Assembly: GCA_033816765.1 (NCBI GenBank)
Contig: CM066294.1
Coordinates: forward strand, 2,914,001 to 2,978,000
Direction: 5' to 3'
Source of the DNA: Nothopassalora personata
Lineage: Eukaryota > Ascomycota > Dothideomycetes > Mycosphaerellales > Mycosphaerellaceae
Length of the DNA: 64,000 nucleotides
Shown piece after piece: positions 1-64,000 of this stretch. Made by a program: the position numbers and the translations under genes. Numbering within the stretch: position 1 is the stretch's first letter; the number at the start of each line of letters is the position of its first letter. A model generated the notes under the pieces. That model did no database searches. It was not told the origin of the DNA and saw only the letters and a program-made list of their open reading frames with translations.

Positions 1-199
1 TGAGAAAGTTGTTATTCGGAAGATAAAGGCGAAGGGGTGAAAGGTGAGGGGATGTGATGTGATGAGATGATATGCGGAAGGCCGGGAAGGCGAACACTCT
101 GATTGCATGACTTTCTGGGGTATCTACAATTATGCTGCAAGCTGCATGCTACATGCCGACAGATCAGATCCTGGACTCCACCCGATGGAATCAACCAAA

Positions 200-1807
200 T
201 CATGGCGACATGCCATTATAAGCCGGCGACAAACCATTACTATACCGACTACCACCACGGCTCTTCCTCTGGCTCTTCCGCTGTCGTACGCCAGAAGGCT
301 GCTTGACGTACGTCTCGGTCTCCGGATCGTAATGCAGCAGTTCCAGTTCCAGCTGCCACAATGGCGCTTCCGGCAGAGTCTTGACGAAACCTCCCAGAGG
401 CCTGTCGCGAGCTTTCCAGTACACGTTGGGTCGTTTGGCGCCTTCTTCATTTTCGACGATCAGCTTCCAGTCGCGGAGCGCTTTGCAGTCGTATGCGCCC
501 CTGTCATCGAGACCTGGGCCGCGGAGCTTCAAACGTGACCGGACAGATGGGTGTATATATTCATGGGTGTCGAGTAACGGATCCTCGGTCGGCTTGCCGT
601 TGGCGGGATCTGTGTAGCAGTATCGGCCAGGTGTGCGGACTTTCTGTCCTCCCAAGGCGTAGAATCCTTCCATGCCGCTGAAGATCTTACCGAAGGACCA
701 TGGTCTGGGCTTCTGGTCTGTCCTGTCATAATAGTCTTCCACTTTGTCCCACTCGTCATGGACGTAGTCGAGGTCGAAGTCTAGGAATGGTTGGCATTGC
801 GCCATCATCCATGCGAGGCTGATAGTGGCTATTTGCTGGTCGTCGTAGCCACCGCCAACGTTGCTGTGGGCTCCTGGAAACCAGACTTGACGGAGTGTCG
901 TGTTGTTGCCTTCTAGCTTCTCCCACAATGTTGGAGGAAATGCAAAGCGGCGTTCGTCCAACGCCAAGGCTTGAAAGGCGTACTCGATCGCATTCGACAG
1001 CGATGTATCGTAGAACGACAACTCCTTCATTTGCCGAGACTGCAAGCCAAGCCTCGTAAGCCAGCCGAGTTTAGGAGTTCCAAGGGAGCCGACAGTATCC
1101 CAGCATCCGACCACTTTCACTGGAACATTGAGTCTCGTGAATCCCCTTCGCTGCAGCTCACGCTTGTACTCCGGGTCCATAGCGCTAGGTTTATCAGGGA
1201 ACGGGATATCCGGGTTTTTCGGTATATATTTATCATTATGCTTATGCTTGACATCGCGATAAATCTCGGCCAGGTACGGTTCGCCGTCTCCAGTCAAAAT
1301 CCCAATTTCGCCGATGAGTGCAGCTATACTCCGCGCACTGAAGGCGCCACGACTGAAGCCGAAGATGAAGATTTCATCGCCGGGAACGTAATTGGTTGCG
1401 ATGAAAAGGTAGCCTTCTCGAACGATTTCTTCGAGACCTTGGCCGGAGATGCCGAGGAGTTTGTTACCTATGCCACCACCGCCTCCGACTCCCCAGTGGT
1501 AGTAGACGATTTGAGGGGTGCCATCTGAGCTGAGTGGTTTTATGGCACGTGCGATGCGCGTAACATTACTTGGAATGTCGAGAGAGGCCTTAAGGCTGCC
1601 ACTGTCAGAATTTAGCCAAGATCCTGTCGGGCGTTAGTACAGATTCCACGAAGACAGTGGAAGTGGACACGCACCATCTTCGCACAGAATAATTCTCTTC
1701 CCAGGGCGACCGCGCTGTGGTTCGCGAATAGAGAGAGCTCTGCTCTGGGACCGAACCCGACTGCGGCTTCTCGCTCTGCTCGGCTCAGCGGTGGAAAGCC
1801 TCGACAT
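200..1807 (-). CDS. DUF2235 alpha/beta-hydrolase (Tle1-like phospholipase fold)
   Basis: Two exons, complement(1675..1807) and complement(200..1623), with a 51-nt GTGCGT...CAG intron containing a CTAAC branch site; 518 aa. Exon 1 gives a basic Ser/Arg-rich leader and then KRIILCEDGSW, the usual opening strand of DUF2235. The nucleophile elbow GFSRGAF has Ser135. Asp220 in CWDTVG and His297 in PGAHSNVGGGY fit the rest of a Ser-Asp-His triad as in Tle1 lipases. The conserved HSDVGGGY motif reads HSNVGGGY here (Asn299). A Gly-rich stretch (residues 89-97) precedes the catalytic core. No signal peptide or membrane segment is visible. Such proteins are common in filamentous fungi and mostly uncharacterised; lipase or esterase activity is family inference. 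The start at 1807 is the first ATG in frame with the DUF2235 opening strand. Confidence 0.88.
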
Positions 1808-2503
1808 GGGCGAAATCTATCGTACAATTCGCCACGATCCCCTGCGCGTGATGGCGATTTCGCATGTTCGGTGTTCGAGGCACGAAGTTAAGGAAAGGAG
1901 ATGAAACACGTCGGCCACTGGGTGTCTGGTGGCAAAGGGTGACAGACAGTGCTGGTGATGCTTGAAAGATGAAGTCGGGCAGCGATGGTCTCTGCTCAGC
2001 CACATCCGAGTCGCATCTTTCTTCCCAGCCACGCCGATGGGAGCGCCAAGAGGTCGTTTGCGAAGCCAGATGGTGAGAATATCGTTGTCCCGGCCATATG
2101 TACGGATAACACGCGATGACTGTGTCTCTGCAAAGTTGATGTATGGCACAATACAGTAACGTGGACAGAGCTGGTTGTACTGTATATGTAGAAATGCTAC
2201 ATGGTAAGGAGGCTCCCACCATTCGGTTCGGGAGACTCCGGCCATGCTTCGCGCTCCACACTCTGCCAGTCGCGTGAAACTCGACCTGATGGCTTCTGGT
2301 AGGCTAGACATAACCGGTTGTCGCAAACCACTCCACCGCCCACTCGTACCACCAGACACCTCGATACTTTGTCGGCCAGATCGCGAGGCCACTGACATAT
2401 CCGTTGGCCAAGTAGTATTGTCATACCACTCGATCCGGATGTGCTAGCAGGCACTCGTGCAGCCGTTGCAACACGTCCACAACATCTTCTGTAGTAGTGT
2501 AAG
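1808..2503. other. Intergenic, divergent promoter region
   Basis: Lies between the divergent starts of the DUF2235 gene and ARP9. Short overlapping ORFs on both strands have no recognisable domain. I see no repeat or RNA gene here. Confidence 0.6.
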
Positions 2504-4503
2504 ATGCCGCCCTTTCGCGATGATCAGATTCTGGTAAGCGATAACCGCTCTCCACACCCTGCTATGAGTATGCGCTGAGTATGACATGCTAGATCATCGC
2601 GCCTGGCTCGCAGACAACCCTTGCGCAGCTGGGACTACCCGAATCCTTCACACCCGCACGATATCGCTTCCCGTCGCGCATGTTCCCGGCAGAGGAGGCA
2701 GGTCATTACGAAGCAGTGAAGTACAGGCGGAAAGAAAAGACAGCAAAGTCGACCGAGGACGGCGAGACCACAAATGGGGATGCATCACACGCGCCGGAGC
2801 GACCAGAGTACGAAGTGGATCGTGTATCAGAAGAGGGTGCTATATGGCCGATACAGCGCGGCAGCATTGTAGACTGGCCGTGCTTCTATGCATTGATGGA
2901 GCACGTCTACAGCACCATCAACCCGCCATTCCACACACCGATACTCGTTTTGTCGGAACCTGTTTGGACACACAAGGAATATGAGAAGGTCGCGCAATTT
3001 TTCTTCGAAAAATTCAAGACGCCCGGTCTTGCCATGATGGATTCGGCACTGGCAGCAACCTACGCGTACGGCGTGCCGACAGCGACCGTGGTAGATGTGG
3101 GCAGGGACAAAGCAGATATCTCATGCGTGGCAGAATTCACACTGCATGACATTGGCAGATCGCTCGCGGTACCAGATTGTGGTGGCGAAGCTATGACCGC
3201 GAGGTTGGTGGAGCTGCTGAAGGGACGAGGCTTCACGCGAGAGATGTGCGAGCAGTTGAAGAAGAGCAGCATTTGTGAGATCCTGCCGCCTGAAGTACAT
3301 CTTCCAGCCTCGGACGGTGCCGCTGGTGGCAATCCAGCTGCAGCGGCGTCTACTGGTGCAGACGGCAGCGCGCCGGGCCAGAGAAAGCCATCAGTGGCCG
3401 GCGAGCTACCCAGGGGACCTGGACCCGAAACAGAGGTTGGAGACGAGAAGAAGCTGGAGGACGATGATGGTGTGTTGGACATCGCGAGCATTGTGACTGG
3501 TGGCAACATGCAAGACTACCTCGCGAAGAAAGAGCAGGAGAAGCAGGAAAGAGCGGCCGCCAAGAATGCAAAGAAAGGAAGCGACGCACAACAAGCACCA
3601 GCAAAACAGCCGGCAAAACTTCCAAATGCGAAACGAAACAGAAATACCTTTGTCTACGAGGACTTTGCATTGCACGACGCAATGAAGAAAGCCGGCACGT
3701 CAGCACAAGGGATGGCAGACATGCAGTCGTCGCTCGATGATGGCCCAGCCAAGCGGCAGAAGACCCCGGAGCCACAATCGGCCGTTTCTAACCAGCCCGT
3801 GGACGGAGATCTCGAGGGCCTCACCGATACCTCCCGCACAGGCGGCTTCAGACGAGAGATCGAAGTTGGACCTGAGCGGTTCCAGGCGGCCTCGGGTGGT
3901 GTTCTAGATCGACTGAGTGATGCGATACATCGCACCATCCAATCCTGCCCAGAGATCGGCAAGCGCAGTGATTTGTGGGACAACATCATCATACTCGGAA
4001 ATGGGTCCAAGGTGCGAGGCTTGAAGGAAGCACTGCTCGCTACGCTGCAGGCCAAGTACATCATCTCGCCGTCTTCGGCCACAATCTTCACCTCGGAGCT
4101 GCCATCCAATATGCCGACGCCATTGGGAACGGGAGCTAACACGCCGCAGCCTCACATGCCCGGCCAATCGCACCCCAGCTCAAGCGTCAATCCGCTGTTG
4201 CATGCCGCGCTTACCCAGCAGCAGTCGCAACTTCAACCTTCATCCTCTTCACTCGGCCACTCACAGCATCATTCAAGTATGCACTCTGGTCATGGCCAGA
4301 CTCCTACCAGTATCAAGACTCCGAAGATACCAGAGTACTTCCCAGAATGGAAAGAGGTCGGATACGATGAAGCAAGCTTTCTGGGCGCCCAAGTAGCAGG
4401 CAAAGTCTTGTTTGTCGTGGATGGCGGAGCCAGCAAGGGATATATGACGCGGACGGACTATAATGACCAGGGTCCATCTGGTATTCACGATGTGCGCATG
4501 TGA
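2504..4503 (+). CDS. ARP9: Actin-related protein Arp9 (SWI/SNF and RSC subunit)
   Basis: Exons 2504..2533 and 2593..4503; the 59-nt intron starts GTAAGC; 646 aa. Exon 1 encodes only ten residues (MPPFRDDQIL). After splicing the protein continues IIAPGSQTTLAQLGL, matching the start of yeast Arp9 (ILIIYPRSQTTLVQFGL). The C-terminus, with PEYFPEWKEVGYDEASFLGAQ and GPSGIHDV, also matches Arp9. The actin fold is split by Ala/Ser/Lys-rich and His/Ser/Gln-rich low-complexity insertions, making it longer than the 467-aa yeast protein. Arp9 pairs with Arp7 on the HSA helix of the Snf2/Sth1 ATPase in nuclear chromatin-remodelling complexes and does not need ATP hydrolysis for this. The intron immediately after codon 10 means an unspliced reading would lose the true N-terminus. 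Confidence 0.93.
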
Positions 4504-6275
4504 GCGGTGGAGTGTGCGCCTAAGGAGAGAACACCGACGACGAGACATCCCATAGAGTGGTCTGGACTCGCATGAGCGGAACACTGTTGTTGCATAGGTC
4601 CTGCAGCTCCGACTCATGTACGACAACGCAGAATTATGAAGCATGATCAAGACTACGACTTTCGAAAGCAGATCATGCAAAGAATTCTTCTCTCAAGCCG
4701 GTAAGCGCAGTTTCGAGTCCACATTTCTTCTTTTAGGATCTTTGGTTCCAGCATTGCATTGTACTGGGAAGAAGCGCGGTGCTATTATTACAATCGCCAC
4801 ATCAAGGCATAGCGCGTTGGTCAAGTGAGTCAGTTCAATGCAGTCCAAGTACGGGGAGTATTCTGGTACAATACAAAGATACCCAGCCACGGTTCACCTA
4901 TCATCTGCCTGAGGATACGAGAGTCATGCTCCGGAGACAGACTCTCCGCCACAACCCATGCACGCCTTGTTGAGCGAGCAAGCATCTGAATGGAAGTCCT
5001 CTTTTGCACAAGCTCCTAGCGCAACGGAGAGTACAACACGAGCTTTTGTTGCGGGCCAGGTCCTATGGTTGAAAACAGCTACGGATGATTGCGGCACGTG
5101 GCTGACGTCCGGAATATTGGGGAGACCCTGGGCATCAGGCTACACTCATCAGCCTTACTCAACCAGACCGCTGTTGCAGGAGCTCGGGTTTGGCGCGAAG
5201 AAGTTTGTCATAAGCTTTGCAATAAGGTTCGGAGAAAGGGCATGTCTGCCGAAAGAACATGCTCACACGGATCCTGGACGGTCACGTGTCGCGCTTCTAA
5301 ACTGGGTAACTCGTCTACAGATCAAACCTGAAGTATGTCTTCTGAGCGGTTGTAGATTTCAACTGGCTTGGTCTGGATGCCCACATAAATCGAGGACGAC
5401 CGCCATTGCCTGATCTCTTTCGCGACCGTAGCAGCTTGGCTCGAAGATGACTTCGAAAATTATCGCCTTCACATCATGGAAGCCGCAAGCACTGCATGTG
5501 GCAAGTGGAGTGCCGCATCCATGGTCTTGCCAACAAGCAAGTCAACCAAGTCGGGACCCTCTGACTTGTTTGCTTGCCAAGCATAAGTCGTCTTAGTAGA
5601 ACGAACTTGCTTACTTGTAGCAAGGCATACTTGCGACTTAACTAGTAGAACTTGCTCCGGGGGGCGTAAACAGCAAGTTAAGCGATCGTAGACTCTATAA
5701 CTTAGTTGCTTGTCAAGCACAAGTCGTCTTAGGAGACCAGACTTGCTTGCAACTTACTGGGCGTGACTTGCTTGTTGGTTGACCAGACTGCGCATCGGCG
5801 TACATCGCGCGCATGACTTCCGGATTGCATCCCTCAGTGTCCCAAAAAAGGCAGTGCATGTATACTTGCTACAGAATCGGCCGTATGTGGCATATAGGCT
5901 CGAAACAGATTCACGTGAAGGAAGTTTAGTATGACATGTCACATCAGGGGTCATGCTGGTTGCTCTTAAACTTCACAAACTTTGGCCGATGCCTAGGGTC
6001 GACATATTCTTGGAATGCTTGACAAGGGTTCTTTCTTCTCGAGCTTTCTCACGGAAAGCTGATATGCTCAGCAGGTCGCTGGGGATTATTGCACAGCAAA
6101 GGCCGATGACAGCATGAATGGAATCTATAAGAAGGCGCAGATCTTCTCAACATCAGAACGATATCATCAGGCAACTCAAGCTCAGCCCAGCCCAGCACAG
6201 TAGCACTTCAGAAGCACCCAGCAGCCATCCATAGATCTTACCTGATACACAGGCACAACCACGTCGACCTTCAAC
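4504..6275. other. Gene-free spacer of about 1.8 kb
   Basis: Follows ARP9 and precedes the small secreted protein. ORFs up to about 150 codons occur (for example 4958-5413 on the plus strand) but show no domain, conserved motif or splice logic. The only structure noted is the repeat cluster at 5530-5778. Confidence 0.6.
5530..5778. repeat. Cluster of degenerate ACTTGC-rich direct and inverted repeats
   Basis: A 43-nt unit at 5572-5614 recurs in direct orientation at 5708-5750 with 36 of 43 positions identical by eye. The outer edges carry a perfect 14-nt inverted repeat: CCAACAAGCAAGTC at 5530-5543 and its complement at 5765-5778. More ACTTGC words lie between. It may be a decayed miniature transposable element or minisatellite; no coding capacity is seen. 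Confidence 0.55.
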
Positions 6276-6811
6276 ATGCAGCTCAAGTACATTGTTGCAA
6301 CCATCGCCTCCTTGGCAGTCTCTAGCGCCATTGCAGGTCCAGTGGCAGAGCCGGCTGGCAATGTACGTATTGCTGTTTCGCAGCCACACTGAAAGCACCA
6401 CTAAGAACCAGACAGGAAGTCGCAAACCCTCACCTTGTAGCACGCAACGAGGCCGCCAAACATGTTCAGGAAATGCACGCCAAATTCGGCGACCAGCTTC
6501 TTGCGGCCTGGAAGAACAACTACGAAGGCAAACCCGACGCTCAAATCCCGACCCTCGAGGACATCGAGCAGCTCGCGGCGCAAAAGGACAAGCAACAGTC
6601 CGTCGATAAGCGTTGGATTTTCAGCTACAACAACCAATACTGTCGTCGGAAAGGCTGGAAGAAAGGGTGGCAGCTCCACTACCCGTTCGCGGCTTATGCG
6701 CACTATTTCAGATACCGTCTCGAGGATTATTACCTTTGCCTCGATGCATACCCGGACTTGCGTGAACTGGACTGGGACGACGAATGCGATGACGATTATG
6801 CGTACTGTTAG
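6276..6811 (+). CDS. Small secreted protein, Kex2-processed, aromatic-rich (candidate effector)
   Basis: Exons 6276..6362 and 6416..6811 (53-nt GTACGT...CAG intron); 160 aa. Residues 1-20 form a classical signal peptide (hydrophobic core, AIA end). A helical, charged pro-region follows, then a dibasic Kex2 site Lys94-Arg95. The predicted mature peptide is residues 96-160, 65 aa with four cysteines (105, 137, 153 and the last residue 160) and 18 Tyr, Trp or Phe. The C-terminal part is acidic (DWDDECDDDYAYC). I recognise no family. Size, secretion, processing site and paired Cys fit fungal effector or antimicrobial-type peptides, which is inference. The gene stands alone after a repeat-bearing spacer. 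Confidence 0.78.
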
Positions 6812-7319
6812 ATGGTGGGCGGGTCCTGTGGTGTTGGATAGAGGGGAAATGCGAATGCGAAAACAATAGATTACGATCTCTTATTACGATTGATGAAGAT
6901 GGGGGTTATGAAGGTAGCATAGATAGAAAGTCGATCGGCCGTAATGCGAAAGTCAGTCATGTCGGAAGATCTTATTCGTCTTCAATGGCAAGCAGCTACG
7001 ATCAAAAATCGGTCCCGCCGAGCTCGTGATATATCTTTCCGACACGAAGAGCGCGCTAGGTTTTTTCTCATGCACGTGCAGTGACAGGCCATTGGGAACC
7101 CTAGACGCTTCGCGCAGTACACACTTCACGTCAGCCTTTTTGACCAAGTAGCCTTCTACCGTCCACGGCACATTTAACACAGATTCCACTAGTAAGCAGC
7201 AAATATCGAACCCAATGAGCGAGGGTATATAGCATATTAGTCCATACGTAGCACACTTCCCAGCACCGGCAGAATCCGCCAGTGCCGCACCAACCCCATC
7301 TGCCACCAACAAGGTGCCT
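6812..7319. other. Intergenic, convergent 3' ends
   Basis: Between the convergent small secreted protein and sugar transporter genes. Only short chance ORFs; no feature recognised. Confidence 0.6.
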
Positions 7320-9477
7320 TCACACCGTAGTCTCCTTGCTCGCACCATTACTATCCTCCGCCCCCGACTGCGGCCCGTCAGCCTTCTCTTCATGCTGCGC
7401 ATCTCTCGTCTCCCCATTCTCCTTCGGAACCGTCTCAATCCCATCCTCCTCCCCACCCGTTCCCGCCTCTCTCCTGATCCTCGCAATCTCTTCCGGCGGC
7501 GGCGCCACCCACTTTGAACTCTTCCACGGCAGCACGTTGCTCAAATACATCGTGTCGAGCTCCTCCAACGTGCGACCCTGCCCCTCCAGCACGAAGAAAT
7601 AGACGATAAGTCCGCCGACGACGTTACAGGCGGCGAAAACGTAGCCGTATCGGAAGTCGATGGCGGAGGTGATGAAGGGGGTGAAGAAGGCGATGAGGAA
7701 GTTCCAGAGCCAGTTGGAGGCTGTGGAAAAGGCCATTCCTCTTGCGCGGTAGCGGGAAGGGTAGAGTTCGCCGCAGATTGTCCTGTGGAAGGGTCAGTGG
7801 CTGAGACAGTGAGAGAGAGAGGGGAAAGGAAGGCGGTACCAAACCATTGGACCCCAGGTGGTGGCGAATCCGAAGATGAAGAAGGCGGCCATGCAGATCA
7901 TGGCTATTGATGCCGATTGCGTGTTGCTGGGATCACTGCGGTCGAGGCTGAAGTGGCCTACGCTGGCGAAGATGAGAAACATCATAAACATCCAGATTGA
8001 GCCTAGGATCAGACCTGGGCGACGACCGTGGTGTTCGATGATGTACAGGCCATAGAAGGTTGAGCCGAAGTTTATGCCGTTGAGAATCATCTGCGTGACG
8101 TAGGAATTGTTTATGCCGGTTCCTTTGAAAACAGTGGTGCCTATGGTACGGTGTGTTAGGATGGTCTGTCTTCGGAGAAGGGTAGCAGCTAAGGATGTGG
8201 CATTCGTTTGAGTGTAGCAGAACTTACCATAGTAGAAGAAGTAGTTGGAGCCGGTAAGCTGTTTGCGTAGAGTCATTAGCATTGTCGTGAGATCAGATCG
8301 ATGACAATTGCAACATACCTGCTGAAACATCTGCAAGGCAATCCCCAAAAGGATTCGATACGCCATCTTCGGCGCGGTTAACATTCTAGACCACTCCTGC
8401 AGCGTAGAGCCCTTGGCTGCCTCAGCTCGTAGCTTCTGCTCAATCTCTTCCAGCTCCACGTATATCGCGTAGTGGTTCTCCGGCGCGCCATAAACTTTCA
8501 TCATTGTCGCCTTGGCTTCTTGAATCTTGCCTCTGCGGTATTGGAAACGTGGAGTCTCAGGGAAGGCGAGGATACCGACGCCGAGGACGACGGCCCAGAT
8601 GTAGCCGACTCCCATGACAATGCGCCATGAGGCGGCCTTGTGTCGTTGATGCTCGTAGCAGGCAAAGTTTAGGCAAGATGCAAGGAAGATTCCGAAGGTT
8701 ATGAAGAGCTGTAGGTTGTCAGTATGGGCGAGGCGTGCAAGCAAATTCGAGGCTTACTTGATAGCATGAGATCAGGGCACCCCGAATGTGCCGTGGTCCA
8801 GTCTCAGCCATATCTAGGACACTGGTCAGCACGTTGGAAAACAGAGTCCTGGTATATACTAACACATAGGCACAAGCAACGACAATCCACCAATACTAAG
8901 TCCCGCAACCCAACGCCCCATCATGACTTGATACCAATGGTCCGTCGAAGCGATCTGCACGGTATTACCAACGCAGAAGATACAACACCAGATCACAATA
9001 GAGTACTTCCTTCCAATGACATCCGCCACTGGTCCGGCAACGAGAGCTCCAATCAGGGTACCGATAGACAGCAAACCAGTGATAAGGCCAGAGCGAACAT
9101 TACTGAAATAATACTCTCCAGCCTTCTCGCCATGGTGGTGCTGTTGACCAAAGCGTCGAAGGAAATCTGGCATCGCGAGGAACCCTGAGATCTGGCCAGT
9201 GTCGTAACCGTAGACTGTTCGAGCCACATCAGCATAGTCCGAAATATTTGATCATGATCATCAACTCACTGAACCCTCCCATCGACACCAACAACGCCAT
9301 ATACAAACTCGCCCAGGTAATCCTCTTCAACGGACTATAGTCAAGATGCGCAAGACTATTCCTCCCATGCGTCGATTGCGTACTCCTCGGATCGAAGGCA
9401 TCGTAATAAACTGTGTTCGTAAGTCCCAGGCGCTTCCGCAACCCTTCAACCCGAGGACCTCCTAAAGATTTCGACAT
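7320..9477 (-). CDS. MFS sugar (hexose-type) transporter
   Basis: Seven exons on the complement: 9270..9477, 8864..9214, 8758..8813, 8319..8708, 8228..8258, 7840..8140, 7320..7782; 599 aa, all junctions GT-AG and in frame. Sugar-porter signatures appear in order: GFIYGYDTGQISGF in TM1, VADVIGRKY in the TM2-3 loop, GRWVAGLSIGG, PETPRF after TM6, LTGSNYFFYYG in TM7, GRRPGL between TM8 and TM9, and GELYPSRYRARG before TM11. The C-terminal tail (about 100 aa) is charged and disordered, as in many fungal hexose transporters. It should import monosaccharides by proton symport at the plasma membrane; the exact sugar cannot be read from sequence. Exon 5 is only 31 nt. The start at 9477 gives MSKSLGGPR, with in-frame codons upstream but no better ATG. 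Confidence 0.92.
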
Positions 9478-9545
9478 CTTGAATGAGGTGTGAGGAGGTG
9501 ATCTCAGGAGCAAAGTTTGAGCATCGTCATAGTTCTTATACGACG

Positions 9546-9968
9546 TTAGATTGTAAGCACCCCGCCAGGAACGGACCCCACGCACGGGGTGGCCACGTGA
9601 GGGACATGCGAGCGGAAGCGGACGGCAGAGGGAAGAGTTTGCGTCCAGAGAGGTGATTGGTGAGAGGAGTGAGGAATGGGCCGTTTTGAGGCTAGCTTGA
9701 CGGGCGATTTAGCCAGATGTAGTCTCTCGCGTAACATGAAGCCGAAGCTAGTGGTGAGGGTGAATGGAGTCGGGCCACCTGTGTGCTGGATCCCGAGCAT
9801 TGCAAAAGCCTTCCATGCCTCGTGCCACCGATCTTGCTCGTACGATTGCCAGACAGATCTGTATACTTCGCAGTCATTCTTGAGGTCGTCCGAAAAGTTT
9901 CCGTAGAATCTGCCGGAATAATCGCGCGACCGGATCTCGCGGAAGATGGCGGTCAGCTTCAATCTCAC
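9546..9968 (-). other. Unassigned reading frame without a clear start
   Basis: An open frame of about 140 codons. Its first 60 residues look protein-like (IFREIRSRDYSGRFYGNF, then a Trp/Glu-rich helix-like stretch), but there is no ATG; an in-frame stop lies just upstream. Splicing from an ATG at 10049 could supply a start but needs a weak acceptor. The frame ends only 69 nt before the start of the sugar transporter on the same strand, unusually close for separate genes. It could be a decayed gene or a missed exon. No family recognised. Confidence 0.25.
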
Positions 9969-10141
9969 TAGACGTAGTGACGCTCCCTTTGACGGCGTTT
10001 AATTCGCGAATGCGAGAAGCGGGCAGGTTTCATACTCCATATGGTTCATTCTCCTTGTGGAGACTTCGGGGGAAGATGAGCTTACGTTGCGAGTCCTGAG
10101 CGATCGTCCAGCAATATGAGCGATTGTCGATCACCCTGAGC

Positions 10142-12145
10142 TTACACATCCTCCACAAGTGTCGGCGGCCGGCGAAGTGCATCGCCTTTCTTCATCGGCT
10201 GCGCGTTGTGTTTCTTCTTCTCGCGATGCAGCCATTCGTCGACCCATCGATACACTCTCTTCTCGTGCTCGTAAAGCAGGCCGGTGGCAAAGATGATGGT
10301 CAGAGGGATGCTAGCCGCCCAGAACACCCAATGCTTTGCCTGGCCAGGCCGATAGCGATCACTCATCGAGAATATGGAGGCCACCAGAGTCAGTGGGAAG
10401 ATGATCGAAGCGAATAGGCTCAATCTCAGACCTTGCTCTCCGTCCTGGATACTCTTGTACGCGGCGTGGAGACTGGCGATTTCGTTCGCGATGGTCGTGA
10501 GATCGTCGACACGCTCTCGGAATGGCCTGAGTCGAGAAGATATTGTCAAAAAGTCCTTTTGCGCATCAGCGAGCGCTTTGGGTAGGCTGCTGTCGACGGT
10601 CTCATCGCCAAGCTGCATGCCTAGCCGCTCCATATTGAGAGTTATGACTCGTTCGAAGTGGCTCATCTGACGTCGCATATAGTTGATATCCTTCGTAGCA
10701 ACAGAAATGTTGCCGAGATCTTCCTTAAAGCTGTTGAGGGTCGACTTGGCATTGAAGTTGGCTTCGTGGTCGTCGGAGAACCACTCCCCGTTAGCAACGC
10801 CATACGCTATGAGGTCCAGCTGATGGCTCCAGTATTGAGCGACGAACTTGATCATGAAGCAAGCCGCATTGACTGGGTGATTCTGCACTTGTTTCAGCAA
10901 CGTCGGATCGGTGCACGTAGTCCAGTAGTGCACTAGCTCGTCGAAAGGAGACGCCATATTCCGCTCCTTGACGGGATCGGAGTCAAGGCTTGGCGGGACC
11001 AAAGACGGACATCCGCCGTGATATGGTGTACTGTTATGGCGAGATTCGATGACTTCTGCGCCTCCAGGTCCGGCATTCCAGCCTCGCGATTCCCAGAGTG
11101 CTTTCCTGCTTTCATACAGCTCCGGATCCTCAAGCATCAAGCACGATGGAGTACAAGCTTCCGTGGGCCTGCCGTCCTTCGCTACATCCTCCGGTGTCTT
11201 CTCGCGTAGATGCGTCGCTTCATTGTGCTTTTGACATTCACTGCAAGAGTCAAGCGGAGGGTCGACAAGGATCACAGCTGGTAGCATCAGCACAGTACCA
11301 TGATAGAGTGTGAGTGACTTACCGTCCCATACATCTGCTGACGTCTTGCCAACTGTATCGTCGGATGCCCAGAAGCTGGCGCATCGCCGAATAAAGGCAT
11401 GCCGTTTGTCAGGCACGATACTTGGCAAGTCCACGTCTCGCCATCGCTCGATCTTCCGCCGGTTGATGGCGTGCGTCATTTGGTTCTTCTTTGTAAGAAT
11501 GGAATCCTCATCATCAAGGGTTCTGATCTCGTAGTATCGCAGAGGTAAAAAAGTCGCCGGTGTACGCATGGAGGGTAGTGCACGATGTGGAATTGAATTG
11601 GAGTCCACGAAGTTCCATGTGTTCATCTGTTCTGATAGGATGAGTGGGTTGATCTTCAGATGCCCTCCTAGGACGTCAAGAAACTCCGGCTCCATGTCTT
11701 CGAGGATGTATAGACGTCGCCGGGCGATTTTACCTGCCCTAGCTTTGGACCCAGTAATACCTGCCTCATTTGCGTCATCGTTAGACGACGCTCCCAGTCT
11801 GACTGCACCGTCTATTCGCTGGGCTGTGGGAGTGGCTTTGAAATACGCCTTTAAATCTTCTGGTGTCTGGAAAGTCTTCTCTGTGACCCCGTCCAGGTGA
11901 AACTCAAGTACGGCGCATCTGCCAGGCCTGTGAGAAGATGGCGTTTGATCGTACTTTGCGTAACGTTTTGTGACCAAAGCTCTACCTTTGTCCTTGACGT
12001 TGGTCAATTTATTCAGCAAAGAGCGTAGCGCAGGGTAGATAGGTTGGAGATCCCGTAGACGATCCAGATATGGATATCGCGCCCAGTCGAAAGAGTGCAG
12101 AGAACTGCTCCGGGAAAGAGGCTGTTTGGGCGGATGCAATGCCAT
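10142..12145 (-). CDS. CorA-like membrane protein (Mg2+ transporter family, divergent)
   Basis: The reading frame is open from ATG at 12145 to TAA at 10142 (667 aa). A 45-nt in-frame, stop-free segment (complement 11278..11322) has GTAAGT and CAG ends and a CTGAT branch-like site. Removing it gives VWDAVILVDPP and 652 aa, which I prefer. The long cytosolic N-terminal part is followed by a coiled helical stretch and two C-terminal membrane helices (LSLFASIIFPLTLVASIFSM and WVFWAASIPLTIIFATGLLY), the CorA arrangement. The GMN selectivity motif after the first helix is replaced by SMS. Many fungal CorA-like proteins lack GMN and their transport role is unknown. The C-terminal tail is basic. Confidence 0.8.
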   Translation of the reverse strand: MALHPPKQPLSRSSSLHSFDWARYPYLDRLRDLQPIYPALRSLLNKLTNVKDKGRALVTKRYAKYDQTPSSHRPGRCAVLEFHLDGVTEKTFQTPEDLKAYFKATPTAQRIDGAVRLGASSNDDANEAGITGSKARAGKIARRRLYILEDMEPEFLDVLGGHLKINPLILSEQMNTWNFVDSNSIPHRALPSMRTPATFLPLRYYEIRTLDDEDSILTKKNQMTHAINRRKIERWRDVDLPSIVPDKRHAFIRRCASFWASDDTVGKTSADVWDGKSLTLYHGTVLMLPAVILVDPPLDSCSECQKHNEATHLREKTPEDVAKDGRPTEACTPSCLMLEDPELYESRKALWESRGWNAGPGGAEVIESRHNSTPYHGGCPSLVPPSLDSDPVKERNMASPFDELVHYWTTCTDPTLLKQVQNHPVNAACFMIKFVAQYWSHQLDLIAYGVANGEWFSDDHEANFNAKSTLNSFKEDLGNISVATKDINYMRRQMSHFERVITLNMERLGMQLGDETVDSSLPKALADAQKDFLTISSRLRPFRERVDDLTTIANEIASLHAAYKSIQDGEQGLRLSLFASIIFPLTLVASIFSMSDRYRPGQAKHWVFWAASIPLTIIFATGLLYEHEKRVYRWVDEWLHREKKKHNAQPMKKGDALRRPPTLVEDV

Positions 12146-13295
<1,150 letters not shown>

Positions 13296-14779
13296 ATGGA
13301 GAGGCCTCACAATGTTGGCATTCAGGCCATTGAGCTGTACTTTCCCACACAAGTGAGTTGCGATCCTCTGGACGCTTCTTGGTGGGAGAATCTAATGATT
13401 GCAGTGTGTCGACCAAACCGAGCTTGAGAAGTTCGACGGTGTGAGCGCTGGCAAGTACACAATCGGTCTTGGACAGACCAAGATGAGCTTCTGCGACGAT
13501 CGCGAAGGTGAGATTCGAGACGGCAGTCTGCATGACAGTGGAAGGGGTACCTAACGCCCTGGCAGACATCTACTCGCTCTGCCTCACAACCGTTTCCTCG
13601 CTCCTGAACAAGTACGAGATCGACCCAAAGAACATCGGCAGACTCGAAGTCGGCACAGAAACACTCCTCGACAAGTCGAAATCCGTCAAGACTGTGCTTA
13701 TGCAGCTTTTCGAGCCCCACGGCAACACCAACATTGAGGGGGTGGACACTATCAATGCTTGCTATGGTGGAACCAATGCGCTTTTCAACACAATCAACTG
13801 GATCGAGTCCTCAGCGTGGGACGGCCGCAACGCGATCGTAGTCATGGGAGACATTGCACTTTACAAGCAGGGCAACGCTCGTCCGACTGGTGGTGCTGGC
13901 TGTGTAGCCATGTTGATCGGCCCAGATGCGCCATTGGCCTTTGAGCCAGGCCTCCGCGGCAGCTTCATCAAGCACGCCTACGATTTCTACAAGGCCGATC
14001 TTACCAGCGAGTATCCCATCGTCGACGGCCAATACTCCATCAAGTGCTACACCGAGGCGGTGGACGAGTGCTACAAGGCATACAACGCAAGAGAAGAGCA
14101 AATCAAGAGCAGAGCAAACGGACATGCCAACGGCGTGCACGAGACCGAGACGCCACTTGACCGCTTCGACTACATGTGCTTCCACGCACCTACCTGCAAG
14201 CTGGTCTCGAAGAGCTACGCACGACTATTGTACAATGACTACCTGAACGATCCAGAGAACCCAATCTTCAGCGAGGTGCCTGCTGAGGTCAAGGACGTCA
14301 ATTACGAGCAGTCGATTACAGACAAGACCATTGAGAAGACATTCATGGGTCTGGCCAAGAAGAGATTCGCACAGCGCGTGCAGCCATCGATCCAGGTCCC
14401 AACACAGTGCGGCAACATGTACTGCGCGAGTGTATACGGCTCACTAGTGTCACTCATCAGCAACGTCTCCTCAGAAGAGCTCCAGGGCAAGCGCGTCACC
14501 ATCTTCTCCTACGGCTCTGGTCTCGCAGCATCCATGTTTTCGCTCAAGGTCCGTGGCAGCGTTGAAACTCTCAAGCAGAAGGTCGACCTCCAGGCAAGAC
14601 TCGACGCGCGCAAGGTTGTCGCACCAGAGGTCTACGACCAGACGTGCAATCTCCGTGAGAAGGCTCACCTCAAGAGCAACTATACCGCCCAGGGCAACGT
14701 AGAGGATATCCGCCCCGGCGTATACTATCTCACAGAGGTTGATGATATGTTCCGCCGCGCTTACAAGGTCAAGGCATAG
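13296..14779 (+). CDS. ERG13: Hydroxymethylglutaryl-CoA synthase
   Basis: Exons 13296..13352, 13405..13507 and 13566..14779; 457 aa, the normal fungal length. The enzyme condenses acetyl-CoA with acetoacetyl-CoA to HMG-CoA, the second step of the mevalonate pathway feeding ergosterol, carotenoids and prenyl groups. The N-terminus [20 protein letters not shown] and [19 protein letters not shown] are family hallmarks. The catalytic Cys119 sits in [13 protein letters not shown]. The [21 protein letters not shown] segment carries the catalytic His region, and the C-terminal [15 protein letters not shown] motif is intact. Both introns fall in the first 60 codons, at typical fungal sites. The gene probably responds to sterol demand, but I could not identify a control site. 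Confidence 0.95.
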
Positions 14780-15638
14780 GATGTTGATAAAGACTTAGCC
14801 GGAGGAGTCATTGATTGGGTGCATCATAGAGAAAGTCACGAGTAGACTACGAATGCTTAAGCTGGAAGAGCAGTCTCCATACCGGATGGAAAAAATCTTG
14901 ACATCGAGGCAGTGCTGCGGCTACGGCTGCGCAGACTCTTCGGTGAGACCAGAGAGCGGGGACGTGCACAGCGTAGCACGGTGATAGCGTAGAGTCTAGA
15001 GCTTCGTGGGAAGCATCACATTTTCTTGCTGGTGTATCAATGCGCTCCGGTGAAGTCCCGTGCAAGAGGAGTATGATGTGGTGATCAAAATCTGGCTGAC
15101 TGCGCAAAGGCCGGGGTCCAAGACCGATCTCTGCACAAGGGATCTAGATGTGTGGTGCGTTCCCTGTTGACCCTTCCACGCTAGAGCAAGTGGGAACTGT
15201 GCAGAGATACTGTACATGTATGGCAGCGGGGAGTGAGAGAAGAAGTGGTTGTGTGCAGTGCGGCGATAAGAGAAGGACGTGTTGATAGGTGAAGGAATGT
15301 GAGGTCTGTCACGTGTCGTGTAGGGCGCGCGCGAGGGGCTAGAACTAGAACTTGCCGCCCCGCGGCCTGAATGCACTGAGATAGCCACACGGGAACGAAC
15401 GACTCTGACACCGCAGCATAGGGAGGGCATCGTTCACTCTGATTGACCCCATACCAACACACACATCCCCGCTCACCGACCCACATACGCTCGTTCTTTC
15501 CCTTCTGCATTCCGCCTTGGATCATTATTATTGTGGTCGACGCGCACGACGACACGAGACCGACGTCCGGGCGAAACATCTGGTGCTCGGGGACATCGAG
15601 GGAGGCCGAGCAGGCCATTCGGCCGCCCAGTACGCACC
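14780..15638. other. Intergenic, no feature seen
   Basis: Between the tandem HMG-CoA synthase gene and the membrane-protein gene. ORFs on either strand are low-complexity Ser/His/Arg-rich and look like chance frames. Confidence 0.6.
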
Positions 15639-18066
15639 ATGGAGCACCGACGATCTCTGCTGAACGGCGACGTCACACCGACCCCAGAGCGACGGAATGT
15701 TTTCGACGATGAGTACGAGGTGCACGACTTCGAGTGGGACGGCGTGGTGGACGGCTTCAGGCCCAATGTCGACATCGACGCCGCACGACACTCCAGCGCG
15801 CGCCAAGACGACCTCTCGGACGAGCCTACGCGGACGGCCTCTGCACGCTACAGCATCACACCGGTGACGCCGACGATATCGAGAGAGGTGACGAGGACGT
15901 CGACGCGGAAGTCCAGGACGTATCCGAACCCCTTTGCCAGTCCCGACGACGACGACGACGATGAGACGGCGCGGAATGCCGAAAGGCCACACAGTCTGGA
16001 GTTCGAGCCGGATGGTGTGCCACGGCGCTCGACATCGTCAGCCTCTTCAACAGTCTATGCGCCGACGCAGAGCCCAAGATTCGGCCCAGGGCCGAGCCAT
16101 CCATACGGCATGTACCGCCAAGGTACTGTTGCGCGGACTGCCAGTGTCGCGACAAATTCTACAGTGCGGCCTACGGGGCGGCAATCATATTTGCAAAGTC
16201 GGCCGCAGCATCCCTATGCCATGTACCCACAAGGCGTAGACGACGATGGCCTGGATGATGATGAAGATGATGATGATGATGATGATGACGACATGCCCAT
16301 TCACCAGAATCCCGTGCCTGTAGGCTTCCCGGGTGTTGCCAACGGGTATACGAGACGATTAGGTCCCGATGGTGAAGATCAGGACATCATCGGCGAGGAT
16401 GGGCACAGAGAACAGCTGCCGCCGTACAGTCGATATCCGGAGGATGGACCGGAGAAGGTACCTTTACTACCACCGGTACCCCTCCACAGCAGAGCACCGG
16501 TACTTGGCACGGACCCTTCTATGCCGTTGATGCACACAACCATACAGCCTTCGCCCACACCTGCGCCACAGTCCATGACTGATGAGTCTACTCTGCATCG
16601 GCCGGCAAGTCGCAACTCAGCGTCAGGACTGTTATCGTCTTCCTCGTCTTCATCGTCAGATAACACGAGCACAAAAGCTGCTGACAAGGCATGGAAAGAC
16701 AAGAGCTGGAAGGAGAAGAGGAAGACTCGATTTTGTGGCATCCCATTCTGGTGGATCCTGCTGTCGGTATGCGTGCTGACCTTTGTCGCTGCGGTACTCG
16801 GTGGTGTGATAGGTGGTTTCGTGGCAGGAGGGAAACATGCTCGGAATAAGTGAGTGCTCTGCGGCGCTTTCGTGTGAGGGAATATACTGACCTCTCTTTA
16901 GAACGACTGTGACTGTCGTGACGTCGCTGTACGACGCTAGTCTCATCGCTTCGCCAACGTCCGGCGCTCCACCCACCGGTACTTGGGCACTCTCGCTTGG
17001 GATGCCCCAGGAAACACATGGTGATTGCTTGCCTCAAGCCTCTCAACAAGTGGCTTGGAATTGTGACCTTTCACCAAACTCTGCTCTCGGTGTAGTGGTC
17101 GCTAGCGGCAGCCACGGCGAGGGCATGGGTGCCAATGTCTTTTACGCCTCGTTCGAGAACACCATCGAGTACGGTGCGCAGCTCAGCTACATGAACACTA
17201 GCTTTGCGAACTTCATGACGGTGCAAGACAAGGACGATCCACAGGGTGGCCCGGCATTCTACTTCCAGCAGTACTACGACAAGGTCGTCGTCATTCCGGA
17301 GCAAGCCATCTCTGTCGATTCAGGCAATAATAAACTCAAGCCCCGAGGACGCTTTGAATCAGACTTCCAACTTTCCGACGATTGGACCCACCGGAGGCAG
17401 GTGGCTCGTCCAGGAGAGAAGCCATGGTTCTGTGTTTGGAACTCTACATTCTTGGAAGGCTTCATCTATGTGCAGCAACCTGTATCATCAAGCACGACGA
17501 GCAGCAGCATGACTTCAACCGTCTTCCCGACCAGCCCTCTCACCCCTTCGTCTGGGCTTCCTGCGCCGCCACCCACCACCGGTACTGCCGCCCCTACTTC
17601 AAGCACACCCCCACCTGAAGTCATCACCGCCACCATTACCGCCCCATCACTCACCACCGCCACATACACCGGGCCACAGAGCGGCTTTCCGGCGTGGAGT
17701 AGCGATACCATGGAAGACGCTAAGCGTCCCGCATACGCCGCGTACAAAGCCGATCGTGAGAAACACGGGAAACGCGACATCTCCTTGGACGACTACTGGA
17801 GCACTCTCGAAGTCTTCCCCTTCGTCGTCAAGCTGGAAGAACGCCGCGTCGCTACCAATGACGTGGCACCCTACTGCCAGCAATACCAGATCCTCGACAA
17901 TGGCAACGCAAACTGGGTCGGCGATGGAGATGGCAACCCCATCATTATCGAGCTCGACGAGCACGATCCTAGCTTTGCGGCGTATGAACCCGATTCGAAC
18001 ACGAAGCGGAGACAGACTGCTCCTGGCCCGTGTCATTGTCAGTGGATGAGTGGGGAGCGGTTATGA
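15639..18066 (+). CDS. Single-pass membrane protein with acidic cytosolic part, function unknown
   Basis: Exons 15639..16849 and 16902..18066 joined by a 52-nt GTGAGT...TAG intron; 791 aa. The N-terminal 360 residues are polar and disordered, with two acidic runs: DDDDDDE near residue 109, and about 19 mostly Asp residues near 201-219 from a GAT repeat. One transmembrane helix (about 371-395, WWILLSVCVLTFVAAVLGGVIGG) is followed by a roughly 400-aa, presumably extracytosolic domain. That domain has NxS/T sites, a Thr/Ser/Pro-rich linker (about 590-650), and a Cys-containing region of unknown fold. No signal peptide, so the topology is probably N-in. I do not recognise the family; a cell-surface sensor or adhesin-like role is a guess. 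The intron lies just after the TM-coding part; without splicing the protein would stop there. Confidence 0.75.
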
Positions 18067-19344
18067 TGATCAGTATGAGGAGCGGGCCAGACGCCCCTTT
18101 TTGGAGTTATTCTTACCCAACCTTTACGACTTTACCGACCCTTTTCCTTGATGAGCATTTCGATGTTCAACGGCCAGAAGCGAAAGCACAGACTGGAGTT
18201 TTTCTTTGTTTTTTTTTCATTTTGTACACAGATGCTTTTCTTGTTATGGCGTTTTGGAAGGGGTACCATATGAAAGCGTGATCTAGCCGCGCAGCGAATG
18301 GAGAATACAGCGATGGTGCTGGGGTCGGATTTTTTTTTCTTGTCTGGGGGGGTTTCTGTGCGGATGAAGCGAGTATGTTTCGAGGAGTTTTTTGGGGAAT
18401 GGTGGATTGAATTGCAATGAGATCAAATGGGCATTTACCAGAGTCTTGCGAATAGCAAACCTCCTAGGAGGATCTTGATTGATGTGGTGTGCGCGTGCGC
18501 GTGTGTGTGTGTGGAGATGAGAGAGGGAGAAGAAAACGAGCAGCAAGTGTTAATAATACTGCGCGCAAATATTCAAGAGATTTCATCGAAAAGGATCCCC
18601 TTTCCTTTCCTTTCCTTTCCGTTCCGTTCCCCCGTTCAACTTGTTAGTTACAGAACGCATCATGGTCGGAAACGGCCTCGCCGCATCCTGCTTCATCATG
18701 GTTTGCCCCCATGGAAAGTCCTCTTCTCCTTCCAATCAGAGGCCATTCCTTCGCCCCTGGGCTCTGCTGGTCATCATGACCGTGGCTTGCGGGACTTCTC
18801 CAACTACTACGAAGCCGCAATGTCAATGGTATCGATCTGTCGAATCTGTCGCTGCTGAGTTCTCGAAGGGGACGAGGATGCGCTCGCGCAGGAGTGCTGG
18901 GTTCTCGGATGAGAAGGTGGGGGAGCGGATTAGATGGGCGAAGTGAGATGTGACGATAGGCGACACAGACATCGCACAGGAGGCATGGCTTCGGACTGCC
19001 CTTTGGATGACGTCCGAGCATGTAGCCATGGCTATCCATATACTCACGACCTTGAGAGCCCGGCTATGATGATGTACTCTCACGTTGGCAGACTACACAC
19101 ATCTCAATGCCTCGGATGGTAGAGCTGCGTGCATATCTTGTCGAGCAGGAAGTGAGCAGAGCTGAACGGGAGCTGCCGGAGACGACAAGGACTGGACGAA
19201 CATCAGCTGGATCGAATGAGTCGTTGCAACGTTAGCATCGCAACCACAGGTGACGCGCCCGAAACCTGAAGATGCGGCCACGGTCACGGTCTCGCGTGCC
19301 AGCCAGAGCGCTACTCAGCCTTCTCGCCAGGCTACGGTAGTCGC

Positions 19345-19350
19345 TTAGCC
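19345..19350 (-). promoter_or_regulatory. Possible XlnR/Xyr1 site (GGCTAA)
   Basis: TTAGCC on the plus strand is GGCTAA on the minus strand, matching the GGCTAR core bound by the fungal xylanase regulator XlnR/Xyr1. It lies 245 nt before the xylanase start. A six-base match is weak evidence on its own. Confidence 0.3.
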
Positions 19351-19503
19351 GGAAACACGTGTGAGTGACGACGAATGGCGTACAACAGCACGCGACATAT
19401 CCCTGTCGTATGGATGAAACCCGCGGGAATTATACTATAGCCGAGACATGTTAACGACTTGTGCTGTCACATATAAGGTGGCTTGTACAATTCTTCCGGA
19501 GGA

Positions 19504-19510
19504 TATATAA
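19504..19510 (+). promoter_or_regulatory. TATA-like element of the xylanase gene
   Basis: TATATAA, 84 nt upstream of the xylanase ATG, a normal spacing for a strongly inducible fungal gene. Confidence 0.4.
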
Positions 19511-19594
19511 CACGTGGTTGTCATTGCAAAGACTACCTCCCTAACCTTGAGCCTTCCAGCTTGACCGTGCACTTTGACCTAAAACCCAGCAACT

Positions 19595-20431
<837 letters not shown>

Positions 20432-20500
20432 GAGGTCGTGGTTCGGACTTGTATGTATGCCGTGATATCAAAGTGATCCTTGTATGAAGCGCAACGCGGC

Positions 20501-21934
20501 TCATAGTAGCCAGTCTCCTCGCAGAATACTCTTCACGCTTTCCGGTAAGAATGAGAGTGGCCAGATTTTCCAGTATCCCAGCTCGATGAAAGGGTCGTGT
20601 AGGAAAGGGAGCGCTAGGCACATGAATAGCACGACCCAGCAGAGTCTTAACACCCTCAAGATTCCTCTTCTCACAGAGTGCGGTGCAGTTCTTCCCACTT
20701 GCTGCAGCATGGACTCGATCAGCATCACTTCCGCCAGTATCCCGGCCGGCTGCACCCAAAAGAAAGCCGCAAGCCCAAGTCTCAACTCCCATGGCTTGTA
20801 CTTCTGCGCCCACCTTGGCTCAGGGGGTACAAGCGCAGCGTGCGTAAGGCCACTAAGCAAGAACGCACTGCAGCAGATCATGGCATACCTCGTCAATCCG
20901 CCTTTGCGTAATCTCAGCTTTGCTGAAAGCCATCGTCCGGGCTCAGATACAGCATGACGCATCTGCTGATGCCACCACTGACCCCATATGCCGCGGAGGC
21001 CATGATCCAGGACGGCGGAGAAGGGACCGAAGTGTGGGCGTGGCCAGGTGTGAGGAGACCAGCGAGCCGTTGCACCAGAGGGGATGAAGAGAGTGAGGAC
21101 GACCGGGAGGAAGAAGTTGTGAAGGAAGAGGAGGATCATGAGGGAGTAGAGGTAGAGGCCAAGGGTGAGAGGCCGGAGGATATACATTGGAACTGCTTGC
21201 TGCAAGGTAGACACTACAATCGGCGGTGCCTTCTTCGTGGCCACGAAGGGAATTTTTACTGACTGTCCTGGCGCTGAGGAGAAGGGATCGTGGGCCTTCA
21301 GTTGTAGCGCTAAAGGCATTGTGACGAGGAAAGCTGGGAGTAGAACGACCAGGTTCGATTTGAGGAACGTCCAGCGTGACCGCTTGATGTATGGAGGCAG
21401 TGCTTTGGCGTCGTGTGAGGGGTCGCCCGTTTTCCAGCATGTCAAGGGACGGCTTGAAAGTAGAGACAGCACCCATCGGAGCCGGGATGAAAAGTCCTTG
21501 GGGTAATCTTCCTCTCTGGTCCTGGGCTTTCGACCATGCCGATCATCATCCTTTGACTTGCCTGTCCTCACACTCGTCTCCTCACGATCATCCTCACGTT
21601 CATCAACCTCAACGAGTCTCCTGAAATCTTTCCGCGGATCCCGAAAGACCAGGATGAAGAATGCCCACCACAGTGTGTCCACGCTCACCACGTCCCAAGA
21701 TCTCATTGCCATCCAGGCATGTATGTTGCTCGCCAGTATGACAGGCATGAAGAGTGTTGCCAGTGCATTGTGAGAGAGAACATCAGGTGGCACCAGTAAG
21801 CCTACAGTTAGTAAGATCCGTGGTATGAAGTATGTGAAGCTCTGTGGTCCTGGCGTGATCGTATTGACTAGCTCGAGCCAGGCATGGTGAAGCTGGGTAT
21901 AGTTCACAGATGAGAAATCACTGGGTGAGAACAT
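20501..21934 (-). CDS. Wax-synthase-like membrane-bound O-acyltransferase
   Basis: Single exon, 477 aa. About eight hydrophobic segments are visible. The diagnostic stretch is GIWGQWWHQQMRHAVSEPGRWL, the wax synthase/MBOAT motif with a histidine after the Trp pair, followed by SAFLLSGLTHAALVPPEP, whose SGLTH carries the probable catalytic His. A charged Arg/Glu/Asp insertion lies at about residues 107-150. Fungal relatives acylate small alcohols, including secondary-metabolite hydroxyls; the substrate cannot be read here. No biosynthetic cluster surrounds it. It diverges from the M28-like gene across 510 bp. Confidence 0.82.
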   Translation of the reverse strand: MFSPSDFSSVNYTQLHHAWLELVNTITPGPQSFTYFIPRILLTVGLLVPPDVLSHNALATLFMPVILASNIHAWMAMRSWDVVSVDTLWWAFFILVFRDPRKDFRRLVEVDEREDDREETSVRTGKSKDDDRHGRKPRTREEDYPKDFSSRLRWVLSLLSSRPLTCWKTGDPSHDAKALPPYIKRSRWTFLKSNLVVLLPAFLVTMPLALQLKAHDPFSSAPGQSVKIPFVATKKAPPIVVSTLQQAVPMYILRPLTLGLYLYSLMILLFLHNFFLPVVLTLFIPSGATARWSPHTWPRPHFGPFSAVLDHGLRGIWGQWWHQQMRHAVSEPGRWLSAKLRLRKGGLTRYAMICCSAFLLSGLTHAALVPPEPRWAQKYKPWELRLGLAAFFWVQPAGILAEVMLIESMLQQVGRTAPHSVRRGILRVLRLCWVVLFMCLALPFLHDPFIELGYWKIWPLSFLPESVKSILRGDWLL

Positions 21935-22444
21935 GTTTCTGTGATGTATGGGCGAGTGGTAGTGGTTCCTGGCTCGTCGTAGAGACCGTAGGTCTGTTTA
22001 GACTTCACCGCCATGACCAGGGGAGCCTGGCTGCCCACTTGGAAGACGCGCAGCCATGGAGAAACACATGTGAGTGAATGGTCGCTCTTGCTCATGTTGC
22101 ACGGAATCCTGTTGCTCTTGATGTAGTGAGGGCTATGATGTTGGACGTGTTGATGTGGACGTGCTCTTTCACGCATAGATGAGACGGCGCCGCGTGCCGA
22201 GGCTCGCAGCCGAGATCCTAGTAGCATTAGCGCGGCCAGCAAGTGCACGGGTCTACGTAAGACGGGGTTGCAGTTGTGTCGATGAAGCATTGGCAGGAGA
22301 CATCACGGAGCACCATCACGGGATTCTTGGAGCGAAGTTGATTGGACACAATACACGACCCGACGAGATGCATACATAGTACATACGAAGAGAACAACAC
22401 ACGACAGCGATCGGGCCCGGAGCCCCGAGCCCAAGTCCGCCACG
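21935..22444. other. Divergent promoter region
   Basis: 510 bp shared by the wax-synthase-like gene (minus) and the Vps70-like gene (plus). No RNA gene or repeat seen. Confidence 0.6.
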
Positions 22445-25174
22445 ATGGAGGAGGAGGACAAGTACAAACAATATGCCCACATAGCCATTCCCACATACGA
22501 CGAGGCCACGTCCTCGAGACCGTCGTCCTCACTGAACTTTCGAGGGCCAGGAGAAGTAAGCGACGATGCCGAGAGGCAAGGACTACTGCCTCAGGAGAGC
22601 GCATATCAACCGCCGACAGCAGAATCGCCACGATCGAGTGAAGACAGCGACCTTCAACTGCCGGAAGTGGCAGGCGACGGCGATGGCGACGACGAGAGGC
22701 GGAGAGTGGAAGAGCTGGACTACCTCGACCCGTTAGCATCCGATCCATCGCAACGGCAGTCCTTACACCATCGAGCACGATTACGCTCCAAATGGACACA
22801 GCACATCACCAATATCGGCGCGACACTGTCGGCGATACGATTACCCTCGTTTCGATCGTTATACACTCCCGTTTCCGCCGGCGAGCCATCTTCGACCGAG
22901 CCGCCTCCTTCCCGATTCTCCCAATTTCCTTCGATACCTGATCGATATCGGATGTCTGTAGGAACCATAGCGCGACTATGCGGTCTCTTGCTCATCTCGA
23001 TGATCATATACGGTCTCTTCATGCTTGATGTGTTCCCGGGCAGTGGCCGCGGCTTCATGGGCACTCGGTTCGATCCCGAGTCGGTGCGCAAGTATGTGCA
23101 AGAGCATGTGGATGCCGCGCGGATAGAAGAGTACTTGACACACTTCAGTGGCTACGACCATGTGGCAGGCACAGCGGGAGATCTGTACATGGCCGAGTGG
23201 ATACGGGAGCGTTGGATCAACGAGGGCAACCTGGATGACGTGGCTTTAGCGAGCTACTATGCATATCTGAACTACCCCACGCGAGACGGGCGCGGAGTGA
23301 GCATCATTGCGCCGAAAGAGCAGCAGTGGACAGCGGGGTTGGAAGAGGACATCTTGGACATGAACAAGGTCCAGACGTTAGCTTGGCATGGTTTGAGCAA
23401 GTCTGGCGAGGTCGAAGGGCATCTGGTATACGCCGGCGCAGGCAGTCAAGAGGACTTCGCCTGGCTGATAGAGAACAACGTGAGTCTGAATGGCAGCATT
23501 GCCCTCATGCGGTATTATGGTACGGAGAACAACCTGTCGCAGAAGGTGAAGGCCGCGCAGGATGCAGGATGTGTCGGGGCGCTTGTGTATTCGGATCCGA
23601 AGGATGACGGCTCGGTATGGGGACCTGTATGGCCAGATGGACCTTGGAGGCCGGAAAGCTCTTTGCAGCGAGGAAGTGTCGCTCTGTCAGACCAGATACT
23701 GGGGGATCCTCTCACACCTGGCTTTGCCAGTACGCAGGACGCCAACCGCGAGCCTATCGATGGCAATTCTGGGTTGAGCCAAATTCCATCATTACCGCTC
23801 GCCTGGCGAGATGCGAAGGTTCTCCTGGAGCGATTGAAGGGCAAAGGCAAGCAGGTTCCGGAGAGTTGGGTTGGCGGCGATGAGGGTTTCATCAAGGACT
23901 GGTCGACCGGAGAGCCTGATGGATTGCGCGTGCACTTGAAGAACCTCAACGATGAAAGTGAGAAGCAGCGCATCTGGAACGTGCACGGTCTGATTGAAGG
24001 ACTGGAACAGGCAGAGAAGAAGATTCTGGTCGGCAGCCATCGCGATGCGTGGTGCTTCGGCGCGGTAGACCCGGGCAGCGGGTCTGCTGTGTTGATGGAA
24101 ATGGTTCAGATATTTGGACAACTACGAAAGCTAGGATGGCGGCCTCTACGCACGATCGAGTTCGTGTCTTGGGATGCGAAAGAGTACAACATGATTGGCA
24201 GCACCGAGTATGTTGAAGACAGTATCGACTCCCTTCGCGACAACGGCATCGCATACCTGAACGTTGACGCGGGATTCTATGGCCCGGAGCCCGTTTTCAG
24301 AGCGGCCGGCAGCCCGGTATGGAAGAGAGCAGTCCTGCACGTCCTCGACCGCGTCTCGACACCTGGCGAGAATCCTGCATCACTCAAGCAAGTCTGGGAC
24401 GAACGAAAAACCCCCTTCAACGGACTTGGCACAGATGGCGACTACGCCCCCTTCCAAATGATAGCGGGCATGAGCTCTGTCGACTTCGGCTTCAAAGGTG
24501 CCCGCCTAAAACACACATACCCTGCCCACTCCTGCTACGAAACTCTTGACTGGGTCAAACAATTCAGCGACCCGGACTTCAGCTGGCATAGAACTCTGGC
24601 TCAAGTCTGGGCGCTTCTAATCCTCGAAATGGCGGACCGTCCTATCCTCCCATTCGACTTGCGAACGTACGCAGATTCCATCAAGGGGCCGTACATCAGC
24701 ACGCTCATGAGCTACGCCTCTGCTCAAGCAGAGAAAGTCCCCGGCAAACCATCTCTGGAATCCAACAACTTCTCCCTCCAGCCGCTCCTTGATGCTGCCG
24801 ACGAACTCACCCGCGTCGCTGAGGAATTCCATCGCTTTGAAGATATCTGGACTGCCAACGTCCTCAGCGCAGGAGGTCTCGAGACCGCTGCTTTCGCCAA
24901 ACGAAGGCATGCGTTTAATCAGAAACTCTCCAACTTTGAGCGCAACCTTCTCGATTTGCCTGAAAGTCCGATCGATACGGGTGTGCATGGTCTGCCAGGA
25001 CGGGAACAGTTCAAACATGTGATTTTTGGACCGCAGGATTTTGGGGGTGCGAGAATCAGCTATTTCCCTACTGTGATGGAGGCGTTGCAACAGGGGAATT
25101 GGACGCTGGCGCAGGAGAGGGTGGAAAGGGTTGCGGGCATGATTAGGAGGGCTACGGATGATCTGAAGATCTGA
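22445..25174 (+). CDS. Vps70/transferrin-receptor-like M28 family membrane protein
   Basis: Single exon, 909 aa, type II membrane protein: disordered acidic cytosolic part (1-170), TM helix about 174-196, then PA domain, M28 peptidase-like domain and C-terminal TfR-type dimerisation domain. This is the layout of glutamate carboxypeptidase II, transferrin receptor and yeast Vps70. Zinc-ligand positions are kept: His532 in GSHRDAW, Asp542, Glu580, Asp608 and His695 in YPAHSCYET. The general base, Glu424 in human GCPII (WDAEEF), is Lys579 here (WDAKEY). The protein may therefore bind metal but be a poor or inactive peptidase. Vps70 affects vacuolar sorting in yeast; a Golgi or endosomal location is inferred. 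The last 200 nt switch to G-rich codons. Confidence 0.88.
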   Translation: MEEEDKYKQYAHIAIPTYDEATSSRPSSSLNFRGPGEVSDDAERQGLLPQESAYQPPTAESPRSSEDSDLQLPEVAGDGDGDDERRRVEELDYLDPLASDPSQRQSLHHRARLRSKWTQHITNIGATLSAIRLPSFRSLYTPVSAGEPSSTEPPPSRFSQFPSIPDRYRMSVGTIARLCGLLLISMIIYGLFMLDVFPGSGRGFMGTRFDPESVRKYVQEHVDAARIEEYLTHFSGYDHVAGTAGDLYMAEWIRERWINEGNLDDVALASYYAYLNYPTRDGRGVSIIAPKEQQWTAGLEEDILDMNKVQTLAWHGLSKSGEVEGHLVYAGAGSQEDFAWLIENNVSLNGSIALMRYYGTENNLSQKVKAAQDAGCVGALVYSDPKDDGSVWGPVWPDGPWRPESSLQRGSVALSDQILGDPLTPGFASTQDANREPIDGNSGLSQIPSLPLAWRDAKVLLERLKGKGKQVPESWVGGDEGFIKDWSTGEPDGLRVHLKNLNDESEKQRIWNVHGLIEGLEQAEKKILVGSHRDAWCFGAVDPGSGSAVLMEMVQIFGQLRKLGWRPLRTIEFVSWDAKEYNMIGSTEYVEDSIDSLRDNGIAYLNVDAGFYGPEPVFRAAGSPVWKRAVLHVLDRVSTPGENPASLKQVWDERKTPFNGLGTDGDYAPFQMIAGMSSVDFGFKGARLKHTYPAHSCYETLDWVKQFSDPDFSWHRTLAQVWALLILEMADRPILPFDLRTYADSIKGPYISTLMSYASAQAEKVPGKPSLESNNFSLQPLLDAADELTRVAEEFHRFEDIWTANVLSAGGLETAAFAKRRHAFNQKLSNFERNLLDLPESPIDTGVHGLPGREQFKHVIFGPQDFGGARISYFPTVMEALQQGNWTLAQERVERVAGMIRRATDDLKI

Positions 25175-26357
25175 AGGCTCGGAGGGTGTCAGCGTGAACC
25201 TCACTGGGCATGGACTGCATTTTTTGTTTGTTCTTGAATGTGTAGCGTGGCATTGCGGTGGCGTTTAGTGATTCGCGAATAGCTGTGGAGGGAGCGGTTT
25301 ACCGCACGGGCTTGTGGATAGTGGGTCAGATTTCCCCCTTTATTCGCTCCTGTCTTTGATCGCGCATGGCTCACATGTCCAGAACACGGCGTATGCAGAA
25401 TATGGGCATTACAGTGATACATCTTCCCCGATTCTGTCTCGCTATTGATAATGTCTCGAGAGCACTTGAGCCGCTGTCGTCCGCATCCGTACCCAGGCCC
25501 GATTTTGCGGTAACCACCTGCTCGAAGACTGACTAGGTGTTTCTCGAGTCTTGCCGGCGCGTGCTGTCCGCAGACAGTATGAGCGGCACCCAGCTCTCGC
25601 CTCCACTCTGTCAGAGATCTCACCTCGCGAGAATGATGCGCTCAATGCCACCTGGCTGTCGTTAGCTGAGGGGCACGGCTACTTGTCTTCATTAGTCTGA
25701 TTCGTAGTATCTTACTACACCCGCGTTCACTTCTTTCTTGGCCCTGCTTTGACGATGGGGCATGTCTAGTCATCTCCAACAAGGTTGGTAGGAGTTCCAC
25801 TCATGGATTTCTCCCTATCTCATTGACTAGGGGTCATGTTCTCTGACAAGCGTACTGACAAATCGATCAGTTTGGCTGGCCCTACTTCGACTCCATAGCT
25901 TGCAAGAGGCACCGGACACCTCACAACCTTCTTTGATGGAGAACCTAAGATGAACCGCCACAGACGTAATGGGTATGTCTGCGAGACGCATGTCGGCGCA
26001 AGAAAGAATTCTGCTATGATCGCCCACCGACTGGAGCATGACCTTCTGGAGTCGCTCCGCGGTCTGTACGATGTCGCGTTCCGTTATAATATGGCCCCAT
26101 GACTGAGGGAGGCAGGGGACGGTGCATTATTGCGCGCCGGCACTTTCACGAAGTCTGTCCAATTGCTCTTCATGCTCTAGAAGTCGTGCATCGGGCGGGA
26201 ACTTGCCGTCAACCGAGACTCTTGGGCGAGCCGGCCCGGCGAAGGGGCATAGTCGCGAAGAACATTCCGATGGTGGAAAGTGAAAACGGGACAAGATCGG
26301 CAGAACACCTTAGATCCAACAACACGACAAACTCGATTGTATAAGAAAAGAAATAAC

Positions 26358-26693
26358 TGTCCTTCGAGATCTATACACTTCTTATAACGCGTAGGCATAT
26401 TCTCGACAATTCGCGTTTATTTTCTCCTACGAAATAGAGTCCTAAGCGTCGTACGCGGCCTTTAAAACCTCTTTACGCGTCGTTCTGAAAGACTTACGAA
26501 GCTCCGTCTTGAAGAGATACGCGACGACCTCGATAGCAGTTAAATGCGGCGAGCCTCTAGGCGTAGAATAATACTTAATAGCTCAGGACTCTTTAAGAGC
26601 CTTAGTATCTGTCGCGGTCTACGAAGAGTCGCGATCTTCTTGTAGGATAAAGTCGTCGCCACGTAAAATCTAGCCGTTTACTATCTAGGTTTC
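26358..26693 (-). pseudogene. RIP-degraded Tc1/mariner-type (IS630 superfamily) transposase remnant
   Basis: Read on the minus strand, one frame shows the catalytic core of a Tc1/mariner transposase broken by stops. First comes a GDDFILQEDRDSS-like segment with the second catalytic Asp. Then an AIKYYSTPRGSPHLTAIE-like segment gives the third acidic residue, followed by a helix and a CREYAYAL segment near the end. At least seven in-frame stops interrupt it, several at positions where Trp or Gln would be expected (TGG to TAG, CAA to TAA), the mark of C-to-T mutation at CA sites. The N-terminal DNA-binding part and terminal inverted repeats were not recognised; related low-CA sequence runs to about 26870. 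It cannot make a functional protein. Confidence 0.7.
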
Positions 26694-29157
26694 GGACTTT
26701 TAGGCCTCCGCGCGGGCTAGGTTCATACTTCTCGAGGAACTCTACAAAGATAGGAATTGCTCGTAGCTTCGGATTTTGCGGTGTATTAAGATATAAAGGC
26801 ATTAACGTCGTTGTCGCGCTTATAAAGCGTTTTCTCTAAAGACTACCTAAGGATACTGTAAAACTCCAAAAGGGACGCCCCTCAAGGGAGGGGCTAGGTA
26901 GCCAGTTATATATACTTTCACAGATACAAAGCGAGGGGAGATCGACTAGTGAAGACGCTAGCGGGAGCCAGCGGTAGCAAGATGTGCTCGAGGAGCTCGG
27001 CGGGGCCAAAGATTTTTCGATACGCAGTATCAGAAGCTTGATAGTTCGATTGAGCCGCTGGTGAGACGCGCTCTCTCTGCCATATGTTAGCTGGCGGGTG
27101 ACTATGTCAGTAGCATGGAGTTTTGCGCTTACCTCGCGAGCTGCCGTCGTGTCTTGCGCTATCGCAGTTCGCACCGCCATTTCGGAGGTGACCCTTGTTG
27201 GAGGCCGTCACTTCGTCAAGTGCCTTGATATGCGAGTGTGTCCCCGTGTGTGCTCACTGCTGGTCTTATTGACTCTATTAGGCGCCGGTCGTAAGTGCCT
27301 AAATTGCAAACTCGGTTAGATCGAGGAACAGTGAGCTAAGAAACAGCGAAAATCGCTAGGACGGGTTGATTCGTAGATATTGTCTGGTTCATCTTTGGCG
27401 TTCATGTGATTTGAGGCTCAATACTATGCCGCGCAGCGAATGGAAGGCGGGCATCACAGCGCCACCTCTTGTCTCCCAGTCAAGCGGTTGCAAGAAGCAC
27501 ACACTCACAAAGCGACAAAATGAAAGCACCTACGTGATTAAAGCAAGCACCCCAGAAACCTCCTACACCACCCAATTCCATCAAAGTCATGCAGTCGTAA
27601 GAGCGCTTACGTGCCTATGTGTGGCTGGTTGAATACACATGAAGACTTCAACGGCAATGGTGCAGTGACCGAAGTCAGAGACTAATTCCAATGTTCAAGG
27701 CGAACCTCAATCGGGAGACCGTTGCAGTGTCAACTCATCACTGGGGCTCACAGCCACCCGTTGAATCAAGCGGCCAGAGGCAGGCGTATGTTTCGACATT
27801 GCGAATGCTGTATGTACCACGAGGGATCGCGAAAGTCGGATCTTATGTAGCTGTGAATTACGCCTTGTTCACTATGCTGCCCTTCCGAGTTTATGAGGCG
27901 GCCGAATTTGTGGGTTATTAATGAGGGTGCAGAAGGGTGGTGCCGAAATGGGTCCGAAGTGGGAGTGAATGTGCTCTCCGGGCTGGCTGCTGAAGTCGAG
28001 AGAGCGATGGGCACATCTCATCTCCGTCTCCTTGGCATGGGTGTCCTTGGCATGGCGGCGCCGTAATGTCGCCAGGTATCGTGCAGTGGTATTCAGTTGC
28101 TGACTGGAACACAGTAGTAACAGACATTGTGTCGATGCTGCCTCGAGGCAGCAGCTATCGTTTGATGAGACGAACCAGCTCTTCTGTGACATGACTCCAT
28201 GAGCTTGTGTTGAGCGAGAATGTACCTCGCGGATGCATGTCATGGTTCCTTTAGCACGAAAGAAAGCAAGTCCTGAACATTGTCAGCGTTGGAACGGAAC
28301 AGCGGTGACAGTTAGAATTCGCACGACACTACCAGACCAAGGCCACCGCATGTTTCAGCCTCAGGCTCGGCCTGCGGCCAGGATGTCCTCTTGGCTTGAC
28401 GGTTCTTGGCCGTGATGATGCCCTTGTTCGCCGAATTTGAAGAAAGCGTGGCTCTGGTGCGACACGTCTTGTCTGTGTAGACTCGCTGTTCAGCTCTCGA
28501 AATTGGTTATTGCAGTCTCGTCATCCTGCAAGAAGGCAGTCAGTAGGAAGTGATGTTCGGAGAGCCAGGGTCTGATTTCCGGATGCTCGTGGAACAACGA
28601 CTGACGGTTCCCGGACAGTTCCTAGAGCCGGTTCGTTCAGCTCAGGAGATCAAGCATGTGCCTAGGACCGAGCACACCCGTCTTGACTAGATCCGTGACG
28701 CAGCTGCACAACGCATGCCAAGGCCTGGCAATGCCACAGTATATAGGGAAGGTCAGCGGCTCAAACGTGACAGCTGAAGTGAAGTGAACTTCTCGCATAC
28801 AGGCAGACCCTGCTGCTTCGCTTGTCACGCGCTAGATGCCATACAAGGTTACTGACGGCGCCGAGATCTTGTTTGTGAGCTCCATTCTTGGCTTGTGAAG
28901 GTGTCGAAGACGGTGAGCTCGGCTGTTTCGAAGAGACATGCTCTTATCCTCACTCACTGGCCAGCTTGACTCGCAGATCCCACTCGATCTTCCTCGAAAG
29001 CATCCGCAGCGACATCATCACGACGAACAACGATTTGGCGCCAGCCCGAAGAAGGACCGTGCTATCGATTAGGTCCGTAAGCAAGTGAAGTCACGGTGGA
29101 GCAGCTCAAGAAACGCGTTCAAGAAAAGTCGCCAACCGACTTGACCCCACTGCTGCA

Positions 29158-29180
29158 GCAACAACAACAACAACAACAAC
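29158..29180 (+). repeat. (CAA)n tract in the 5' region of PFK
   Basis: Seven to eight CAA units about 115 nt before the phosphofructokinase ATG, probably in its 5' UTR. CAA repeats are unstructured and common in fungal leaders. Confidence 0.85.
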
Positions 29181-29294
29181 ATCTTTCGAGAGTCATACTC
29201 TTGACTCACCTCACTACTTCCCTCGCGAGCTCTTGTACCGACACTTCCCCACCCCGCCGTGAACTACAACCTCAATCACCAGAACACAGCCATC

Positions 29295-32044
29295 ATGGCG
29301 CATATCACATTGACACCGCCTGCGATGCCGACGGGCAGGAAGCGCATTGCCGTCCTGACCTCTGGAGGTGACTCTCCAGGAATGAGCGGAGCCGTGCGCG
29401 CCGTAGTGCGCCAGACGCTCACAGAAGGCTGCACAAGCTATGCAGTCTACGAAGGCTACGAAGGTCTCGTACAAGGAGGAGATATGATACGTGAGATGCG
29501 TTGGGAGGATGTAAGAGGCTGGCTCTCAGAGGGAGGCACACTAATCGGAACAGCAAGATGCAAGTCGTTCATGGAGAGGTACGTTGCTGAAAGGGACCAG
29601 GCATCGAGCCGTGGCCCACAGGATGGTCATGTCTTGGAGACAGGCGCATCGCACAGCACTGTGCTCCACTGCTCGCACTGCTTTCCAAGCCGGTGCTTCT
29701 GGACTCTGGATTATAGCTAACATTATCTGTTGGGTAGGCCCGGGCGACTGACAGCAGCAAATAACATGATCGAACGAGGCATAGATGCACTCGTGATATG
29801 CGGTGGAGACGGATCACTTACTGGTGCAGACAAATTAAGAAGTGAATGGCCGAGCCTCATGGAAGAGCTAGTCTCGACCGGCAAGCGTAAGGAGGAGGAG
29901 GTGAAGCCATTCAGGCATCTCAACATCGTGGGTCTGGTCGGTTCCATCGACAACGACTTGAGCAGCACAGATGCCACTATCGGCTGCTACAGCTCACTCG
30001 AGCGCATCTGCAATGCGATTGACGACATCGAGACCACAGCCCAATCCCACCAACGTGCATTCGTTGTTGAGGTCATGGGAAGACACTGCGGCTGGTTGGC
30101 ACTCATGTCTGGTGTGGCGACCGGCGCCGATTTCGTCTTCTGTCCAGAGAACCCACCATCCCAGAATTGGCAGGAGGAGATGTGCGACGTTATCAAGAAG
30201 CACAGGAAGATGGGCAAGAGAAAGACAACTGTTGTTGTGGCTGAAGGCGCCCATGATCGCGAGTTGAAACCGATCAAGCCAGACATGGTTAAACAGCTCT
30301 TGTCCGACAAGGTCGGCCTTGATACCAGGGTTACCACACTCGGCCACGTTCAGCGTGGAGGAAAGCCCTGCGCGTACGACCGTATGTTGGCTACGCTACA
30401 AGGTGTTGAGGCAGTCAAGGCCGTCCTTGATGCTACGCCAGACACCCCGTCACCTGTCATCTGCATCGTTGAGAACAAGATCGTCCGCAGGGACCTCATG
30501 AAGGCAATCGCACAGACCAAAGAGGTGGCAGTGAACGTCGGCAAAAAGGATTTCGCTGCTGCAATGCGAGGCAGAGACGCTGAGTTTGCTGAGTACTTTG
30601 ACGCCTTCAACATCACCACCGCCACAGATAAGTCGAGTATGGTGCTGCCGCAGGAGAAGCGTATGCGTGTCGGCATCATCCACGTCGGTGCGCCCGCAGG
30701 TGGCATGAACGCAGCCACTCGTGCAGCTGTAGCCTACTGCCTTTCGCGTGGACATACGCCAGTTGCACTCCACAACGGGTTTTCCGGTCTCTGCCGTCAT
30801 CACGACGACAAGCCACTCGGCTCAGTGCGTGAAGTCGACTGGTTGGAGGCCGAGCAATGGGCATCTAAGGGTGGCTCGGAGATTGGCACCAACCGTAACC
30901 TACCGTCAGAAGACTTCAAAACGACTGCTTACTGCTTCGAGAAGTACAAGATTGATGCACTTTTTGTTATTGGAGGTTTTGAGGCCTTTACTGCAGTTTC
31001 AGAGCTGCGAAAGGCTCGTGCTGATTACGATGCCTTCAAGATTCCATTGGTAATTCTGCCGGCCACCGTTTCAAACAACGTTCCAGGTACGTATTGACGT
31101 TGAAGAGTATTAGACATCGAGCGGTGGCTCGGACGGTGGTGGAGTGCTCGAGACATGCATTGCACGAAGCGCTCCACTGCCCTGCTCATGACATATTCTA
31201 AGCTAACGACCTTCTTTTGGTAGGTACCGAATTCTCTCTCGGCTCGGACACTTGCTTGAACGCTTTGATCAAATACTGCGATGCCATCAAGCAGTCTGCT
31301 TCTGCAGCTAGGCGTCGTGTGTTCGTTGTAGAAACCCAGGGCGGCGCGTCGGGGTACATCGCTACTATCGCTGGACTCGCGATCGGCGCCGTGGCTGTCT
31401 ACACACCGGAGGAGGGTATCCACCTCAATATGCTGGTCGAAGACATCAAGTTCCTGAAGGACCAGTTCGCCAAGGATGCGGGTAACGTTAGGACTGGCAA
31501 GATCATCCTCCGAAACGAGAAGGCAAGCAAGGTGTACACTACGCAGTTCATCGCCGACTGCATCAAGGAGGAGAGTGGCGGCAAGTTCGATGCCAGATTC
31601 GCGGTTCCGGGTCACTTCCAGCAAGGTACGTACCGACGCGCCTTAGGTCCATATCAGCATCAGTCGTTGGGCCATTTCCATGTCGTTCTCGAGTATAGCT
31701 AACACACTCTGCCAGGCGACACTCCCAGCCCCATGGATCGTGTGCGAGCAGTCCGTTTCGGCATCAAATCGCTCCAGCACATCGAGACCTACGCCGGCAA
31801 GAGCAAGGACGAGATCGCAGCAGATCCAATATCCGCTTCTGTCATTGGTATTCGTGGCGCAAAAGTCAAGTTCAGTGCCATGGAAAATATCGAGCGCGAT
31901 GAGACCGACTGGAAGGACCGTCGTCCAAAGGACGAATTCTGGACGTCGTTGATCGATGTTGTCGATACGCTTAGTGGTCGCCCAAAGGCCACTCGATCTG
32001 CCATCCCAGGCAGCCCAGCTTTGATGAATGGCAAGTCCGGATAG
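29295..32044 (+). CDS. pfkA: ATP-dependent 6-phosphofructokinase
   Basis: Exons 29295..29578, 29738..31086, 31224..31625 and 31716..32044 (introns 159, 137 and 90 nt); 787 aa, the standard size of eukaryotic PFK built from two duplicated halves. It phosphorylates fructose 6-phosphate, the committed step of glycolysis. The N-half has the ATP site [25 protein letters not shown], and the catalytic-loop [15 protein letters not shown]. The C-half has [34 protein letters not shown] and [14 protein letters not shown], where it serves as the allosteric domain. An upstream in-frame start would add 12 residues; I chose 29295 (MAHITL) because it matches the short leader of the family. Introns are longer than elsewhere in the window. 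Confidence 0.96.
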
Positions 32045-32324
32045 TACCGTCCTTCGAAACTTTGAAAATTTTCTGAGCAAGCGAGTCCGGCGTTTGAGGA
32101 ATAGAAGAACGGCCAGAGGGCGAAGGAGGGCCGGCGCTCCATGTGAATAGATAGCTCCACTGGTTCTAGCTCCACTTGCTCATACTCTTGACACCATGGC
32201 TTAACGAATGCAATGACCATGATGCACGTCCACTTTTCCGCGCCTCATATTCCTGACGATACGCCTGACGCCTTCGCTAATGTCCATAGAAATCCCATCC
32301 TCAATCGCTCATATCTGTAGCCCC

Positions 32325-32745
32325 TCAAAGCACACCATCATGCTCTCCAGGCAATCTCTTAACCCGCTTTTGCTCCCAATTATCCAAATCCTTCGCCGCC
32401 AATTTCTAGTCTTCATGTCAGCACCACTCCCCTACCACCTCACCCCATCTGTATTCCACCAGCCTCTCTTCGACTTACGTAATACTCCTCCCTCAAATCC
32501 ACCTTCCTCTTGTCCTTCCCGATCCCCAGCTCCTCTTCCTTTGTCATCTGCCGCACTTTTCTGTCGTGGCGCTCGTAGCGTAGAGCTGTGGCGGGCGTCA
32601 GGAAGAAGGAACCTGCGAGCATCACGGCGATGAAGGGGAAGCCGAAGAGGGCGAAGGGATGGCGGGCGAGAAGGGCGCGGTATCTGGAGGCTATGGTGTT
32701 GGATTGAGAGGCGGATTGGTATTTGCGGGAGGGAAAGATGGCCAT
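32325..32745 (-). CDS. COX16: Cytochrome c oxidase assembly protein COX16
   Basis: Exons complement(32479..32745) and complement(32325..32405), 73-nt GTAAGT...TAG intron; 115 aa. The single TM helix FALFGFPFIAVMLAGSFFLTPATA is followed by RYERHDRKVRQMTKEEELGIGKDKRKVDLREEYY (given as one known block, residues about 56-89), characteristic of COX16, and after splicing KLAAKDLDNWEQKRVKRLPGE, the family ending. COX16 sits in the mitochondrial inner membrane and helps deliver copper and assemble Cox1/Cox2 of complex IV. Without splicing the last third of the protein would be wrong. It shares a 299-bp divergent promoter with the ATR kinase gene. Confidence 0.94.
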
Positions 32746-33044
32746 TTTGAATGAGAGTGGTGACCGTTCGTTGTCCAATAGTTGGTGACGATGCAGTGAA
32801 TGAAGTGGATGGCGATGGTGGAGACAGTCACCTTTTACCCATGCATCAAGCTTTAGTTGTGCTGCCACCAAGTATTGATGGGTGTCGCGTCCAGAAGATT
32901 AGAGTTCGTAAAGTGGGCCTTGCACGCGACTGCCTTGGGCGCGTCTCTCTCTCTCGACCTCGACTGCATCTCCCACACTTATAAAGTTGACCAGCGTCTC
33001 GACACGGAGATTGTCTGACATGGTAGGCGTTGGCTGTGGTCAAG

Positions 33045-36000
33045 ATGGCTCGCCGTACAGTCACGGTCAATGGCGCACACACCAACGGCCATGCGCCGCC
33101 GTCGTCCACGCTGGCAGCACAAATAGTGCAGAATCATGGCGGGACAGCCACGTTCGCGGACGTGCTACAGGAGATGCTCAGTGATCAGGCCGCTGCTCAA
33201 GAGAATGACGCTCACGTGAACGTCCAACTCGTCAGCGTACTCCTCCAGGCTGGTCTTTTGCCACTCACCACAGACAACCCCTTCGCGAACTCGGACGACC
33301 TCTTGCAGCAGGCCCGGGACAGCATCACTGTGATTGAGAGGACATTGAAGCGGCAACCAGAAGTCGCGGTAACTCAGTTAACTCCAGAGGGTCCACAGTT
33401 GTTCCTAAGTCTGCTGGCTACGCTCGCTTCCCTGTGCGGACGACCAAAGTGTCAAAACCTCGGCGTGCACCAACTGTTGAGCTCAATATGTACTGGACTC
33501 GACAAGTCTCTTCATTTCTGGAAGTCGGCTCATGTGTTACGCGAGATCGTACAAGAAAGCGTTGATGGTACGTTGAATGCTATGCGGTAAGTGATCCCTG
33601 CTTATCCTTCCATACAGATGCTCTCCTTGCCCTCGAGGCATTGACAGCCACAAACACAAAGGTCAGCTTGACATTGCCTCCAGCCAGGAGTGTTGGTAAG
33701 CTTTGGTCACATGGAGAGAACAGCATCACTGCGCCTCCGGGTACCACCGCCACGGTTCATGATGCTTCCCGAGCTTTCATGGTGGCAATGGAGCTTTCAC
33801 AGGTCAATGGACTTGTCAAACCTTGGTGTCGGGAGACGAATTTGAGGCTCCAACAAGCAGCGTACAAGTTCAGAGCACAGCTGCAGAAGGCAGAGCTTTG
33901 GAAGCAGACCCTGCAACATCTCCATGAACTCGGCGACAACGATGCCGACGAGATCCTATCTCCTCTGCTTCAAGAGACTGCGAAGGCACAGGATGTTGTC
34001 ATGAGCAATGGAGACGACCTTTTCACAGCCTTTGAGCAACAATGTACGTTGCACCCGGGCACGATAAAACGCAGAAAGCCACGAAAGCGCCGAAGGCTAT
34101 CCACTGAAGACCTCAATCCGCACGCCGCAGACCCTGCTCAGCGCATGGCTTGGCTCGCTGGAGGTCCCGAAGCAGCGAAGGCGATATACCTGACGATGTC
34201 TGACCAAGAGAAAGGCACCGCTTGGCAATCTCTAGCGGATCACGCACAGCATGACTTGGATACTACCCTCGCAACCATCTCGAAGCTCATCGCTTTGCCT
34301 GAACTTCATGACACAAAGCGACAGCGAGTGTTGTCAATGTACGCTGTGGCGGCGTGCGCACAGCATCTCAACAGCAAGGAGCAAGTTGCGCTTGGCTCAT
34401 CTGAATTCGGAATGTACTGTCTCCAAAGTCTGCACAGCTCAAGCCGTGAATTACGACTTGCAGCTAGTCGCGCACTGCCTTGCTTCCTCAGGCATGATAT
34501 CCGGGAGGACGTGCGAGACGCCAACCGGAAGCTTGCACTCGAATACCTTAGGACTTTGTCCGATCGAGACGTGGCAAGCGAGCAGGAAACACTCATAATC
34601 GCCTGGGGTCAAGTGGCGATCGCGTGTGGCGACACTGAGCTCAATCTTGTGCTGCTCCGCTTGGTGGACTACCTTGGCCACTCTAACAGCCTCATATGCG
34701 GACTCGCAGCTGCGGAGGTCGAAGCCATAGCGACTGCTAAAGCAACGACGGTCGTAGAGATGTTTCAGCCATTTTGGCGGTCCATCGCCGTGTCGGCAGT
34801 GCAGGATCTACCGACCAGACCGAACAAGACGCAGCAGTTGTGCGACCTTCTCTATATGGATCTCGATTCTTTCCTGAACATGACACAACGCGACACGTTG
34901 CCGACTCTAGTGCTCACCAAGAAGCAAGACATCATACAGAGAATCGCCGATGCAGCTGGGAGGGAGTCGGTACGGGATGTGTGCCTGCAACCGATAACAA
35001 ATCTAGCAGCCATATTGTCGCTCTTGCTCACACAGTCTTCCGGCGATGTCGAGGAGTCAGTCTTCGCGTCTCTGACAGCTGTCGATCCTGCCTTTGGGGA
35101 TGTTGACCTTGCAAGCTTGATCAAACTCGAGCCAGTGCAGATTGCTTGCGAGCTGTTGAAGCTCTGCGCGGATGAGAGTGATGATAGGAAGTCCAGAGCA
35201 TATCAAGCTTTCCATAGTTTCGCGAACATAGAGCAAGTGGCGCCCGGTCAGCGCAAGGCTCATGCGAAAGCCAGCAAAGCTGTACTAGCCCACTTCGACA
35301 AACACATTCTGGGCATTCTGACGAACTTCTCAGCCATACTGGAAACCGGTCCAGAATTCGTCGCGGAGAAGATTCGCTGCCTCAGAGGAATCGAAGAAAT
35401 CTTCACCCTCACGAAGGGTGACGTCTCGATTGCTCTGCCGCAAATTCGCGCGTGCCTACATGTGGGATTGAACCAACTGGCTCTACAGGAAGTGGCATTC
35501 GGCGTCTGGCTATCGCTTGTCGATTGCCTCTTGCAGAGCGAAGACGTGGCAGAGATCGTTGATGAAACCTTCGTCCTTATTGTGCGACATTGGCCAACAA
35601 TATCCGACAAGATGCGGAACAAGGTTCACAATTCAGTCAGCTCTTTGGTCAAGGCCCACAACATAACACTCACCGAGAACATAATGACTCTTCCATCACT
35701 ACACAGTTGCGCACCACTGCTGACCAAATTCGCCTCCGAATTCCAGCGCCTCAAAGATCAAGAAAGTGTGGAGAGCCATTGCAAAGCATTTACTCGGCGT
35801 CTTCGTGCGGAAAGCGGCAAAGTCGTTCTGCAAGCATTGGTCGAGCTGGTGCCTTACCTCGATGAGCATCAGGGCTTCATGCACGAGACGGCTGCAAGCG
35901 AGCACCCTTCGATAGTGCTTCCGGAGCTGCTGCGTGCGCTACTTGATGTGACGGTGAAGTACTCGACCGTTGATGAGCAAGCCGCTGAGCTCTGTGGCAA

Positions 36001-39000
36001 AGCGCTCGGTATCATAGGGTGCGTCGATCCGAATCGTGTCGAAGCGGCGCGCAAGAAGAGGCAAGTCCTGGTGCTGTCCAATTTTGATACGGCAAGCGAG
36101 GTCATCAACTGGATCTTGGCCCTGTTCGAGGACGTCTTGGTAAAGGCCTTCAAGTCTGTGACAAACGCGAAAGCCCAAGGTATTCTGGCATACACTATGC
36201 AAGAGCTACTATCTTTCTGCAACTTTGGCGAGCTGTCTCAACTGCGACCACGCGCCTCTCAGGCACCAGAAGGCTATCAGCGATGGTACGACTTGCCAGA
36301 GCACGTCCGTACAACACTGACACCCTTCCTCAGCTCGCGATACTTTGTAGTACCAAACAAAGATATTGGTCCACCCAACAGAGCTTACCCTAACTTCTCT
36401 GTGGACGACAGTCATGAGAAGTGGTTGAGGTCACTAACTTTCGATCTGATGCACAAAGCGAAGGGAGACAATGCGAAGACTGCCTTCCCGCTCGTGGCAC
36501 GTCTCATTCGTTTCCATGATCTAGGGATCGCAAGATTTGTGTTGCCGTACGCAATACTCAACGTCGTGATCGGTGGCACTGTTGCAGAGGTTCAAGGTCT
36601 GACCGACGAATTCCTAGCGGTGCTGCGCTGCCGCTCAGCCCTACCACAGCAACAGGAATGTATAAGACTATGCAGTGAGAGTGTATTCGGCGCGTTGGAT
36701 TACCTTGCGGTTTGGTTACGAGGCAAGAAACAGCAGCTCGCCGCAACTCGGACCGAAGCATACAAGACTGGACATTCACCAACCGAGTTCGATGAGGCAC
36801 GAGACATGGCTCAAATCGACACTGTTGAAACTTTCCTGGCATCCATACCAGCAGATGTCATCGCAGAACAGGCTGTTGACTGCCGGTCCTATGCTCGAGC
36901 ACTATTCCACTGGGAGCAGCACATCCGAAAGAAGAGATCGCTTATCCCTTCGCCTCGTATGACAGAGCAGCACGAAATGCTATACGACAAGCTTCAAGAT
37001 ATTTACTCACAGATCGACGAACCTGATGGCCTGGAGGGCCTTGCTGTCAGGCTGCCAATCATCAGTGAGGAGCAACAAGCTTTCAACCACGCAAAGTCGG
37101 GGCGGTGGACAGCAGCACAAGCCTGGTACGAGCTTCAGCTGGCCGAGCAACCCACGAACACAGATATACAGCATAGTTTTCTGCGATGTCTACAGGAAAC
37201 TGGTCAATACGCCTCATTGCTCAACTATGCAAAGGGGTTTCGCACTGAAGGCAATAGTGCTCAAGCACACCTAGCTCTGATGGCAGAAGCAAGCTGGATG
37301 GTCGAAGATGTTGAAAAACTCAGCATATGCGTCAAGCTCCAGTCCGAGAACAGCCACCACGACTTCAATATAGGCATCGCGGAAGTCTTGCTACGCATAG
37401 GAGGGCTTTCACCAGAGGCGTTCGAGGATAAAGTAAGCCAGATTCGCAAGTCGATCACAGAGAGCCTCTCCATGGCAAGCACGGACTCACTCCAGCTATG
37501 CCACTCCGAGCTCGTGAAACTACATGTCCTACACGAGATCGAAGCAATGGCAAACGCGGATCCCAGCGCAAGCCTCGATCTGTTGAAGTGCCTCGACAAG
37601 CGTTTGACAGAGGTAGGCTCTTACGTCCAAGACAAGCAGTACATTCTTGGTGTGAGGCGGGCCATCATGTATCTGCGATCTTCACAATTCCCAAACTCTC
37701 ACCTAGGAACTCTATGGCTTACCACTGCGCGCTTGGCACGACAAGCCAAGAACACCAGCAGTTCCTACAAAGCTACGCTCAAGGCGTTCGAATGTGGTCT
37801 GCGTGAAGCCAAATTAGAAGAAGCGAGACTCCTATGGCATGAGGGCCATCAAAGACAGGCACTTCAGCTGCTAGAGAACGCAATCGAATCGGGCATGGTC
37901 ACGGACGACAACATTGAGGCGGACATAATGATGACCGATGTCAGCTTGAGCACGAAGGGATCCGCAAGCGAGATTAATGGTTACAAGCAGGATCGCCTTA
38001 ATGCAAAGGCTGTGCTGCTTTTGGCAAAATGGCTGGACGCCTCCGGACAAAGTCAGACTCAAGATATGTCTGATCGTTATCAGCTTGCGGCAAGACGATG
38101 CCAGCGTTGGGAGAAGGGCCATTACTATCTCGGGAAGCACTATGGCAAGTTGCTGAATGCCCAGAAACAACGACCAAAGGACAAGCAATCGCAGGCCTTC
38201 GCTACTGGAGAGCTCGTAAAGTTGGTCATCGACAACACTCTACGATCGATACCTTTTGGCAACAAATACTGGCATGAGACCATACCTCGGGTGCTGACCC
38301 TGTGGATGGAGCTTGGCTCTCTCTGCATCAAGAAAGAGCCCAAAGAGAGCAATGATATCTTCGACAAGCGAGTCAAAACACTTCAAGCCACCAACAAGCA
38401 GCTACAGAAATACTTCGAGAGAGTACCACCTTACGTATTCTACCACGCTCTGCCGCAGCTCATCTCTCGAATCACTCACCCGCATCCGGAAGTGTGGAAA
38501 CAGCTGTGCAACATCTTGACCAGGATTGCTGCATCTCATCCAAGCCAAGCTCTGTGGAGTATGCTTGGGGTAGTAAGGGCAGCTGACCGCACCAGAATCG
38601 AGCGCGGCACAGAGGTGCTGAACAGACTCCGAGATCCCAAGACGAAGCCGAAGAACTCTGACATTTCTGGTGATCTGAAGACGCTCATCCACCAGGGCCA
38701 ACGTTTGTGCGATGGCTTGTTGCAGGCCAGTGAAGCGCCAGTCGAGCCTCGAGCCGTCAAGGTCAAGCTTGGCAAAGATCTGGGCTTCAACCATAAGCTC
38801 GCTCCAAGCCAGCTAGTGGTCCCTGTCGAGGCCACGTTGACTGCATCATCACCAGCTGCCGCGAACAGCGATACAATTCGTCGCCACAGAGCCTTCGCAC
38901 ACGACAAAGTCACCATACAGGCTTTCACTGACGATGTGTTGGTTCTGAACTCGCTGCAGCGACCTCGCAAGATCACTGCACGTGGCTCCGATGGCAAGCT

Positions 39001-39997
39001 TTACGGTCTAATGTGCAAGCCCAAGGACGATCTGCGCAAGGATCAACGTCTGATGGAGTTCAACGGCATCATCAATCGAGCCCTGAAGCGGAACACTGAG
39101 AGTAGCAAGCGACGACTCTACATCAAGACTTATGCAGTCACGCCTCTCAGCGAAGAGTCCGGTACCATCGAATGGGTCGAGGGCATCAAGCCGATAAGAG
39201 ACATCTTGCTTAGCCTCTACGGGTCCAAGGGAATCCGGCCGAACTACAATGAGATCAAGAAAGATCTCGACATGGCTTCGTCCGCACCCGAACATGCTCA
39301 CATCTTCGCTGAGAAAGTCCTCAACCAGTTCCCGCCGTCACTACACGAGTGGTTCACGGAGACGTACCCCGAACCCGATACATGGATGGCAGCGCGCGTG
39401 CGTTACGCGCGGTCGGCGGCAGTCATGTCGATGGCAGGGCACATCCTCGGACTTGGAGATCGGCATGGCGAGAACATCTTGCTTGAGGAAGGGACAGGCG
39501 GAGTCTTCCACGTGGACTTCAACTGCTTGTTCGACAAAGGCCTTACGTTCGAGAAGCCGGAGCTGGTACCATTCAGGTTGACGCCGAACATGGTCGATGC
39601 GATGGGTCCGTACGGCTACGAAGGTCCATTCAGAAAATCATGCGAACTAACGCTAAGTCTGCTGCGCCAAGAACGCGACACGCTGATGACGGTGCTGGAG
39701 ACGTTTCTGTACGATCCAACCACCGACTTCGTGGGCAAGAAGAAGCGATCTACTGCAGGGGTTCCAGAGACACCGGCTGAAATCCTTGAAAGCGTGTCGA
39801 CCAAGCTGAAGGGTCTGCTACGTGGAGAGTCGATCGTGCTCAGTACTGAAGGTTACGTTGATGCTCTGATCCAGGAAGCCGTGAGCCACTTCAATCTGGC
39901 GAGCATGTACATTGGTAAGTTTTGTCTGTGGTTTGTTGCTGTTCTCGAAGAATGTTTGCTAACACTTTTGATTCCCAGGCTGGTGTTCGTTCCTGTG
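33045..39997 (+). CDS. MEC1: ATR/Mec1/UvsB checkpoint kinase (PIKK)
   Basis: Exons 33045..33567, 33618..39914 and 39978..39997; 2279 aa. Layout: long HEAT-repeat solenoid (to about residue 1400), FAT domain, PI3K-like kinase (about 1970-2230), FATC. The kinase is clearly ATR-type: GLGDRHGENILL with catalytic Asp2122, and HVDFNCLF (Asp2141; DFN in place of DFG), as in ATR, Mec1 and Rad3, followed by FRLTPNMVDAMGPYGYEGPFR. The final 20-nt exon completes the FATC as MYIGWCSFL, the expected ending. The kinase senses RPA-coated single-stranded DNA through its Ddc2/ATRIP/UvsD partner and starts the S-phase and G2 checkpoint. If the last intron were kept, about 24 unrelated residues would replace the FATC end. 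Confidence 0.95.
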
Positions 39998-40847
39998 ATG
40001 GGGGCTTGACGTTGAGTGCTATATCGAGATGTACGAGTGCTGGTTAGGAAAAGCGCGGCAGAGAATACGAAGCAGGGACGCGGTCGTCGTCACTAGCTCT
40101 CGGACGTTCCTATGTACAGTACCGACAACGAAGCCTCGAGCGGATCTAAATGCCTATTCGAGGCACGGCCGTTGCTAGCGTGGCTCTCCCGCGAGCATTT
40201 CTCTTTTTTTTTTCTTTTGTTTTTCTGTTGCGACGAAATGTGAAATGTCAAACAGGTGGGGGGAACATGTGAGGAATATCAATATTATAGCCGGCTGTGT
40301 GTCGAGTATGAAGACTGCTTGAGTGAAGCACTGCAAAGCATGAGACCTCAGCGACCCCTGCGAAACGGCCGGTTGACGCCACTTATGCAGGTCCAGATGG
40401 CAGATTGGGTCCCCCCCCCCGGTACATACGCGATTCGTCCCCCGCAGAACATGTCTGACCCCCAACACACCAAAGCTGTTGTTAACATTCTTCACGCCCT
40501 CTCCCGCCGCCATTCATTCTTCTACAGTACCACATTTCTCCTTGCCCCGTGTATACTACCAATTGCACTCGTTACTTACCATCGCGAGCACAACTGCGGA
40601 GAATTCTTTTTCAGCATTGCGTGCGAACGGCGTCCAGACATTGTTTCGCACCGAATCCACCTCCAAGTTTCATCATCGCCAATCGACCCAGCGATTGCAT
40701 CACCCGAAGAACCCAACTCGGCAACTCCCCGCGCGCCTCGAGGCGTCTGGACCGCTTTGATTGACGAGACGAAAGAGGCGTCCACGTTGAAACCACCTGG
40801 TTGCATTCACACTCGCTCACTTTTCCTGCTTCCTCAGTTCCGAAAGT
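39998..40847. other. Intergenic, no gene seen
   Basis: Between ATR kinase and MscS gene. Contains a T-rich tract (40202-40227) and a run of C (about 40411-40420). A plus-strand ORF at 40256-40909 overlaps the MscS start in another frame and has no motif; probably chance. Confidence 0.6.
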
Positions 40848-43751
40848 ATGAGCGCACAACTGCACCCGAGTCCGTCGCACAGAAATCGCTTCTCCCGCGA
40901 GGGATATAACCATATCCCGCACGAGCACCAAGACTCCTCGTATCCCGGCAATATGGGCCACAACAACGACGCGACTATTGACATTCCGCTCGAGCCGGTG
41001 CAGACCAGCACTAGCAGCGGCGCCGGTCTGCGGAATCCGAATACTGGTGCGCTTAACAACAGCATGACCGACGAGCAACTACCACCACAACCGGTCAATG
41101 AGAAGGGTGGCTTCTTTCGTGGGCGCAGAGCGAAGCCGGTCGCTGGGCAGAATCCTAATGGCACGGGCAAGACGGGCTATGATGGCGAGGAAGATGTGTT
41201 GACGACGATGGGCAAGATCTACAACAAGATTTACAGCTTCTCCATTATCACGAGATACATGCTGTATGTCGTGCCCGTAGGCTTGTTGATCGCGGTGCCG
41301 ATCATTGTTGGTGCGATCATTGGTGGAGGAGACAACCCACCTGCCATCGGAGGCGTGCCCATTGTCTGGTTCTTCTCGTGGATCGAGATCATCTGGTGCA
41401 GTCTGTGGGCCTCCAAGATTGTCGCGCACTTTCTGCCCTACGTCTTCCAGCTCTTCGTCGGAGTGGTGAGCTCAGGTGTGCGCAAGTATGCCACAGTCAT
41501 TCGAGCACTGGAGATTCAGCTCTCTCTGGTTGGTTGGGCAATCACTTCGTTGGCGACCTTCAAGCCCATCATGCAGAGGAACCCATACAACAGAACGCAT
41601 GCTGGGAAGATCAGCGGCAATGGCCAGTGGGTGGACATTGTGCAAAAGATCTTGGCTGCAGCCTTGGTCTCGACGCTGGTAATCCTGACAGAGCGATTCT
41701 TCATCCAGCTCATCTCGATCAACTATCACCGAAAGCAGTTCAACTCCAGAATCCAGGACTCAAAGCGACAAATTTACATCCTCGGCCTGCTGTATGATGC
41801 TTCCCGAGCAATGTTCCCTCCTTACGGCGACGAGTTCTACGAGGAGGACGTCACCATCTCCGATCAGCTGCAACTGTCGAAACTCGGCGGAAAAAGGAAG
41901 GGCCACAAGCGGAGCGGTAGTGCCACGCCCATGAGGCTATTCCACAACATCGGACGATTTGGTGATCACGTCACTTCAGCCGTCGGCAACGTCGCATCTG
42001 AGATCACGGGCAAGGAAGTATTCAACGCGAACAGTGCACACTCGATCGTTATCACCGCTTTGGAGAGGAAGCGGACCTCGGAGGCGCTGGCTCGCCGCAT
42101 TTGGATGTCTTTCGTGGTGGAAGGCCGCGAAGCTCTGCTCGAGGAGGATATTGTGGACGTGCTTGGTTCTGATCGCAAGGCCGAGGCAGAAGAAGCGTAC
42201 GAAGCATTGGATCGGGACGCCAACGGAGACATCTCACTCGACGAAATGATCATGACGATTGTGGAATGGGGACGTGAGCGCAAGGCCATCGCCAACAGCA
42301 TGGTTGACGTAGCGCAGGCGATCAACGTGCTCGATCGCATGCTCTGCGCGGTGGTCATGGTGGCGGTCACCTTCATCTTCATCGCCTTCCTGAACACGAG
42401 CTTCGTCACCACCCTGGCCACTGCCGGAACTGCTCTTCTTTCCCTATCCTTTGTCTTCTCGGTCACTGCGCAAGAGATTCTGGGTTCTTGCATCTTCCTC
42501 TTTGTCAAGCATCCATTCGACATTGGCGACAGAGTCGACATCGCAGCCGACCGCTTCACAGTGGAGCACATCAGCTTGTTGTTCACCGTGTTCCGCCGAG
42601 CTACTGGACCAAAGACTGGGCAGCTCTGCCAGTATCCCAACATTGTGCTGAACTCACTTTCTCTGGACAACGTCAGCCGCAGCAAAGCCCAGACAGAACA
42701 GATTATACTCGACGTTTCCTTCGACACTTCCTTCGAGGACATTCAGATTCTAAAGAACGAGTTGAACGAGTTTGTCAAGGCTCCCGAGAACAACCGCGAC
42801 TTCCAGCCGGAGTTCGAGGTAGAGATTCTCGGTACAACAGACATGTCCAAGTTGCAGCTGCAGGTCGGTATCATGCACAAGAGCAATTGGGGCAACGAGA
42901 CTCTGCGCGCCGCTCGACGAAGCAAGTTCATGTGTGCTTTGGTCGCCGCTCTTCGTGCTGTGCCCATCTATCCCCCCGGTGGTGGTGTTGACGCTCAAGG
43001 AAGCGCAGCAGCTCCAAATTACTCCGTGACCATCTCCGATGCCGAAGCCAAGGAGAATGCACAGCATGCTGCAGCAGAGCGCGAGCAGGCTCGTCTCATT
43101 CCATTGAAGAAGATCCAGGAAGCAAAGGACGCCAATCCACTCAGCCATAGTGCCTCCTCTGGCCGACAGGGCATGGCTGGCATGACTACCCATGATCAGA
43201 ACATCATCACGGATCTCACTTCCCGTGACCCGACCTCAGACCCCGCTAGAGATCAGGCATGGACATCCAGCCGCAGCGGCGACGACGACAGCAGTACTCT
43301 CGGAGAACGACCCAGCATCGATCAGCAGGACCTGAATGAGGTTCGTGGTCTCCTCCATCGCCAGAGCACTCGCGGCAAGAGAAAGCCCAACACCGAGCCT
43401 ACACGCCCGACCTACCTCCAGCCAGGCGTACCCACCATCCATGAGCCTTCGGCATCTAGCTCAAGACCTTCCGTGATCCAGCCACAACCTAGCTCTGACA
43501 GCTACGCCCAACCAGCACAGACCTACAACCAGACCCTGTACCGACCGACGTTGAACACTCAGCCCAACCAGTATCAGTCTGCTCATACCCAGCTTCCGAC
43601 AGTTGCGCCAACCTCTCCCATTGAAATGAGTCAGGTCAATCGCAGCCCCAGCAACCCTTACAGGAACCGTTCCAACCTCAGCCCACCAGGTGGAAATAAT
43701 AATGAAGACGATGACGAATTTGGTTATATGCGACCATACTCCGGCGTTTGA
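40848..43751 (+). CDS. MscS-family mechanosensitive channel with EF-hand (Msy1/Msy2-like)
   Basis: Single exon, 967 aa. Disordered N-terminus (1-130), a first cluster of membrane helices (about 140-300), one EF-hand with loop DRDANGDISLDE at residues 455-466, then the conserved MscS pore and beta domain: helix FIFIAFLNTSFVTTLATAGTALLSLSF, then FVKHPFDIGDRVDI and ITVEHISLL-type segment, and NIVLNSLSLDNVSRS. The C-terminal 250 residues are Gln/Ser/Pro-rich and disordered. Fission-yeast Msy1 and Msy2 have this same MscS plus EF-hand layout, sit in the ER and limit calcium rise during hypo-osmotic swelling. The same role is inferred here. No intron was detected, unusual for a gene this long in this window. 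Confidence 0.93.
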   Translation: MSAQLHPSPSHRNRFSREGYNHIPHEHQDSSYPGNMGHNNDATIDIPLEPVQTSTSSGAGLRNPNTGALNNSMTDEQLPPQPVNEKGGFFRGRRAKPVAGQNPNGTGKTGYDGEEDVLTTMGKIYNKIYSFSIITRYMLYVVPVGLLIAVPIIVGAIIGGGDNPPAIGGVPIVWFFSWIEIIWCSLWASKIVAHFLPYVFQLFVGVVSSGVRKYATVIRALEIQLSLVGWAITSLATFKPIMQRNPYNRTHAGKISGNGQWVDIVQKILAAALVSTLVILTERFFIQLISINYHRKQFNSRIQDSKRQIYILGLLYDASRAMFPPYGDEFYEEDVTISDQLQLSKLGGKRKGHKRSGSATPMRLFHNIGRFGDHVTSAVGNVASEITGKEVFNANSAHSIVITALERKRTSEALARRIWMSFVVEGREALLEEDIVDVLGSDRKAEAEEAYEALDRDANGDISLDEMIMTIVEWGRERKAIANSMVDVAQAINVLDRMLCAVVMVAVTFIFIAFLNTSFVTTLATAGTALLSLSFVFSVTAQEILGSCIFLFVKHPFDIGDRVDIAADRFTVEHISLLFTVFRRATGPKTGQLCQYPNIVLNSLSLDNVSRSKAQTEQIILDVSFDTSFEDIQILKNELNEFVKAPENNRDFQPEFEVEILGTTDMSKLQLQVGIMHKSNWGNETLRAARRSKFMCALVAALRAVPIYPPGGGVDAQGSAAAPNYSVTISDAEAKENAQHAAAEREQARLIPLKKIQEAKDANPLSHSASSGRQGMAGMTTHDQNIITDLTSRDPTSDPARDQAWTSSRSGDDDSSTLGERPSIDQQDLNEVRGLLHRQSTRGKRKPNTEPTRPTYLQPGVPTIHEPSASSSRPSVIQPQPSSDSYAQPAQTYNQTLYRPTLNTQPNQYQSAHTQLPTVAPTSPIEMSQVNRSPSNPYRNRSNLSPPGGNNNEDDDEFGYMRPYSGV

Positions 43752-44224
43752 AATGGCTCGACAGATACAGATTGAAATGCGATGCATTAGCGATGTTGCT
43801 GCATGGTGAGATGATGTGCGTGAAGAGCACTCGGTTTTATCCTCTCTGCACGAAAAGTGATCCGCCCTGCTCGCGAGCGGGATGAGTGGGTTCAAGGGCG
43901 TTCATTGGTTGTATGATAGATAGATCACGTACATATGAGGCTATTGGCCTATGATCTATGCGAAGAATTTTCCAGGTTGTCTCGTTGGGTTTAATCATTG
44001 CTAACGTAGAGATCTGTTCTCGAGTTCTCAAAAATGAAGCTTTTGCTGTTTGCGTCATTGCTCAGGAATCATCCTGGTAAACTCCCAATGTCTCTCCAAG
44101 CACATAGCCTACACTGCTGCTGAACAACAGCACCTCTCCCTCACTTCCTTCTGTTACTAACAAACAATCAAAACCATCACCACCCGACACCAACTCCACC
44201 ACCACCACCACCACCACCACCACA
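43752..44224. other. Intergenic with CCA tract
   Basis: 473 bp between the tandem MscS and HAD genes; apart from the CCA tract at its 3' end nothing is seen. Confidence 0.6.
44196..44223 (+). repeat. (CCA)n tract directly before the HAD start codon
   Basis: Nine CCA units end two bases before the ATG at 44225, so they lie in the 5' leader. On the minus strand the array reads as polyvaline-coding, which is not a gene. Confidence 0.85.
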
Positions 44225-44953
44225 ATGCCCCCCAAATCCATCTGCTTCGACGTCCTAGGAACCTGCTTCACCTTCGAAAGCGCCATAAACATCATCCACT
44301 CCCGCCTCGGCCCAAAACTCCACTCAGTCAACGCCGACGCCAAATCCGTCTTCTTCCTCTGGTTCTTCGCCGCCCAGCGCGATTTCACCTACACCTCGCT
44401 CTCAGGATCCTACACGCCCATCGCGTCGATCCTCGAATGCACTTTCAAGCGTGCGTGCGCCGTGGTCGATGTCCCGTTGGAGCAGGTCAGCGATGAAGAC
44501 GTCGCTGCTGTGATGGGGGAAGTGAGGGGGGGTCTGCTGCCGCGGCCCGGGTTGAAGGCGTGTTTTGATGGGTTGAGGGCTGGGGGCTGGGATGTTTATG
44601 GCGTGACGAATGGTGGGAAGGAGACGAGTTTGAGGTATTATGAAGGTGCTGGGATTGAAGTGGATGCGGAGCATTTGCTTAGTTGTGATGAGATTCGGGT
44701 GGCGAAGCCGGATGTGAGGGTTTATGAGAATGCTCATAGGCACTTGACGAAGAGGGGGTTGGGGCAGGAGGGGGATGGGGGGAGATGGTTTGTTGCGGCG
44801 CATGCGTGGGATTTGATTGCGGCGCGGAAGGCGGGGTTTAAGACGGCGTATTTGACGTTTGAGGAGCATGATCCGGTTACGGAGGTTTTTGGCGAGTTTG
44901 ATTTGTATGCGGATAGTATGGGGGAGTTGTTGGGAAAGCTGAAAGAGGTGTGA
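44225..44953 (+). CDS. HAD-superfamily hydrolase, haloacid dehalogenase type II-like
   Basis: Single exon, 242 aa. Motif I CFDVLGT has nucleophile Asp9 but not the second Asp (Leu11) typical of phosphatases, as in type II L-2-haloacid dehalogenases. Motif II is GVTNGG (Thr128-Asn129), motif III Lys161 in VAKPDVRVYE, and motif IV FVAAHAWDLIAARKAG with Asp196. The all-helical cap lies between motifs I and II. It hydrolyses a carbon-halogen or related bond through an aspartyl ester; the natural substrate in fungi is unknown. Synonymous codons switch sharply from C-ending to G/T-ending at about 44500. Confidence 0.9.
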   Translation: MPPKSICFDVLGTCFTFESAINIIHSRLGPKLHSVNADAKSVFFLWFFAAQRDFTYTSLSGSYTPIASILECTFKRACAVVDVPLEQVSDEDVAAVMGEVRGGLLPRPGLKACFDGLRAGGWDVYGVTNGGKETSLRYYEGAGIEVDAEHLLSCDEIRVAKPDVRVYENAHRHLTKRGLGQEGDGGRWFVAAHAWDLIAARKAGFKTAYLTFEEHDPVTEVFGEFDLYADSMGELLGKLKEV

Positions 44954-45218
44954 TGGGGTTAGAGGTTAGGATGTACATATACTTGACTGTCGACATGTCC
45001 AATGCTGACTGTGGATGCTCTGATTTGGCTTTGTACGGGTCTATAGAGCTTCGAGAATTTTGAACGCAGGGAACGTACGCTGCCTTGTTCGCGTCCATTC
45101 CAAAAGGTGCGGCTGTGAGTAGCCGATTCTGTCGGAGCATGCTTTGTGGTTACCATCTGTGATGATGGATGATCTGCAATGCTCTGTCATGATAGCTAAG
45201 CTGTTGCCGCCGCATCGT

Positions 45219-46614
45219 TTAGCTAGATGGAGCCTTGGAGCCATGAGCTAGGGAGCTTGATGGCCACAGAAAGTAGAGAGCACCCATTACCACAAGCAGA
45301 ACGGCTCCAAAGATCATGGCCCTGGCACGTGCTGGATGGCTCTGCTGCACGTTGCCGAGCATGAGTTGAGCATCACGGCCAAGGTTCTTGACTCCGTCGG
45401 CGCCGAGCTTGTAGTAGACGAGTCCGGCAAGAGCAATGGAGTATCCGAAGAACTGGAGAGGAGAAACTGGATCACGGAAGATGATCATCGACGCCACGAC
45501 AAGCATGATATCCTTGAGTACACCGGACAGGGTAAGCACGACGGCCGATGTTTTGCCAATCTATATTTATCAGCAAAGTCCTAACTGCGTCGACCACAAG
45601 GCTTACCAAGAAGACGACCGAAACGTTCAGAGCGAAAGCGACGGCAGCGTTGGCAATCAAAGTAATGATACCAACGCTGTAGATGTCGCTCATGCTCATC
45701 TTCGGGAGCTCAACGAAGGCAGTGAAAGCGCCATTGATGGCCGCGCAAGCCGGTGCGTAGAAGTACAGCGACACGAGTGGGTCCATCTTGAATTCTGGGG
45801 CGCTCAGAATGCGCTGCACCATGACCAGACGAACGGCCTCGAAAACGATACCGGCCAGCTGGATCAGGAAACCGACCATGACGAATTGGATCTCGCCGTA
45901 GGAGGCGATGACGACGCCAACAACAATAGCTGAGACATTGGCAAGCTTCTTTGAGTCGAACGGAGTGATGCCGAAAGCGAAGGTGGCGAGAAGTGTGACG
46001 ACAGCGTTGAGTGCCTTGAGCATCTGAATGAAGGACACACTGAGGTAAAGGTAGGCGACGTTTCCGCAGATCAAACTGAAGCTGAAGAACAGGCCGATTG
46101 GGAGGATGGCGCGGATGTATGTTTGCGAGTCCATAGGCACCTTATGCCGGGAGTCGAGTACCGTGGTGAATTTGGCCAGACCTTGGGTCACGGCGGTGGC
46201 AAAGACCATATGCCATGTGGTGAGGAACAGAGCTGTAGTTTGTCAATACATCGTTCCTCCTTTCCCGCATGTGTTTGTACTCACGAAACTCTGTAGTTCC
46301 ATGTTAGCAAGCTGTCCTGCAGCACAATTGTCACATATCGCTCACCAAACTTTGCAGTGTGAAGGACCCATTTGTTGAACAGGATGACACTGGCACTCAG
46401 CGAGATCCATAGCCTGTCGCACGGTCATAAGCTTCGTAGTCATGTCGACGGAGCAGGATTTGATGCCTTACGCGATGTAGAAGGCTGGGTGGAGGTCATT
46501 CTTGGGCTCGGGCTCGGGCTTTGGTTGAGGTAGAGCTGCTGCCTCTGCTGCGGCGCCGCCCTCGAGCTCGCGTTCCTTGTCGCCGGATATGCGCTTGTCG
46601 TCTGCGGAAGCCAT
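45219..46614 (-). CDS. Triose-phosphate/nucleotide-sugar-type transporter (TPT family, DMT superfamily)
   Basis: Five exons on the complement: 46472..46614, 46346..46413, 46285..46290, 45607..46232, 45219..45560; 394 aa. Exon 3 is a six-nucleotide microexon coding the middle of KFEFPLFLTTWHMVF, which matches the NFRYPVFLTTWH-type block of the family only if it is included. About ten TM helices follow a short Glu/Pro-rich cytosolic start. Family signatures are ILFNKWVL, VSFIQMLKALNAVVTLL and, after the last intron, IGKTSAVVLTLSGVLKDIMLV. Fungal members exchange phosphorylated sugars or nucleotide sugars across Golgi or ER membranes; the substrate is not readable from sequence. Confidence 0.92.
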
Positions 46615-47160
46615 TCTTGATTATGAATGTAATAATAATGTCGAGGACAAAGTTCGTCGGGCACTCTCTTGTTACAAGGTGTCGTCTGGCAAAAGAAGGG
46701 AGTTGCTGGCCTCACCCCTGGACAGGCATATGTGACGGATGGAGCCGTAGCCAATCGCAGCCCACAAGGGGCTTCCCCGAAATGCACGTGCTCAGTCTGA
46801 AACGTGCACCTGTCAATCTCGCGTATACTGTTACTGTAGGCTTTGCAGGTCGCGCTTTCCGCCCGTACGAAACGACATGTTCTACAAAATATCGTACGCT
46901 ACTGACCACTTGTACTGTATGCTCTATCCCACCCATCGCATGCCATCAGAACCAGCTGCAATGCAATGCATACCGCACCTGCGCTCTCCAGCATGTACGC
47001 CTTGAACGCCAGCCTAATGTCGTTTGGGGAAGATAGGAAAACCACACGCCTGTCGACGGACACCGATAACGCTGAGCTCCGCGCATGGTCTTCCAGCACG
47101 TAATCGCTCAGCCTTATGCGACATGAACAAACTCATACGGCAAATGCGCGCCTTCTTACT
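46615..47160. other. Intergenic, no feature seen
   Basis: 546 bp upstream of the TPT transporter and downstream of the next minus-strand gene. Overlapping short ORFs on the plus strand are not supported. Confidence 0.6.
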
Positions 47161-48019
47161 TCACCCATCCCCAGTCCTCCTGGTCTCTCGCCTGCGCACA
47201 GACTTGCTCTTCAGCAACCTCCTCTGCGACCGGCCCTGCATCCTGTTGCGAGTGATGTTTCCCTTCAGCATCGTTGCATATCCAACAATCTCATCCTCTC
47301 GAGCCTTCGTCTCGATGCGCCAACTCAGCACCTTCTCCTCGGCTAAGAGCTCAAACTGTGGACCCAAGGACTTTCTTGGTTTGACGATGCGGCCATGCTT
47401 GATCCTGTCTGCTCGGCGATGCGTTTCGATACCTCTTCGGGCTTGTGCAGCTCTGCCGGCTTCAAGAACTCCATTGACATGTGCAGCCTTCTCCAGGTCC
47501 ATTAGGGCTTTCCATCTCTCCATCTCCATGCCTTTTCGCCAATCTGCAAAGGCTGTCTGTTCTTGTTCTTCTTGTTTGCCGCTTCTCCGTACCGTCGGCG
47601 CCGGAGTGTCTGCTCGGGACAGCCCAAGCACATCAGAGCTGGCTCGTTCGATGCGCGTCTTCGTTTGCTGTTTCCCTTCGACCAACGCGACAGCACTGTC
47701 TTGGTGTTGATGGCTGACATGCTTTCGCTCGCCTTCCAGCTCCGCCAGTTGCTGGTCGATGTGCTTGGCTAGCGACCATCGCTCGAAGTGTTCCGTTTCG
47801 TCCGCTTCCGCAGAAGGCTGTTCATGTCCGATCGGTTGATCTGTGAAGGCGTCGAACGCGTCTGTCGGTATCGCGCTGATCCATCTTGAGATTCTGTATC
47901 TTTTGGTCGAGGGTACGTGAACGGCAGCTTCCTCGTACGCTGTCGATTGCATCCTCACCCAATGCCATTTCGTACTGTGAGTGATGGAATCTCCTGGCAG
48001 TGCCTCGTATTCTCTGCAT
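47161..48019 (-). CDS. Basic Lys/Arg/Glu-rich protein, possibly mitochondrial, unknown
   Basis: Two models. The spliced one uses exons complement(47959..48019) and complement(47161..47861) with a 97-nt GTGAGG...CAG intron and gives 253 aa starting MQRIRGTARRFHHSQ, which looks like a mitochondrial presequence. The unspliced one starts at ATG 47952 (263 aa) and lacks such a leader. I prefer the spliced model. The body is helical and highly charged, with FADWRKGMEMERWKALMDLE in the middle and an Arg-rich C-terminus (GRSQRRLLKSKSVRRRETRR), as in several organelle RNA-associated proteins. I recognise no family. It is read in the same direction as the HET-s-like gene. Confidence 0.5.
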
Positions 48020-48269
48020 TGACTTCTTCCGAAATTTCAGGTACAGTACCAACAAGGATTGCGGCAGACAAGGGTCGGAGGGCTTGCAAGGATATGATCA
48101 AAGCTTGAAATTGCTATGACGCTGGTTACACGGACTACTGTACTGTAAATAAATGGCCGCAGCCTTTCGAACCACACTTCTGAACGAATTCCTCCGGATA
48201 GTCATCGGGACATCATTATTGCCCGCACGAAAAAACCATCGCATTCCAATGGCCACATCCAAAGCACGA

Positions 48270-49130
48270 CTAATCATCGAAGATATGCTTTCCTCCACAT
48301 TGGTTCCCAAAGAAGGCTTTCGCCGTACCTGAAGTACGCACATTGTCGAATGTATGCTGATGATTGAGGATGGGACCACTGTAGCCATTGGCCACGAAAT
48401 CGCCCGCGAAGATCGAAGCACTATCCTCAGTAATCATATTGCCGAAGGAGTGACCGCTGGCCGCAGTGGAAAGCGCTGAGTCGAGATCCGAATCAACTGC
48501 TTGAGAAACTTCTTTGAGGGCAAGAACAGCTTCCTTATCTGGCGCAGAATCGGCTGTTGTGGCAAGCTCTTGCGCTTCTTGCAGTGCAAGCTGTTTTTGC
48601 TTCGGCTGGGCGCTCGGGAAGAGTTCAGTCAAAGCTTTGATACTGCTGTCCAGGTCGTCGATGAGGTCCGCCAGCTTGCCTTTGTGATGCAGAGCCCATT
48701 TTGCTTTCTGTTTCAGGGAAGTGGCTCTTTGCCGACTCAAGGCGAGCTGCCTCGTCTTGACCGTCAGACTCTCTACGGAGTCATAGCCCAGGGCATAGCC
48801 TGGCTCTGATACATTTGACTTGTAGCGGCTTGAAACCCTTTCGGCGGTAGAGAGATCATCGAGTATCTGGCCGAGGAGTTCCTCTACGGTCCGACGATCC
48901 TGTTCGCTTGCGAGCTTGACGTCCCGTGGGAGCTGAGAGGCATCGTCGACTAGCTGTACGCTTTGGCTCCAGCGGGAGAGCTTCAGGCTCAGGATGTTGA
49001 TCTTGAGGATGGCCTTTTGGTAGTCTTTGCCGAAGCTCTTGCCTGACTGGATGTAATTGAAGGCACCCATGCAGCTATCGAAGGTAGCTACAACACCCGC
49101 CACTCCGATTGCCAAACTTGCTGGATCCAT
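48270..49130 (-). CDS. HET-s/HET-S-like protein: HeLo domain plus HET-s-type amyloid (prion) region
   Basis: Single exon, 286 aa; Podospora anserina HET-s has 289. The N-terminal HeLo domain (about 1-220) is collinear with HET-s: YIQSGKSFGKDYQK against YVQLGRPFGRDYER, LSRWSQSVQL against LSRWGEAVKI, and RQRATSLKQKAKWAL against RRQKQTSLAKKTAWAL. The C-terminal region holds two pseudo-repeats: about 227-247 (HSFGNMITEDSASIFAGDF...) and about 259-279 (HTFDNVRTSGTAKAFFGNQ...). It ends GNQCGGKHIFDD, against GNEYGGKGFWDN in HET-s. In Podospora these repeats form the beta-solenoid prion, and HET-S uses the HeLo domain to insert into membranes and kill incompatible cells. The N-terminal segment MDPASLAIGVAGVVATF is hydrophobic enough to be the HET-S-like membrane helix. 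Whether this copy is toxic, prion-forming or regulatory is not readable. Confidence 0.9.
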   Translation of the reverse strand: MDPASLAIGVAGVVATFDSCMGAFNYIQSGKSFGKDYQKAILKINILSLKLSRWSQSVQLVDDASQLPRDVKLASEQDRRTVEELLGQILDDLSTAERVSSRYKSNVSEPGYALGYDSVESLTVKTRQLALSRQRATSLKQKAKWALHHKGKLADLIDDLDSSIKALTELFPSAQPKQKQLALQEAQELATTADSAPDKEAVLALKEVSQAVDSDLDSALSTAASGHSFGNMITEDSASIFAGDFVANGYSGPILNHQHTFDNVRTSGTAKAFFGNQCGGKHIFDD

Positions 49131-49496
49131 GCTGTGCTTCTGTGTGTCCTGAGGGATGATGAGCAGGGTCAGGGAAGGGGCGGGACCACCATAGCGTTAT
49201 GTATCCTGCGGCAAGGAAGTTTGTGACACCGTATTTGAGGCGATGCAAACGCCCTCGAGACGAACTTGAGGTGTGGTCTCTTCAGCTGCTGCAGGGCGTG
49301 GGGCTGTGGCTTTGTGGCTTCACGATATCTCCCCACCATAGGCCTGCGTGTTGCTTTGTTGAGCAGATACCGCGCCGCGTTTCTGACCGATTGCAAAATG
49401 ATACGCTCTGTTGGATGAGCCTTCTGTAGAAATGGCTTGGTAGTGCTGGAAGGACGAGATTCTGCAAGAATCGGCCATCATCCCTCTTGCACCTCC
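49131..49496. other. Spacer between HET-s-like gene and broken ORF
   Basis: 366 bp upstream of the HET-s-like start, presumably its promoter. No NLR fragment or repeat seen. Confidence 0.55.
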
Positions 49497-49893
49497 TCAC
49501 CTGATACAGCGCCACCACCCATCGATCTGCTGAAACTTTGCAACCCCTATGCTTTGCCTGACAACGCCAGGTGGTCTGACGGTGGCTTCGACGGTCATGA
49601 AAACACTCGCAGATCCAGCTCGTCCGTTCACTTCCGTGTACAAGTCGGGAAGACGAAGGCGTACTTCCGGGAATCCTTTTGCAATCTGTCCTTGCACCTC
49701 CAGGTGTTCCTCTAGTGTCTGCTCGACTAGGCCGCCTTGTCGGTGCTCTGAGTCTGCCTTGAAAATGTCAACCATTTGATTCCAGCCATTGGCGCATTTC
49801 AAGGAATTGCGTTCATTCAGCGATTTCAGGCAACTGTGTGCGATGCGCCTCCATGTGAGTGGCGATCGCTTTGGAAGATGGATGTTTGTTCAT
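49497..49893 (-). pseudogene. Frameshifted small ORF (NTF2/SnoaL-like appearance), unknown
   Basis: An ATG at 49893 opens a plausible 26-codon start (MNKHPSSKAIATHMEAHRTQ...) that hits TGA. Just there a second frame, shifted by one base, opens for about 110 codons and reads like a folded domain: DIFKADSEHRQGGLVEQTLE, LPDLYTEVNGRAGSASVFM and GVVRQSIGVAKFQQIDGWW. No intron could join the frames within the available distance. The most likely reading is one gene broken by a single-base indel, or a sequencing error. The compact alpha/beta pattern resembles NTF2-like proteins, but this is tentative. Confidence 0.4.
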
Positions 49894-50091
49894 TGTAAAC
49901 CTTAAATTTGAGAGAGCGATGGGAAAAGAGTGCTGGACGAAGGATCAGCTAGGCAGTTGTCAACCACCATCAGCAGGAAGCATTCCCTATATCATCGTTA
50001 AGCAAACATTAAGTAACATTATCGATTCGCGCTCATGCAGCATACCATTGAAGTCATGGTCATGCCTTCTTCGAGTAAGCCTAACAGCCTT

Positions 50092-51128
50092 TCACACATA
50101 CTCGGCGCATATCACTTTTCCTCTCGGATCCAACACCTGCCTAACAGTGACATTAGGCAGAATGTCCACCATCCACAATACATGATCCAAGGTCGTCACT
50201 CCAGCTGGGTCGCCGTCATACTTTGTAATCTCTGGACCAGGCATAGGCCAGTGGTTCATCCCATTGAACTCTGGACTCAAATTAGGACCTCCTATTGCAG
50301 CATATCGGCTGGGATCCGCTCTTTGCCATAGCGCGTACAGTCGATCGAGGTTCGTGTGGTGTAGAAAGAAGATCGGATCACCTGGCGCAAGCATTGCGTC
50401 TGCCATGACTCCACCAGTTCCAGCATGGCCAGACCAGTGTGGGCTCAATCCGTAACAGCTCATGGCAGGCCAGTAATCGGAAATCGCAAAGCACTCATCG
50501 ATGAAGCTCTGTCCGGCGTTCTGGAAATCTTTCACATTGATGGCGCGTCGCAGGCAGTATGGTTCGCCAGCTGCTGAATCGGCGTTCATAACGAGCGTGA
50601 GGTTGGCAAATCGGCCGGTCGAGATGCAGCCGCCCTCACCAGTACCATCACCTCCTACGCCGAGGTCTGCATCCCATATGGGTGATGCTCTGATGTTGTT
50701 TGCGTGCTCTGCTTCTGCCCAGTAAGGCACACCGCCCGAGAATCCGCAATGCCTTTGCAGTAATGTTTCATGAGCTTTCATGTAGTAGCGATGCCATGGC
50801 AAGAACTGTCCCACGCCGTGGATGTGATTCGATTGTCGTACGTGGGAGTACTGCAGTTCATCCCACACGGATCTTGCTCCTGGTACCCCGTACTGTGCAG
50901 GAGTGTCTATGAGACATCTCTCCGCGTCTAGATACGCGCGTTTGTTCTCAGGACTCAAGGTCGTCCTGTAGCAGGTCAGCCTTTTGTTAAGCAGGGTGCA
51001 GTCGAGACATACCATGATCGCCTTTGCAGCGGTGTAGCACAGCCTATTTCACGCTCTTCGAGCGTTGATGCGAAACACTGACCAGATATGAGAGCAAGTG
51101 ACAAAACCAGCGGTAAAATTTCATTCAT
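50092..51128 (-). CDS. Secreted tyrosinase-type copper protein
   Basis: Exons complement(51013..51128) and complement(50092..50965); 47-nt GTATGT...CAG intron; 329 aa. Residues 1-20 are a signal peptide (LPLVLSLALISG). The CuA site is HIHGVGQFLPWHRYYM with His88 and His97. The CuB site is DPIFFLHHTNLDRLYALWQ with His241 and His242. The enzyme class oxidises phenols to quinones, for example in melanin formation or detoxifying plant phenolics. The short, secreted form without the C-terminal shielding domain is typical of fungal tyrosinase-like proteins. Substrate unknown. The next upstream gene in the same direction is the SDR-like gene, 460 bp away. Confidence 0.9.
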
Positions 51129-51588
51129 GGTGTGCGAATTTGTGTTTACGGATGCAGAGGAGAGAAGCAGTGATCAGCAAACAAAACGAAGAACAGATGC
51201 TGTGCGCGTCTGCGCTGACAACGCTGCCGAATAGGCAAGCGCTGTCCCACGTTGGCGGCCAACAATGAAAATTGCACACAGAATCGTCGTGAGGCACAAG
51301 ACTGGTGGCATGGTTGTGGTACCGAACAAGTGGTCAATGAGCGGTGCTACCGGATTCGCCCTACCGCGAGCGCGGTGATGGTATGACCAAAGCGGAGACG
51401 AAGCTGTGAGTAGGCGACTGTTTGACATAACATCAGCCTGCGAAAATTTCGATAGAGGCGGAAGCATACCTCAATACAATAACCTCTGTTCACAGAAAGT
51501 ATACACGGTAGTGTTCGCTTACCCCAGTCCAGTATCGTTGAAGCTCATGTGAACGACAAGCTACACAAGCTTTTGTTGTACCGCGTGT
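51129..51588. other. Intergenic, no feature seen
   Basis: 460 bp between tandem minus-strand genes; presumably the tyrosinase promoter. Nothing else noted. Confidence 0.6.
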
Positions 51589-52424
51589 TTAAATGATTGA
51601 ACGATACGTGCCATCAGTAAGCACAGCTGAGCTGCGAATGTTCGCACTCATGTCTCCAGCCAAGAATAAGGTCACGTTGCCGACATCATACATCTTTGGT
51701 GCCGCTCTCTTGGAACCAGGCGTGCCCTTGACCTTTTCGGTGCTCATCAAGGTCTTCATGTGCGTCTTCGCTTCCTCGTACGCCTTGGCAGACTCCTGAT
51801 GCCCAGCAACTGCTTGGGCTTCATGTCCACTGTCAATGATCCCTGCCCACTACGCAGGTAGACGTCAACTCACCCTGAAGGACAACCGCGTTGCATCGGA
51901 TACCGTCGTTTACGTGTTGTCGCGCAATGTCCTGCGTAAAGTCAAGCTGTTCGGCTTTAGCTTCTGGTATTATCTACCGGCACAAGGTCACTTACAAGAC
52001 GCCTGTGCTGTTCCTCGCCTTCATCCTCGACATTACCTGGCACGTTGACTATGGTGCCCTTCTTCTGCTGCGCCATGACTTGTCCAATCGCGTTGCTTAG
52101 CTGTCCCAGACGTATAACGTCGGACTGCCTGCCAACAATGTTCACCAATGCATCGACATTCTCCAATCCGAATTTCTCTCTCACGGCGTCAATCAACTGC
52201 TGCGGCGTCTGCTGGTCCAGAACATCGCGCTGCTCGAACTGGAAATGAGTCCCTAGTCCTGCATTCAACGAGGCATCGATTGGTATCGTATCGACGCCCA
52301 GTACAAAAGCGTTCGCCTTCAACAGCGTCTTGCTGATCACGACTCCTAATGGACTAGAAGCTGATGTTACGATGCAGATGCGGTATTGTAGGTTGATCGG
52401 GGCATCGCGGGCTATGATCGACAT
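51589..52424 (-). CDS. Short-chain dehydrogenase/reductase-like protein lacking the catalytic Tyr/Lys
   Basis: Proposed exons complement(51996..52424), complement(51874..51946) and complement(51589..51809); 240 aa. The N-terminal Rossmann strand RICIVTSASSPLGVVISKTLL replaces the usual TGxxxGIG. ALVNIVG stands for NNAG, and GTIVNVPG precedes the place where YxxxK should be. Splicing gives EEQHRRLLDFTQDIARQHVNDGIRCN instead, so the catalytic Tyr and Lys are absent. GIRCNAVVLQ and VGNVTLFLAGDMSANI are normal SDR elements of the C-terminal half. It may be a decayed or non-catalytic SDR. The second intron (64 nt) is the least certain: a nearer acceptor leaves only 31 nt. Confidence 0.62.
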
Positions 52425-54015
52425 GGTTGTCGCTGATATTGATCTGCTGCTGATTTGGGACCTGACATGAGTGGACTACACAGATGGCTTGTATATGCTG
52501 TATTGCATACTGCCATGCTAGAGTCGAGGCGTCGTGCTCTTTGACGGGCGTGCGGACGCACGATCATGGCATCGCGGGGTATTATTCAATCCTCTCCCTA
52601 CCCTGCGCTGGGCCGTTCACCACTGACAATGGTCGCATCGACATCAGTTCGAGGTAGTCCGCAGATGTGCAAGTGCAGAAGTTGGCGGAAATGGTAAGGT
52701 ATTTACTGCGAGGGAAGTCCATGTTTCCATTCTCGCCGGTAGTGAGCATGTCTGCGAACAAGATAACACTGCCGGTTATGCATCCGCATTCCACGAAAAC
52801 ATGCGAGTGATGATACAGTAGGACGATCAGTCATTAGAGCGTTATTGTCGATGGGAAAGATAGAAAGCACGGAAGTTGTAAACATGTGTACGCGAAATGA
52901 AGTCCAGTGAAACTGCCAGCGCTTAGGTGAATTCGTTCGTGTATCAAGTAATGATGAGCTTCAAATCCCGGCGCCCAGTAAGTTTGCTTAGCGAATGCGC
53001 GCATCGATGAATATTGATGGGGTGGGCCATGATTTATGCATCATCATTCTGCCAGAACCGCGTCCGCAATCTTGGCAATATACTCTAGCGTGAATCAGGT
53101 GACTAGTGGCCATGTTAGTCAGGACTTGGCACACACACACCCTATATCACACTCTTTCTGTAGCCTGATAGTCTTACACCCTGTGGCAATTCATGTGGTT
53201 ACTGATCTACCCTATTGTTTCAATCTGGAAGCTGGTACTCGTCAAATATCCTATCTACAACAGAGAAGAGCTATGCAGCAGGAAAAGAGACCGGCACATG
53301 GAGCTAGCCACAATATGCACACACAGGGTTTCCCCAACATACCCCATAGGTTCATCTGTCGTTGCAGGTGGGCATGTGCACGACGAGCATACTTCCAAAC
53401 GGGGAACCACATTCGCGTTGCATGGCCAAACGATCATGTACGCTGATCTATGCAATCTGCCGTAGTGTTGAGAGACAGACGCTAGGAGACAGATCCATCA
53501 AAGGCGATGCAACATCGGAAGACCTTCTTCAAACCTCGAGAAATACTTTCTCTAGCAAAGACAGCAATTCCAAGCGCAGCAGTAGCCAATCCTTCAAAGC
53601 GTTCCGCAAGACATCAGTGGCGCTCTACCGTCCCAAGACCACCCAAGACCTCCAAGGAAACACCTCCGCATTTTTAAGCCTCTAAAGCGCCTTGCCACAC
53701 GAGAGAGTATACCACAGGGCCGCCCAGTCAGCCAATGCTTTCAAGCTCGGCTGCTCCTTCAATGTCATCCAAGCATTGAGGCTGCAACGAGGGACGTCTA
53801 TCATCGATATCATCCGGTGCATCGTGTCTGCCATGCCCTGTCCCGCAACTCATCAGGTTGCATCGGCAATGCGTTAAAGCTATGTAAGTGCTGCCCATGG
53901 CAAGGAGTACATAATAGTAGGTCATCAGCGGAGCCGCACGCCACTCTTCTGCTTCTCGTATCCGCCGAACTACTTCCTCCTCTCCTTCCGTCTGAACCAC
54001 TAATACCAGCTCACC
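52425..54015. other. Gene-free spacer of about 1.6 kb
   Basis: No ORF with motifs, splice logic or coding bias. No transposon signature recognised. A short CACACACA run is present near 53132-53139. Confidence 0.6.
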
Positions 54016-55710
54016 ATGTCCCACAGCTCCGGACGCAGCGACGCCGACAGCCTTTCCACCAAAGAAAAAGCCGTCGAAGCCTTCGCCTACATCGAACACG
54101 TCGATAGCAAGGATGACCATCCCAAGATCAAAGGCGGCCTCTCCGCCGACGACCGAGTCTGGCTCGCCAAAATCGGCCCTAAAGAGCAGAACCGTATCTA
54201 TCACAAAGTCGACAAGCGGGTCGTACCAATGCTAGCTCTCCTCTACCTGATCGCTCACCTCGACCGAGCAAACATTGGAAACGCAAAGATCGAAGGCCTT
54301 GAGGCTAGTCTCGGCATGACTGGGAATGATTACAATATTGCTTTGGTGGTGTTCTTCATACCTTACGTCTTGTGTGAGGTGCCTAGCAATATTCTGCTTT
54401 CGAAGTTTAAGAGGCCGAGCTATTATATCGGGATTCTGGTGACGTGTTGGGGGATTGTTATGACTATATCTGGAGTTACTGAGTCCTTCGCCGGACTACT
54501 TGTCACTCGTTTCCTTATTGGAGTCTTCGAGGTGAGTTCACTTGATTTGATAAGAAGGGGGCCAGATCTGACGAATCTTAGTCCGGCTTTTTCCCAGGCG
54601 CCATCTGGCTCGTCTCAGAATGGTACCCACCTCAAAAGACCCAAACCCGCATGGCCTGCTTCTACCTCTCATCCGCCGCGTCTGGCGCTTTCTCCGGCCT
54701 CCTCGCCGCTGGCCTCGCTCAAATGGACGGGCTAGGGGGCTACGAAGGCTGGCGCTGGATCTTCATCATGGAAGGCATTGTCTCCGTCCTACTCGGAGCC
54801 CTCTGCTTCTTCGCGCTTCCAGACTCTCCCACTTCTGCCAAGTGGCTTGCCCCGGACGAGACCAAGTTCCTCGAGCTTTCGCATGTTGCCTACCGCGGTG
54901 TGAGGACGAAGGATAAGAAGAATGCCGATGGCGAGAGGAAGAGAAGGTTCAATTGGCAGGTAATCAAAGCTGTTGTGACGGATTGGCAACTTTACTTGCA
55001 GAGTATCATTTTCTGGTCCAATACGGTTCCGAATTATGGTCTCAAGTTTACGATGCCGAGCATTATTCGCAATATGGGCTTCGAGTCAACGCAAGCTCAA
55101 CTCTTGACGGCGCCTCCTTATCTCTGCGGTGCTATCGCGGCTGTGGTGTCAGCACTGGTGGCGGATAAACTGGCGTGGAGAATGCCCTTCATCGTGGGAC
55201 ATCAACTCCTGTTGGTGATTTCCTTCTCGGTGCTGTTCTGCTTCGCGGCGGAGATCGCCAATAACATACCACTGTGCTATGTCATGGTCTGTCTGGCTTG
55301 TGTTGGCCTCTATCCCATCATCCCGGGCAACAATTCTTGGACGATCAACAACCTTGCTGGCGCAGAGAAGAGAGCTGCTGGTATCGCTTTTATGGTCAGT
55401 CTTCTTCCTTTCTTCTACCGCACCTGACCAAATCCTGATCACCTCCCAGATCATGATCGGCAACAGCGGCGGCTTTGCCGGCTCCTTCATCTTCCTCGAG
55501 CGTGAAGCACCCCGATACGCCACCGGCTTTGGAAGCTCGCTAGGCTTCGCGACAGCAGGTATCATCGCAGCGTTGACGCTCGAGTTCTTGTATTGGAGCC
55601 ATAATAGGCGACATGAGCATTTGACCGAGCAAGAGGCGATTGCGAAGTATGGCGAGGAGCAACTCGAGAGGATGGGCGATAAGAGTCCGTTGTTCAAGTA
55701 TGCTCTGTAA
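54016..55710 (+). CDS. MFS transporter, Dal5-type anion:cation symporter
   Basis: Exons 54016..54531, 54582..55394 and 55450..55710; 529 aa. The start MSHSSGRSDADSLSTKEKA precedes a polar cytosolic tail, then KVDKRVVPMLALLYLIAHLDRANIGNAKIEG, the typical first helix of the allantoate permease family. It has twelve predicted TM helices, GVFESGFFPGAIWLVSEWYPP at the intron-1 junction, WTINNLAGAEKRAAGIAFM, and the IMIGNSGGFAGSFIF block after intron 2. The donor GTCAGT of intron 2 is less usual. Relatives import organic anions such as allantoate, nicotinate, or biotin precursors; substrate unknown. Confidence 0.92.
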
Positions 55711-56383
55711 AGAAGTAACAGACGCTACCTCCGGGGTTCCGGCTATACCAGAGTCTGATGACATCCCGTCTCTATCCTGTCTGCTGCTCTTGTATCATTT
55801 GACATTTCAGTCGATTCGTTTTGTGGCCTGAGGCATATAGGGTTGAGGTTGTGCATCAGCAAAACATATGGGACGCCAGCAACCACGCTGACCCGACCTC
55901 CGTTAACTATGTAGATAGCATTGAGTGACTACTCTTGCTGGGTATGAGGATAAATTTGCGGGAGTCTACAAGCAGCTACATGGTCCTCTTCGTTAGTGAA
56001 AGCCGTCGGTAGGTCTCACGTATCCTGATCCAATGACTTCAAAAACTTGTGGAGATTTAAAGGTAGCATTTGCGCTGTTCTTTCAAATCAGAGCTGTGAC
56101 GGACTTGTGACAATGCGACTCTATACCACAGCAGTGGCGAACAGGGAGGAGTTAACAGTGTCATATGAGGGATGAGATGAAGTCATCCAGTGTGCGTTCA
56201 AGCTCGTCGATTTATGAGCTCGCAGCATCTAGCCTACCATAGTCATCGTAGTCGCAAGCGCCCTCTGGCGTTGTGCTCAGCCATCTAGGCCCACCGTATA
56301 AAATTTGACCATCTGTAATACCATGTCATTGCGCCTGTAGGCCCGTGTGACCCAAACGCCATATCATCCAAGTCATGAAGTCG
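55711..56383. other. Intergenic, convergent 3' ends
   Basis: 673 bp between the convergent Dal5-type and REEP genes; no feature found. Confidence 0.6.
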
Positions 56384-57468
56384 TTATATATCCTTCTTCG
56401 GATCCACCACACTGTCCTTCTCTCCGTAGTTACCCCAGATCCAATTGCTCCATCCTAGCTTCTGCTCACCAGGAGCCCTGCTTGTGCCCGGTGGTGTCCT
56501 ATCCGGATCATGACGTGGGCGGAACTGGTCTGGATCTGGCATCGTCTCATAGCCCAGATCCTCAAACTCAGACTCTGAGCGGGAAGCGTGCATGTACGCG
56601 TCGTTCGCTGAAAGGTACGATTTGCGACTTGAAGGTGGGCGTGGGTTGCCTGATCGTGGTTGCATACCACTGGTAGCTGCGTCGTCGGCGTTGTAGGCTT
56701 CTGCGTCGAATGCTTGGAGCAGAGTTCGGAGGCGCTCGCGCTGTGTGTTGACGAAGTCGTTGCGGTCTTCGCCGTGCAGGTCTGATGGGATCAAAGTACC
56801 TGAGCTGGCGAGATCGTGAGCTACTGCGTCGCGAGAAGTTGCGTCGGGGTACGTGGTTTGTTGGAGGACCTTGCCGAGGATGTTGAAGATGTCGCTAGTC
56901 CCAGCCGTCGCCAGACCTTCACGTGCAGTCGGCATAGCGAAGCGGTTGAAAAGCTGTGTTGTGTAGCTGACGTTGCGAGATGGTGGTGGTGTTGGTCTAC
57001 GCGGCTCTTGACCCAGAATGTTGACTCTCACATATTCGATCGCCCTCTTCACAGCATCCAATCCAGCCGCCTTGCCCTTTGCGTGCGCATCGCTGATCAT
57101 GCGGTCGATCTGTCGCTCGTGGTCTTCGAGGAATGGGTGGATGTGCTGTTTGTAGATGAAAACGCTGCCCTGCTGGCCTGGCAGGACGAGGTAGAGATGA
57201 AGGCCGAAGCGGATCCAGCTGTAGAATGGTACCCACGAGAGGATGAAGTACAGCTGCGACTCAACGGTAAGGAAGAGCGAGAGGGTGGTCCAGTACATCA
57301 GCCATGGTGTCAGGACTGCTGGATCGGAGGTTCGAAGTGCTTTGTAGGAGAAGAAGACAGGGAGGAGGATCGACGTGACCGAACTGAGAACAGCAGGTGA
57401 GTATGGCTGTAACCAGCAGTGACTACATGCGATACTCACGTCAAAATATCTGCGATGAAGCCGAACAT
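56384..57468 (-). CDS. Yop1/REEP (TB2/DP1/HVA22) ER-shaping protein
   Basis: Exons complement(57440..57468) and complement(56384..57380), 59-nt intron; 341 aa. Exon 1 encodes MFGFIADIL. After splicing come TSVTSILLPVFFSYKALRT and the conserved WLMYWTTLSLFLTVESQLYF and SWVPFYSWIRFGLHLYLVLP blocks, followed by amphipathic FLEDHERQIDRMI. These are the hairpin membrane segments of DP1/Yop1/REEP proteins that curve tubular ER. The C-terminal 180 residues are disordered (Pro/Ser/Asp-rich), longer than in Yop1 of yeast (180 aa), nearer to REEP1-4 length. Confidence 0.9.
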
Positions 57469-58175
57469 ACTGTCTGCGGTCGTGTCGGCGTTGGTGCTCG
57501 CCTGACGTCTTCTGACAGCTGCGAGCTTGCGATCCGAGTTGTAACCCCACCACAAACTCCTCGTCGCCCTTATACCAGCGCAACGTGTGAGTGGACAAGT
57601 TTAGAGCAACTCACAGTCCAGGCAACATTTTAGGAGAAGGCCGTCGGAAGAGAGGAGCAAGGTAAGGTATATGCGAGAAAGAGAGAGCAGGAAGCACGTT
57701 TGGAAGAGATGCCCACCTGACCGCGATAAGTGCTTATCTAATGCGCTAAAATGCTAGCGTCATCAGGTGCCTCTTCGCCGCCGACCGACCGAGTTTTTGT
57801 CCTCCTCCTCGAGACAACAACAGTGCAGCGCACAAGCCATCTCGCGTCAGGTACCTCAAGCATCAGAAGCAGAGGATACACGAAGGCTGGTCATGGCCGC
57901 GGAAGGCCGCGGCAAAGTCTTGCAGCAACCGTTGTGCCTCTCCAACACGAACAACAACCGACGGGCACGACACATGCAGCTTCAGCAATGGTACAGTTTA
58001 TTCCCATACGGCGATGAAGATATCTAGCTAGGACTGTCCGCATAAAGCGACCGCCAGGACCGGATCATGCATGATGTCCGCATTGTTCAAGACTCAACAA
58101 TACTCATCCAGCCAAAACGTGTAACCAACTCGAAGTAAGAATGAAGGCTATCTCCTCGACATCCTCTCCTACCAC
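57469..58175. other. Intergenic, no feature seen
   Basis: 707 bp between two minus-strand genes. Small Ser/Arg-rich ORFs are not supported. Confidence 0.6.
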
Positions 58176-61100
58176 CTAGTGCGGCGGAGTCGCGACAGTG
58201 GTCTCCCTGCTACGATATGCGCTTGGTGACAAGGGAAGGTCCTCGACATCCGAGCTCTGGTCCGGCTGGTAGCCACTATCTGGAGATGCGAAGGGCTTCT
58301 TCGCTGACGAGTCCTGATTTGGGATGCTCGGCGTATCAGAATACCGCATGTCTGGATTGCTGGTAAAGCTGTGGTATAACTCCAAGCCTTCGTCTAAAGT
58401 CTGTTCAGGTGTAAAGTGGACAACATCCTCCAGTAGCATGGCATCCCCATCTGTTGCGAGCCCACCGGCGACTCTTCCGTCGTCACTTCTATTCAAGTCT
58501 TCGGCACATGGCGTCGCACTGAGGATCGTGGTGGACTGTCGCTCGTGCAAAGACTGAGTTGGAGACTCTCCAGGCGTCTCCTGTGGGGTGCCGAACGGGC
58601 AGTCCTGCATATCACGCCAGAACTTCTTCTCACCAGGAGAAAGAGCGGGAGTGTCCTCTAAAGGCGAGCTCGCTGGATAGTCGGTGGTCTTCGGTGGTCC
58701 ATTTTTGTCATCGTATTGATCAGCGTCGGATTGCAGCAGAGGCTGACCTGATGATGGCATTGGAGTTGCTGGACTCGGGTCCTCTGCCACGACTTGATTT
58801 GGATCGAAGGAGGTACCCCCCATAGCATTCTGCAGCTCGTAGATCCCAGCAAGGTCGGCTTGAAGATCAGAATCGACGCTGTAGCAACTCTCATGGGCAG
58901 AGTCACGCCTCGATCGTGGCCTAGCCGAACTATTCTGGGTGCATGGCTCAGCTTCTGGTACATTGGTCTTGTTACTCAGCACTGGTCGAAGAGGCGACGG
59001 GGCCTGGGTAGAGTCGATGTCTTCAAAGACAACATCATTGTACTCGTCACAGCGATTCGGGCTGTCCGCCAGAGCCGCGTATCTCTCCGCACGACCGGCG
59101 CGGTCAATGTCGAACTTGATTCGATCGCCCATACTGGGTGATCCTTCAAGGTCCAGAGCAGAGATAGTCGAACGTGCATCTGGACTGCGACCAGACTCAG
59201 AAGGCTCGACATCGAGATCACTTGATCTACGTCGAGGAGGCAGCGGATGCTCTTCAGCAGCATTCGACTCATCGATCGCATCATTCTGTGTTTGCTTCGT
59301 ACGAGGCGGGCCAGCATTCCATGGCCGGAACTTCCAGAAGGCTGTGGCACTGTTTGACACTACGATGCCAGTACCCATTCGTTTCGGACTGGGTGTTTGC
59401 GTCTTGGTGAGGAGCTCGTAAATTTGCATCACAGAAGTCTTTCGATGCAAAGATCCGTGCATGCTGTCCTGATCTGACCCGTCGATTGACGGCTCGCAGG
59501 CGTTGTGCTCCTTATCGTTATCGACACCGGCGGCAGCAGTTCTCCTGGACAGTTCATCCAGACTTAAGGGAGCACAAACTTTGTTTGCAGAAGTATCGGG
59601 CAATACCTGCTTTTCCGCGACTTTTTCGTCTGGTGTCGGTGACTGAACTGCTGCCTCGCCTCCAATTTGACCCGATGCATCGGTCGCTTCGACATGTGCT
59701 GTGTCCTGGCTGAGCAAAGACGTTGTCTCTGGCGCGAAGGACGGGTTGTTATGAGAAGGCATCTCAATATCAGACCACTCGCACACTTGCGGCTTGTCAG
59801 CAGTAGCTGCAACGTGACCCGATAGGGTTGGCGAGTCGCCCGTTCTATCAGCCGAGATGGGAATATCGTTGTCGTTGAGTGTCCGCGGTTCCGCACTGTC
59901 GGCTGACTGCAAGGTGATCTTCGGTCGCAACGGCAGTATGACTTGCTCTCCAACGGCCGGCGGTCCGTCAGCCGCAAGATCGCCAACAGCGTTCCCGGGT
60001 GCGAAAGGGTCCTCGCTCTTCCAGTCGCCGGTCTGCGGGCAGCGATGACCTGCAAATGGGGTCTGAAGATGAGCCCATTGTCGAGTGAGCGGAGGCATAT
60101 CATCGGGAATTTCCTTGATGGTAACATCAGAGACGCTGCCGTGCGTTGGACTCAGCTGCTGGATGGGCGACAGAGCTGTACACTCTTCAGCCATGGCGTC
60201 CAGTGAAACCATTTTCTTCAGGGTGCGGTTCTCTTTTTTTTGAATCTCGTCCTTGTACTCGACGTTCCTTTCGAAGAGCTCGGTTTCATCGTTGGCTCCA
60301 TCAAGACCCATGTGCTTTGTCTGGCTCTGCTGCGACGCAGTTCGCACCGGCGGTGCAGATTTCGTCCCAAGCAAGGAATTGCCATCAAGTTCAAGACTGC
60401 AATTCGTCCCTGGCATTGGTGTTGGTGGCCCTGGATTTGATACAGGAGCCAATTCACATGCTTGCAAGCCCAGATAGACACGAGGTGGACAAGTCTTGTC
60501 GCCCAAGCCAAATGCAAGGTTCAGCTGATCCACCGGACCTTCACCAGGAATACATGTGTAGTAAGTGGGCACTGGTCTGGCGCTGGCGATGTTGATCGGA
60601 TCCGTCAGTCTCATCAGTTCAGTGTCGTTGTCTGGTGATGTCCGCCCAAAAGAGTCAAGAACCAGAGCTGACGGCGGCAAGTCCAACGACAGCGTCGGTA
60701 GCGGAGCAATATTGATGGGCGACGATGGCAGAGGCACAAATGCAGCCTCTTCGTCTGATGACATAGACTCGCGTTGCTCGACAAGCTTCTCCGGTGAGAT
60801 CGTGCGAGCAGCATTGGCCCTCCTGCTGAACCCACGAATGCTTCCAACTAGACTTTTGGCGACACTGGGCCTGCTGGCATGGCCTTTGGGCGTGTCATCG
60901 GCCGGTGTCGGTGTTCGATTTCCAGCTGGTGAATCCTCTTCCTCCGGCCTACGGATATGACTCAAGGTGCCGCGCTTGTGCTTGCCTCTTGTGCTCTGCG
61001 TATGCTGACGTAATGATGCCATTGCGCTCTTTGGCGTAAAGGTGCGGTGGCGCAATGGCGTCGCTTTGAAGGGTGTGGCCGACCTATCATCGTCTGAGCA

Positions 61101-61432
61101 CTCAAGCTCGGGTGACAGAAGCTCATCGCCATATTGCCTGTCCAATGTGAGCTGTCTGCCGCGAGTACTTCAGAAAAGGGTCAGCAGTGTTCATGATGTC
61201 TTGGGCGGCAAGGACCATACGTCTCTCCATTCATGCCATCCTGCTTGTCGAAATAGCTTTTGGCGTGATGCGCTCCCTTGGACGCCCACTCGCGAGCGCT
61301 GCCGAACCACGACTTCTTCCTAGTCAGAGTGAGGCCGCCCTCGAGGTTGCTCTGCAACGCATTGCGCGCCGGTGATGGTGAAATTGCCTCGCGGTCGGGC
61401 TGTGGTGTGCTCGCCTTCGGATGGGACGACAT
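58176..61432 (-). CDS. Large disordered Ser/Pro/Asp-rich protein, unknown
   Basis: Exons complement(61221..61432) and complement(58176..61167), 53-nt intron ending in GAAG; 1067 aa. The N-terminal segment has LTRKKSWFGSAREWASKGAH, a plausible short conserved region. The rest is almost all low-complexity Ser, Pro, Asp, Thr and Glu without hydrophobic segments, with many SP and TP dipeptides (possible CDK/MAPK targets). A basic patch (KHKRGTLSHIRR) lies near residue 130. I recognise no domain. It could be a nuclear or cytoskeletal scaffold; no function is assigned. The continuous 2992-nt open second exon is the main support. Confidence 0.7.
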
Positions 61433-62108
61433 TTTTGTACGTTGTATCTTCAAGAACGCTGCGTGCTTTGTGTGATGTGCGATGTTGACGTAGGAAGAGG
61501 AGATGCAGCAATGCCGCTCGGGTACTGTAGCAACCCTATATCGCGCGGCAACTGCATTTCATCGATAACGGCTGCCTCACCGGCTGGACGAAGAGCCATG
61601 TCTTGACCAGGTGCTGCCCCACAGGACACGTTCTGACCGCACCTATGGTCAGGGTCTGTTTGGATCTCGTCCAAGCACCTACCTTGAGCGAACGAAGGGA
61701 AGCTTCGGTAGGCAAACACAGTCGAAGCACGCCAAGACCCTGGTACTTTTGGCGAACCATAGAGTGCTGTGAAGCCAAGCAGACCGATGCAGTGTATGGC
61801 CCCTGGCAATGTAGATGGCCACATCAGCCATCGAACTGTGGTGAACAGTGGTATCCACGTGAATCTGCCTCTGGTTCATGTGATCGAGCCCGGCGGCAGC
61901 TGCCGAAGCGGGCCGAGGAACCCCTGCCGCGTGTGGAACGTGCCCGTCGCTGCGACTCTGCTGTACAAACGTCCACCTGCCACTTGATTGCGTGCAGCAC
62001 AGCAACATCTCAACACCGCAGCGCAGGCCGTGGTCAAGGAAGCGCTGTCTGTAATATCGCCATCTGTCCTGACCACCCATCATCCTTCAGCAAGCAGCAT
62101 CGCACGCC
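61433..62108. other. Divergent promoter region
   Basis: 676 bp between divergent genes (disordered protein, minus; RRM protein, plus). No feature recognised. Confidence 0.6.
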
Positions 62109-63298
62109 ATGGCGAACAACAAGACAAAGAAGTCGGTCGATCTGAATGCTATGCTCAAAGAGCGTGAGTACTAGTCTCGATCGTACTTGAGAGCTGTACT
62201 GATGCGTTACAGATCGCGAGAAGAACATCTTCGACACGAAGGCCAAGGAGATCTTCGGCAAGCGAGCGAAAGCTCCAGCCAACGCGCCTCGAGGCAAAGC
62301 TGCACCTGGTGGTAGTCTCGCCAGCCGAATGGGCGTCAACAAGGTACGTAAAGCACGCGATATCAGCCCAGCACGCGCTGACACACTCAACAGCGCACCG
62401 CCTCTCTCACTCGCTCGAACACTGCTCCGCCGCGCAACGTCCGTCCTCCGCCTCAAGCTCGACCACTGCCACAGACTCGACCATCAGCGCCGCAAGCTCC
62501 CCGCGCACGAGACGTTACCTATCAGCAACCGGCTTCTGATCCACTTTTCGACGTTAAGAGCAACGGATATGCTGGATACGACGCACCTGCTGCAAATGGC
62601 AATGGTAGTGGCGCGAGCATGAGCATAAGAGGCGCGGCTGGCCCTTTTGTGGTTCACGCAGCAAACTTCGCCCCAGGTACGACAGCAGCTGACATCGAGA
62701 GCGTGATGCAAGAAATCGGCGGAGAGTGCTTCTGCAAGATTCTTGAGCTGCGACCAGCGGTGCTTGCACAGATGACTTTCACGGAAAGAGCTGGCGCTGA
62801 AAAGGTCATCGGCACATTTAATGGCAAGAAGGTATGTAAAGTCGTCATCGAGTGTTCTGCACGGACTGACGCAGTCTTCAGGCTGATGGCCGCCAATTGC
62901 ACGTCTACTGGCAAGGATCTGCCGCGACCCAACCTCAAGCGGAAGTTGAGGCACCCGTTGATGCCGTGATGGACGATAGCATGGACGTCGATGAGAATGC
63001 AGAATCACGAGAGGCCCAAGACCGCCTGCGTGAAGAACGTCGGGGAGGTCCAGACCGCAGACCGCGAGATGACTATCCCGCGTTACCCAGAGACAACCGT
63101 GGCTACCAAGACGACTACTATCGTGGCCCACGACGACCGGAGCCTGCATACCAAGACGGACGATATGGCGGCTACCAAGGCGGCCGCTCCGGTGGTGGTG
63201 GTGGTTATTACGGAGGCAGGTATCGCGACCAAGGCCGGATGTATTCTGATGGCATGCGACGAGGCGGCAGCGGTGGTGGTCAGAGCTACAGGCCATAG
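62109..63298 (+). CDS. RRM-type RNA-binding protein with RG/GY-rich tail
   Basis: Exons 62109..62163, 62213..62343, 62394..62831 and 62882..63298 (introns 49, 50 and 50 nt); 346 aa. N-terminus: MANNKTKKSVDLNAMLKE then HREKNIFDTKAKEIFGKR. A Pro/Arg-rich linker precedes one RRM (about 144-225: FVVHAANFAPGTTAADIESV is RNP2 and helix 1; VLAQMTFTERAGAEKVIGTF is RNP1-like; then LHVYW). The C-terminal third has acidic DDSMDVDENAE followed by Arg/Gly/Tyr-rich repeats (GGYQGGRSGGGGGYYGG), typical of RNA-binding tails. Layout resembles REF/Aly-type mRNA export adaptors, but that name is not proven. Confidence 0.85.
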
Positions 63299-64000
63299 GA
63301 TGGTAATTGTGATGATGATGACCAGCACGAGTCGATGGACAACGGCGAGCGCGATGGTGCTGACTTTTATGAGCATATGAATCCCGATCGGCGACAGCGC
63401 ATCGCATAGTGTAGATGCACGGACCGCTGCTCCAGGAAGATGAAGTCTCAAGAAGCGTACAAGAAGCTGAGGAACGTTGGCGGCGGCCCCAAGCATGTGC
63501 GTCGGGGCTGTCAGTGTAGACATTGGAGCGCTTTGTATGTAGTATTCCGAGCGGATCCGAATAAAATGTCTTTGACTTTCAGGCGTCTCACGTCTCGCCG
63601 GTCCATTCGACAAGCTACAGCGTGTTGACACGTGGGCAGGTTACGTTGCCACGGTAGCTCAATTGGCCGCAATCCTGGCATCTCTCATTCACCAGGCTGA
63701 CGATATGATGCTCCCACATGTCAAGACGCTGTACTTGACAAGCACGTGGCAGGGTCTCAGAAAGTGGTGTAGATGTGGAGCGAGGCGCATCGTGCCCAGA
63801 CATGTGGATAGATGCAAGATCCTCGTTCCATCTTCAACACTTCGAGCTCGAATACTGCGGCATGCGCATGCACCGCCCAAAAGCACATCACATCGTCGAG
63901 ATCTCAAAGCTGCGATTTTGACTTTCCTGGAGGTTGGTCGAGACGAATCAGCACGAAAGCCACTTGACGCCCTTGGACGAGGGACGTCAGCCACGCAACA
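63299..64000. other. 3' flank to the window end, no gene seen
   Basis: Short ORFs on both strands without motifs. A tRNA-like box A at 63655-63666 is not followed by box B. Confidence 0.55.

Follow-up and report, generated by a model that had tools for sequence, protein, structure and literature searches.

The predicted effector gene and its surroundings

The window, the whole stretch of 64,000 nucleotides of the Nothopassalora personata genome analysed here, carries on its minus strand an open reading frame (48270-49130) that starts with ATG and continues uninterrupted over 286 codons to a stop codon lying inside these coordinates. No intron is needed to read it. A preliminary description of this DNA had delimited the frame exactly, strand and stop codon included, and had assigned its product a HET-s-like length, which agrees with the 286 residues found here as compared to 289 in HET-s (by HET-s residue numbering). 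Its broader claim of a full-length HET-s/HET-S homologue holds as regards architecture and is secure for the HeLo half. The features of the gene, with residue numbers of the encoded protein, are the following:

48270..49130, minus strand: HeLo effector with double HET-s-related amyloid motif (ORF of 286 aa plus stop)
49059..49115, minus strand: candidate membrane segment at the hydrophobic N-terminus (residues 6-24; Kyte-Doolittle mean 1.68)
48561..49115, minus strand: HeLo domain, residues 6-190 (PF14479, E 1e-40; Foldseek best matches 2wvq, 2wvo, 2wvn)
48396..48458, minus strand: first putative amyloid repeat (r1) at residues 225-245, with conserved Gly 243 (internal repeat alignment)
48363..48395, minus strand: linker of 11 residues between r1 and r2, residues 246-256 (repeat alignment)
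48300..48362, minus strand: second putative amyloid repeat (r2) at residues 257-277, with conserved Gly 275 (internal repeat alignment)
48273..48299, minus strand: Gly-Gly-Lys/aromatic C-terminal tail, residues 278-286 (aligns with the HET-s C-terminal loop)

The long frames closest to the effector gene are a 291-codon frame without Pfam match and a tyrosinase gene. The window also codes for a T6SS Tle1-like phospholipase catalytic domain (203-1633, minus strand; E 1e-77) and, in a single frame of 2147 codons, for an ATR/Mec1-type kinase (33566-40006, plus strand). A perfect GATT array of 35.8 copies is found at positions 12848-12990; its minus-strand reading gives a long SINQ repeat run inside an open frame.

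The genome searched comprises 54.5 Mb in 40 contigs. When the full-length protein was used as query, the sole match at E up to 0.001 was its own gene. Two further, distant HeLo genes are present, one of which is broken. The gene on contig C5 (L038:4438-5880) is uninterrupted and codes for ~470 residues with a long and different tail; a motif scan of the L038 stretch found no double motif. The broken gene, which has an in-frame stop, is located on contig C3 (3366744-3367361; L034:4606-5514). At a distance of ~0.9 kb, the opposite strand carries an NPHP3_N match that is weak and likewise broken (3368285-3368623; 23.5 bits, just under the cut-off). The two fragments may be what is left of an effector/receptor pair.

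The HeLo domain and the C-terminal repeats

Residues 6-190 match the HeLo profile PF14479 with 140.2 bits, far above the curated cut-off of 23.2 bits, and HET-s/HET-S are both the best sequence matches and the best fold matches of this half of the protein. All four PDB chains found by Foldseek at E of at most 0.001 with the full-length AlphaFold model are N-terminal domains of HET-s or HET-S, with TM scores of 0.51-0.54 when normalized to query length. This model, built from six sequences, is weak (pLDDT 52) and supports the HeLo fold only. The HeLo core named in the preliminary description is confirmed by these matches as well as by the profile search that had been suggested for it (E 1e-40).

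The hydrophobic stretch at residues 6-24 is the most hydrophobic 19-mer of the protein. Its mean lies between those of HET-s (1.36) and HET-S (1.81) and is closer to the latter. The model places a helix at residues 3-29, with a pLDDT <50 for nearly all of it. The N-terminal region of HET-S is a hidden membrane helix; substitution H33P by itself converts HET-S to a harmless form, while toxicity of HET-s requires D23A and P33H together (PMC3531502). The positions that decide the allele type, 23 (Ala or Asp) and 33 (His or Pro) in HET-s/HET-S, align with Gly22 and Ser32 of the protein described here which, as noticed earlier, correspond to neither Podospora allele. Since neither HET-s residue (Asp23, Pro33) is present, a protein of the active, HET-S-like kind is to be expected from the sequence. 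Gly22/Ser32 was also considered as a new allele type. This was set aside as small residues look ordinary at the second position, which is Ser in four and Ala in one of five aligned homologues.

Repeats r1 and r2 align without gaps at an offset of 32 residues, leaving a loop of 11 residues between them. The published HET-s-related amyloid motif (HRAM) has Gly at position 19 and conserved positions 5, 8, 10, 16 and 18 (PMC4518210). Both repeats fit this pattern, being hydrophobic at positions 5, 8, 16 and 18 with Thr at 10 and Gly at 19 (F5, M8, T10, I16, A18 and G19 in r1; F5, V8, T10, A16, F18 and G19 in r2). Motif position 3 is His in both, and position 15 is Lys in r2 and Ser in r1. No complementary charges between the repeats were found at the HET-s salt-bridge positions used (6, 11, 13) or at the other positions examined (4, 7, 12), either here or in a Dothistroma relative (see below) that carries Asp at position 12 of both repeats. 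This differs from HET-s, where complementary charges occupy the salt-bridge positions.

The best ungapped internal repeat of residues 216-286 was reached by 3 out of 2000 shuffles, and by 0 out of 2000 when the tail of the Dothistroma relative was submitted to the same test. In pairwise comparisons with partial HET-s and HELLF sequences, the former without its first residues, the tail scored 59 against the HET-s prion domain (shuffle mean 21.7, equalled by 0 of 2000 shuffles) and 44 against HELLF (1 of 2000); the corresponding values for the Dothistroma tail were 58 (0 of 2000) and 34 (32 of 2000). The score of 59 was also reached by none of 1445 stretches of 62 residues, cut at intervals of 31 residues from frames at least 200 residues long in the window and in 18 stretches fetched from the genome. 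When the tail was searched by itself against the whole PDB, only two matches up to E 10 were obtained, HET-s (0.56) and HELLF (0.61), both insignificant. The HET-s prion-domain profile PF11558, whose use as a check had been proposed, has no match in the protein up to E 10 and none in the whole genome; control genomes gave none either. This failure weighs little because the profile matches just 38 of the 155 published HRAM proteins with double motif (PMC4518210). No strands were found in AlphaFold models of the tail, whether built for the tail from two sequences (pLDDT 37, too low to inform on the fold) or within the full-length protein (pLDDT <50). An intact two-repeat amyloid region, as had been claimed, is a fair prediction from the sequence: the double repeat and the similarity to the HET-s prion domain speak for it, the missing PF11558 match does not.

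Total length, the HeLo domain, the C-terminal double repeat of 21 residues, the hydrophobic N-terminal segment and the G-N-x-x-G-G-K tail are common to this protein and to HET-S/HET-s of Podospora anserina (HRAM1). Some details of the repeat region differ. In HET-s the equivalent pairs G242/G278 and N226/N262 are 36 residues apart (PMC4055769) and the inter-repeat loop has 15 residues (PMC3321046); the loop is thus four residues shorter here (11 vs 15). The spacing of 32 residues reported earlier is right for this protein, but not as a distance kept from HET-s. Likewise, the G-N-x-x-G-G-K ending attributed to the repeats follows the second repeat but not the first one. After GGK the protein ends with Ile-Phe-Asp-Asp, as compared to Phe-Trp-Asp-Asn in HET-s. 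The replacement of Trp287 by Phe had been recognized, but the aromatic pair is changed at both places, with Ile replacing Phe286. The position of HET-s Tyr281 is Cys here and Tyr in the Dothistroma relative. In HET-s, F286A or W287A abolishes function in vivo, although fibrils of these mutants still seed; the effect of Y281A is a marked weakening (PMC4055769). Judging by the alignment, the nine-residue tail would correspond to this functionally critical C-terminal loop.

Relatives and search for a receptor

DOTSEDRAFT_73817 of Dothistroma septosporum (283 residues), one of five proteins found, is a full-length relative with 66% identity. The HeLo domain shares 121 of 190 residues with it, the linker 22 of 32 and the amyloid region, which is therefore the better conserved half, 46 of 64. 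The relative has the same repeats, in the same register and with both Gly, and the same tail, identical in eight of the nine C-terminal residues. A wider profile search, scoring the 7996 candidates with most words in common, retrieved 27 proteins, all of them with a HeLo domain in their precomputed annotation. Inspection by eye of the matches listed found the double motif in none of the other homologues (23 of 24), only the Dothistroma protein carrying it; five of the 27 (P0024-P0028) were outside this inspection. The sigma-type Ses_B motif is matched by P0002-P0004, in the case of P0002 with a score under the curated cut-off. Few matches bear fungal names, so the database is taken as thin in fungi and the search is no census. 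Literature searches found no paper on DOTSEDRAFT_73817, only a genome paper on another fungus for a Dothistroma septosporum HET-s prion, and only Podospora work for HET-s/HeLo in Dothideomycetes.

This protein and DOTSEDRAFT_73817 have His at motif position 3 of each of their repeats, four in all. His at this position marks HRAM3, while HET-s carries Asn (PMC4518210). The repeats also share with HRAM3 the absence of Gln at positions 16 or 18; they differ from it by having Lys at position 15 in r2 only. Subfamily HRAM3 rather than HRAM1 is pointed to by this comparison, the assignment being made by key position 3 alone. Cochliobolus sativus and Curvularia lunata are Dothideomycetes, like Dothistroma. 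Both are listed for HRAM3 in Table 1 of PMC4518210.

The P. anserina protein HELLF provides a second comparison. Its matches to r1 and r2 outscore those of the HET-s repeats in three of four comparisons, HET-s r1 being represented by 18 of its 21 positions. HELLF has a HeLo-like domain, unlike the HeLo domain here, it carries in both repeats a Gln before the conserved Gly that is lacking here at position 18, and its gene adjoins the NLR gene fnt1 (PMC7889193). The second such Podospora protein is given an HRAM4 motif in PMC4518210 while HELLF is filed under HRAM5 in PMC7889193; the later designation is followed here. HELLF and HET-s adopt the same fold despite 17% repeat identity, and the same report describes no cross-seeding between them in vivo, although a designed hybrid of both does cross-seed (PMC7889193). 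Because two proteins that share a fold do not cross-seed, cross-seeding of the present protein with the Podospora HET-s prion is by analogy not expected.

An NLR gene is adjacent to 98 of 155 HRAM effector genes, leaving 57 for which none was found alongside (PMC4518210). An NWD2-like gene is known next to the gene for HET-S, whereas none was detected beside the gene studied here. NACHT, NPHP3_N and NB-ARC domains were not detected at E up to 0.01 in the window and its two 10-kb flanks, and no adjacent NLR with one motif copy, as in an NWD2/HET-S-type pair, was found. On this contig, the closest NLR-like frame free of interruptions is 1.33 Mb away. Genome searches for the three domains yielded 15 distinct candidate places. 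Uninterrupted frames with an NTPase domain well above the cut-off are found at four of them, on contigs C1, C12, C4 and C8. The NLR-like gene of contig C1 (L025:1315-5946) consists of two adjoining frames with a PigL_N-type N-terminus, an NPHP3_N NTPase and ankyrin repeats. On contig C9 (473182-473613; L029) an NPHP3_N match with 10 TAG and one TAA inside marks a heavily decayed NLR-like gene; its decay might be due to repeat-induced mutation.

A motif model made from four sequences, and a motif pattern, were scanned over the window and 18 stretches of 10 kb each, namely the two flanks, the region of another HeLo gene and the 15 places with NACHT, NPHP3_N or NB-ARC matches. The model gave 51.3 and 48.9 bits on the protein's own repeats, from which it was made, and no further motif copy in the 15 NLR-candidate regions, the HeLo region, the flanks or the window, the best other score being 9.2 bits. 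The pattern had seven matches, all in the window. Two are the repeats themselves; the other five, in frames of 30-151 residues, were dropped as chance matches. A genome search with the tail as query, in which a single candidate was scored, retrieved nothing but the tail itself up to E 10. All these searches covered intron-free frames and have limited power for a motif of 21 residues; a divergent copy, and with it a receptor, may have escaped them. The unusual point of the gene is its context: no partner NLR sensor was detected nearby.

Proposed mechanism and alternatives

In the HET-S/NWD2 system the receptor motif folds as amyloid and templates the effector repeats; release of the membrane helix from the HeLo domain then leads to cell death (PMC4344463, PMC3531502, PMC4518210). 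The product of the gene described here is, with good confidence, a pore-forming, HET-S-type HeLo cell-death effector activated by amyloid templating. From HET-S and HELLF we infer amyloid folding, templating, membrane insertion and cell death as its mode of action. The effector would be soluble at rest, with tail residues 225-286 probably disordered. A folded copy of the same motif, presented by an activated NLR or by an aggregated copy of the effector itself, would act as trigger. The two repeats would then form two stacked rungs in a beta-solenoid amyloid and thereby unseat the hydrophobic N-terminal HeLo helix which, once free, could insert into the fungus's own membrane and kill the cell.

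This explanation is preferred on account of the HeLo profile and fold combined with two in-register repeats that have the conserved HRAM positions, of a Gly-rich C-terminal loop with an aromatic residue resembling the HET-s F286/W287 region needed in vivo (PMC4055769), of an amyloid region conserved above the HeLo domain, and of an HET-S-like N-terminus. Counted against it are the lack of a PF11558 match and of strands in the tail models, the altered loop aromatics, the Cys at the Tyr281 position, the absence of complementary charges, and the failure to find an NLR domain nearby or a further motif copy.

The last two points bear on the closest alternative, in which the genome has lost, or never had, the cognate NLR and the effector is a self-propagating prion switch or a leftover of an older pathway. 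Compatible with the templating mechanism, this reading is given a low probability. The negative domain searches, the distance to the nearest NLR-like frame, the low motif scores outside the repeats and the tail query that retrieved only itself all fit with it. However, more than a third of the published genes (57 of 155) were likewise found without adjacent NLR (PMC4518210), and a receptor with a single divergent motif could have escaped the searches. The leftover version would in addition leave unexplained why the tail is conserved better than the HeLo domain. A more specific proposal, that of an effector under constraint, with no cognate NLR in the genome and a tail seeded by itself or by a non-NLR protein as a stand-alone prion switch, is rather improbable.

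We assign a similarly small probability to a working HeLo domain followed by an amyloid region that has diverged or is decaying and no longer forms a beta-solenoid. The same PF11558 result, altered aromatics, Cys residue, missing charges and strandless model would be expected from such a tail. Decay is at odds with the number of tail residues shared with the Dothistroma protein, proportionally more than in the HeLo domain, and with the maintenance of both Gly and of the register; moreover, HELLF folds like HET-s at a repeat identity of 17% (PMC7889193). A chance resemblance of the tail to the repeat pattern is very hard to sustain. The insignificant PDB-wide E-value and the three shuffles that matched the internal repeat score leave some room for it, but the tail sits directly behind a HeLo domain, its score against the HET-s prion domain was equalled by no shuffle and by none of the 1445 stretches, and the repeat is stronger in the Dothistroma relative. 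The templating effector is retained as best explanation.

HET-S-like cell-death proteins are common in fungi, and the protein is a well-supported, ordinary member of the known HeLo/HRAM effector family. It adds a natural HeLo-amyloid sequence, together with a relative, to a family whose cross-seeding rules are being deduced from natural variation; its altered aromatic tail and short loop are useful test variants. Unless the receptor is truly missing, such a gene is ordinary for a filamentous fungus; if it is missing, the question arises of how an effector of this kind is controlled.
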